Shown: positions 1 through 38,165 of the stretch, piece by piece
Numbering within the stretch: position 1 is the first letter of the stretch
How the letters are laid out: every line of letters starts with the position of its first letter
Source: an uncultured Sphingomonadales bacterium
GTDB taxonomy: Bacteria > Pseudomonadota > Alphaproteobacteria > Sphingomonadales > CAKZYD01
DNA: 38,165 nt
NCBI GenBank assembly: GCA_937884085.1
Contig: CAKZYD010000227.1
Coordinates: 1-38,165 of the forward strand
Reading direction: 5' to 3'
The notes under the pieces: model-generated
The model's input: only the letters and a program-made list of their open reading frames with translations
Told to the model about the DNA's origin: nothing
The model's database searches: none
Position numbers and translations under genes: made by a program

Positions 1-1
1 C

Positions 2-604
2 ATCGGACTGACTGGGTCCATTGCCATGGGAAAATCCACTGCCGCAGCCATGCTGCGCCGGCTCGGCCTCGCCGTGTTCGATGCGGATGCCAGCGTGCAC
101 AGTCTGATGGGGCCTAAAGGCGCCGCTTTGCCTGCTTTGGCGCAGTTGTTTCCAGGTGCAGTCGGACCGCGAGGACTGGACCGCCAAGCCGTTGGCGCCC
201 AGGTTTTTGCAAGCCCAGAGAAAAAGGCGGCCCTTGAAGCGCTGTTGCACCCCATGGTGCGGCGCTTGCAGAAGGGGTTCTTAGATCGCCAGCGCCGCAA
301 GCGGGCCCCCTTTGTTGTGCTGGATATTCCGCTCCTGTTCGAGACGGGGGGCCATCGGCGCTGTGACCATGTGTTGGTCGTCTCCGCGCCAGCGTTCTTG
401 CAGCGCCAGCGCGCTCTAGCGCGTCCGGGCATGACATCGCAGAAGTTTGATGACATCCTCAGCAATCAAATGCCCGATTATAAAAAGCGACGCTATGCCG
501 ATACTGTGATCCCCACAGGTCTTGGCAAAGCCGTCACTTACCGGGCTTTGAAAAAAGCTCTCTTCACGCTCCAGCGCGCCAAAAAGAAGGACCCAAATGG
601 CTAA
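2..604 (+). CDS. coaE: Dephospho-CoA kinase, 5' end outside the window
   Basis: CoaE catalyses the last step of coenzyme A synthesis, the ATP-dependent phosphorylation of dephospho-CoA in the cytoplasm. The track starts this ORF at an ATG at 26, but that methionine lies inside the P-loop: the same frame upstream reads IGLTGSIAMGKST, the expected N-terminal Walker A motif. The true start is therefore just left of the window. The conserved FDAD segment follows at the second strand, then LHPMVR and the DIPLLFE motif of the family. About 200 visible residues match a normal CoaE of roughly 200 residues, so only the first few are missing. It overlaps dnaQ by 8 bases, which suggests translational coupling; coaE-dnaQ is a known alphaproteobacterial pair. 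Confidence 0.95.
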   Translation: MGLTGSIAMGKSTAAAMLRRLGLAVFDADASVHSLMGPKGAALPALAQLFPGAVGPRGLDRQAVGAQVFASPEKKAALEALLHPMVRRLQKGFLDRQRRKRAPFVVLDIPLLFETGGHRRCDHVLVVSAPAFLQRQRALARPGMTSQKFDDILSNQMPDYKKRRYADTVIPTGLGKAVTYRALKKALFTLQRAKKKDPNG

Positions 605-1301
605 AATAGAGATCGTATTTGATACCGAAACCACGGGTGTGAAAGTGGACGAAGGGCACCGTGTGGTTGAGATTGGCTGTGTTGAGCTCGATAATCTGAT
701 TCCCACCGGGCGGACCTTCCACTGCTATATAAATCCCGAACGAGACATGCCGCTTGGTGCCTTTGAAATCCACGGGCTTTCGACCGAATTTCTGTCTGAT
801 AAGCCGACTTTTGCGCAAATAGCGGACGACTTCCTGGCCTTTATCGCAGACGCGGGTCTGGTGGCGCATAATGCTGACTTTGACTTTGGCTTTATCAACG
901 CCGAACTCGATAATATTGGCCGGCCGCCGATATCAAATTCTCGCAAAGTTGACAGTTGGCGCATGGCTCAGCGCCTCTTTCCAGGCCAAGCATCTAGCCT
1001 TGATGCGCTCTGCCGCCGCTTTGAGATTGATCTCAGCGCGCGCACGAAACACGGCGCCTTACTCGACGCCGAACTCCTTGCAGAAGTCTATTTGAACCTC
1101 AAAGGGGGGCGTCAAACGCGCCTTGACCTTGGGTCAAACCTGGCCGGTGGTGCGTCTGATCAGGTGATTTCAATTCACAAAAAGCGCCAGTCGATCACGG
1201 CGCGTGAGCATCACCTTTGCCCACAGGAACGCGCCCGCCATGAGGCATTTGTAAGCGAAATGCCCAACGCTTTGTGGGCTCGCTATGACGTGGCTGAGTA
1301 A
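597..1301 (+). CDS. dnaQ: DNA polymerase III epsilon subunit (proofreading 3'-5' exonuclease)
   Basis: This is the proofreading exonuclease of the replicative polymerase. All DEDDh-family motifs are visible: Exo I as FDTETTG near residue 8, Exo II as HNADFDFGFI near residue 92, and Exo III epsilon with catalytic His and Asp in HGALLDAELLAEVYL near residue 152. The length of 234 residues is normal, and the C-terminal tail after residue 180 would hold the part that binds the polymerase alpha subunit. The ATG lies within the last codons of coaE, so the two genes are probably co-translated. It ends 6 bases from the convergent secB stop, with no obvious hairpin terminator between them. Confidence 0.95.
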   Translation: MAKIEIVFDTETTGVKVDEGHRVVEIGCVELDNLIPTGRTFHCYINPERDMPLGAFEIHGLSTEFLSDKPTFAQIADDFLAFIADAGLVAHNADFDFGFINAELDNIGRPPISNSRKVDSWRMAQRLFPGQASSLDALCRRFEIDLSARTKHGALLDAELLAEVYLNLKGGRQTRLDLGSNLAGGASDQVISIHKKRQSITAREHHLCPQERARHEAFVSEMPNALWARYDVAE

Positions 1302-1307
1302 GCTGAT

Positions 1308-1898
1308 TTAGGCGTTGGGTTGGACTGGGTTACTGGCGCTTGCACCTTGTTCAACGCGCTGCCGATAAAGAGCGGCAAAATCGAGCGGCTCAAGTGTGAG
1401 GGGTGGATAGCCGCCGTCCCGCACGGCATCAGACAAGATGCGCCTAGCAAATGGGAACAGCAGACGCGGCGCTTCAACCAACAAAAACGGCTGCATCATG
1501 TCTTCTGGAAGATTGCGCAACTGAAACAAGCCAGCAAAAACCAGTTCGACCATGTAGACGGGCTGACCATTGGCGGTCGATTTCGCTTCAAGCTTCAACT
1601 CAACTTCATAGGCATCTTCGGCCACCTGCCGACCGGCGACATTCACACCAATGTTGATGTCTGGCTTTGCATCTTGCAGCGCTTGATAGATCTGCGGCGC
1701 ACTTGGATTTTCGAAACTCAAATCTTTGATATATTGTGCCAATAGCCCAGCTTGTGGTTGCGCATCACCTTGTGCCTCACCATTGCCGGTATTGAATTCG
1801 ATTTGCGGCCCGTCATTACCCGCTCCGTCGAAAGCGTCGGCGCTTAAATCGACAGGGCTTGCGCCATTGCCATCCCCATTGTCTTTTTCGTCAGCCAC
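1308..1898 (-). CDS. secB: Protein-export chaperone SecB
   Basis: SecB is a cytosolic tetrameric chaperone that keeps precursor proteins unfolded and hands them to SecA. The core begins near residue 50 with AQYIKDLSFENPSAP, followed by the conserved NIGVNV and YEVELKLEA strands and a C-terminal half with PRLLFPFARRI and GGYPPLTLEPLDF, all SecB signatures. At 196 residues it is longer than the usual 150-170. The extra length is an acidic, Gly/Asn-rich N-terminal stretch of about 45 residues, which looks disordered. The short Gln/Ala tail is common in alphaproteobacterial SecB. It is transcribed towards dnaQ. A shorter start is possible, but the only convincing methionine is the one used here. 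Confidence 0.93.
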   Translation of the reverse strand: MADEKDNGDGNGASPVDLSADAFDGAGNDGPQIEFNTGNGEAQGDAQPQAGLLAQYIKDLSFENPSAPQIYQALQDAKPDINIGVNVAGRQVAEDAYEVELKLEAKSTANGQPVYMVELVFAGLFQLRNLPEDMMQPFLLVEAPRLLFPFARRILSDAVRDGGYPPLTLEPLDFAALYRQRVEQGASASNPVQPNA

Positions 1899-2134
1899 GC
1901 CTTGGACCCTCTTCTTAACGCGTTTTATACGGGCGGGTCGCTATCATCTCTATCGCGTAAACACAAGGCTCTGCCCAGTTGCCCTTGGCTGGTTTTATCT
2001 TAGATGAATGCGCTAAACGCGCGCGGCCAGCTTGCACATGGCCAGCCCACTGTTTATCTAGTCAACAGACGCGGGCAATTGGTCTGCTATGGAAGATGAA
2101 ATGATATGCTTACCATGCAAGATGGGATTGGCGG

Positions 2135-2788
2135 ATGGACATGATTGAAATCATTATCTTCGCCATGATTGCTGCTTTTGTTGCTTTACGGCTGTTCAGT
2201 GTGCTTGGGCGTCGACCTGAAGAAGATACGGCGCCGCGCCCTTTGCCCGTGGACCCCGATATGGGCAGTCCGTCTGATGTTGCGCGTGTAGAAGAGGATG
2301 CCGTTGATCCCTTGGCAGATCTTGAAGATGCTGCTGTACGCGCCGGGCTTGAAGCCATCGGTGAAGCGGATCGCAGCTTCGATTATCGCAGTTTCAAAGA
2401 AGGTTCCGTTGCCGCTTATGAGATGATCCTAGAAGGCTTTTGGCGCGGCGAACGCGCAACATACGAGCCTTATGTGTCCAAAGACATCGCCTCCGACTTT
2501 AACGCCGCCCTTGCGCAGCGTGAGAAAGATGGCCTGATCGTCGAAAACCGCTTGATCGATTTGGACAAAGTTGAACCTGTTGAAGCGCAACTTGATGGTA
2601 AGACCGCCGAAATCACAATGGCCTTCATCGCCAATATCATGGCTGTTACGAAAAACAGTGATGGTGAAGTGGTCGATGGCTCGCTGAGCGAGACCTATCA
2701 AACCAGAGATCGGTGGACATTTGCACGCAAAACCAACGCGCGCGATCCAAATTGGACAGTGATCGCAACCGAAAGCGAAGAAGACTAG
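2135..2788 (+). CDS. Tim44/TimA-domain membrane-anchored protein
   Basis: The protein starts with one hydrophobic segment (residues about 3-20, IEIIIFAMIAAFVALRLF), followed by an Arg-rich turn and a low-complexity acidic/Pro linker. The C-terminal half (residues about 85-210) has the pattern of the Tim44-like domain, including GFWRGE and a run of beta strands ending DRWTFAR. Alphaproteobacterial members sit in the inner membrane next to secB and are related to the mitochondrial import subunit Tim44. Their bacterial role is not settled; membrane protein handling is a fair inference from the family. A GGCGG-containing stretch precedes the ATG closely, and an ATG two codons later is an alternative start. 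In related genomes I would expect mltA to follow, but here the Smr gene is 60 bases downstream. Confidence 0.85.
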   Translation: MDMIEIIIFAMIAAFVALRLFSVLGRRPEEDTAPRPLPVDPDMGSPSDVARVEEDAVDPLADLEDAAVRAGLEAIGEADRSFDYRSFKEGSVAAYEMILEGFWRGERATYEPYVSKDIASDFNAALAQREKDGLIVENRLIDLDKVEPVEAQLDGKTAEITMAFIANIMAVTKNSDGEVVDGSLSETYQTRDRWTFARKTNARDPNWTVIATESEED

Positions 2789-2848
2789 GTTTCCGCCTCA
2801 GGATTGCGGCAGTGGGGGATGCAAGCCTGAAGATCAGCAGGTGATGCC

Positions 2849-3403
2849 ATGACTGGACGCAAGACGAAGGCTCCAATCGATCCAGATCGCGCGCTTTGGG
2901 ACAGCGTTACACGCGATGTCACCCCGCTCAATCGTCCTAAGGCGGCACCAAAAGCCCCCATAAGCACGCCCCGCACGGCTAATGCGCAACCAGGTCGGCG
3001 CCTTGATGACGTCTCTCCTACGCGCGCGATTGGGCCTTTGTTAGAGCAGCCGCTTGACCGCAGTTGGCAAAAGCGATTTCGGCGCGGTCGCACGGAAGTC
3101 GACCGGACCATCGACTTGCACGGTCTCACCCAGACTAAAGCCCATAACGCCCTGACCAAGACCCTAGCGGCTGCCGTGCGCGCCGATGAGCGTATCGTTC
3201 TGGTCATCACGGGGAAAGGCGCGCCAAAAACGGCCGACGCTGCGGCCAGCAATCAACCGAGAGGCGTTTTGCGAAACATGCTGCCCCATTGGATTGAGGC
3301 AGGACCCTATGCGGGCCATGTCATCGCCATAAGGCCGGCGCATCCCGTCCATGGCGGATCAGGGGCATTTTACGTGCTGCTCAGGCGCAAGCGGGCGGCG
3401 TGA
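2849..3403 (+). CDS. Smr/MutS2-type domain protein
   Basis: A 184-residue protein with a charged, low-complexity N-terminal third and an Smr domain from about residue 85 to the end. The domain hallmarks are present: TIDLHGLTQTKAHNAL, where DLHG is the conserved entry motif, LVITGKG, and the closing HPVHGGSGAFYVLLRRKR. Stand-alone Smr proteins are thought to be nucleases or nucleic-acid-binding proteins, and the exact role is usually unknown. The gene follows the Tim44-like gene with a short gap and probably shares its transcript. Its last 23 bases overlap the convergent tag gene. Confidence 0.88.
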   Translation: MTGRKTKAPIDPDRALWDSVTRDVTPLNRPKAAPKAPISTPRTANAQPGRRLDDVSPTRAIGPLLEQPLDRSWQKRFRRGRTEVDRTIDLHGLTQTKAHNALTKTLAAAVRADERIVLVITGKGAPKTADAAASNQPRGVLRNMLPHWIEAGPYAGHVIAIRPAHPVHGGSGAFYVLLRRKRAA

Positions 3404-4067
3404 AGGCAGCGCGGGCTGCGGCCACAGCCTCTCGCATATGGCAACCTTCCAAATGGTCGTTGACCAGTCCCATGGCCTGCATAAAGGCATAGCAGGTCGT
3501 CGGCCCTACAAAGCGCCAGCCGCGCGTCTTCAAGTCTTTTGACAGTCTTTCTGAGGTTTCGGTCTTGCCAAGCCGCCTCAGTGTAGCGTGGTCAAACACC
3601 GTCGGCCGCTCTCTCTCCGGTGGTTCGAAGTTCCAAAAATAGGCCGCCAAAGAGCCCTTCTCATCAACGAGGTCGCACGCACGCACAGCATTGTTGATCG
3701 TACTTTCAATCTTGCCGCGATGGCGGATGATGCCTGCGTTCTGGACGAGCCGTTCCACATCTCCTCTATCGAACCGGGCGACAGTTTCGAAGTCAAAGTC
3801 AGCAAAGGCCCTGCGAAAATTATCGCGCTTTCGCAAGATAGTGAGCCAGGACAGGCCGGACTGAAATCCCTCCAAGCAGATTTTTTCAAACAGCCGTTTA
3901 TCGTCTGCGACAGGAAAGCCCCATTCGGTATCATGATAGGAAATGTATTGCGCATCATTCCCGGGCCACCAGCACCGCATCACATCATCATCGCCGCAAA
4001 TAAGGCCGTCTAAAGCACCTGACGTCGTCACCCTAAACCCTTCGCCTTGCGTCTTGAAACGGGCCAA
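3381..4067 (-). CDS. tag: DNA-3-methyladenine glycosylase I
   Basis: This is a base-excision repair enzyme that removes 3-methyladenine from alkylated DNA. The Tag core is unmistakable: RCWWPGNDAQYISYHDTEWG, KICLEGFQSGLSWLTIL, NAGIIRHRGKI, WRFVGPTTCYAFMQAMG and GLVNDHLEGC. Zinc-ligand type Cys and His residues are kept at both ends of the domain. The track start at 4067 is a TTG. A later ATG at 3980 would begin directly at MRCWW as in E. coli Tag, while several alphaproteobacterial homologues carry a short GLI-type leader like the one seen here, so the start is uncertain. It converges on smr with a 23-base overlap. The other alkylation-repair gene of the window, ada, is 20 kb away. Confidence 0.93.
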   Translation of the reverse strand: MARFKTQGEGFRVTTSGALDGLICGDDDVMRCWWPGNDAQYISYHDTEWGFPVADDKRLFEKICLEGFQSGLSWLTILRKRDNFRRAFADFDFETVARFDRGDVERLVQNAGIIRHRGKIESTINNAVRACDLVDEKGSLAAYFWNFEPPERERPTVFDHATLRRLGKTETSERLSKDLKTRGWRFVGPTTCYAFMQAMGLVNDHLEGCHMREAVAAARAAFTPPACA

Positions 4068-4174
4068 GAAAAGTGCTTGTCTCTAAGCCCCGTGGCCAAC
4101 GATTGTCACAATCCATCAATACCAGAGTACCCATCGCCAAGCGCCATCTCTATGTCTGTTCTTATGGAGTGTCT

Positions 4175-4741
4175 ATGAAATCGAAAGTCTTAATCGCTAG
4201 TCTCTGTATTTTCGCCTCGTCTTGTGGCAGCGACGACCCCATCACCATTGAAGAAATCTCCGAAGAGCCGGATCGCAAAGATATTGCCATGCTGTGTGAC
4301 TTGTTTCGTGAGCGGAGTAAAAACGCCCCGGACAAAATTGCAGAAGGCGGCTTTCAAGACTTAGTTCGTCTTGGCGTGAGTGAAAAAGGCATCAAAAAAG
4401 CCGCTGCCGCCCGGAAGAAAGGCCGCGCAGCTTATGTTGAAGGCATTTCCGAGTGCTGCAAAGCCTTCAATAAAGAGGTGAAAGACCTCGATGATACGCA
4501 GATAGCCTATGTCTATGCTGATTTGGTATTATCCGGCATCACATCCGATATGTTGACCCCCGCGCAGCAGCGAGACGCCCGAGCTTTAAGGGAATATGCC
4601 GAAGACAATATGACCCGCCCCGCAAGCAACACGGCCTATGACGTACGCACCAGTCTTCCAAAATGTACAAAGGAATTTCGAGACGCGGCCTCTCGTGAAA
4701 CCACCGAAGCCATTCGCCAAATTGTCGATGACTATAGGTAG
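4175..4741 (+). CDS. Small secreted lipoprotein of unknown function
   Basis: I do not recognise a family. The track starts at 4073, but the ATG at 4175 is preceded by GGAGT at good spacing and begins a classic lipoprotein signal: MKSKVLIASLCIFASSCGS, with a lipobox ASSC and the modified Cys near residue 16. The residue after Cys is Gly, which gives no strong inner-membrane retention signal. The mature part of about 170 residues is charged and mostly helical in appearance, with further cysteines (MLCDLF, ECCKAF, LPKCTKEF) that could pair in the periplasm. It ends 7 bases from the convergent amn gene and starts divergently from tag, so it is probably a single-gene transcript. Confidence 0.72.
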   Translation: MKSKVLIASLCIFASSCGSDDPITIEEISEEPDRKDIAMLCDLFRERSKNAPDKIAEGGFQDLVRLGVSEKGIKKAAAARKKGRAAYVEGISECCKAFNKEVKDLDDTQIAYVYADLVLSGITSDMLTPAQQRDARALREYAEDNMTRPASNTAYDVRTSLPKCTKEFRDAASRETTEAIRQIVDDYR

Positions 4742-4748
4742 CCCTTTG

Positions 4749-6215
4749 CTATCGAAAAGCGGGCTCGTCAAAACTGCGCAATTTGCGTGAGTGCAGCGAG
4801 CCTTCAAGCGCGTCCTCTCGCAGCAAGTCAAGCGTTCGTAGCCCAATCTGTAAATGCTGGCTCACGCTCTCTTCGTAGAATTTGTCCGCCATGCCGGGCA
4901 GTTTGATTTCGCCATGAAGCGGCCGGTCGGATACGCATAGAAGGGTGCCGTAGGGGACCCGGAAGCGATAGCCATTGGCTGCAATCGTGGCTGATTCCAT
5001 ATCAATGGCAATGGCGCGGGACTGGTTGAACCGCGCGGCGAGCTCATGATAGCGCAGCTCCCAATTGCGGTCGTCCGTGGTGACGACGGTTCCGGTGCGC
5101 AGCCGTTGCTTTAGGGTGTGACCGGGCAAATGCGTGATGTCTGAAACTGCTTCGCTTAAGGCGACTTGGACTTCCGCGAGCGTCGGCAACGGAATGGCTA
5201 CTGGCAGGGCGTCATCGAGCACATGATCATCGCGCAAATAGGCATGGGCCAATACATAATCGCCAAGCCGTTGAGATCCGCGCAAGCCGCCGCAATGGCC
5301 GATCATGATCCACACATGGGCCCGTAAGACCGCCAGATGATCGGTGATGGTTTTGGCATTGGACGGGCCGACGCCGATGTTGACCAGGGTGACGCCCATG
5401 CCATCTTCGCGCATCAGATGATAGGCCGGCATTTGCGGCAGTTTTTTTAACGGCGGCGTGTCTGGCGAGGCATCTTTTCGATGGATGCGACCGCCCGGTT
5501 CTACAAAGGCGCTATATCCGCCCTGTGCCACTTGCGCATGCGCATAGTCAGCAAATTCATCGACATAGCGCTGATAATTGGTGAACAGTACAAAGCTCTG
5601 AAAATGAGCTGGGTCGGTTCCTGTGTAGTGGCGAAGGCGGTGCAGCGAATAGTCAATGCGTGGGCCGGAAAACAAGCTCAGGGGATAGAGCCCATCGCGC
5701 TTTAAGACGGCTTTCCCATCGACGATATCATCGTTGGTGGCCGCCAGATTCGGCATTGTGAAATAGCGCTTAGCCTCCTGACGAAGCTGCGCGTCAAGGC
5801 CGGAGGAGGCCCGTTCAACGGCAAAGCTTAGCGGGATTTCTACATCGCTTTGCCCCACATAAAACCGCGCCTTATGATTGGTTTTCAAAAGCGCCAGTTG
5901 CTCGATCAAATAAGACTTAAATAAATCCGGCGCCGTAATGGTGGTTGCATGAAAGCCTGCATGGGCCACCTTTCCATAGCTTAGCTGGGAAGATGTGGCG
6001 ATGTCTGCGCTGGCGATCTCAATGGCCAGATATGGGTAAACTGCATGACAGCGCCCTGGCAGACTTTTGCTTTCAGAGAAGCGCTCAAAGTCGCCTATGA
6101 TCGTTTGCGTTGCCGCTTCATAGAGCGAGGATAGCCGCTCAAAGGTTGCTTGCGGTGTGTCGCACAGCTGAAGGTCCGAAGCTGGCAGGTCGTCTAGCAT
6201 CTTCCACATGGACAT
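4749..6215 (-). CDS. amn: AMP nucleosidase
   Basis: Amn hydrolyses AMP to adenine and ribose 5-phosphate and is a cytoplasmic adenylate-balancing enzyme. The 488-residue length is nearly the same as the E. coli enzyme (484), and long blocks match it from memory: FTNYQRYVDEF, TLVNIGVGPSNAKTITDHLA, MIGHCGGLR, RLRTGTVVTTDDRNWELRY, AIDMESATIAANGYRFRVPYG and the C-terminal HSRKLRSFDEPAFR. The N-terminal regulatory domain (residues about 1-180) precedes the PNP/UDP-type catalytic domain. It lies 3 bases downstream of the nucleoside transporter on the same strand, so it is almost certainly in one operon with nupC and probably deoC. The free adenine produced would need a phosphoribosyltransferase or adenine deaminase to be reused. 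Confidence 0.96.
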   Translation of the reverse strand: MSMWKMLDDLPASDLQLCDTPQATFERLSSLYEAATQTIIGDFERFSESKSLPGRCHAVYPYLAIEIASADIATSSQLSYGKVAHAGFHATTITAPDLFKSYLIEQLALLKTNHKARFYVGQSDVEIPLSFAVERASSGLDAQLRQEAKRYFTMPNLAATNDDIVDGKAVLKRDGLYPLSLFSGPRIDYSLHRLRHYTGTDPAHFQSFVLFTNYQRYVDEFADYAHAQVAQGGYSAFVEPGGRIHRKDASPDTPPLKKLPQMPAYHLMREDGMGVTLVNIGVGPSNAKTITDHLAVLRAHVWIMIGHCGGLRGSQRLGDYVLAHAYLRDDHVLDDALPVAIPLPTLAEVQVALSEAVSDITHLPGHTLKQRLRTGTVVTTDDRNWELRYHELAARFNQSRAIAIDMESATIAANGYRFRVPYGTLLCVSDRPLHGEIKLPGMADKFYEESVSQHLQIGLRTLDLLREDALEGSLHSRKLRSFDEPAFR

Positions 6216-6218
6216 CTT

Positions 6219-7451
6219 TTAGAGGGAAAGCAGCACACTCGCAATTGCTGCGCTCATCAGGTTGCATAGCGCGCCTGCTAGGACCGCCTTCAGGCCAAGG
6301 CGGCTAATTTCAGCCTTGCGGGCCGGTACCATGGTCCCTAACCCGCCCAGCACAATGGCAATCGCGGCGAGATTGGCAAAGCCGCATAGCGCGAAAATCG
6401 CAATGGTCCGACTGTCTGGGCTAAGCGGCTGTTCCAAGCTGACGAGTTTGGCGAAGGCAATGACCTCGTTCAATATCACCTTCTGGCCAAGCAAATTGCC
6501 GACCACGGTGGCTTCTTCCCAAGGAATACCAATGAGGAAGGCGATGGGCGCAAAGAGCCAGCCTAAAATGGTCTCCAGCGATACCCCATCAAGACCAATA
6601 AGGCCGGTCAGGCCCCCAACGATGCCGTTCAGCATGCTTAGGAGCGCTGTAAAAGCCAGCAGCATAGCGCCCACGGCGACGGCGACGCGGACGCCTGCCA
6701 TGGCCCCATCCGCGGCTGCCTCGAGCACATTTACGGGGCGATTTTCTGCGTCCATCGCTTCAATGGGCAATCGTTCGTCCTCCGAAACCAGATCGCCGGG
6801 CGCATCCGGCACTAAAATTTTGGACATGAGGAGCCCACCGGGCGCTGCCATGAAGGCTGCCGCCACAAGCGATTCGACGGAGTCTGCGCCCAATATGGCA
6901 GCATAGGCGATCAGCGTGGCCCCAGCCGTCGTTGACAGGCCAACGCCCATGATCGTGAAGAGCTGCGCCCGTGTCAGGGTTGAGAGATAGGGCCGGATGA
7001 CCAGTGGGGCTTCCACCATCCCGACAAAGATGTTGGCTGAGGCGCACAGGCTTTCGACCCGGCTAATCCCAATCACCCGCCGCAGCGCTCCGCCAATGGT
7101 GATGACGATGAGCTGCATGATCCGCAGGTGATAGAGCACAGCCACGAGTGAGGAGACGAAGATAATGGCTGGCAGTACTTTTAGGGCCAGGACAAAGCCA
7201 ATACCGCTTTCGTCAGCCAGCGGCCCAAACAGGAAATCGATGCCCACATTGGCATAATCGACAATCGATTGAACGCCGCCGGCTGCCCCCGTGAGCATGG
7301 ATTTGCCAGCCGGAACGACCAGTACCAAGGCGGCAAAGGCCGCCTGAAAGGCAAAAGCCGTCAACACCACCCGGGGGCTGATGTCTTTACGCCGTTCTGA
7401 AAACAAAACCGCGATTGCGACCAGTACCACGATACCAAGGAGGCCAATCAT
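6219..7451 (-). CDS. nupC: Concentrative nucleoside transporter (NupC/CNT family)
   Basis: An inner-membrane, cation-coupled nucleoside importer of 410 residues, normal for bacterial CNTs. The sequence is hydrophobic throughout, with about ten candidate membrane segments. The CNT core motifs are present: GFVLALKVLPAIIFVSSL, ANIFVGMVEAPLVIRPYL (the substrate-binding helix hairpin) and the C-terminal ALCGFANLAAIAIVLGGLG, which matches the family signature CGFAN. It sits between the ALDH16 gene upstream, separated by 168 bases holding two inverted hairpin repeats, and amn, 3 bases downstream. Given the neighbours, purine (deoxy)nucleosides are the likely cargo, but CNT selectivity cannot be read from these motifs alone. 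Confidence 0.93.
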   Translation of the reverse strand: MIGLLGIVVLVAIAVLFSERRKDISPRVVLTAFAFQAAFAALVLVVPAGKSMLTGAAGGVQSIVDYANVGIDFLFGPLADESGIGFVLALKVLPAIIFVSSLVAVLYHLRIMQLIVITIGGALRRVIGISRVESLCASANIFVGMVEAPLVIRPYLSTLTRAQLFTIMGVGLSTTAGATLIAYAAILGADSVESLVAAAFMAAPGGLLMSKILVPDAPGDLVSEDERLPIEAMDAENRPVNVLEAAADGAMAGVRVAVAVGAMLLAFTALLSMLNGIVGGLTGLIGLDGVSLETILGWLFAPIAFLIGIPWEEATVVGNLLGQKVILNEVIAFAKLVSLEQPLSPDSRTIAIFALCGFANLAAIAIVLGGLGTMVPARKAEISRLGLKAVLAGALCNLMSAAIASVLLSL

Positions 7452-7482
7452 GAAAAGGCGCTGGCCTCATCAAACTCATTTT

Positions 7483-7599
7483 CCCTCCCCCGCTCTGGGG
7501 GAGGGCTAGGGAGGGGGTTCTCTAAAGTTCGGTATACCGCAACTAAGGTCCAGGTAGGCGCAGACCCCCTCCTAAATCCTCCCCCAGAACGGGGGAGGA
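7483..7599. repeat. Pair of inverted REP-like hairpin repeats inside the deoC-nupC operon
   Basis: The spacer between the ALDH16 and nupC genes holds two 36-base copies of one element in opposite orientation, at 7483-7518 and 7564-7599. Each copy contains a GC-rich hairpin: CCCTCCCCC with loop GCTCT and GGGGGAGGG in the first, CCTCCCCC with loop AGAAC and GGGGGAGG in the second. Copy two is close to the reverse complement of copy one, with only a few mismatches. This is the layout of bacterial REP/BIME elements. They could act as mRNA-stabilising or attenuating structures between the two genes. No T-run follows either hairpin, so a simple intrinsic terminator is unlikely. Confidence 0.8.
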
Positions 7600-7619
7600 C
7601 TTTGTTTTCTAGAAGCCAA

Positions 7620-9965
7620 CTATTCCCCATAAGGCAACCAGATGTTCTTAACCTCTGACCCAAGCCGCAGCAGTGCATCCCCATCAAATATCGGGTCTGC
7701 CCAATCCAGCGCTTGGCCATGGCTGCACCACATCCGCTTTACATTCATGGCCCCTGCCTGCTCGGCCAACCTGCAGGTGTCTTTGTCCGCGTGAAGCCAT
7801 AGGCCATCGATGGCGTCATGCTCAGCCAGTGTTTTTGTTAAGGCAGCGGTCTCGCCGGTAACGATGTTTAAAACGCCAGCCGGGACATCAGAGGTTTCCA
7901 GCACTTGAATCATGTCCGTCGCCAAGAGCGGATAGCGCTCTGACGGCATTGTAACGACCGTATTCCCAGCGGCAATGGCAGCCGCCGTCATGGTCACAAA
8001 GCTCAAAAGCGGTGCGTCGTCGGGGCAAACCAGCCCCAGCACCCCTTGGGGTTCGTTGACAGCAAGCGTGATGTTCTGTTTTGGCGGGCTGTGGACTGCG
8101 CCATCAAATTTGTCGGCCCAGGCTGCAGCGCTAAAGAGGCGGGCGATTGACAAGCTCACCTCGGCAGTCGCCGAGCCACTTCCCGTAAGCGCTTCAAGCC
8201 GGGTTTCGAAATCACTGGCGCGCTGACTTAGATTTTCCGCCAGGTAGTAGAGGATTTGCGCTTTGGAATGGCCGGTCATGGCGGCCCAGCCCGGCTGGGC
8301 TTTAAGCGCCGCTTCAACGGCATTGCGAATGTCTTTGCGGTTGCCGTCGCCGACCCGGCCAATGATCTCTTCCCCCGCCGATAGAACCGCGCGGGTCCTG
8401 CCCCCATCGGGCCGCGCCTGTTTCCCACCGATGTAGTTTTTGGGTGTTTGATCTATGCTTGGTGGGCTGGTCTCGCGGGACTTGGGTTTGGCCACCTGCG
8501 CAGGCCCTGTCCAAGGCCAGGGCTCTTTCACATAGGCGCGCAGCCCCTCAAGGCCCCCTTCCCGGCCAAAACCGCTTTCTTTATAGCCGCCAAAGCCGAC
8601 GGCGGCGTCAAACTGGTTGGCGGTATTGATCCAGATGACCCCTGCCTTGATGCGCCCTGCCATATCTAGGCAGCGGCCAATGTTTTCTGACCAGATGGAA
8701 GCCGCAAGCCCATAGCGGGTGTTGTTTGCCAGCGTTGCGGCTTCATTGAGCGTGCGAAACGTTTGGATGGTCAATACGGGGCCGAAAACTTCTTCGCGCA
8801 CGGCAATGTTTGATTGGCCCACATTTTCGAGCAGCGTTGGTGCGATATAGCAGCCTTGTTCTGGCACCGAAATGTCCGGTTGCCAGGCCTCTGCGCCCTC
8901 TTGTGACGAAGCTGTAATGAGGCTTTTTACCCGCTCCACCTGCACGGGGTCTGCTAGTGCACCCATGTCGATGCATTTGTCTAAAGGGTCGCCAATGCGG
9001 AAGCTATTGAGCCGGGTTTTCAGCTTTTGGCTTAGGGTGCCCGCCACGCCCTCTTGCACCAAAAGCCGCGAGCCCGCGCAACAGACTTCGCCTTGATTAA
9101 AGAAGATGGCGTCGATCAGGCCTTCGACGGTGCTGTCCAAGTCGGCATCGTCGAACACGATGTATGGGCTTTTGCCGCCAAGCTCGAGGCCAAGCTTCTT
9201 GCCTGAGCCTGCGGTGGCTGCCGCGATGCGCTTGCCAACCTCTGTTGAGCCGGTGAAGGCGATTTTATCGATGCCTGGGTGGTTGACGATCATTTCGCCA
9301 ACGGTTCCATCACCGGTTAGGATGTTTAGGACGCCTTTTGGTAGGCCGACTTCCTGGGCCAGCTGAGCGAAATAAAGGGCTGATAGAGAGGTATATTCCG
9401 CAGGCTTCAGCACCACCGTGTTGCCCGCGGCCAAGGCCGGGGCCACTTTCCAGGCGAGCATTAGGAGCGGGAAATTCCAGGGGATGATTTGCCCGCACAC
9501 GCCAAGCGGCTCAGCGCCTTGCAAGGCCGAAGCCATGATCTGCGCCCAGCCCGCATGATGGGTGAAATGAATATCGATATCGCGTGTCTCGCGGATCGGC
9601 TTGCCATTATCAAGCGTATCGAGCACGGCCAAAAACCGGCTCTCTTTTTGGACAATCCGTGCGAGCGCATAGAGATGCTTGGCGCGTTCATGGCCCGGTA
9701 GTGCCGCCCAGGCTGCCTGTGCTTCGCCTGCTGCCTTCACCGCTTTGTTCACGTCGGCCTTGGTGGCTTGGGTTAAGTTTGCGAGCCGCTTGCCATTGGC
9801 GGGATTGCGGCTTTCGAACAGGGTTTTGCCGAGCTTTGTGAAGCGGCCATTGATGAAATGGCCAAAGCCGCCCCCATGCCCCTCCAGCCATTCATAAGCA
9901 AAGCTGGCGTCTTCCGGCGCAGGGCCATAGTCCATCGTGTCAAGGATATCGGGAATACTGGCCAT
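7620..9965 (-). CDS. ALDH16-type tandem-domain aldehyde dehydrogenase
   Basis: The track ORF begins at 10061 inside deoC. The ATG at 9965, one base beyond the deoC stop, is the better start and gives 781 residues. Domain one (about 20-510) is a complete NAD-dependent aldehyde dehydrogenase, with IIPWNFPLLM, FTGSTEVGKRI, LELGGKSPYIVFDDADLD and the catalytic Cys in FFNQGEVCCAGSR. Domain two (about 535-781) begins again with an entry segment (YIGGKQARPDGG) and a cofactor-fold-like part, but it lacks the Cys motif and the E-L-G-G-K motif, so it is a catalytically silent, shortened copy. This is the architecture of the ALDH16 family. Next to deoC, oxidation of acetaldehyde released from deoxyribose-5-phosphate is the likely job, by inference. 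Confidence 0.88.
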   Translation of the reverse strand: MASIPDILDTMDYGPAPEDASFAYEWLEGHGGGFGHFINGRFTKLGKTLFESRNPANGKRLANLTQATKADVNKAVKAAGEAQAAWAALPGHERAKHLYALARIVQKESRFLAVLDTLDNGKPIRETRDIDIHFTHHAGWAQIMASALQGAEPLGVCGQIIPWNFPLLMLAWKVAPALAAGNTVVLKPAEYTSLSALYFAQLAQEVGLPKGVLNILTGDGTVGEMIVNHPGIDKIAFTGSTEVGKRIAAATAGSGKKLGLELGGKSPYIVFDDADLDSTVEGLIDAIFFNQGEVCCAGSRLLVQEGVAGTLSQKLKTRLNSFRIGDPLDKCIDMGALADPVQVERVKSLITASSQEGAEAWQPDISVPEQGCYIAPTLLENVGQSNIAVREEVFGPVLTIQTFRTLNEAATLANNTRYGLAASIWSENIGRCLDMAGRIKAGVIWINTANQFDAAVGFGGYKESGFGREGGLEGLRAYVKEPWPWTGPAQVAKPKSRETSPPSIDQTPKNYIGGKQARPDGGRTRAVLSAGEEIIGRVGDGNRKDIRNAVEAALKAQPGWAAMTGHSKAQILYYLAENLSQRASDFETRLEALTGSGSATAEVSLSIARLFSAAAWADKFDGAVHSPPKQNITLAVNEPQGVLGLVCPDDAPLLSFVTMTAAAIAAGNTVVTMPSERYPLLATDMIQVLETSDVPAGVLNIVTGETAALTKTLAEHDAIDGLWLHADKDTCRLAEQAGAMNVKRMWCSHGQALDWADPIFDGDALLRLGSEVKNIWLPYGE

Positions 9966-9966
9966 A

Positions 9967-10956
9967 TTACCCCAGGGGATTATGGTCGCCGCGGGCATAG
10001 CGGCCTGTGGCATGGTGAGAGAGCTGGCGTTCGATGTCGGCCAGCAGGCGCGAGGCGCCAAATCGGAAGAGATGCGGGTCGAGCCAGGCCCGGCCGAGCT
10101 CCTCCTTCATCAAAATCAGATAGGCTAAGGCATCTTTTGCCGTGGAAATGCCGCCTGCAGGTTTAAAGCCGATGCGCACCCCCGTCGCCTCATAATAGCT
10201 GCGAATGGCACGGACCATGGTGAGGGAGACTGGTAAGGTGGCATTCACGCTTTCCATGCCCGTTGAGGTTTTGATAAAATCTGCACCGGCCATCATCGCC
10301 ACCAGGCTCGCCTGGCCCACCTTTTTAAGGGACCCAAGCTCCCCAGTTGCTAGAATCGCTTTGATGTGCGCGGGCCCGCAGGCCTGGCGGAAAGCTTTGA
10401 CCTCCTCGTAGAGCGCTGGCCAATCCTCGGTTAAAACATGCCGCCTAGAGATAACGATATCAATCTCCTGCGCGCCCGCTGCCACCGAGGCTTCGATTTC
10501 AGCAAGACGCAGGTTGAACGGGCTGAGGCCAGCTGGAAAGCCTGTTGATACTGCCGCCACCGGAATGCCACTGCCCTCAAGGGCGGTGACAGCCGTTTCG
10601 ACCATGTCATGATAAACACAAACGGCGCCAACCGTCAGTGGCAAATCGGTAATACCAAGCTGGTCTTTCAGCTCGCTGCGCAGCGGCTGGCGTGCTTTGG
10701 CGCAGAGGCGGCGCACCCGGCCTGGCGTGTCATCGCCGGACAAGGTCGTTAGGTCGAGGCAGCTCACGGCTTTGAGGAGCCAAGCGGCCTGCCAGGCTTT
10801 CTTGACGGTTCTGCGCCCCGCCAGACTAGCAATGCGTCGGTCCACCGCTGCGCGGTTCACCCGCACGCTGGCAATAGCATCCAAATCCAAGGCTATGCCT
10901 GGATTGCGCGTCTCTGGCGTAATGGCAAAGAGCGTCACGGTTTCAGCCATTCCCAT
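9967..10956 (-). CDS. deoC: Deoxyribose-phosphate aldolase
   Basis: DeoC splits 2-deoxyribose 5-phosphate into glyceraldehyde 3-phosphate and acetaldehyde. The Schiff-base lysine is in GADFIKTSTG, the second active-site lysine in RIGFKPAGGIST, and the conserved Asp in EIDIVISRR. IKAILATGEL is the matching strand between them. At 329 residues it belongs to the longer, eukaryote-like class (about 320) rather than the 259-residue E. coli form. The start at 10956 has GGGAAAG upstream, and a second Met two codons on is an alternative. It is the first gene of the minus-strand nucleoside operon. It is separated by 76 bases from the divergent phosphorylase gene, a spacer that must hold both promoters. 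Confidence 0.95.
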   Translation of the reverse strand: MGMAETVTLFAITPETRNPGIALDLDAIASVRVNRAAVDRRIASLAGRRTVKKAWQAAWLLKAVSCLDLTTLSGDDTPGRVRRLCAKARQPLRSELKDQLGITDLPLTVGAVCVYHDMVETAVTALEGSGIPVAAVSTGFPAGLSPFNLRLAEIEASVAAGAQEIDIVISRRHVLTEDWPALYEEVKAFRQACGPAHIKAILATGELGSLKKVGQASLVAMMAGADFIKTSTGMESVNATLPVSLTMVRAIRSYYEATGVRIGFKPAGGISTAKDALAYLILMKEELGRAWLDPHLFRFGASRLLADIERQLSHHATGRYARGDHNPLG

Positions 10957-11032
10957 CTTTCCCCAATCTTCCGATATTGAGCCCCCGCGCCAAGCGCGCT
11001 ACCAAAAGAACCGCTAACAGATTGGGTCTTCC

Positions 11033-11872
11033 ATGACAAACCCGCCTTACACCGAAACCATTGCGGCCTGCGCCGAAGCGCTCCTTGACAAGATGGGCAG
11101 TGGCCGACCAAAGACCGCTTTGGTACTTGGCAGTGGGCTCGGCCCTTTTGGTGAGGACATGGATGTGGAAACGGTGGTGCCTTATGGCGACCTGCCCGGT
11201 TTTCCTCAGTCCACGGTGAAAGATCATAAGGGGCGCTTCTTGATCGGCAGGGCAGCAGGCATTCCGCTTATCTGTATGCAAGGCCGTGTTCACCTCTATG
11301 AAGGTTATCCGGCCAGCTTGCTGGCAGTGCCTATTCGAGTGCTCAAAAGCATCGGCGTTGAGACCCTGGTCCTTACCAATGCCGCGGGCTCACTGCGCAC
11401 CGACATGCCGTCTGGCAGCCTGATGATGATTACCGACCATATCAATCTGTCAGGCCAAAACCCGCTCATCGGTCCCAATGCCGACAATTTTGGCCCTCGC
11501 TTTCATGACGTCACCCAGGCCTGGACGCCTCTTTTGCAAGAAGCGTTGCTTGAGGCCGCGCTTGAGGCCGGTGTTACCTTGCACCGCGGCGTTTACTTGC
11601 AAGTGTCTGGCCCCAATTTCGAAACGCCTGCGGAAATCCGCGCGTTTGGGCGGATGGGCGCTGATGCTGTGGGGATGTCGACAGTGCCCGAAGCGTTGGT
11701 GGCAAGCCATGCAGGCATGGCCGTTGCCGGCATCAGCTTGATCACCAACTTGGCTGCAGGCCTATCGCCTGTAGAACTAACCCATACGGAAACCATTGAG
11801 GAAGCCGCCAAGGCCTATGCGCGCATCAAAGCGCTGCTAATGGCGTTTTTCGCTGGGCGGACAAGCGCGTAA
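11033..11872 (+). CDS. punA: Purine-nucleoside phosphorylase, trimeric 6-oxopurine type
   Basis: The enzyme cleaves purine (deoxy)nucleosides with phosphate to base plus (deoxy)ribose 1-phosphate. The 279-residue length and motifs fit the trimeric mammalian-type class: LGSGLGPFG near residue 26, GRVHLYEGY, LTNAAGSLR, ITDHINL, GPNFETPAEIRAF and GADAVGMSTVPE. The Glu of the FET motif and the Asn of SLITN correspond to the residues that recognise 6-oxopurines in the human enzyme. Inosine and guanosine are therefore the expected substrates and adenosine is not. That makes the nearby Add-family deaminase a logical partner. The gene is divergent from deoC. The symbol is given by class; xapA or pnp would also be used by annotators. 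Confidence 0.93.
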   Translation: MTNPPYTETIAACAEALLDKMGSGRPKTALVLGSGLGPFGEDMDVETVVPYGDLPGFPQSTVKDHKGRFLIGRAAGIPLICMQGRVHLYEGYPASLLAVPIRVLKSIGVETLVLTNAAGSLRTDMPSGSLMMITDHINLSGQNPLIGPNADNFGPRFHDVTQAWTPLLQEALLEAALEAGVTLHRGVYLQVSGPNFETPAEIRAFGRMGADAVGMSTVPEALVASHAGMAVAGISLITNLAAGLSPVELTHTETIEEAAKAYARIKALLMAFFAGRTSA

Positions 11873-11913
11873 CGCCCTTTGCCCCCAGATGCTCCTCGCC
11901 CTAGGTGGGCGCT

Positions 11914-13380
11914 ATGAACACACTTCCAAGCGCTCTTATCGCCGGTGAGGCCTATAGCGGGTCTGGCCCGGACTGCACTGTTATCAACCCAGCAACCGAG
12001 GAAACGCTGGCGACCTTCAAGGACGCCGGGGCTGATTTGGTGGACAAGGCGGCAAAGGCAGCGCTTGCGTGTTTTGATAGTGGGGCTTGGTCAAAGGCCA
12101 GCGTCGATCAGCGCCAAGCGACCCTGCGGGAGATTGCAAGCACGTTAGAGGCCAACAATGATGCCATTGCTGACATAGAGGTCTCCAACACGGGGCTCCT
12201 CCTCTCCCAAGTGCAAGGCATGCATGTGAAGCGCGCTGCCTATAACTTCCGTTTTTTCGCGGATTTTATTGGCCAGGTGGAAGATGCTTATTATGATCAA
12301 GCCGAGGATTTTCAAACCACCGTGCGGCGCTTTCCCGTCGGTGTTGCGGGCTTGATTGCGCCTTGGAATGCACCGCTGGCGCTCGGGTCAATGAAAATCG
12401 CGGCGTCCATCGCGTTCGGCAATAGTTGCGTTATTAAGCCGTCCGAAATCGCGCCGCTGTCTTTAGTACGCCTCGTTGAACTCATTGGTGAAACCAGCCT
12501 GCCGAAAGGCGTGGTCAATTTGGTCAACGGCCTTGGCACAAGCACGGGCGGGCCTCTTGTGGACCATCCGGACACCTCCATCATATCTTTCACCGGTGGG
12601 ACAGCGACCGGCCGGGCCATTATGTCTGCCGCTGGAAAACTGCTCAAACCTACGACGATGGAGCTTGGTGGCAAATCCGCTAACATCATCTTTGCCGACG
12701 CAGATTTGGACCAAGCCGTGGATGGCGCGCTGCTTGCAATCTACAGCGCGAATGGCCAGCAATGCTTGGCGGGCTCACGGATTTTGGTGCAGCAGCCCAT
12801 TGCTGAGGCCTTCATGGAAAAATTCGTTTCGCGAGCGAAAAATATGCACGTAGGGGATCCGCGGGCGTTGCAAACGGAGCTCGGCCCCCTCATCTCAGCT
12901 GCGCACCGTGACCGCGTTCTGTCCTATGTGAAAAAAGCCGAAGAAGATGGCGATACCCTGCTTGCTGGTGGAAAAGCGGTCGATGGTCCTGGCTATTACA
13001 TTGAGCCGACGGTCGTCCACGCGCGCAGTAATCACAGCCGCGTCTGCGCTGAAGAGATTTTTGGCCCCTTTGCCAGCATTCTCACCTTTGAGACCGCTGA
13101 AGACGCGTTCGCCATTGCCAACGCCAGCCCTTACGGCTTGGTCAGCTATGTCTGGTCCCAAGACATCTACACCATCAACGCTGCGCAGGATGCCATCAAT
13201 GCAGGCGTGGTCTGGGTCAACACAACCATGATGCGCGAGCTTCGCGCGCCCTTTGGCGGTATCAACGCGTCTGGTGTCGGCGCTGAAGGCGGCCGCGCTT
13301 GCCAAGCCCTTTATACGCGCGAGAAGACGGTAACGATCCCCCGCCAGAAGCTTGATTTACCAAAGTTGGGCATGGGCTAA
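11914..13380 (+). CDS. NAD(P)-dependent aldehyde dehydrogenase
   Basis: A standard single-domain aldehyde dehydrogenase of 488 residues. Visible motifs are LIAPWNAPLALG, FTGGTATGRAI, MELGGKSANIIFADADLD, the catalytic Cys in NGQQCLAGSR, EEIFGPFASIL and the C-terminal APFGGINASG. The track opens at a GTG at 11905. The ATG at 11914 is preferred because AGGTGGG lies just upstream. It follows the phosphorylase gene by 41 bases on the same strand and is probably co-transcribed. The substrate cannot be told from sequence. It is not a close copy of the ALDH16 catalytic domain in the same block, so the two are probably not redundant. Its TAA overlaps the last codon of the convergent, amber-interrupted PhyH reading frame. 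Confidence 0.92.
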   Translation: MNTLPSALIAGEAYSGSGPDCTVINPATEETLATFKDAGADLVDKAAKAALACFDSGAWSKASVDQRQATLREIASTLEANNDAIADIEVSNTGLLLSQVQGMHVKRAAYNFRFFADFIGQVEDAYYDQAEDFQTTVRRFPVGVAGLIAPWNAPLALGSMKIAASIAFGNSCVIKPSEIAPLSLVRLVELIGETSLPKGVVNLVNGLGTSTGGPLVDHPDTSIISFTGGTATGRAIMSAAGKLLKPTTMELGGKSANIIFADADLDQAVDGALLAIYSANGQQCLAGSRILVQQPIAEAFMEKFVSRAKNMHVGDPRALQTELGPLISAAHRDRVLSYVKKAEEDGDTLLAGGKAVDGPGYYIEPTVVHARSNHSRVCAEEIFGPFASILTFETAEDAFAIANASPYGLVSYVWSQDIYTINAAQDAINAGVVWVNTTMMRELRAPFGGINASGVGAEGGRACQALYTREKTVTIPRQKLDLPKLGMG

Positions 13381-14192
13381 AGCACCGGATTGAGCACTGG
13401 GTCGTTGAGGAGCCGCGTTGTTCCATTGGCCTCCTGAACGGCAGCGCCGTCGGGAATGTATTGCAAAATAAGCGCCTAACGGGTGCAGGCCGTCAAATTT
13501 GGGCCGGTGCGATGCGGCGTCAGGGATGAAAAGAAGACTGCATCGCCCGCCATTGCATCGCAGCATAGAGCACCGTCCCGAGCGCGGATACCGGCCACTT
13601 CCAGGCCATAGGGGGCATTCTCATGTGCAAGGGTGCCAAGGGTGTGAAGGCCCGGCATGACCCAGGGGCACCCATTCGCCTCGGTTGCGTCAACCAGGGC
13701 AAGCCACAGCGTCACATAAGCTTGCGGCTCTAGGAAGGTGTATCCATTGTCTTGATGGAAGGGGAATTCCTTGGGTTCACCAGGCTTTTTATAAACGGCT
13801 TGGTCCCAATAGAGCCGCACTTTGGGCCCGATAAGATCTTGCATAAGGGCTTTGATGGCTGCTGACAGGGCAAAGGCTCGCACAGTTTCATCGCGTGCCA
13901 CGAGGTTTCGCGAAAAACTCATCTTATCAGCGGCATAGGTCAGGGTGTAACCGTCGGCCATGGTGAGCACGCTGTCTGGCTCGCTGGCTTCGCAGTGGTC
14001 AATTGCTATCCGCAGCGTTTCCAGCGCCTTTCCTTGGATGAGGCCTGGGACTTTGAGCCATCCATCTCGGTTATACTGATCAATAAGACTCGGCGTCAGG
14101 CTTTCCAGGCCTTCGCGCGGACGCATCGGCCAGCTGAAGTCCGTGTTGAGCGGATGCAGTTTCAGGCTGCTCTGTGCTAGCGCTGCCTCCAT
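13377..14192 (-). pseudogene. PhyH-family dioxygenase gene with an in-frame amber codon near the 3' end
   Basis: The track ORF stops at a TAG at 13476-13478, giving 238 residues. Reading on in the same frame gives 32 more codons, ALILQYIPDGAAVQEANG and onward, ending at a TAG at 13377-13379. This tail looks like the normal C-terminal strand of the phytanoyl-CoA dioxygenase fold. The Fe(II) ligands are present as HQD in FPFHQDNGY and the distal His in LTPHRTGPN. The 2-oxoglutarate-binding Arg expected 11 residues after that His is the last codon before the stop. The gene is therefore truncated within a core strand, misread at one base, or read through. It is divergent from add with a 20-base spacer. 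Substrate unknown. Confidence 0.8.
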
Positions 14193-14212
14193 TCTGATGT
14201 ATATCCTTCCTC

Positions 14213-15214
14213 ATGAACAATCAGACCCTACCCAAAGCCGAACTCCATTGCCATCTTGAAGGCACGGTGGCGCCGGATGTGGCGCTGCGCCTTGCCAAGC
14301 GCCATGGCTATGACATTAGCCGCATTATCGCGCCAGATGGCCGCTATAACTGGCGGACCTTCAATGATTTCCTCGCTGTCTATGATGTGGTCGCCGAAGT
14401 GGTGCGTACGCCCGAGGACTATTATGAGATTTTCCTCGACTATTATGCCCGCGCGGCCGCTCAAGGCCTGATTTATGGCGAGATGTTCATTTCGTCCGAT
14501 CATCCGCAAGCGGTGGGCATAAGCTATGATACGTTCATGGAGACGCTCAATCAGGCCGCTGATGATGTAGAAGCCAAATACGGTGTCCATGTGCGCTTCG
14601 TCCTGCATGTGGTGCGTCATTACGGTATAGAAAAGGCCCGCGCTGTTGCGGATTTAGCGGAAAAAGCGCCCAAACGCCGCGTCACTGGTCTTGGCATCGC
14701 TGGAGATGAGGCCCAATACGCCCATGCCGACTTCACCTTTGCGTTTGAGGCGGGTCGCGGCGCTGGGCTGCAAACGACGGCGCATGCGGGGGAACACGCA
14801 GGCCCCAGCAGTGTGAAGAATGCGGTCATGCACCTGGGTGCTCAGCGCATTGGCCATGGTGTCCGCGCGGCAGAAGATGCTGATTTGCTGACGCTCCTTA
14901 AGGAGCAAAACATCACATTGGAAGTCTGCCCTTCCTCCAATGTCTGCCTTGGTGTGGCGCCAACGATTGAAACCCATCAGTTAAGCGCACTGAGGGCCGC
15001 GGGCGTGCCCGTCTCGCTCAATTCTGATGATCCGCCCTTCTTTTTTACCGATATCGGCAGGGAGTATGCGCTCGCCCAGCAGCATCATGGCTGCACAGAC
15101 GCCGACCTCATTGATATCACCCGGACCGCTCTGGCCGCCGCCTTTTGCGATGATGCCACACGCCAGTCATGCTTGGCCCATATCGATGCTTGGGAGAAGG
15201 AGCATCTGGCGTGA
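14213..15214 (+). CDS. add: Adenosine deaminase family protein
   Basis: A zinc-dependent deaminase of 333 residues that converts adenosine, or possibly adenine, to the 6-oxo product. Metal and catalytic motifs are complete: KAELHCHLEGT near residue 9, HAGEHAGPSS, RIGHGVRA, LEVCPSSNV and SLNSDDPPFF. The segment GIAGDEAQYA resembles the LAGDE motif of true adenosine deaminases. HLEGT and the NSDDP form are also seen in adenine deaminases of the same family, so specificity is not settled by motif reading. Adenosine fits the neighbouring 6-oxopurine phosphorylase, and adenine would fit AMP nucleosidase. Its stop overlaps the GTG of the LOG-family gene. Confidence 0.88.
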   Translation: MNNQTLPKAELHCHLEGTVAPDVALRLAKRHGYDISRIIAPDGRYNWRTFNDFLAVYDVVAEVVRTPEDYYEIFLDYYARAAAQGLIYGEMFISSDHPQAVGISYDTFMETLNQAADDVEAKYGVHVRFVLHVVRHYGIEKARAVADLAEKAPKRRVTGLGIAGDEAQYAHADFTFAFEAGRGAGLQTTAHAGEHAGPSSVKNAVMHLGAQRIGHGVRAAEDADLLTLLKEQNITLEVCPSSNVCLGVAPTIETHQLSALRAAGVPVSLNSDDPPFFFTDIGREYALAQQHHGCTDADLIDITRTALAAAFCDDATRQSCLAHIDAWEKEHLA

Positions 15215-15792
15215 AGAGACTCTGTGTGTTTTGCGGGTCCTCGTCCGGCAAGGACCCCATCCATGTGGAGGCTGGCCGGCAAGTGGGCGCGGCGCTGGCC
15301 AAGCGCGGCATTTCCGTCGTCTATGGCGGTGCGTCCATCGGTGTGATGGGCGCGGTTGCCGATGGCGCCATGCAAGCCGGCGGCGAGGTCATCGGCATCA
15401 TCCCAAAAGCCATTACTGAATTTGAAGTGGCCCACGACCATCTCACGGAGCTGCACGTGGTCGACACCATGCATGAACGCAAAGCCATGATGGCGGATTT
15501 ATCAGATGCCTTTATCGCTTTGCCCGGCGGTATCGGCACCATGGAAGAGCTGTTCGAGGTTTGGACTTGGGGCCAGCTGGGCTATCACAACAAGCCCTTT
15601 GGCCTTCTAGATGTGGCGGGCTATTGGACGCTCTTAGAGGACTTTCTAGACGCTATGGTCGAAAAGGGCTTTCTGCGCCCCATGCACCGCGCCATGGTGT
15701 TTAATGAAACCAGCCTGGACGTCCTTTTAGAGCGCTTTGAAAGCTACTGCCCGCCCAGCCGAGACAAGTGGGTGGATGCGCGCGGGCTTTAG
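15211..15792 (+). CDS. LOG-family nucleoside 5'-monophosphate phosphoribohydrolase
   Basis: LOG-family proteins hydrolyse AMP or cytokinin nucleotides to free base plus ribose 5-phosphate. The signatures are FCGSSSGKDP at the N-terminus, YGGASIGVMG, MHERKAMM and the substrate-binding PGGIGTMEE. The track begins at 15169 in add coding sequence. The GTG at 15211 is preferred because the protein then opens with VKRLCVFCGSS as its relatives do, and AAGGAG sits 8-9 bases upstream. That gives 193 residues, normal for the family. The GTGA overlap with the add stop implies translational coupling. The PGGxGTxxE motif is intact, so it should be active. It was formerly annotated as lysine decarboxylase, which is wrong for this family. 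Confidence 0.9.
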   Translation: MKRLCVFCGSSSGKDPIHVEAGRQVGAALAKRGISVVYGGASIGVMGAVADGAMQAGGEVIGIIPKAITEFEVAHDHLTELHVVDTMHERKAMMADLSDAFIALPGGIGTMEELFEVWTWGQLGYHNKPFGLLDVAGYWTLLEDFLDAMVEKGFLRPMHRAMVFNETSLDVLLERFESYCPPSRDKWVDARGL

Positions 15793-15806
15793 AAAATAGC
15801 TTGCTG

Positions 15807-15836
15807 GTTAACATTAGCTAAGCTAAGTTAGCTAAC
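15807..15836. promoter_or_regulatory. Palindromic operator candidates of the toxin-antitoxin module
   Basis: The short spacer before the antitoxin gene holds nested palindromes: GTTAAC at 15807-15812, TTAGCTAA at 15814-15821 and GTTAGCTAAC at 15827-15836. The core TTAGCTAA occurs twice, 14 bases apart. The ribosome binding site AAGGAG follows at once. Repeated palindromes at this place are typical binding sites for an antitoxin or antitoxin-toxin complex that represses its own promoter. A TTGCTG at 15801 could be the -35 box. Confidence 0.6.
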
Positions 15837-15849
15837 AAGGAGCATAGCG

Positions 15850-16101
15850 ATGGACCCTGTCAATATTCACGCTGCCAAAACCAATTTGTCTCGCCTCGTG
15901 GAGGCGGCTGAGCGGGGTGAAGAGGTGGTCATCGCGCGCGCAGGCAAACCGGTTGTGCGCATGGTCCGCTATGCGGATGACCCACCAAAGCGCCGTCGGC
16001 TAGGTATTTTGGAAGGCAAAGTGCCGCCGTTGCCTGATGATTATGATGATCCTTTGCCCGATGATGTTTTGGCGTCTTTTTACGGTGGAGAGCTGCCTTA
16101 A
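15850..16101 (+). CDS. Phd/YefM-family antitoxin
   Basis: An 83-residue antitoxin. The N-terminal half, NIHAAKTNLSRLVEAAERGE followed by VVIARAGKPVVRMV, is the Phd/YefM DNA-binding fold. The acidic, proline-rich C-terminal part (LPDDYDDPLPDD) is the expected toxin-neutralising tail, unstructured until bound. It is directly followed by the PIN toxin gene with no spacer (TAA then TTG), so translation is coupled. Self-repression through the upstream palindromes is inferred. AAGGAGC upstream of the ATG is a strong ribosome binding site. Confidence 0.92.
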   Translation: MDPVNIHAAKTNLSRLVEAAERGEEVVIARAGKPVVRMVRYADDPPKRRRLGILEGKVPPLPDDYDDPLPDDVLASFYGGELP

Positions 16102-16536
16102 TTGAAGATCTTGCTGGATACGAATGTTCTTCTCTGGGCGCTCGCTAGTCCCGACCGGCTTCAACCTGGCGTTCGGCATGACCTGGAAAATGCTGAGAAT
16201 ACGATCCTGTTCAGCGCGGCGAGTATTTGGGAAATTGCCATTAAATCCGGACTAGGGCGGCCCGATTTCGCTTATGAGCCAATCGAAATTCTCAAAGCAG
16301 CAGAAGCATCCAACTTTGAAGAAATCTTGATCACAAGCAGGATAGCTGCTCGGGTTAAGGGTATGACTCTAAACCATTCTGATCCATTTGATCGATTGAT
16401 CCTAGCGCAGGCAGAGGCAGCAGAGTCGTGGCTATATACCAGCGATAAAAAGCTATGGGACGTATCGCCTATCGTTAAGCCGATAAGGCGGGCTGGGCGA
16501 TCAGATCCCAGCTTACCGGGGTCCCCCGCTGAATAG
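16102..16536 (+). CDS. vapC: VapC-family PIN-domain toxin ribonuclease
   Basis: A PIN-domain ribonuclease of 144 residues starting at a TTG immediately after the antitoxin stop. Catalytic acidic residues are in place: LLDTNVLLWALA at the start, SIWEIAIKSGLG with the conserved Glu, HSDPFDRLILAQA and YTSDKKLW. VapC toxins cleave specific RNAs such as tRNA when freed from their antitoxin. The family normally ends soon after the last motif. Here the frame runs on for a tail, GRSDPSLPGSPAE, that lies antisense to the end of pseI, overlapping it by 62 bases. The tail may be a run-on acquired when the module was placed here. A weak start codon keeps toxin lower than antitoxin, a usual arrangement. 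Confidence 0.9.
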   Translation: MKILLDTNVLLWALASPDRLQPGVRHDLENAENTILFSAASIWEIAIKSGLGRPDFAYEPIEILKAAEASNFEEILITSRIAARVKGMTLNHSDPFDRLILAQAEAAESWLYTSDKKLWDVSPIVKPIRRAGRSDPSLPGSPAE

Positions 16537-17545
16537 TGTTGCGTGCCTTTTGGCCGATAATTGCACTTAAATGCATGGGCTTAAGGCCAAAGCCAGGGCG
16601 GATAGAGCGGACATGCTCCTCGGTAATGGTCTCGCCCGCTTTGATATCGCGTACGAAATAAAGCGAGCGGCGGAACTGTAGATTGCCTTCTTCGGCGGGG
16701 TTGCGCTCATAGCTGGCTGTGCCAAGGGCCTCCCAGGCGGTGCGCGTATCGGTGCAAAGCTGTGTGAGGGCGTCTGGCGTTAAGGAGAAGGCGCTGTCGG
16801 GCCCGTCTTCCGTGTCATCCAGTTGGAAATGCTTTTCGATGAGGCTGGCGCCGAGCGCGATGGACGCGACGGAGACGGCTGTTCCTAAGCTGTGGTCTGA
16901 TAGGCCGATGACGGCGTCAAAGCGGCCTGCCATGTCGGGAATGGTGGCCAAATTCGACTGGCTGGCCGGGGCTGGATAGCCGCTGATGCAATGGAGGAGG
17001 GCCACATCCGTTGCGCCAGCGCCGCGTGCGCAGGCCAAGGCCTCGGCGATTTCTTGGTCATCCGCCATGCCAGTCGAAATGATGAGGGGCTTGCCCGTTT
17101 GGGCAGCTCTTGCGATCAGCGGTAGGTCGATGGCTTCAAAGGAGGCGATTTTGTAAGCGGGGGTGTTGAGGCCTTCCAGCAAATCAATGGCGGTAGCGTC
17201 AAAAGGCGAAGAAAATAGCGTGATGCCAATGTCACGCGCATGGGCAAACAGCATTGGATGCCAATCAAATGGGGTTTGCGCCTCAGCATACAGGTCATAG
17301 AGCCGGTAGCCGTCCCATAGACCGCCTTTGATGCGAAAGTCGGGGCCATCATGATCGAGCGTAATTGTATCGGGGCTGTAACTTTGGATTTTAACAGCGT
17401 CTGCGCCTGCCTCTTTAGCCGCCGTGATGCTTTTTATGGCGCGCTCCAGCGAGCCATTATGATTGGCGGAGAGTTCGGCGATGATATAGGGCGGATGGCC
17501 AGGCCCAATCATCCGGCCGTCAATGGAAAAGGCGCGCGCTGTCAT
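16475..17545 (-). CDS. pseI: Pseudaminic acid synthase
   Basis: A NeuB-family enzyme that condenses phosphoenolpyruvate with a 6-carbon amino sugar to make a nonulosonic acid. The N-terminal barrel shows IIAELSANHNGS, GADAVKIQSYSPDTIT, LFSSPFDATAIDLLE and KPLIISTGMA. A C-terminal antifreeze-like SAF domain (about 290-350) has IKAGETITEEHVRSIRPGFGL. The SYSPDTIT and ANHNGS forms point to the pseudaminic rather than the N-acetylneuraminate branch. The length of 356 is normal. No other pse gene except a possible PseH-like acetyltransferase is in the window. The product usually decorates flagellin or surface polysaccharide. The symporter gene lies 36 bases upstream on the same strand. Confidence 0.9.
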   Translation of the reverse strand: MTARAFSIDGRMIGPGHPPYIIAELSANHNGSLERAIKSITAAKEAGADAVKIQSYSPDTITLDHDGPDFRIKGGLWDGYRLYDLYAEAQTPFDWHPMLFAHARDIGITLFSSPFDATAIDLLEGLNTPAYKIASFEAIDLPLIARAAQTGKPLIISTGMADDQEIAEALACARGAGATDVALLHCISGYPAPASQSNLATIPDMAGRFDAVIGLSDHSLGTAVSVASIALGASLIEKHFQLDDTEDGPDSAFSLTPDALTQLCTDTRTAWEALGTASYERNPAEEGNLQFRRSLYFVRDIKAGETITEEHVRSIRPGFGLKPMHLSAIIGQKARNTIQRGTPVSWDLIAQPALSA

Positions 17546-17581
17546 GCCGCTAAAGTATAGCGGCTATGGTTACCGAGGCGT

Positions 17582-18832
17582 TTAAACGTTGATTGGAACG
17601 GGCGCTTTGCGGTCAAAGGTAGTACGGTCGAGCTCCCCTTCCCAGGCAGCGACCACCGTGGCGACCATGCAATCGCCCGTCACGTTGGTGGCTGTGCGCA
17701 TCATATCGAGAATGCGGTCCACCCCGGCGAACAAGGCCACCGCTTCAATGGGCAGGCCGACGGATGAGAGCACCATGGGAATGAGAATCAGGCCAGCGGA
17801 GGGCACGCCGGCTGCGCCAATACTGGCCAAGGTGCCCGTGAGGACGATGGTGGCATAATCGACAAAAGTCAGATCAACGCCAAAAGCTTGGGCTACGAAA
17901 ATCGCGGCGATGCCCATGTAAATAGCTGTGCCATCCATATTCATGGTGGCCCCAAGCGGCAAAACAAAGCTCGAGACCGGGCGGGAGACGCCAAGCTGCT
18001 CTTCCACGCAGCTCATGGACACCGGCAGTGTGCCGGATGATGTTGAGGTCGAATAGGCCACCAGCTGCGCGTCGCGGATGCCTTTCAGGAACCGAAACGG
18101 ATTGAGCCGCATGAGGAGGACCAAGAACAGCGTGATGATGACCGCGATATGCGCGATGCAGGCGGTATAAAGCGTGATGATCAATCGGCCCAGCGGCAGC
18201 AGGATATCGAGCCCTTGTGTGCCCACGACCCATGCGATGAGGCCGAAGACGCCATACGGCGCCATTTCCATCGCCCAATGCGTGATTTTATAAATTACGT
18301 CGGCGGCACTGACGAAAAGGCGGCGCGCAGGCCCTGCCTTCTCCCCCACAGCATTGATCGCAAGGCCGGTCAGGAGCGCGATGAAGATGATTTGAAGGAC
18401 ATCCGCCCGCGCCAAAGCATCGACGGGATTGGTAGGGATGATGTTGGTGAGCAAGTCTTTGATTGAGATGGTTTTTTCAAGGCTTCTCGGGTCGCCCAGC
18501 GAATCCACAGGGGCGCCAACACCGGGCGAAAACAGCATGGCAAAGAGGAGGCCCATGGAGACCGCAATGGATGTGGTGAGGAAGTAAATCCCCATGGTTT
18601 TGGCACCGATACGGCCCATACGGCCCATATCGTCCATGGAGGTGACGCCGGTCACCAAGGAAATGAAGATGAGCGGCACAATGAGCATCTTGATGGCGCG
18701 GATAAACAAGTCGCCAATGATTTTTAGCTCATTGGCGATGGCTGGGCTAATCAGGAGGCCCACAATAACGCCCAGCACCAAACCGATGAGAACCCGAAGC
18801 CAGAGCGGCTGGCTTTGCCATTTTGTCCACAT
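17582..18832 (-). CDS. Dicarboxylate/amino acid:cation symporter (DAACS family)
   Basis: A 416-residue inner-membrane sodium- or proton-coupled carrier of the GltP/DctA/glutamate transporter family. Marks of the family are the Ser-rich hairpin YSTSTSSGTLPVSM, the NMDGTAIYMG motif in helix 7, GVPSAGLILIPMVL and the substrate-binding DRILDMMRTATNVTGD near the end. The Arg and Asp in that last motif fit acidic amino acids or C4-dicarboxylates. The protein is hydrophobic throughout, with about eight segments plus two re-entrant loops as in the known fold. Whether it shares a transcript with pseI is open. Nothing links it in function to the neighbours. Confidence 0.92.
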   Translation of the reverse strand: MWTKWQSQPLWLRVLIGLVLGVIVGLLISPAIANELKIIGDLFIRAIKMLIVPLIFISLVTGVTSMDDMGRMGRIGAKTMGIYFLTTSIAVSMGLLFAMLFSPGVGAPVDSLGDPRSLEKTISIKDLLTNIIPTNPVDALARADVLQIIFIALLTGLAINAVGEKAGPARRLFVSAADVIYKITHWAMEMAPYGVFGLIAWVVGTQGLDILLPLGRLIITLYTACIAHIAVIITLFLVLLMRLNPFRFLKGIRDAQLVAYSTSTSSGTLPVSMSCVEEQLGVSRPVSSFVLPLGATMNMDGTAIYMGIAAIFVAQAFGVDLTFVDYATIVLTGTLASIGAAGVPSAGLILIPMVLSSVGLPIEAVALFAGVDRILDMMRTATNVTGDCMVATVVAAWEGELDRTTFDRKAPVPINV

Positions 18833-18885
18833 ACGTTTGTCTTCCAGCTCCTACTTCGTGTATCTTCAACCCATTAAAGCCGCAG

Positions 18886-18904
18886 TCCTGAACTTGATTC
18901 AGGA
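18886..18904. repeat. Palindromic repeat TCCTGAACTTGATTCAGGA (copy 1)
   Basis: A 19-base imperfect palindrome, TCCTGAACTTGATTCAGGA, in the spacer between the divergent symporter and acetyltransferase genes. The same element recurs at 20885 and, inverted, at 20940. The dispersed copies are confined to intergenic DNA, which fits a REP-like family common in alphaproteobacteria. Confidence 0.75.
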
Positions 18905-19003
18905 CCTGTTCCCGCTTTATGGAGGGGCGATGCGTAAACACTGACGTCATATAAAGACCGGCCTCTTCTTGGCCTTTCTCACTGGCTGTGGCAAGGCATC
19001 CTC

Positions 19004-19444
19004 ATGATCGAAATCACTTTGCGCCTTGCGACAGCCGCTGACAGCGCCATGCTGCTTGAATGGCGCAATGACCCTGTCACCCGGGCGTCATCCTTGACGC
19101 AAGAGGCGGTGAGCGCTGAAGACCATGAAATTTGGTTTGGCCGTAGCCTGCGGTCAAAGCGGCGGACAGTTTGGATCGCTGAGTCGCAGGGTGTACCCAT
19201 CGGTACGGCCCGGCTCGACGCACATCAGGGGTATGATGAACTTAGTTGGACAATTGCGCCCAGTGCCCGCGGCAAAGGCTATGGCAAAGCCATGGTAGCC
19301 GTTGCCCTCAAACAGACGCAAGGACCGGTCCGCGCGCGCATACGCATAGAAAATAAGGCGAGTGAAGCTGTTGCGCGCGCCTGCGGTTTTGACTTTATGG
19401 TTGCAGAGGGCGGGATGGGAACATGGTTGTTTCGTTCCAGCTAA
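19004..19444 (+). CDS. GNAT-family N-acetyltransferase, PseH-like
   Basis: A 146-residue GNAT enzyme. The opening LRLATAADSAMLLEWRNDPVTRASS with a following HEIWF motif is the form seen in sugar-nucleotide acetyltransferases such as PseH and in the C-terminal part of PseG-PseH fusions. The acetyl-CoA loop is APSARGKGYGKAM and the C-terminal strand is IENKASEAVARACGFDF. The nearby pseI makes a role in pseudaminic acid synthesis, acetylating the UDP-4-amino sugar, a reasonable inference. The two genes are on opposite strands and separated by the symporter, so the link is only positional. Other acyl acceptors cannot be excluded. Confidence 0.8.
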   Translation: MIEITLRLATAADSAMLLEWRNDPVTRASSLTQEAVSAEDHEIWFGRSLRSKRRTVWIAESQGVPIGTARLDAHQGYDELSWTIAPSARGKGYGKAMVAVALKQTQGPVRARIRIENKASEAVARACGFDFMVAEGGMGTWLFRSS

Positions 19445-19504
19445 CGGTCCGTTTTTAACGCACTATTTGATTTCAGAAGCGCAAACGCCATATTGTTTGG
19501 CAAA

Positions 19505-20236
19505 ATGAAAGCGGTGCTCTGGGAGGAGCCCATGGCCTTAGGTGCTTATCTCGATTCGATTATTGCGCGCGATCCTGCAGCGCGATCGCGCATTGGCGTG
19601 GCCCTCCTCTATCCTGGCGTGCACGCCGTGGGCCTCCACAAACTGGCCCACTGGTTGTGGCAGCGGCGGCTTACCTTTTTAGCGCGCTGGGTTAGCCAGA
19701 TATCCCGTACCTTCACGGGCATTGAAATTCACCCCGCGGCCCGAATCGGTCGAGACTTTTTCATTGACCATGGCATGGGCGTGGTGATTGGCGAAACCGC
19801 AGAAATTGGCGATAATGTCACCCTTTATCACAGCGTCACCCTTGGCGGTGTAAACCCCACAAATGGCAAGGGCGGCAAGCGCCACCCAACGCTAGAAGAT
19901 GGCGTCATCGTTGGTGCTGGCGCACAGATATTGGGTGCGATTACCGTTGGCGCCCGCGCCCGTGTTGGCGCGAATGCTGTGGTGACCAAAGCTGTGCCGG
20001 AAGGGGCGACTGTCGTCGGCAATCCCGCCAAGCCAACGCTGGTGGATGGAGAGACGTACGCTCAGCCCTTCGTGCCCTATGGAACGCCCTGCGAAGAGCT
20101 GTTTGACGGCGATTCGCAAAAGATTGATTTGCTGCGCTGTGAGCTAGAACAGATGCGCAAACGGCTTGCGCAGCTAGAAGAGGCGCAGAAAGACGACACA
20201 CCCGCAGCGGCTTGGACCAGCCGCGGCACGCGTTAA
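19505..20236 (+). CDS. cysE: Serine O-acetyltransferase
   Basis: CysE acetylates serine to O-acetylserine, the carbon backbone for cysteine. The helical N-terminal part has [11 protein letters not shown] and the HKLAHWLW motif. The left-handed beta-helix follows with [38 protein letters not shown] and GKRHPTLED, including the catalytic His-Asp region, then hexapeptide repeats to about residue 180. The tail of about 60 residues with a short coiled-coil-like Glu/Arg/Leu stretch is longer than in minimal forms. The track starts at a TTG. The ATG at 19505 is used here, and the ATG at 19532 is also possible, with GGGAGGAG very close before it. Confidence 0.93.
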
Positions 20237-20247
20237 GAGCTGCCGCT

Positions 20248-20871
20248 ATGGCGGCAAAGGATAGCCTGCTTGCTTTGATTTCAGAGCGCTATCAGCCGGG
20301 CACCCCTGTGACGCCTGACGTTGATGAGGCTGTCAAAGCAGCCGCAGCTATAGTGGAAGAGGAAACCGGCCCACCCGACTTGGTGAAAAGCCCAGCGCTG
20401 GTCAATGGCATTTGGCAGCTGCGCTTTGATAGCCGGGATTTGCTTCATACATCGAAAGACATGGCCCGCATGTCTGGGGGCTTGCTGCCGGAGCAAAGCA
20501 TTCGCATTGACAATTGCTTCCAGGAGCTGATGGCCCCGACAGATGTGGCTCCTGGCTTTTACCGCAACACTATGGTGATGGAGCAAGCCGGCATTGGCTT
20601 TCTCTACCAATCCACCGCGTCTTTCGTGGTTGAGCCGGAAGCACCCAATGTGTTCCAGGTATCCTTTAGTACCACCAGCTTTATTCCGCTCAAAGCCAGC
20701 GACGGCCCAAGCGCTGTGCGGCAAGCGTTAAACATGCCAGCGCATATGCCAATGCATCATGTGCAAAGCCCAGCCATCGGGCCCTTCCCATCAACCGTGA
20801 CCTATTGTGATGACACGCTGCGGATGAACCGCGGTTCTGACTATATCGCCGTCTTAGAGCGCGTGGCTTGA
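20248..20871 (+). CDS. PAP/fibrillin-domain protein
   Basis: A 207-residue protein that resembles the plastid lipid-associated protein (PAP/fibrillin) family of plants and cyanobacteria, a lipocalin-like fold. The matching parts are LVNGIWQLRFDSRDLL near residue 50, corresponding to the family's NGxWxLLYTS entry strand, and the closing STVTYCDDTLRMNRGSDYIAVL, corresponding to the LDExLRIxRG end motif. In cyanobacteria and plastids these proteins associate with membranes and bind small hydrophobic molecules; a role here is unknown. The track start overlaps cysE. The ATG at 20248, 11 bases after the cysE stop, is preferred. It is probably co-transcribed with cysE. No signal peptide is visible. 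Confidence 0.62.
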   Translation: MAAKDSLLALISERYQPGTPVTPDVDEAVKAAAAIVEEETGPPDLVKSPALVNGIWQLRFDSRDLLHTSKDMARMSGGLLPEQSIRIDNCFQELMAPTDVAPGFYRNTMVMEQAGIGFLYQSTASFVVEPEAPNVFQVSFSTTSFIPLKASDGPSAVRQALNMPAHMPMHHVQSPAIGPFPSTVTYCDDTLRMNRGSDYIAVLERVA

Positions 20872-20884
20872 CCTATCTCCGCAA

Positions 20885-20958
20885 CCCTGAACTTGATTCA
20901 GGGTCTGGCGCCGAGAAAGTCTTTGGAAGCTGATAGAGGTCCTGAATCTAGTTCAGGA
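20885..20958. repeat. Two inverted copies of the CCTGAACTTGATTCAGG palindrome (copies 2 and 3)
   Basis: The 100-base spacer between the convergent fibrillin-like and yaaA genes contains CCCTGAACTTGATTCAGGG at 20885-20903 and TCCTGAATCTAGTTCAGGA at 20940-20958. The second is the reverse complement of the 18886 copy with one base changed. Each can form a hairpin of about 8 base pairs. Their place between two converging genes would suit transcription termination or mRNA 3'-end protection in both directions. Confidence 0.75.
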
Positions 20959-20971
20959 CTACGGACTTCAT

Positions 20972-21760
20972 TCAGGCCGCGTGCGCAGAGCGGGTATCGG
21001 CACGGCTGAAGACCCAGGTGGTGCCTTTCGATAGGCCCGAATCAAAGCTGTAGCCATCGATGTTGAAGTCTTTCAGGCCATCCGCTGTATCGACGGCTTG
21101 ATCAATCATGAAACGGGCCATCTGGCCGCGGGCCTTTTTGGCAAAGAAGCTGATCATCTTGGCCTTGCCATCGCGGTATTCTTTGAACTGCGGCGTGACA
21201 AGGCTCCCAAAGGCTTTGCCATCGACAGCGCCGAAATATTCGTTGGACGCGAGGTTCACCAGCGTCCCGCCATCCACATCCTCTAGCAGAGCCTTGGTCA
21301 GCGTCTGATCCCAAAAGCCGTATAGGTTCTTCGCTTTTTTCGTCGCAAAGTCCGTCCCCATCTCCAAGCGATAAGGCTGCATCAGGTCGAGCGGCCGCAG
21401 CAGCCCATAAAGGCCTGACAGGATGCGGATATGATCCTGGGCATAGGCAAGGCTCTTATCATCCAGGCTATCGGCATCAAGGCCTTGATAGACATCTCCG
21501 CGAAACATGAAGAGCGCTTGCTTTGCATTGGCCAGGTCAAACTCGCCGGTGAAGTCTTTAAAGCGCTGGTGGTTGAGCTGCGCCAAATCATCAGAAATGC
21601 CCATCATGGCCTTCAGGTCCTCTGGCCGCAGGCGGCGCGCTTCTTTCACCAAAGCTTTCGCTTGAGACAAAAATTCCGGCTGCGTGTGCGTATCAACGCC
21701 GGCTGGATTTTCAGCATCCAGGCGCTTTGCGGGGGACAGTACGGCGATCAGATGAGACAT
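20972..21760 (-). CDS. yaaA: Peroxide stress protein YaaA
   Basis: YaaA (formerly DUF328/UPF0246) lowers free iron and limits oxidative damage during peroxide stress in E. coli. The N-terminal LIAVLSPAKRLD, the LYGLLRPLDLMQPYRLEMGT block and LVNLASNEYFGAV are diagnostic, as is the FNIDGYSFDSGLS tail. The track starts at 21775. The ATG at 21760 is preferred because GGAAGGA sits 6 bases upstream and relatives begin MSHLIAVLSP, giving 262 residues, the usual length. It is convergent with the fibrillin-like gene, with palindromic repeats between, and starts close to the divergent exported protein gene. Confidence 0.94.
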   Translation of the reverse strand: MSHLIAVLSPAKRLDAENPAGVDTHTQPEFLSQAKALVKEARRLRPEDLKAMMGISDDLAQLNHQRFKDFTGEFDLANAKQALFMFRGDVYQGLDADSLDDKSLAYAQDHIRILSGLYGLLRPLDLMQPYRLEMGTDFATKKAKNLYGFWDQTLTKALLEDVDGGTLVNLASNEYFGAVDGKAFGSLVTPQFKEYRDGKAKMISFFAKKARGQMARFMIDQAVDTADGLKDFNIDGYSFDSGLSKGTTWVFSRADTRSAHAA

Positions 21761-21819
21761 GAGCATTCCTTCCACTGCATTTTACATAAGGACAGTGCCT
21801 GCTGGATCAACGTGACCTC

Positions 21820-22626
21820 TTGTCAAAAAAGGCTGCTCAGCGCAACGTTAGAGGCATGTATTACGCCTTTGTCGGTATCGCGATGCTCTTCAGCGCGGCA
21901 GCAGCCGTGCTGATGTTGCCTGCAACGCCAAGTGAAGATTTGTCTGCTCGGCTGATCATGGAGCGCACAATAGAAGCGGCTGGCGGCGCGGCCTGGACCG
22001 ATGCGGAAACACTCTCGCTGCGCGGCTACGGTGAGTTTTGGCCAAAGGGCACCGAGGAAGGCAGCTATATCGCTGATGACTACCGCATGTGGCGGGCGTT
22101 TTCAGGCGAACGCACGGTGGCGCATGGGCCCGATGGCTGGGTGCGCATTGAATCGAAACGGGATGGAAACATGATTTTCGCCATTGGGTTCGATGGCGAA
22201 ACGACCTGGACACATCAAGGCATCGTCCCGCCAGACCAGGCTGCCAAAACCTGGGCTAATAATTTCGGCTTCGGTATTATTCGCGAAGCGTTAGAATCGG
22301 GCTTTTCCCTGGTTCGGAAACCAGACGAAATGATTGACGGGCACGCTTGTTACTTTGTCGCAATCATTAGCCCCGATGGCGCGGAAACCCTGTTTGCCAT
22401 GGATAAAGACGATTTGGCCATCCGCTATGTGGGCTTTGATACACCGCGCGGCTGGCACGAACGCCGCTATAGTGATTTTGTCATGCTCGATAACCCCAAA
22501 TGGCGCCAAGCCCGCCGGGTGCGGCTTTTTTACGATGGCATAAAAGCCAATGAGATTTATTGGGAAGAGACCCAGGTCAATGTGCCGCTGGACCAAGATT
22601 GGTTCCGCTATCCAGGAGAGAAGTGA
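21820..22626 (+). CDS. Exported protein of unknown function, LolA-like appearance
   Basis: I do not recognise a named family with confidence. An N-terminal hydrophobic segment, YYAFVGIAMLFSAAAAVLMLP, is a signal peptide or anchor. The rest, about 230 residues, is rich in beta-strand patterns with repeated Trp and Gly turns (WTDAETLSLRGYGEFW, GPDGWVRIESKRDG, FDGETTWTHQG) and ends in NEIYWEETQVNVPLD. This is the look of the LolA/LolB-like half-barrel of periplasmic outer-membrane lipoprotein proteins. The start is uncertain: TTG at 21820 or ATG at 21856. Its TGA overlaps the ATG of the DUF1838 gene, so the two are coupled and may work together in the envelope. Confidence 0.7.
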   Translation: MSKKAAQRNVRGMYYAFVGIAMLFSAAAAVLMLPATPSEDLSARLIMERTIEAAGGAAWTDAETLSLRGYGEFWPKGTEEGSYIADDYRMWRAFSGERTVAHGPDGWVRIESKRDGNMIFAIGFDGETTWTHQGIVPPDQAAKTWANNFGFGIIREALESGFSLVRKPDEMIDGHACYFVAIISPDGAETLFAMDKDDLAIRYVGFDTPRGWHERRYSDFVMLDNPKWRQARRVRLFYDGIKANEIYWEETQVNVPLDQDWFRYPGEK

Positions 22627-23429
22627 TGTTTAAGTATTTTCTGATCGCGGCTGCGCTTATGAGCCCGGCTTATGCTGGCGATTTTAGCCAAGACAGCTAC
22701 GACGCCTTTGTCTCTGCGCGGACGGGCGATGGCGCGCCGGTCTATTGGTACTCAACCGGTACGGTGCGCGCCTATCCCTCCGGCGAAACGCTTTTCATTA
22801 TGGAGGGCTATGATACGGCGCGCTCAGAAAAGGTGAGCGATACCAAAACCCAGCAATATTCCCGCAAGACCTATATTTTTCGCGATCCCGAGACCGGTGA
22901 GGTGCTGAAAACCTATAACGGCAAGGATGTGGACGCCATCGCCTACCCCTATCAGTTCATCACCTATGAGCTGGTGGGCGATGATATGGAAACCACCGTC
23001 GAGCAAGGCGCAGGAAAAGCCGTCCGCACCATTGGCCCAAGCCGCGGTATGTCTGTGAAAGAGATTGATGGCACGCTGGTTTATACGGCGCCGCTGTTTC
23101 TAGATTTCCCCGCAGGGCCCACAGCCCGCTATCAAGCCTGGGAAAACTATGACTTTTTTATCCAGCCTGAGGGCACAAAGGGCGAGCGCCATCAGCTGAG
23201 CTGGGCGCGCTATGGTGACCTGCCTGCCTGGGCTGGTAAAGGCAAATGCATCATGCACATGGTCTCTTGGCGTGTCGAAGAGTATGAGGACGTGCCAGAG
23301 CGCTTTCGCACCTATATCGAAGCTGATGCGCCGCTTTGGAAAGCGCCGCCCAAAGACTTAGCGGATATCCGCCGCCTCCAAGGCGTGACGGAGGAAAACA
23401 AGGGCTTTTCCGCTAAAGAGAGCCGGTAG
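22626..23429 (+). CDS. DUF1838-family exported protein
   Basis: The track starts at 22560 within the previous gene. The ATG at 22626, overlapping that gene's TGA and preceded by AGGAGAG, gives a clean signal peptide (MFKYFLIAAALMSPAYAGD, cleavage after AYA) and 267 residues. The mature protein matches my memory of DUF1838: YIFRDPETGEVLKTY, then LSWARYGDLPAWAGKGKC and a Trp-Arg strand with a PERFRTYIE tail. The function of DUF1838 is not known to me. The overlap with the preceding exported protein indicates a two-gene envelope operon. It ends convergent with the methyltransferase, overlapping it by 17 bases. Confidence 0.78.
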   Translation: MFKYFLIAAALMSPAYAGDFSQDSYDAFVSARTGDGAPVYWYSTGTVRAYPSGETLFIMEGYDTARSEKVSDTKTQQYSRKTYIFRDPETGEVLKTYNGKDVDAIAYPYQFITYELVGDDMETTVEQGAGKAVRTIGPSRGMSVKEIDGTLVYTAPLFLDFPAGPTARYQAWENYDFFIQPEGTKGERHQLSWARYGDLPAWAGKGKCIMHMVSWRVEEYEDVPERFRTYIEADAPLWKAPPKDLADIRRLQGVTEENKGFSAKESR

Positions 23430-24051
23430 GCGCGCGATACACAAAAGCGGTGTATTCCCACAGGCCATAGTCACTGCGGAAGCGGAAGTGGCGGCTCAGC
23501 TTGGCTTTGAACAGTTGGGCCGCTTCATCAAAGGCCAGGTAAAACAGGCTGTCGTCGCGGTAATCGGCGTGCGGAGCCATGAAATTGACGGCTAGGCCGC
23601 GGCGGCAGGCTAGAAACACTGCGCTTAAGAGCCGCGCGGTAAAATCGAAGGCGTCTTGTTCGGACATATCCTGGCGAACGGTGAAAACTCCGTTGAACAC
23701 GGCATAGTCCACGCTGGCTTCTTCCAGTGGGTCTTCCATCAGATCCCGGGCTTCAAAAGCCGCCTGCGGATGGCGCGCTTGGGCGGCAGCAATCATGGCA
23801 GGCGAGATATCAACGCCGCGATAGCGTAGATTTGGCGGCGAAGCGGTCTTGTGCAGATAGTCGAGAAAGAAGCCAGGCCCGCAGCCCACATCAAGCACAT
23901 GCACCGGCGCATCGGCCCAATCGATCAGCGACGCCATCACCTTGTAACGCGTTTCCATGCCTTCTGGATTGGGCCAATCGACACCCAGATGCGTTGGCCC
24001 ATGATCGGCCAGGCAGCGCTCATAATAGTCTTTGAGTTGCAGATAGCTCAT
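23413..24051 (-). CDS. SAM-dependent class I methyltransferase
   Basis: A 212-residue Rossmann-fold methyltransferase. Motif I, VLDVGCGPGFFLDYL near residue 52, binds S-adenosylmethionine. RGVDISPAMIAAAQARHP supplies the acidic residue at the end of strand two, and DYAVFNGVFTV is motif post-II. The substrate cannot be told. Its ATG overlaps the TGA of the upstream beta-propeller gene (24048-24051), so the two are co-translated. That pairing is seen in surface-glycan clusters, which makes a sugar or glycolipid acceptor plausible, but this is inference. Confidence 0.87.
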   Translation of the reverse strand: MSYLQLKDYYERCLADHGPTHLGVDWPNPEGMETRYKVMASLIDWADAPVHVLDVGCGPGFFLDYLHKTASPPNLRYRGVDISPAMIAAAQARHPQAAFEARDLMEDPLEEASVDYAVFNGVFTVRQDMSEQDAFDFTARLLSAVFLACRRGLAVNFMAPHADYRDDSLFYLAFDEAAQLFKAKLSRHFRFRSDYGLWEYTAFVYRAPTGSL

Positions 24052-24974
24052 GCTGCGTGGCGCTCGCTTTGGGCGTCTGCGCGAAGCGCCCAGCCAAGGC
24101 CAGAACGGCCATACCCATTGCCATTATAGAGCAGAATATCTTGGCCTTTGTGGCTGAAGAGCATGGGATAGGCTTGCATATCGCTGTCCCAATCGGCGCG
24201 CGCAATATCAACCGGCGCGTCATCGCGGATCCAGCGGCCGCGCTCATAGGTGGCGCGCCAAATTCTGTATCTCTCTCCGCGGGCCACGAAATACATGACA
24301 TAGCGGCCGTTTTCCCTGGTGAGGCAGGGCTTTCCAAGGGCGTATTCACGGGCATCGCGGTGGTCGATGGCGGCCTTGGTATTGGTATCCCAGCTGAGGC
24401 CATCCGTCGACGTTGTTTCACGAATGCAATAATAGTGCTTTGGCTTACCATCTTCCATGCGCCAGTCGCGGAAGGCGGTATAATACATGCGCCAGCGCCC
24501 TGGCCCATCGTAGGTGACGCAGCAGCTGCCAGTGCCAAAGGGCTCAGCATCAGTGAGCGGGAGGATCGGCGCGCGGCTTTTCTTTTCGAACGGCTTGTCC
24601 CAGCCATCAGACACGGCCAGCCCGATGCCATGATGCATGGCGACGGAGTGGCCTTTCAGCCACCCCACATAATAGAGCCACAGCTTGCCATCGACCTCGG
24701 TGATCCAAGGATAGGCCGCGCCATCATGGTCAAAACAGCCAAGCGGGCCGATGTCCACAACAGGCTCGCCAAACGCCATAATCCGGGGCGCAGCGCCAGT
24801 GAAGTCAACATCGACCGGGCCGATGCGGGAGATATTGGTGTCATCCCGGCCTGTGATGAAAAAACGCACATGGCCAGGCGTGACAACGATGGGAAAGGCC
24901 GGCCCGGCGAAGGTGGACATCCACCACACGGCGGGGTTGGGTTTGATGAGTAGGCCTTGCGGGTTCCAAGTCAT
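24048..24974 (-). CDS. Beta-propeller glycosidase-like protein (GH43/GH32/GH130-type fold)
   Basis: A 308-residue protein without signal peptide whose repeated blade motifs resemble five-bladed glycoside hydrolase propellers: WITEVDGKLWLYYVGW, GRWRMYYTAFRDW, TTSTDGLSWDTN, GRYVMYFVARG and GQDILLYNGNGYG. Small cytosolic members of this type often lie in glycan biosynthesis clusters and are annotated as glycosylase or glucosyl hydrolase, with substrates mostly unknown. Candidate catalytic acids lie in CFDHDGAAYP and TDAEPFGTGSC. It sits 23 bases after ada on the same strand and overlaps the methyltransferase by 4 bases. The 298-residue ORF on the opposite strand is its shadow. Confidence 0.7.
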   Translation of the reverse strand: MTWNPQGLLIKPNPAVWWMSTFAGPAFPIVVTPGHVRFFITGRDDTNISRIGPVDVDFTGAAPRIMAFGEPVVDIGPLGCFDHDGAAYPWITEVDGKLWLYYVGWLKGHSVAMHHGIGLAVSDGWDKPFEKKSRAPILPLTDAEPFGTGSCCVTYDGPGRWRMYYTAFRDWRMEDGKPKHYYCIRETTSTDGLSWDTNTKAAIDHRDAREYALGKPCLTRENGRYVMYFVARGERYRIWRATYERGRWIRDDAPVDIARADWDSDMQAYPMLFSHKGQDILLYNGNGYGRSGLGWALRADAQSERHAA

Positions 24975-24997
24975 GCCCGCACCGTGCGCCTGGGACG

Positions 24998-26059
24998 TTA
25001 AGACTTTCTTTCTTTTCCCGCCTTTTCCTTGGAAAGCAGGGCTTTTTTGCGGGCCAGGCCCCAGCGATAGCCGCCTAGCCCACCATCGCCCCGCAGCACC
25101 CGGTGACAGGGGATGGCGACGGCAAGAGGATTTGCCCCGCAGGCAGTGCCGACGGCCCGGCTTGCCGAGGGCGCGCCAACAGCGGCGGCGATATCAGCAT
25201 AGGTGCGTGTTTCGCCTGGCGGAATGCGCTGGAGCGCTTTCCAGACCCGCTGCTGAAAGGCCGTGCCGCGGATGTCGAGAGGCAGGTCCCTTGCCCGCGC
25301 TGGTTCTTCCACCGTAGCGATCGCTGCCTCGCACCATGCATCAAAATCTGGGTTGCCTTGTGCGAGCTGAGCCTGCGCAAACTGGGTTTGCAGCTGCTCC
25401 AGCAATGGCTCAGGCCTATCGCCTAGTGCAAGCATGCAAACGCCCTTGCCCGTCGCTGCAATCAGCAACCATCCCAGCGTCACTTGGGCGAGTGTGAAGA
25501 TGACCGTTTCGCCTTGGCCGCCAGACCGATATTGCGCTGGGGACATACCGAGCAGCTGGGCGGCCGAGGCATAAAATCGCGCAGCTGAGCCAAAGCCTGC
25601 CTCATACAAGGCCTGCGTTATTGTTGGCGCGCTTTGCAACGTGTTGGCTAACCGGGCTTTGCGCAGCGCTGCCCAATAGGCTTGCGGACTAAGGCCAAGC
25701 ACGGCCGTGAAACTACGCTGGAATTGTGGGCCAGATAGGCCAAACAGCGCGCCAAGCTGCGCCAGCCGGGGGGCTGTCTCTCCCGCGGCAATGATATGGC
25801 AGGCCCGAGTCACACGCTCAACAATCGGGTCGCCGTCCGCCGCGCGGGGTCGGCAGCGTTTGCAGGGACGCATTCCCGCGGCTTCTGCCTCCGCAAGGCT
25901 TTTAAAGATGCGCACATTTTCTATCAGCGGTGGCCGCGCGGGGCAGTGTGGGCGGCAATAAATGCCGGTTGTTATCACACCGAAATAAGTGGGCGCCCCA
26001 TCACTGGGTGCCTGTGTGGCGAGCCAGCGTTGAAAGGTGTCTCTGTCATGCCAGCCCAT
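24998..26059 (-). CDS. ada: Bifunctional Ada: methylphosphotriester/O6-methylguanine repair protein and AraC-type regulator
   Basis: Ada repairs alkylated DNA by transferring methyl groups to its own cysteines and, once methylated, activates repair genes. The N-terminal zinc domain shows all four cysteines in TTGIYCRPHCPAR and MRPCKRCRP. An AraC helix-turn-helix follows (about 85-175, ITQALYEAGFGSAARFY). The C-terminal MGMT domain ends with IPPGETRTYADIA and the acceptor motif AIPCHRVL. The track starts at 26086. The ATG at 26059 has AAAGGAGG 5 bases upstream and gives 353 residues, the normal length. It is divergent from the NnrU gene and leads the two glycan-type genes, which may be carried on its transcript. 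Confidence 0.96.
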   Translation of the reverse strand: MGWHDRDTFQRWLATQAPSDGAPTYFGVITTGIYCRPHCPARPPLIENVRIFKSLAEAEAAGMRPCKRCRPRAADGDPIVERVTRACHIIAAGETAPRLAQLGALFGLSGPQFQRSFTAVLGLSPQAYWAALRKARLANTLQSAPTITQALYEAGFGSAARFYASAAQLLGMSPAQYRSGGQGETVIFTLAQVTLGWLLIAATGKGVCMLALGDRPEPLLEQLQTQFAQAQLAQGNPDFDAWCEAAIATVEEPARARDLPLDIRGTAFQQRVWKALQRIPPGETRTYADIAAAVGAPSASRAVGTACGANPLAVAIPCHRVLRGDGGLGGYRWGLARKKALLSKEKAGKERKS

Positions 26060-26123
26060 CTTTGCCTCCTTTGCTCGTGGACGCATACTACGCTAACCGC
26101 AACGCAGGCTGAAGCATCTCCTT

Positions 26124-26132
26124 TCTTGCGCT
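26124..26132 (-). promoter_or_regulatory. Possible Ada box upstream of ada
   Basis: On the strand of ada, about 65 bases before its ATG, the sequence reads AGCGCAAGA. This resembles the E. coli Ada-binding element AAAGCGCAAGA, where methylated Ada activates its own promoter. Only nine bases match and alphaproteobacterial Ada sites may differ, so this is a suggestion only. Confidence 0.3.
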
Positions 26133-26208
26133 CGCATTTCAAAAACGTGGGACTTTGGGCTAGTCTGCTGAAACGCAGGGCAGCGATGGGGAGTGTGCCA
26201 TCAGCATT

Positions 26209-26775
26209 TTGATTGCCGGTCTTATCGTCTTTTTCAGTGCTCACGGCTATTCCGCCGTGACGGCTGGCAATCCTGGCGGCGCGCTAAAGGCCAGGCTTGG
26301 CGCAGCACGATATTGGGCTTTTCACAGCCTATTTTCCATCGCTGGATTAGCGCTCATCGTCTGGGGATATAATCTCAGCCGTAGCAGCAGCGCCCTCTAT
26401 ATCACCCCCTTTGCGATTCGCTGGGTGTCGGTCGGATGCTTGGCTCTTGCCTTCATTTGTTTGGCTGCCACCTTCACGCCACCCGGAGCCATCAAATCCT
26501 GGCTGAAAAGCCCAGCCAACGCAGCCGTGGCGCTTTGGGCCTTCGCGCATTTGCTCTATGGCGGTGATGCCACGACACTTCTCTTATTCGGCAGCTTCTT
26601 CGTTTATGGGGTCGTCGGCACCGCGGTTGCCATCCGCCAAAAGCCAGCCAAGCATGTAAAGGTCGACGTCAAAGGAGACAGCCTCGCTATCGTCTTTGGC
26701 CTCGCCTTCTTCGCCCTCTTCATAAAGGGTTTGCATTTTTGGCTATTAGGTATTGTGCCTAACCTACCCTTTTGA
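26209..26775 (+). CDS. NnrU-family integral membrane protein
   Basis: A 188-residue polytopic membrane protein with five to six hydrophobic segments. The start resembles the NnrU family: a first helix with the SAHGYSAV segment, then RYWAFHSLFSIAGLALIVWGY, where the FxLxSLxGLxLIxxGY pattern is typical, and AHLLYGGDATTLLLFGSFFVYGV. NnrU was named from denitrification gene clusters, but many members occur without them, and none of those genes is in this window. The start is a TTG at 26209, with GGGGAG somewhat far upstream. A small secreted protein gene follows after 11 bases. Confidence 0.8.
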   Translation: MIAGLIVFFSAHGYSAVTAGNPGGALKARLGAARYWAFHSLFSIAGLALIVWGYNLSRSSSALYITPFAIRWVSVGCLALAFICLAATFTPPGAIKSWLKSPANAAVALWAFAHLLYGGDATTLLLFGSFFVYGVVGTAVAIRQKPAKHVKVDVKGDSLAIVFGLAFFALFIKGLHFWLLGIVPNLPF

Positions 26776-26786
26776 AAGTTCTGTTC

Positions 26787-27200
26787 ATGATGCGCTGTTT
26801 CGCTCTTTGCCTTTTTGCTTTCGCATCGCCATGCGCGGCCCAACTGCCTGAGGCACCCAAGCCTGTTGAAGGCAGCTTGCTCGATAGGAACGCCGCTGAT
26901 GTGGCGGGCACATGGCGTGTTGCCTTAGACTATGATGACGGCAGCGATCCGATGGAAGAAGAACTAGTGATATCCTCCGCTTCCGGCGCCAACATGCAAG
27001 GCGGCTTCTTAGGCAGCACCTTTACGCAAAGCATGCTCCGCAAGCACGGACAAGACATGGTATTTTTTGCTACCACGCAAGATGCGGACGGCCCCGTTTA
27101 TCACAGCGGGCGCTTTCAGGGCGACGTTATCCAGGGCCAAAGCTACTTCAGTGGCCGCGCCCTGCTCTTGCCTTGGACGGGGTATCGCGCGGAAAACTAG
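26787..27200 (+). CDS. Small secreted protein of unknown function
   Basis: No family recognised. The track opens at a TTG inside the NnrU stop; the ATG at 26787 gives 137 residues with a signal peptide MMRCFALCLFAFASPCAAQ and probable cleavage after CAA. The mature part starts with a proline-rich stretch and contains beta-strand patterns (GTWRVALDYDDGS, EEELVISSASGANMQGGF, MVFFATTQDADGPVYHSG, GQSYFSGRALLL). This recalls small periplasmic beta-barrel or lipocalin-like domains that report a protein fold rather than a function. Likely co-transcribed with the NnrU-like gene. It ends just before the palindrome that precedes the MerR gene. Confidence 0.6.
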   Translation: MMRCFALCLFAFASPCAAQLPEAPKPVEGSLLDRNAADVAGTWRVALDYDDGSDPMEEELVISSASGANMQGGFLGSTFTQSMLRKHGQDMVFFATTQDADGPVYHSGRFQGDVIQGQSYFSGRALLLPWTGYRAEN

Positions 27201-27216
27201 ACACCTTCAAATTTGC

Positions 27217-27238
27217 TTGACGTTTACGTAAACGTCAA
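27217..27238. promoter_or_regulatory. Perfect 22 bp palindrome, operator candidate of the MerR regulator
   Basis: TTGACGTTTACGTAAACGTCAA is a perfect 22-base palindrome 39 bases before the MerR start codon. Its left edge doubles as a consensus-like -35 box (TTGACG), and TACGCT at 27240 could be the -10, 17 bases further on. MerR proteins bind palindromes at such promoters. Members that control fatty acid or branched-chain amino acid degradation (LiuR-like) use ACGT-rich palindromes as far as I recall. No second copy was found before the following operon genes, so this promoter may drive the whole set. Confidence 0.75.
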
Positions 27239-27277
27239 CTACGCTCCGATTCAACTTGAGGGGAGTGATGCCGCGCA

Positions 27278-27775
27278 ATGGCCGAGCAGCAAACATCGAA
27301 AAAGGCCTCTATGATGACCGCACTCAAGGCGTTGGAAACGCCCCAGGCGGTAGATGGTCAAGACACCTTTCGTATTGCTGAGCTGGCGGAAGATTTTAAT
27401 GTCACGGCGCGCACCATTCGCTTTTACGAGAGCCATGGCCTGCTGAACCCTATCCGCGATGGGCAAAACCGTATTTATTCCCGCCAAGACCGGGCAAAGC
27501 TGGCGTGGATTTTGCGCGGTAAGCGAGTCGGTTTCTCCCTCACTGAAATAAAAGAGATGCTGGATCTGTATGATGCCGGCGATGGCCGCATGAAGCAGCG
27601 TGCGGTCACGCTGACCAAATGCCGCCAACGCATTTCTGATTTGCAAAGCCAGCGCGCGGACATTGATGCCACGATTGCAGAGTTGCAGACCTTCTGCGCC
27701 ACGCTGGAAACCATGGTTGTTGAGCAAGACAACCAAGCCTCTCTAGGGCCCTGGCAAGACGCCGAGCCCGAGTAA
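27278..27775 (+). CDS. MerR-family transcriptional regulator of a beta-oxidation operon
   Basis: A 165-residue regulator. The winged helix-turn-helix is FRIAELAEDFNVTARTIRFYES followed by GLLNPIRDGQNRIYS (residues about 28-70). RGKRVGFSLTEIKEML follows, and then a long antiparallel coiled-coil dimer helix from about residue 105 (AVTLTKCRQRISDLQSQRAD). Only two Cys are in the effector region, without a metal-site arrangement, so an acyl-CoA-type effector is more likely than a metal. It stands directly before the acyl-CoA dehydrogenase gene with 41 bases between, an arrangement common in alphaproteobacteria, and probably regulates it and itself through the palindrome at 27217. Confidence 0.88.
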   Translation: MAEQQTSKKASMMTALKALETPQAVDGQDTFRIAELAEDFNVTARTIRFYESHGLLNPIRDGQNRIYSRQDRAKLAWILRGKRVGFSLTEIKEMLDLYDAGDGRMKQRAVTLTKCRQRISDLQSQRADIDATIAELQTFCATLETMVVEQDNQASLGPWQDAEPE

Positions 27776-27816
27776 CATCGCCTATTTGACCTAATACCCA
27801 CGAAGGAGACACAGCC

Positions 27817-29610
27817 GTGCCGACTTATACCGCCCCAGTCAAAGACACGAAGTTTGTTTTGAACGAAGTTATCAATATGCAGAAATACGCCAATCTGCCT
27901 GGCTTTCAGGAAGCCACGCCAGACATGGTGTCCGCCATCTTAGAAGAAGGGGCCAAGTTTGTTGAAGGTGTCTTGCAGCCCATCAATCTCTCGGGCGATC
28001 AAGAAGGCTGCACCCGCCATGATGACGGCAGCGTCACAACGCCCGCAGGCTTTAAAGAGGCGTATGAGCAATATGTCGAGGGCGGCTGGGGCACGCTCAC
28101 CATGGACCCCGAATATGGTGGTCAAGGACTGCCGCATACGCTGGCGACCGCTTTTGAAGAATATATGATTTCAGCCAATATGGCGTTCGCAATGTATCCT
28201 GGCCTGACCCAAGGCGCCATTGCCTCCATTGATGCCGTTGGCTCTGACGAACAGAAGAAGACCTATCTGCCCAACATGGTGGCTGGCAAATGGACTGGCA
28301 CCATGAACCTAACCGAGCCCCATTGCGGCACGGATCTCGGCCTCATCCGCACAAAAGCTGTCCCGCAAGACGACGGCACATACAAAATCACCGGCACCAA
28401 GATTTTCATCTCCGCTGGCGAGCATGACATGTCCGAAAACATTATTCATCTGGTGCTCGCTAAGATGCCGGATAGCCCTGACACCGTAAAAGGCATCTCC
28501 TTGTTCATCGTGCCGAAGTTCGTGCTTGATGAGAATGGCGAGCCAGGCGAACGCAATTCGCTGAGCTGCGGCTCCATTGAACACAAAATGGGCATTCACG
28601 GCAATTCCACCTGCGTCATGAACTATGACGAAGCCACCGGCTATCTGATTGGCGAGAAAGAAAAGGGCCTGGCCGCCATGTTCATCATGATGAACGCCGC
28701 CCGGCTTGGCGTTGGCCTGCAGGGCCTCGCCATGAGCGAAGTCTCCTACCAAAACGCCGTGACCTACGCCAATGACCGCATCCAAGGGCGCAGCCTGACC
28801 GGCACCAAAGACAAAGAGAAGAAGGCCGACCCCATCATCGTGCACCCTGATGTGCGGCGCATGCTCATGAACTCGAAAGCGTTTAACGAAGGCTCCCGTG
28901 CCTTGGCACTCTGGGGCGCGTTGCAAGTGGATTTGACCCACAAAGCGCAAACCGAGGAAGAGCGCCAACGCGCGGACGACCTCATCAGCTTGCTCACCCC
29001 CGTTATCAAAGGTGTGCTGACGGACAAAGGCTATGAAAACGCCACCAACGCCCAGCAAGTCTATGGCGGGCATGGCTATGTAGCTGAATGGGGCATGGAG
29101 CAATTCGTCCGCGATGCCCGTATCGCCATGATTTACGAAGGCACCAATGGCGTCCAAGCGCTGGATTTGGTCGGCCGTAAGCTTGCCAAAGACGGTGGCC
29201 GCGGCATCCGCACCTATTTTGAAGTGCAGCAGAGCTTCATCGCCGAGAACAAAGAAGACGTGCGCATGCAGCCATTAGTTGAGGGTCTTGAAAAGGGCGT
29301 CAATGACCTGCAAGCGGCCACCATGTGGTTCATGCAAAACGCCATGCAAAACCCTGATAATGCAGGCGCGGGCTCAGTGGCCTATATGCACCTCCTCGGC
29401 CTCGTCGCCATTGGCCATATGTGGGCACAAATGGCCAAGACCGCTTTTGAAGCGCTGGACGGCAGCAGCGATGACCCGCAATTCTATGAGAATAAGCTGG
29501 CCACAGCGCGCTATTTCTTCAGCCACCTGATGCCGGAGACTGCTGTTCACCGTGCGCGGGTCGAGGCTGGCTCTGAGACAATGATGGCGTTGGCTGCGGA
29601 CCAATTCTGA
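27817..29610 (+). CDS. Acyl-CoA dehydrogenase (large FadE-like type)
   Basis: The first enzyme of fatty acid beta-oxidation, an FAD-dependent acyl-CoA oxidation to enoyl-CoA. At 597 residues it belongs to the large class with a C-terminal extension of about 130 residues. Visible motifs are MNLTEPHCGTDLGLIRTKA (flavin/substrate strand), ITGTKIFISAGEHD, the catalytic-base region VYGGHGYVAEWGMEQFVRD, and ARIAMIYEGTNGVQALDLVGRK, which is the family signature. The start is a GTG at 27817 with AAGGAGA 7 bases before it. It is the first structural gene behind the MerR regulator and is followed by thiolase and the FadB-like protein, with a repeat-bearing spacer of 173 bases before the thiolase. Confidence 0.95.
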   Translation: MPTYTAPVKDTKFVLNEVINMQKYANLPGFQEATPDMVSAILEEGAKFVEGVLQPINLSGDQEGCTRHDDGSVTTPAGFKEAYEQYVEGGWGTLTMDPEYGGQGLPHTLATAFEEYMISANMAFAMYPGLTQGAIASIDAVGSDEQKKTYLPNMVAGKWTGTMNLTEPHCGTDLGLIRTKAVPQDDGTYKITGTKIFISAGEHDMSENIIHLVLAKMPDSPDTVKGISLFIVPKFVLDENGEPGERNSLSCGSIEHKMGIHGNSTCVMNYDEATGYLIGEKEKGLAAMFIMMNAARLGVGLQGLAMSEVSYQNAVTYANDRIQGRSLTGTKDKEKKADPIIVHPDVRRMLMNSKAFNEGSRALALWGALQVDLTHKAQTEEERQRADDLISLLTPVIKGVLTDKGYENATNAQQVYGGHGYVAEWGMEQFVRDARIAMIYEGTNGVQALDLVGRKLAKDGGRGIRTYFEVQQSFIAENKEDVRMQPLVEGLEKGVNDLQAATMWFMQNAMQNPDNAGAGSVAYMHLLGLVAIGHMWAQMAKTAFEALDGSSDDPQFYENKLATARYFFSHLMPETAVHRARVEAGSETMMALAADQF

Positions 29611-29616
29611 GCAATA

Positions 29617-29700
29617 GCCCCACCCCCTAACCCCCTCCTCTAAAGGAGAGGCGGCACTAGAAATAGCCTCTCTCCTTGAGGGGAGGGGATGGGGCGGGGC
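29617..29700. repeat. Large inverted repeat of REP-like C/G-rich arms
   Basis: Between the acyl-CoA dehydrogenase and thiolase genes lie two arms of about 35 bases: GCCCCACCCCCTAACCCCCT ending GGAGAGGC (29617-29652), and GCCTCTCTCC ending GGGGCGGGGC (29666-29700). The second is an imperfect reverse complement of the first, with a 13-base loop. The composition recalls the pair at 7483-7599, though the sequence differs. It may reduce or protect mRNA between the two genes. No T-run follows. Confidence 0.8.
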
Positions 29701-29783
29701 CAAAAACAGCAGATTCCACTAGGTGCAATCGCACCGAGAGTAGCGCACAAAAAACAAAAGACACTCCCCGAAAGGACACCACC

Positions 29784-30995
<1,212 letters not shown>

Positions 30996-31038
30996 CGCGC
31001 ACGGCATCGCTCAATCAGATTTTGATAAGGAATAGGAT

Positions 31039-33216
31039 ATGACCACAGCAGTCACCATGGATGTCGATCAAGACGGCATCGCGCTTTTAACCATCGATGT
31101 TCCCGGCCAATCTATGAACGTCATTACGCCAGAGGTGCAGTCGGATTTGGCGGCGCATCTGGATGCTATTGAGTCTGATGAGGCCATCAAAGGCGTCGTC
31201 GTCACCTCAGGCAAAGCCAGCGGTTTCATGGCCGGCGCAGATTTGAAAGCCATGGCCGGCACCTTTGAAGCCGCAAAAGCCGCTGGACTTGATGCGTTGT
31301 ATGAAACTGTCATGTCGCTCAGCGCTTTGTTGCGCCGCATGGAGACCATCGGCAAGCCCGTGGCAACGGCCATCAATGGTCTGGCGCTTGGCGGCGGGCT
31401 GGAAATCTGCCTCGCAACCCACTACCGCGTCTGTGCGGACCATCCCAAAATTCAGCTTGGCCTACCGGAAGTCATGGTGGGGCTTTTGCCTGGCGCAGGC
31501 GGCACGCAGCGTTTGCCTCGCATGATGGGCGCGCAAAACGCGCTGCAGTTCATCACCACTGGCAAATCCATGAAACCGCAAGAAGCGCTTGGTCTTGGGG
31601 TGGTCAATGAACTGGCACCTGTGGATGAGGTGGTTGCAAAAGCCAAAGCCTGGGTGCTGGCTAATCCAACCCATGTGGAACAGCCCTGGGATAAAAAAGG
31701 CTTTAAAGTGCCCGGCGGCGGCAATTGGGCCCATCCTGGCTTCTTCCAAACGTTTGTGGGCGGAAACGCCATGGTTACCAAGGAGACCCAAGGCAATTAT
31801 AACGCGCCTAAGGCCAACATGAGCTGCGTCTATGAAGGCCTGCAACTGCCCATGGACAAAGCGTTGTCCGTGGAAGTCAAATATTTCTGTAAGCTCATCC
31901 TTGATCCACAATCTGGCAACATGATTCGCACGCTGTTTGTGAACAAACAGGCGGCTGAAAAGGGCGCGCGGCGTCCCCAAGGTGTTGATAAGGCGCCAAC
32001 GCAAAAAGTCGGCATGCTTGGCGCTGGCCTCATGGGCGCTGGCATTGCCATGGTTTCCGCGCAAGCGGGCATTGAGGTTGTGCTGCTCGACCAGTCGCAA
32101 GATTCGGCTGACAAAGGCAAAGCCTATAGCGCTGACCGCTTGGCCAAAAAGGTCAAACGCGGCTCGATGACCCAAGACAAGGCAGACGGCATTTTGGCCC
32201 GCATCCATCCCACCACATCCTATGAGGATTTGGCGGGCTGCGACCTCATCATCGAAGCCGTTTTTGAAAACAAAGACATCAAAGCCGACGTGACCAAAGC
32301 CACCGAAGCCGTGGTTGGCGCGGATACGATTTTTGGCTCAAACACCTCGACCTTGCCGATCACATCGCTTGCGAAGGCTTGGTCAAAGGCTGAGAATTTC
32401 ATCGGCATTCACTTCTTCTCCCCCGTTGAGAAAATGCCACTGGTAGAAATCATCACCGGTAAGAGCACTGGCCCGGGAGCTATTGCAAAAGCGCTCGATT
32501 ATGTGGCGCAAATCAAGAAAACGCCCATCGTCGTCAATGACAGCCATGGCTTTTATACGTCGCGGGTCTTTTCTACCTATGTGACCGAAAGCTACCGCAT
32601 GGTGGGCGAAGGCATCAGCGCGCCGCTGATTGACAATTGCGGCCGCCAAGTGGGCTTTCCCAATGGGCCGCTGGCCATTGGTGATGAAGTGGCCATCGAC
32701 CTTACCCAGCGCGTGCGCGATGCAGCGCAGGCCAATGAAGGCGATGCTTATGAGCCAAGCGAATTCGACACTGTCACCGACACAATGGTAGAGCTTGGCC
32801 GCCTCGGCCGCAAAACCGGCAAGGGCTTTTATGTCTTCCCCGAAGACGGCAGCAAGAAATACCTTTGGCCCGATATTGCCAATCATTTCCCCGTTGCCGA
32901 ACAGCAGCCAGACCCAGACACCATCAAAGAGCGGATTTTATACCGCCAGCTGGTCGAATGCGCCCGCTGCTATGAAGAAGGTGTGCTTGAAACCCCGGAA
33001 GACGGGGACATCGGCGCCATCTTCGGCTGGGCTTTCCCGCCCTTCACCGGCGGCCCCTTCAGCCACATGGACACTGTCGGCATCGCCACCATCGTCGCCA
33101 AGCTGGACCGTCTTACCCAAGCTTATGGCGCACGCTTCAGCCCACCCCAGCTGTTGCGGGATATGGCCGCGAAGGGTGAGACCTTTTATGGCGCAGCTAT
33201 GGCAAAAGCAGCCTAA
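31039..33216 (+). CDS. Multifunctional enoyl-CoA hydratase / 3-hydroxyacyl-CoA dehydrogenase (FadB/FadJ-like)
   Basis: A 725-residue fusion catalysing hydration of enoyl-CoA and oxidation of 3-hydroxyacyl-CoA. The N-terminal crotonase domain (about 1-190) has SGKASGFMAGADLKAM, ALGGGLEICLATHYR and LPEVMVGLLPGAGGTQRLPR with the catalytic acids. The NAD-binding domain starts near residue 315 (GMLGAGLMGAGIAMVSAQAG), followed by FGSNTSTLPIT, FIGIHFFSPVEKMPLVEII and the C-terminal helical part with GRKTGKGFYVF. The length is typical of FadB/FadJ. RBS AAGGAAT lies before the ATG. It is the last gene of the operon and ends 24 bases before a strong hairpin terminator. Confidence 0.95.
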   Translation: MTTAVTMDVDQDGIALLTIDVPGQSMNVITPEVQSDLAAHLDAIESDEAIKGVVVTSGKASGFMAGADLKAMAGTFEAAKAAGLDALYETVMSLSALLRRMETIGKPVATAINGLALGGGLEICLATHYRVCADHPKIQLGLPEVMVGLLPGAGGTQRLPRMMGAQNALQFITTGKSMKPQEALGLGVVNELAPVDEVVAKAKAWVLANPTHVEQPWDKKGFKVPGGGNWAHPGFFQTFVGGNAMVTKETQGNYNAPKANMSCVYEGLQLPMDKALSVEVKYFCKLILDPQSGNMIRTLFVNKQAAEKGARRPQGVDKAPTQKVGMLGAGLMGAGIAMVSAQAGIEVVLLDQSQDSADKGKAYSADRLAKKVKRGSMTQDKADGILARIHPTTSYEDLAGCDLIIEAVFENKDIKADVTKATEAVVGADTIFGSNTSTLPITSLAKAWSKAENFIGIHFFSPVEKMPLVEIITGKSTGPGAIAKALDYVAQIKKTPIVVNDSHGFYTSRVFSTYVTESYRMVGEGISAPLIDNCGRQVGFPNGPLAIGDEVAIDLTQRVRDAAQANEGDAYEPSEFDTVTDTMVELGRLGRKTGKGFYVFPEDGSKKYLWPDIANHFPVAEQQPDPDTIKERILYRQLVECARCYEEGVLETPEDGDIGAIFGWAFPPFTGGPFSHMDTVGIATIVAKLDRLTQAYGARFSPPQLLRDMAAKGETFYGAAMAKAA

Positions 33217-33239
33217 CCCTTCGAAATACCAAAAAGAAG

Positions 33240-33272
33240 AAGGCTCTACGTCCCTCGCGTGGAGCCTTTTTT
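33240..33272. terminator. Intrinsic terminator, probably bidirectional
   Basis: AAGGCTC at 33240-33246 pairs with GAGCCTT at 33262-33268 and is followed by a run of six T, the form of a rho-independent terminator for the beta-oxidation operon. On the other strand the hairpin is followed by TTCTTCTTTTTGG, so it can also stop the DUF5996 gene, whose stop codon begins at 33271 and lies partly inside the hairpin's T-run. Confidence 0.85.
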
Positions 33273-34203
33273 ACAAAGAGCGCACGCGCCCGGGCTTGCC
33301 CACAGCGCATTCCAAGCCATCACGGGGCCATGCGCCCGTGGTTGCAGCGGCCTCATAGGTCTCCGACAAGAATGTCAGTAGCACAGCGTCAGGGTCCTGC
33401 GCGTCACGCACGCTGTCATAGGGCAGGATGAACTCACCCAGATCGCTATGGAAATAGGCGTCCGGATGGCTCAACGGGGCGTCGGAAAACCCAGCGGGTG
33501 TGGGATAGGCGTAGCTGTAAAAGGCTGCATGATCGATCCCGCCGCCGCCTGCCCAAAATCCAGCTGAGCTGACTTCGTGGGAATAGGCTTCCTGGGTCAC
33601 GTCATCGGGTAGATTGGGGATGCCGCCGGGATGCATGGGGGCGGGTCGCCCTGAAAAGCGGGTGACGGCCAAGTCTAAGCTGCCCCAGAACAGGTGCACT
33701 GGGCTGACTTTGCCGAGATAGCTGGTCCTGAAGGTGCTGAAGACACGGTCGACTTGTACCAAGGCTTCCCAGAAGCGCTTGGCCGCCTGTGCATCATAAG
33801 CGACGGGTGTCGTCTGCTGGGCAAAGGGGATGGCGTCAGCTACTTCATTCGGTGCGCCGTGCATCTGTGTTGGTGCGCCCAGATCGGCTAGCGCCGCTAA
33901 AAACGCGCTATGAAAGTCTGCCACACTTTGCGCTTTGAGCGCGATATGCGCACTCTGGCCCATGGACGCATGGATGACTGCCGCTTGGTCGATGAAGTCA
34001 AAGTCAATGCTGTAGCTCACGCCTTGGCTAGATGGGATCAATCCGCTCGTGAGGCCCCGCGCCGTGACGTAAAATGCCGCCTGCCAAGAATGATTGATCC
34101 AAGGCGTCTGCGCCATGCGGAACTTACCGGCAATCTGCAGCCACATATGAAGGGCGTTGCCGGTTTCTTCCCACTCTTCAAACGGAATATCTGGCCACAT
34201 CAT
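33271..34203 (-). CDS. DUF5996-family protein
   Basis: A 310-residue cytoplasmic-looking protein that matches my memory of DUF5996: the start WPDIPFEEWEETGNALHMWLQI, then YVTARGLTSGLIP, VDRVFSTFRTSYLGKVSPVH, LFWGSLDLAVTRFSGR, YSHEVSSAGFWAGGGG and a closing LGEFILPYDSVR. Several His, Trp and Asp residues are strongly conserved in the family, which suggests an enzyme, but I know of no assigned reaction. No signal peptide or membrane segment is visible. Its 3' end lies in the terminator of the convergent operon, and its start is 36 bases downstream of the asparaginase-like gene on the same strand. Confidence 0.85.
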   Translation of the reverse strand: MMWPDIPFEEWEETGNALHMWLQIAGKFRMAQTPWINHSWQAAFYVTARGLTSGLIPSSQGVSYSIDFDFIDQAAVIHASMGQSAHIALKAQSVADFHSAFLAALADLGAPTQMHGAPNEVADAIPFAQQTTPVAYDAQAAKRFWEALVQVDRVFSTFRTSYLGKVSPVHLFWGSLDLAVTRFSGRPAPMHPGGIPNLPDDVTQEAYSHEVSSAGFWAGGGGIDHAAFYSYAYPTPAGFSDAPLSHPDAYFHSDLGEFILPYDSVRDAQDPDAVLLTFLSETYEAAATTGAWPRDGLECAVGKPGRVRSL

Positions 34204-34238
34204 GCTGCGCTCCTTTGGCTTGCGGCTGCCCTGCCTTT

Positions 34239-34742
34239 CTATTGACTTGGCGGTATATCAAATCGCCCATAATCGATATTTTTGTTTAACTTATTGGCCG
34301 GAAAGACCCGCCCATTCATCACGCCCCAAACACCGGGCTCAACCATTTGAGCAGCAATGATGGCGCCGCCGAGGTTGAAATCCGCATCGGACGCGTGCAG
34401 CGAATACGGGCGCATGGCGCCGGTTAGAACGACAGATTTCTCTGTAACATGCTGTGCAAGATAACGGGCCGTTTCCCCTAACGTGCCTGTTCCGTGCGTC
34501 ACAACAATATTGTTCTCCGGCGCGGCAAGTACCGCTTGCACCAGTTCCTCGCGATCTGCTTCGATGAGACCTAAGCTATCTTTCAAAAACAGGACTTCAA
34601 TTTTAGGAAAATAGCACCGCCCCAAATGAAGCATTTCTGGGATGTGGCTTGATCCATCGGCTTGAAAATCGAGGGCCTCAGTCCGCAGATTATGCACCTT
34701 ATCAAGGGTGCCACCTGTTATTATGATCCGAAGGTTCTTCAT
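34239..34742 (-). CDS. Single-domain asparaginase-like protein
   Basis: A 167-residue protein that covers only the N-terminal domain of L-asparaginases, whose full enzymes have about 330 residues. It has IIITGGTLDKVHN with the catalytic Thr, LKDSLGL, VVTHGTGTLGETARYL, SVVLTGAMRPYSLHASDADFNLGGA and VMNGRVF. Such short forms are a recognised group in proteobacteria. In classical enzymes the second motif reads HGTDT, and the Asp binds the substrate; here it is HGTGT, so activity on asparagine is doubtful. It starts divergently from the SDR gene across a 140-base spacer with an inverted repeat. The DUF5996 gene follows on the same strand. Confidence 0.85.
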   Translation of the reverse strand: MKNLRIIITGGTLDKVHNLRTEALDFQADGSSHIPEMLHLGRCYFPKIEVLFLKDSLGLIEADREELVQAVLAAPENNIVVTHGTGTLGETARYLAQHVTEKSVVLTGAMRPYSLHASDADFNLGGAIIAAQMVEPGVWGVMNGRVFPANKLNKNIDYGRFDIPPSQ

Positions 34743-34771
34743 AAACCCTACCTCATGGCTGCCCTTATTTT

Positions 34772-34795
34772 GATAGGCCGCGCATGGCGCCTATC
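34772..34795. promoter_or_regulatory. Inverted repeat between the divergent asparaginase-like and SDR genes
   Basis: GATAGGC (34772-34778) and GCCTATC (34789-34795) form a 7-base inverted repeat with a 10-base centre, about 30 bases upstream of the asparaginase-like start and 90 from the SDR start. This fits an operator for one regulator over both directions, but no regulator gene is adjacent and the evidence is only the symmetry. Confidence 0.35.
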
Positions 34796-34882
34796 CGAAG
34801 GCCTCACCCCCTCACAAACCCGAGCTTCAAAAATGAAAAGCTGGCGCTAGCTTTAGCCAATCTCGCAAGGTGGAGTAAAGCT

Positions 34883-35632
34883 ATGGGCCGGGTTCAAGAC
34901 AAAGTCGCCCTCATTACTGGCGCAGCCTCGGGCCTGGGCGCTGAAGATGCAAGGGTGCTTGCGCGCGAGGGCGCCAAGGTAGTCATCACCGACATTCAAG
35001 ATGAGATGGGCGAGGCTGTTGCGGCTGAAATTGGCGAAAATGCGCTTTATCTCAATCATGATGTGCGCTCTGAAGCGCGTTGGCAGCAGGTTATCGACAA
35101 GACCATCGCGCGTTTTGGCAAGCTGGATATTCTGGTGAACAATGCAGGCCTGGTGCACTTTCAGCATGTGGAGGACTTGCCGTTTGAGCACTTCAAACTG
35201 GAAACGGACGTGATGCTGTCGGGCGCCTTTTTGGGCTGCAAATATGCTATCCCGGTGATGACCAAGGGCGGCGATGCCTCCATTATCAATGTGGCGTCCA
35301 TCGGGGCCATTAAGGGCCTCAGCGGCATCCCCGCCTATGCAGCGGCCAAGGGCGGTATGATTGCCATGACGCGCTCTATCGCCGTGCACTGCAAGGAGCA
35401 GAAATATGGCATTCGGGTGAATTCGATCGCGCCCGGCAACACCGTAACGCCCATGATTGATCAGGCCATGGAACAAGTGGAGGCTGATGCGCCTGGCCTG
35501 CGCAGTTCCATCGAAGCGGGCATGGGTCAGCCAGCGGATGTGGCCAATCTGGTCCTGTTTCTGGCGAGCGAAGAATCGCGTCGTATCACCGGCACCAATA
35601 TCGTTATCGACAATGCCGAAAGCATTGAATAA
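34883..35632 (+). CDS. Short-chain dehydrogenase/reductase (SDR), hydroxysteroid-dehydrogenase-like
   Basis: A classical SDR oxidoreductase of 249 residues. The cofactor loop is ALITGAASGLGAEDA, and VVITDIQDE with Asp after strand two favours NAD(H). NNAG follows at about residue 90. The active site shows Ser in INVASIGA and Tyr-Lys in IPAYAAAKGG. The sequence recalls 3-alpha/20-beta-hydroxysteroid and cyclohexanol-type dehydrogenases, but the substrate is not fixed by motifs. The ATG at 34883 has GGTGGAG 7 bases upstream, whereas the track start at 34784 lacks support. Its last 20 bases overlap the start of the VOC gene, so the two are translated together. Confidence 0.93.
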   Translation: MGRVQDKVALITGAASGLGAEDARVLAREGAKVVITDIQDEMGEAVAAEIGENALYLNHDVRSEARWQQVIDKTIARFGKLDILVNNAGLVHFQHVEDLPFEHFKLETDVMLSGAFLGCKYAIPVMTKGGDASIINVASIGAIKGLSGIPAYAAAKGGMIAMTRSIAVHCKEQKYGIRVNSIAPGNTVTPMIDQAMEQVEADAPGLRSSIEAGMGQPADVANLVLFLASEESRRITGTNIVIDNAESIE

Positions 35633-36140
35633 CCGGCCCTTCGGCCCCTTTGTGCAGACCGCCTATTTGGTCTCTGACCTGAAGGCGGCGGCGCAGCGCT
35701 GGGCGGAGGACTTTGGGGCAGGCCCCTTCTTTACGCTGGAAGGCATAAAGCCGGAGATGCTGGGCGGGGGTGATAACGCTGCCTCGCTGGACCACAGCTC
35801 TGCCTATGGCCAGCTCGGCGATGAGATGATTGAGCTGGTAGTCCCTGCCAATGGCAGGACATCGATTTTCGTTTGGCCGCTGGAGGCCCTGCATCATCGC
35901 GCGGTCTTCGCTACGGATTATGAGGACGCGCTCGCCTGGTTTGAAGCCAAAGGCATGGCCCATCGGGCCAGTGCGTCCGTCAATGGCATGCCCTTCGCCT
36001 TTGTCGACGCGACGCATCAGCTGGGTCACTTTGTTGAGGTCTATCCTCAGTCAGACGCCCTGGAGGGCTTTTACGCTATGGTCCGCGGTGCTGCAGACGG
36101 CTGGGATGGCGGTGACCCTGTGCGGCCCATCACCCTTTAG
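35613..36140 (+). CDS. VOC-superfamily (glyoxalase-like) protein
   Basis: A 175-residue protein with a glyoxalase-like beta-alpha-beta fold: FVQTAYLVSDLKAAAQRWAE at the start is the typical first module, and IELVVPANGRTS, LHHRAVFATDYEDALAWFEA and LGHFVEVYP follow. The His in LHHRA and Glu in HFVEVY are candidate metal ligands. The track ORF begins at 35457 in SDR sequence. The ATG at 35613, or a TTG four codons later, is the realistic start. It is coupled to the SDR gene by overlap, so a shared substrate is likely but not identifiable. The stop overlaps that of the convergent PhyH gene by a few bases. Confidence 0.83.
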   Translation: MPKALNNRPFGPFVQTAYLVSDLKAAAQRWAEDFGAGPFFTLEGIKPEMLGGGDNAASLDHSSAYGQLGDEMIELVVPANGRTSIFVWPLEALHHRAVFATDYEDALAWFEAKGMAHRASASVNGMPFAFVDATHQLGHFVEVYPQSDALEGFYAMVRGAADGWDGGDPVRPITL

Positions 36141-36994
36141 GCCGCCCGGCGCCAGGTGACAGGAAAGCTATCTTGGGGGAGCGGCTCGCCGACAACAGGC
36201 CGCTTGCCGCCCTCTTTGAGCGCTAAATCCAGAGATAGTGGCGTAGGTGCATAGCGAATGTCGTCGCCAATCCAGCGGCTGGAAAAGGCCAGGCGCCGCC
36301 CTTTTTGCGGGCTTTTGCGCGGGGCTGAGCCGTGAATGGTTTTGGGGTGAATAACCAACACATCGCCCGCTTTAGCAGGCCAGCTTTGGATGGGTGCATC
36401 CGGCGCTGTCACACGGGCTTGCAGCTCTGTCCAGGGATGAAACTCCGGCGGGCGCTCCACGTCTTGCGGTGAGAAGGTTGAATGGTAGCGATGCGGATCT
36501 TTGTTGGAGCCGCGCAGCGTTACCAGTGGCGCATTGTCTTCACCCACATCCGTCAAGGCCATCCACAGCGATGCGGAGTGGACGCCCGTGAGCGGATAGG
36601 TGCATTCATCATTGTGCCAGGGCGTCGCTGTGTCGGGCGTGTTGCCGGCTTTTGCGAAGGTACCATCCAGCCAATAGCGCAGCGTATCGGCCTCCATGAC
36701 ATCGGCCAGAATTTGTGCAGCCGGGCTGTCTTGAATCCACGTCTGGATTTCCGCGCTATAGGCCGCCACATGCAGAATGCGATAGTTGCCTTCTTTGCCG
36801 TCGATAAAGAATGGGGCTTGGCAGCTCTCTTCGGTGACTTTTTCAGGCTGTTTACCGGCTTCATAGGTCTCGATAATCCGGTCAATGCCGCGAGTGACCA
36901 TGTCGATCCAATGCTGGTCAAAGACCCCTTCGATCTTCACGCAGCCGTCCTCGTGATATTGCTGTCGATGCGCGTCCGTTACGAATGCGGCCAT
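36137..36994 (-). CDS. Phytanoyl-CoA dioxygenase (PhyH) family protein
   Basis: An Fe(II)/2-oxoglutarate-dependent oxygenase of 285 residues. The metal ligands are HND in PWHNDECTYPL and the distal His in IHPKTIHGSAPRKSP; GRRLAFSSRWIGDD supplies the Arg that binds 2-oxoglutarate. An N-terminal stretch (YHEDGCVKIEGVFDQHWI) is the usual opening helix-strand. The track starts at 37051, but the ATG at 36994 has AGGAGG 9 bases upstream and follows the hydrolase stop by 4 bases. The pair is clearly one operon. Substrate unknown. Unlike the first PhyH gene of the window at 13377, this one is intact. Confidence 0.9.
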   Translation of the reverse strand: MAAFVTDAHRQQYHEDGCVKIEGVFDQHWIDMVTRGIDRIIETYEAGKQPEKVTEESCQAPFFIDGKEGNYRILHVAAYSAEIQTWIQDSPAAQILADVMEADTLRYWLDGTFAKAGNTPDTATPWHNDECTYPLTGVHSASLWMALTDVGEDNAPLVTLRGSNKDPHRYHSTFSPQDVERPPEFHPWTELQARVTAPDAPIQSWPAKAGDVLVIHPKTIHGSAPRKSPQKGRRLAFSSRWIGDDIRYAPTPLSLDLALKEGGKRPVVGEPLPQDSFPVTWRRAA

Positions 36995-36998
36995 CGCT

Positions 36999-37925
36999 CT
37001 AGCCCTCCTGCTCTTCATATTGGTTGAGTGCTGCCTTTGGTTCCAAGTCATCCGTTTTGCTCAGCCAATCATGGGGTGTGCCTTCAAGATAGGCGGAGAC
37101 GATATCTGCATAAGCCTCCCCGCCGTCAGGCCGGTGGCAGGGATGGGTGCCCTCAAACACATGGCCTCGCACGTCTTTAAGCGCCCGCACTGTCGTGGGG
37201 AATTGGCTGCGCAGCGTGTCACTATCTGCTGTTAGCGCCAGCACCGGCTGTTTGATGTCTGGGAGGCGGTCCAAAGCATTATAATTGCCGAAGGCGGTGC
37301 GCATAGGTCCGCCCGCCATGCCGGTCTGCATAAAATCAATGGCCGCTTGATGCAGCGTGGCGTCCCAAGCGCCATCAAAAGCCAATGTGGGCGCCCAGAC
37401 TTTCCAAAGATTGTGCGTCCAAGACCAAGCGTGGGTCACAGGCGCCCCCGCTTCTTCATAGGCAGGCGGCTCGAAGGAAAACTTGCTAATCATGTCGAGG
37501 CGAGTCTCGACAGTCCAATCACTCGCAATGCCGTCGAGAATCACATCCACAACGATATCAGGCGCGGCCATGGCCGTTTCCATGGCGACCTCCCCGCCCA
37601 TATGGCCCCCGTGGATGGCTATGTTGCTCAGCCCAAGATCCCGCAGGCCTTGGGCTAAGGCGGCCCCATGGCGGACCTGCGTCCACGTGGTTGGATCTGG
37701 ATGGGCCGAGGTGCCAAAGCCAAACATATCCGGCGCAAGAACATCATAGCCGCGCGCGCCAAGCGCGTGGGCCACATGGGCGAGTTGCGCGCCAGAGCCT
37801 GGCGTCCAATGAAGCAGAACGATAGGCCGTCCGGCAGGGTCGCCGAAGCGCCTGGTGTGGAGCTGGCCTTCTGGCGTGTCTAAGTAGAAGCGCTTGGAGG
37901 GATAGAGCTGGGCGATGAGGAGCAT
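36999..37925 (-). CDS. Alpha/beta hydrolase with a non-standard nucleophile elbow
   Basis: A 308-residue alpha/beta-hydrolase fold protein. The oxyanion-loop region is IVLLHWTPGSGAQ, then GYDVLAPDMFGFGTS. Where the family has G-x-Ser-x-G, the elbow here reads IHGGHMGGEVA, with His at the expected nucleophile position. The acid is likely the Asp in LALTADSDTL and the base the His in FEGTHPCHRPDG. The protein may have lost hydrolysis, or belong to a subgroup working by another mechanism. It lies first in a two-gene operon with the PhyH oxygenase, and a MFS transporter gene ends 85 bases upstream on the same strand. Confidence 0.85.
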   Translation of the reverse strand: MLLIAQLYPSKRFYLDTPEGQLHTRRFGDPAGRPIVLLHWTPGSGAQLAHVAHALGARGYDVLAPDMFGFGTSAHPDPTTWTQVRHGAALAQGLRDLGLSNIAIHGGHMGGEVAMETAMAAPDIVVDVILDGIASDWTVETRLDMISKFSFEPPAYEEAGAPVTHAWSWTHNLWKVWAPTLAFDGAWDATLHQAAIDFMQTGMAGGPMRTAFGNYNALDRLPDIKQPVLALTADSDTLRSQFPTTVRALKDVRGHVFEGTHPCHRPDGGEAYADIVSAYLEGTPHDWLSKTDDLEPKAALNQYEEQEG

Positions 37926-38010
37926 GCGCTGGCGGCCCTTTTATGCCGTTAAACGCTAGCGCCCCAAACTGCTGCTACGAACCCGGAGCTTCGTTTTATC
38001 CGCCATTTGG

Positions 38011-38165
38011 TCAAGAATCCTCTGCGCTTTTAATCTCATCGACTTTCGCGAGCGTCGGGAACAGCTTGACCCACAGGGCAGCGGTGACGACCGCCATGGC
38101 GCCGCCCAAGACCACTGCACCGATGGGACCTAGAAAGCGGGCGGCCACCCCGGATTCAAACTCGC
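38011..38165 (-). CDS. MFS transporter, C-terminal end (rest outside the window)
   Basis: Not in the ORF track because it has no start in the window. Reading the minus strand from the right edge gives 50 residues, starting EFESGVAARFLGPIGAVVLG and ending KSAEDS before a TGA. The E-F-E-S-G-V-A-A-R sequence, a last hydrophobic helix (GAVVLGGAMAVVTAALWVKLF) and a short Val-Asp tail are the usual end of MFS_3/EntS-like exporters. It runs towards the alpha/beta hydrolase operon with a spacer of 85 bases. Confidence 0.72.
   Translation of the reverse strand, partial: EFESGVAARFLGPIGAVVLGGAMAVVTAALWVKLFPTLAKVDEIKSAEDS

What the first reader, a model, noticed from the sequence alone, without database searches (positions are those of the whole stretch)
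13377..13478. In-frame amber codon splits a PhyH dioxygenase one residue after its 2-oxoglutarate arginine
Seen directly: the minus-strand frame continues through TAG at 13476-13478 for 32 sense codons (ALILQYIPDGAAV...) to a second TAG that overlaps the stop of the neighbouring ALDH. The tail reads like the normal family C-terminus. By analogy with human PhyH, where the metal His and the 2-oxoglutarate Arg are 11 residues apart, that Arg is the last codon before the TAG. Options are a recent nonsense mutation, a base error, or programmed readthrough yielding short and long forms. A single substitution from a Lys (AAG) or Gln (CAG) codon would explain it.
Basis: partly seen in the sequence, partly recalled or inferred. 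Interest (0 to 1): 0.68.

Follow-up and report, generated by a model that had tools for sequence, protein, structure and literature searches.

The report
Stray stop codon in metagenome dioxygenase
A stop codon interrupts an otherwise normal dioxygenase gene in a genome assembled from a metagenome, and because the same assembly has unexpected stops of all three kinds in other genes, even an essential one, it is most likely a base error or an ordinary knockout mutation rather than special decoding.

Summary
The amber codon is there: TAG at 13476-13478 (-), directly after the 2-oxoglutarate Arg (R238), then 32 sense codons to TAG 13377-13379. The tail is the genuine family C-terminus. All 80 nearest homologues read through this point (Lys in 76, Arg in 4) with at least 32 further codons. 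The tail is beta-strand VIII of the catalytic barrel, so the 238-aa form should be dead.

Nothing supports programmed readthrough. TAG is an ordinary stop here (189 of 579 ORFs), RF1 is present, no CUA-anticodon tRNA, PylS or SelB was found, and local RNA folding is unremarkable.

The contig belongs to a fragmented draft genome (433 contigs, 90% complete) with excess in-frame stops of every type: 3 of 45 members of three protein families against 0 of 239 in same-order relatives. Others lie in a peptidase, DsbD and the single-copy essential GTPase gene der. An ortholog scan of part of the genome found no frameshifts. That pattern favours substitution errors in the consensus, with a recent nonsense mutation second; single-genome data cannot separate them.

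By-product: the gene lies in a nucleoside-salvage cluster, and related dioxygenases were recently shown to demethylate 2'-O-methyl nucleosides, which gives a testable function for intact relatives.

The parts
13476..14192 (-). Annotatable ORF: PhyH-family Fe(II)/2-oxoglutarate dioxygenase, 238 aa, HxD (H146, D148), distal H227 and 2OG Arg R238 all present
13476..13478 (-). In-frame TAG (codon 239), where homologues have Lys (76/80) or Arg (4/80)
13380..13475 (-). 32 in-frame codons encoding the family C-terminus: strand VIII of the barrel (model residues 238-247) and two short strands
13377..13379 (-). Terminal TAG of the full-length frame
14213..15214 (+). Adenosine deaminase gene, divergent from the dioxygenase; the neighbouring position is kept in 6 of the 80 homologous loci
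11905..13380 (+). Aldehyde dehydrogenase gene, convergent, its TAA overlapping the terminal TAG

Best explanation
The TAG is most likely a single-base consensus error in a fragmented metagenome-assembled genome, hitting what is in the real organism an intact PhyH-family dioxygenase gene with a Lys (probably AAG) codon at position 239. If translated as assembled, the product would lack strand VIII of the double-stranded beta-helix and be inactive. No decoding mechanism is needed. Shown: the codon, the intact tail, the lack of recoding machinery in the searches made, and the genome-wide excess of in-frame stops. Inferred: that the excess comes from errors rather than real mutations.
For: The window is contig C227 of a 433-contig draft genome, 90.4% complete. 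Whole-genome family surveys find in-frame stops in 3 of 45 members here (2 TAA, 1 TGA) and in 0 of 239 in same-order relatives (one-sided Fisher p = 0.004). Against 794 kb of an Iodidimonas-like relative, 122 own genes have two in-frame stops (this TAG and one in der) and no frameshifts; the reciprocal test gives none of either. der (EngA) is single-copy here and essential in bacteria generally (my knowledge); it carries TAG inside a short stretch that departs from homologues. Other split genes in the 1.1 Mb sampled: M28 peptidase (TAG), DsbD and an AMP-binding enzyme (TGA). The rest of the protein looks under normal constraint: it departs from 1 of 54 near-invariant columns, in the range of its relatives.
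Against: No reads or coverage are available, so error is inferred. A real recent nonsense mutation would look the same at this locus. The family survey is small (3 events), and the genome has no same-family relative for comparison.
Confidence: 0.6

Rival explanations
1. A genuine, recent nonsense mutation (Lys AAG to TAG) has made a young pseudogene in this strain or population; the tail is still intact because there has been no time to decay.
For: One substitution from the commonest homologous codon; only one lesion; conserved tail and catalytic residues. The gene is probably dispensable: 72 of 151 same-order genomes have no match to it at E<=0.001.
Against: Stops of all types are in excess elsewhere, including in the essential der gene, without frameshifts in the genes tested, which mutation and decay would not favour.
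Confidence: 0.34
2. Programmed or leaky amber readthrough gives a short and a full-length form.
For: The tail is conserved and in frame; a paper reports in-frame stops in bacterial genes with dN/dS below 1 (PMC7918605).
Against: No homologue shares the stop. No CUA tRNA among 39 tRNA matches, though the set is incomplete; no PylS. RNA folding around the site is no stronger than shuffles, z = -0.30. The short form lacks a core strand. The same paper assumes most such cases have no functional recoding.
Confidence: 0.03
3. The 238-residue truncated enzyme is itself functional.
For: All metal ligands and the 2OG Arg are still encoded.
Against: In the model (mean pLDDT 92.9) the strand 238-247 starts at the Arg and is lost, with all residues after it. 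The family is described as having eight core strands including VIII, and a docking contact of PHYHD1 (W277) lies beyond the Arg (PMC12709175). None of 80 homologues ends here.
Confidence: 0.02
4. TAG is reassigned to an amino acid in this organism.
For: Two in-frame TAGs in ortholog alignments and a third in an M28 peptidase.
Against: TAG ends 189 of 579 predicted genes. RF1 is present, apparently split over contigs C74 and C93. The residues replaced differ (Lys here, Asp in der), and TAA and TGA also occur inside genes.
Confidence: 0.01

Closest known systems
PhyH family (Pfam PF05721) Fe(II)/2-oxoglutarate dioxygenases, incl. human PHYH (2A1X) and PHYHD1 (2OPW, 3OBZ)
   Same: HxD...H and 2OG Arg, 11-residue His-Arg spacing, double-stranded beta-helix in the model
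   Different: Frame interrupted by TAG before strand VIII; about 19-21% identical to the human structures over the fold alignment
[quoted passage not shown]
   Same: Same Pfam family; Tyr (Y151) at the place corresponding to PHYHD1 F161, as the paper describes for bacterial enzymes; gene lies among nucleoside-salvage genes
   Different: FJS sequence could not be obtained here, so direct relatedness was not tested; no activity data
Nonsense codons in bacterial genes: pseudogenes, errors and putative readthrough (PMC7918605)
   Same: Single in-frame stop in an otherwise conserved gene
   Different: Here the stop is not shared with any relative, so the paper's criterion of orthologous stops in two or more species is not met

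Membership tests
PhyH (PF05721) dioxygenase | Profile match above the gathering score | tested here: met
   91.4 bits (238 aa), 93 bits read through; cut-off 22
PhyH (PF05721) dioxygenase | HxD...H iron triad and 2OG Arg | tested here: met
   H146, D148, H227, R238 invariant in the alignment
PhyH (PF05721) dioxygenase | Complete eight-strand DSBH incl. strand VIII in the product as encoded | tested here: not met
   Strand 238-247 lies after the TAG; met only if read through
Programmed stop-codon readthrough | Stop conserved in orthologs | tested here: not met
   0 of 80 homologues have a stop at this position
Programmed stop-codon readthrough | Cognate suppressor tRNA or stimulatory structure | tested here: not met
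   No CUA tRNA among those found in a 90%-complete genome; RNA fold z = -0.30
Pyrrolysine recoding | PylS in the genome | tested here: not met
   No match to TIGR02367
TAG reassignment | TAG not used as terminator, RF1 lost | tested here: not met
   189/579 predicted genes end in TAG; prfA match 465.7 bits
2'-O-methyl-nucleoside demethylase | Activity on 2'-O-methyl nucleosides | not testable with these tools
   Only context and family resemblance

The most novel reading that the evidence does not exclude
The amber codon is real in the population and is read through often enough to make some full-length dioxygenase, so nucleoside demethylation would be tuned by translation termination.
Probability: 0.03. 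Interest if true: 0.5.

Novelty: already known. Interest (0 to 1): 0.12.

Why it matters
As a stop-codon finding it matters little: it is an example of how base errors or young pseudogenes in draft metagenome genomes imitate recoding. The general lesson is to check the in-frame-stop rate of the whole assembly before proposing readthrough. The side result is more useful: a dioxygenase family sitting in nucleoside-salvage loci of alphaproteobacteria is a testable candidate for 2'-O-methyl-nucleoside demethylation.

Tried and rejected
Viral contigs gave no match. Plasmids gave only distant PhyH proteins, best 32% identity. No second copy of the locus exists in the genome, so no haplotype comparison was possible. 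Selenocysteine was checked because of TGA at a DsbD cysteine: no tRNA-Sec or SelB above cut-off. A first ORF-based ortholog scan was swamped by antisense shadow ORFs and was redone with codon-usage-selected genes. An odd tRNA in L146 (ARAGORN anticodon 'tt') has a 6-nt anticodon loop GTTTAA and is not CUA. Several stop-extension candidates were simply the next gene in the same frame.

Full report
OBSERVATION. The minus-strand ORF 14192-13476 encodes 238 residues ending PHRTGPNLTACTR and stops at TAG 13476-13478; the frame then continues for 32 codons to TAG 13377-13379, which overlaps the TAA of the convergent ALDH gene. Pfam PhyH covers the ORF (91.4 bits) and its profile is only completed by reading through.

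IS THE TAIL REAL? Eighty homologous loci from public genomes (about 41-52% identity) all read on past this point. The residue at the TAG column is Lys in 76 and Arg in 4, and the shortest continuation is 32 codons. The first 11 tail residues are 68% identical to the homologues, against 47% for the body. H227 and R238 are invariant, 11 residues apart, and R238 aligns with the corresponding Arg of solved PhyH enzymes. The read-through sequence departs from only 1 of 54 near-invariant columns, as its relatives do. So the gene was under normal constraint until very recently, or still is.

WHAT TRUNCATION WOULD DO. A confident AlphaFold2 model of the read-through protein (mean pLDDT 92.9) has a ten-residue strand at 238-247, beginning at the 2OG Arg. 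I take this as strand VIII of the double-stranded beta-helix (assigned by position after the distal His and the Arg, not by a strand-by-strand superposition); the best fold matches are SnoN, MysH, PHYHD1 and PHYH. The 238-residue product would lack this core strand and everything after it; in PHYHD1 a docking contact to the nucleoside ribose (W277) lies in that region (PMC12709175). Loss of activity is an inference, but a strong one.

RECODING. TAG terminates 189 of 579 predicted genes in 1.1 Mb of the genome. RF1 is present: a 465.7-bit match on C74 covers residues 88-359 and a weak match at the edge of C93 covers 9-79, which looks like a gene split by a contig break (the contig ends were not inspected). 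None of 39 tRNA matches has a CUA anticodon, but the set is incomplete (no Trp tRNA was found), so this is supportive and not conclusive. PylS is absent, and SelB and tRNA-Sec are below cut-off. RNA folding across the site is ordinary (z = -0.30).

THE ASSEMBLY. The window is contig C227 of a draft genome with 433 contigs and 90.4% completeness, in a family with no other genome held. Is this stop unusual within that assembly? Three large families were surveyed over the whole genome with 8-10 same-order relatives as controls: AMP-binding (2 of 23 with TAA inside), aldehyde dehydrogenase (1 of 17 with TGA), ACR transporters (0 of 5). That is 3 of 45 here against 0 of 239 in relatives (Fisher p = 0.004). 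A reciprocal ortholog test with 794 kb of an Iodidimonas-like relative gave two in-frame stops and no frameshifts in 122 genes here, and none in the other direction. The second stop is in der, a single-copy GTPase gene that is essential in bacteria as far as known, where a short stretch around the TAG also departs from homologues. An M28 peptidase (TAG), DsbD (TGA) and one more AMP-binding enzyme (TGA) are interrupted too. All three stops, different residues replaced, no frameshifts seen: this is what substitution errors in a thin consensus would give. Real decay would also bring frameshifts and spare der. I therefore put base error at about 0.6 and real nonsense mutation at about 0.34; only reads can decide.

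SURROUNDINGS AND FUNCTION OF THE INTACT GENE. Neighbours are AMP nucleosidase-like (4749-6215), a NupC-type nucleoside transporter (6219-7451), aldehyde dehydrogenase (7620-10061), deoxyribose-phosphate aldolase (9967-10956), purine nucleoside phosphorylase (11033-11872), aldehyde dehydrogenase (11905-13380), adenosine deaminase (14213-15214) and a LOG-like protein (15169-15792). Adenosine deaminase lies beside the homologue in six other loci; Iodidimonas-like L042 also has XdhC and an amidohydrolase, and L054 a nucleoside hydrolase. Many other homologues lie among unrelated genes. A 2025 paper shows that PhyH-family enzymes, including human PHYHD1, a soil bacterial FJS and a Sphingomonas enzyme, demethylate free 2'-O-methyl nucleosides (PMC12709175). 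That makes 2'-O-methyl-nucleoside demethylation my preferred guess for the intact enzyme (about 0.4; inference from context and family only).

VERDICT. Observation confirmed; explanation ordinary. Interest low.

Noticed in passing
4749-15792: Nucleoside-salvage cluster around the PhyH gene (AMP nucleosidase-like, NupC, deoC, PNP, two ALDHs, adenosine deaminase, LOG-like); the adenosine deaminase neighbour recurs in L035, L042, L043, L045, L048, L055. Suggests a 2'-O-methyl-nucleoside demethylase.
   Followed up: partly
L190:757-3030 (-), stop at 1012-1014: DsbD-like gene with TGA where the first Cys of the thioredoxin CxxC would be expected (TADW-TGA-ITFKANE); the second Cys position reads Phe. 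No SelB or tRNA-Sec above cut-off in the genome.
   Followed up: partly
L173:9610-10905 (-), TAG at 10113: Single-copy der (EngA) gene interrupted by TAG inside a short stretch that departs from homologues (L*PPLGALQHFVRRAAL); looks like an assembly error.
   Followed up: yes
L234:60-1544 (+): M28 peptidase with in-frame TAG after EEVGLWGS.
   Followed up: partly
L242:13095-14540 (+): AMP-binding enzyme with in-frame TGA before GGENVYP, between the main and C-terminal domains.
   Followed up: partly
L221:6850-7857 (-): AMP-binding enzyme with an in-frame TAA (TTC TAA GAA) and otherwise intact domain.
   Followed up: partly
36137-37051 (-): Second PhyH-family protein in the same window (304 aa, 91.6 bits), intact.
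   Followed up: no
15850-16536 (+): Likely toxin-antitoxin pair: 83-aa antitoxin-like ORF followed by a PIN-domain protein.
   Followed up: no
L146:1435-1578 (-): Two odd adjacent tRNA-like genes; one has a six-base anticodon loop (GTTTAA) and mismatched acceptor stem.
   Followed up: partly
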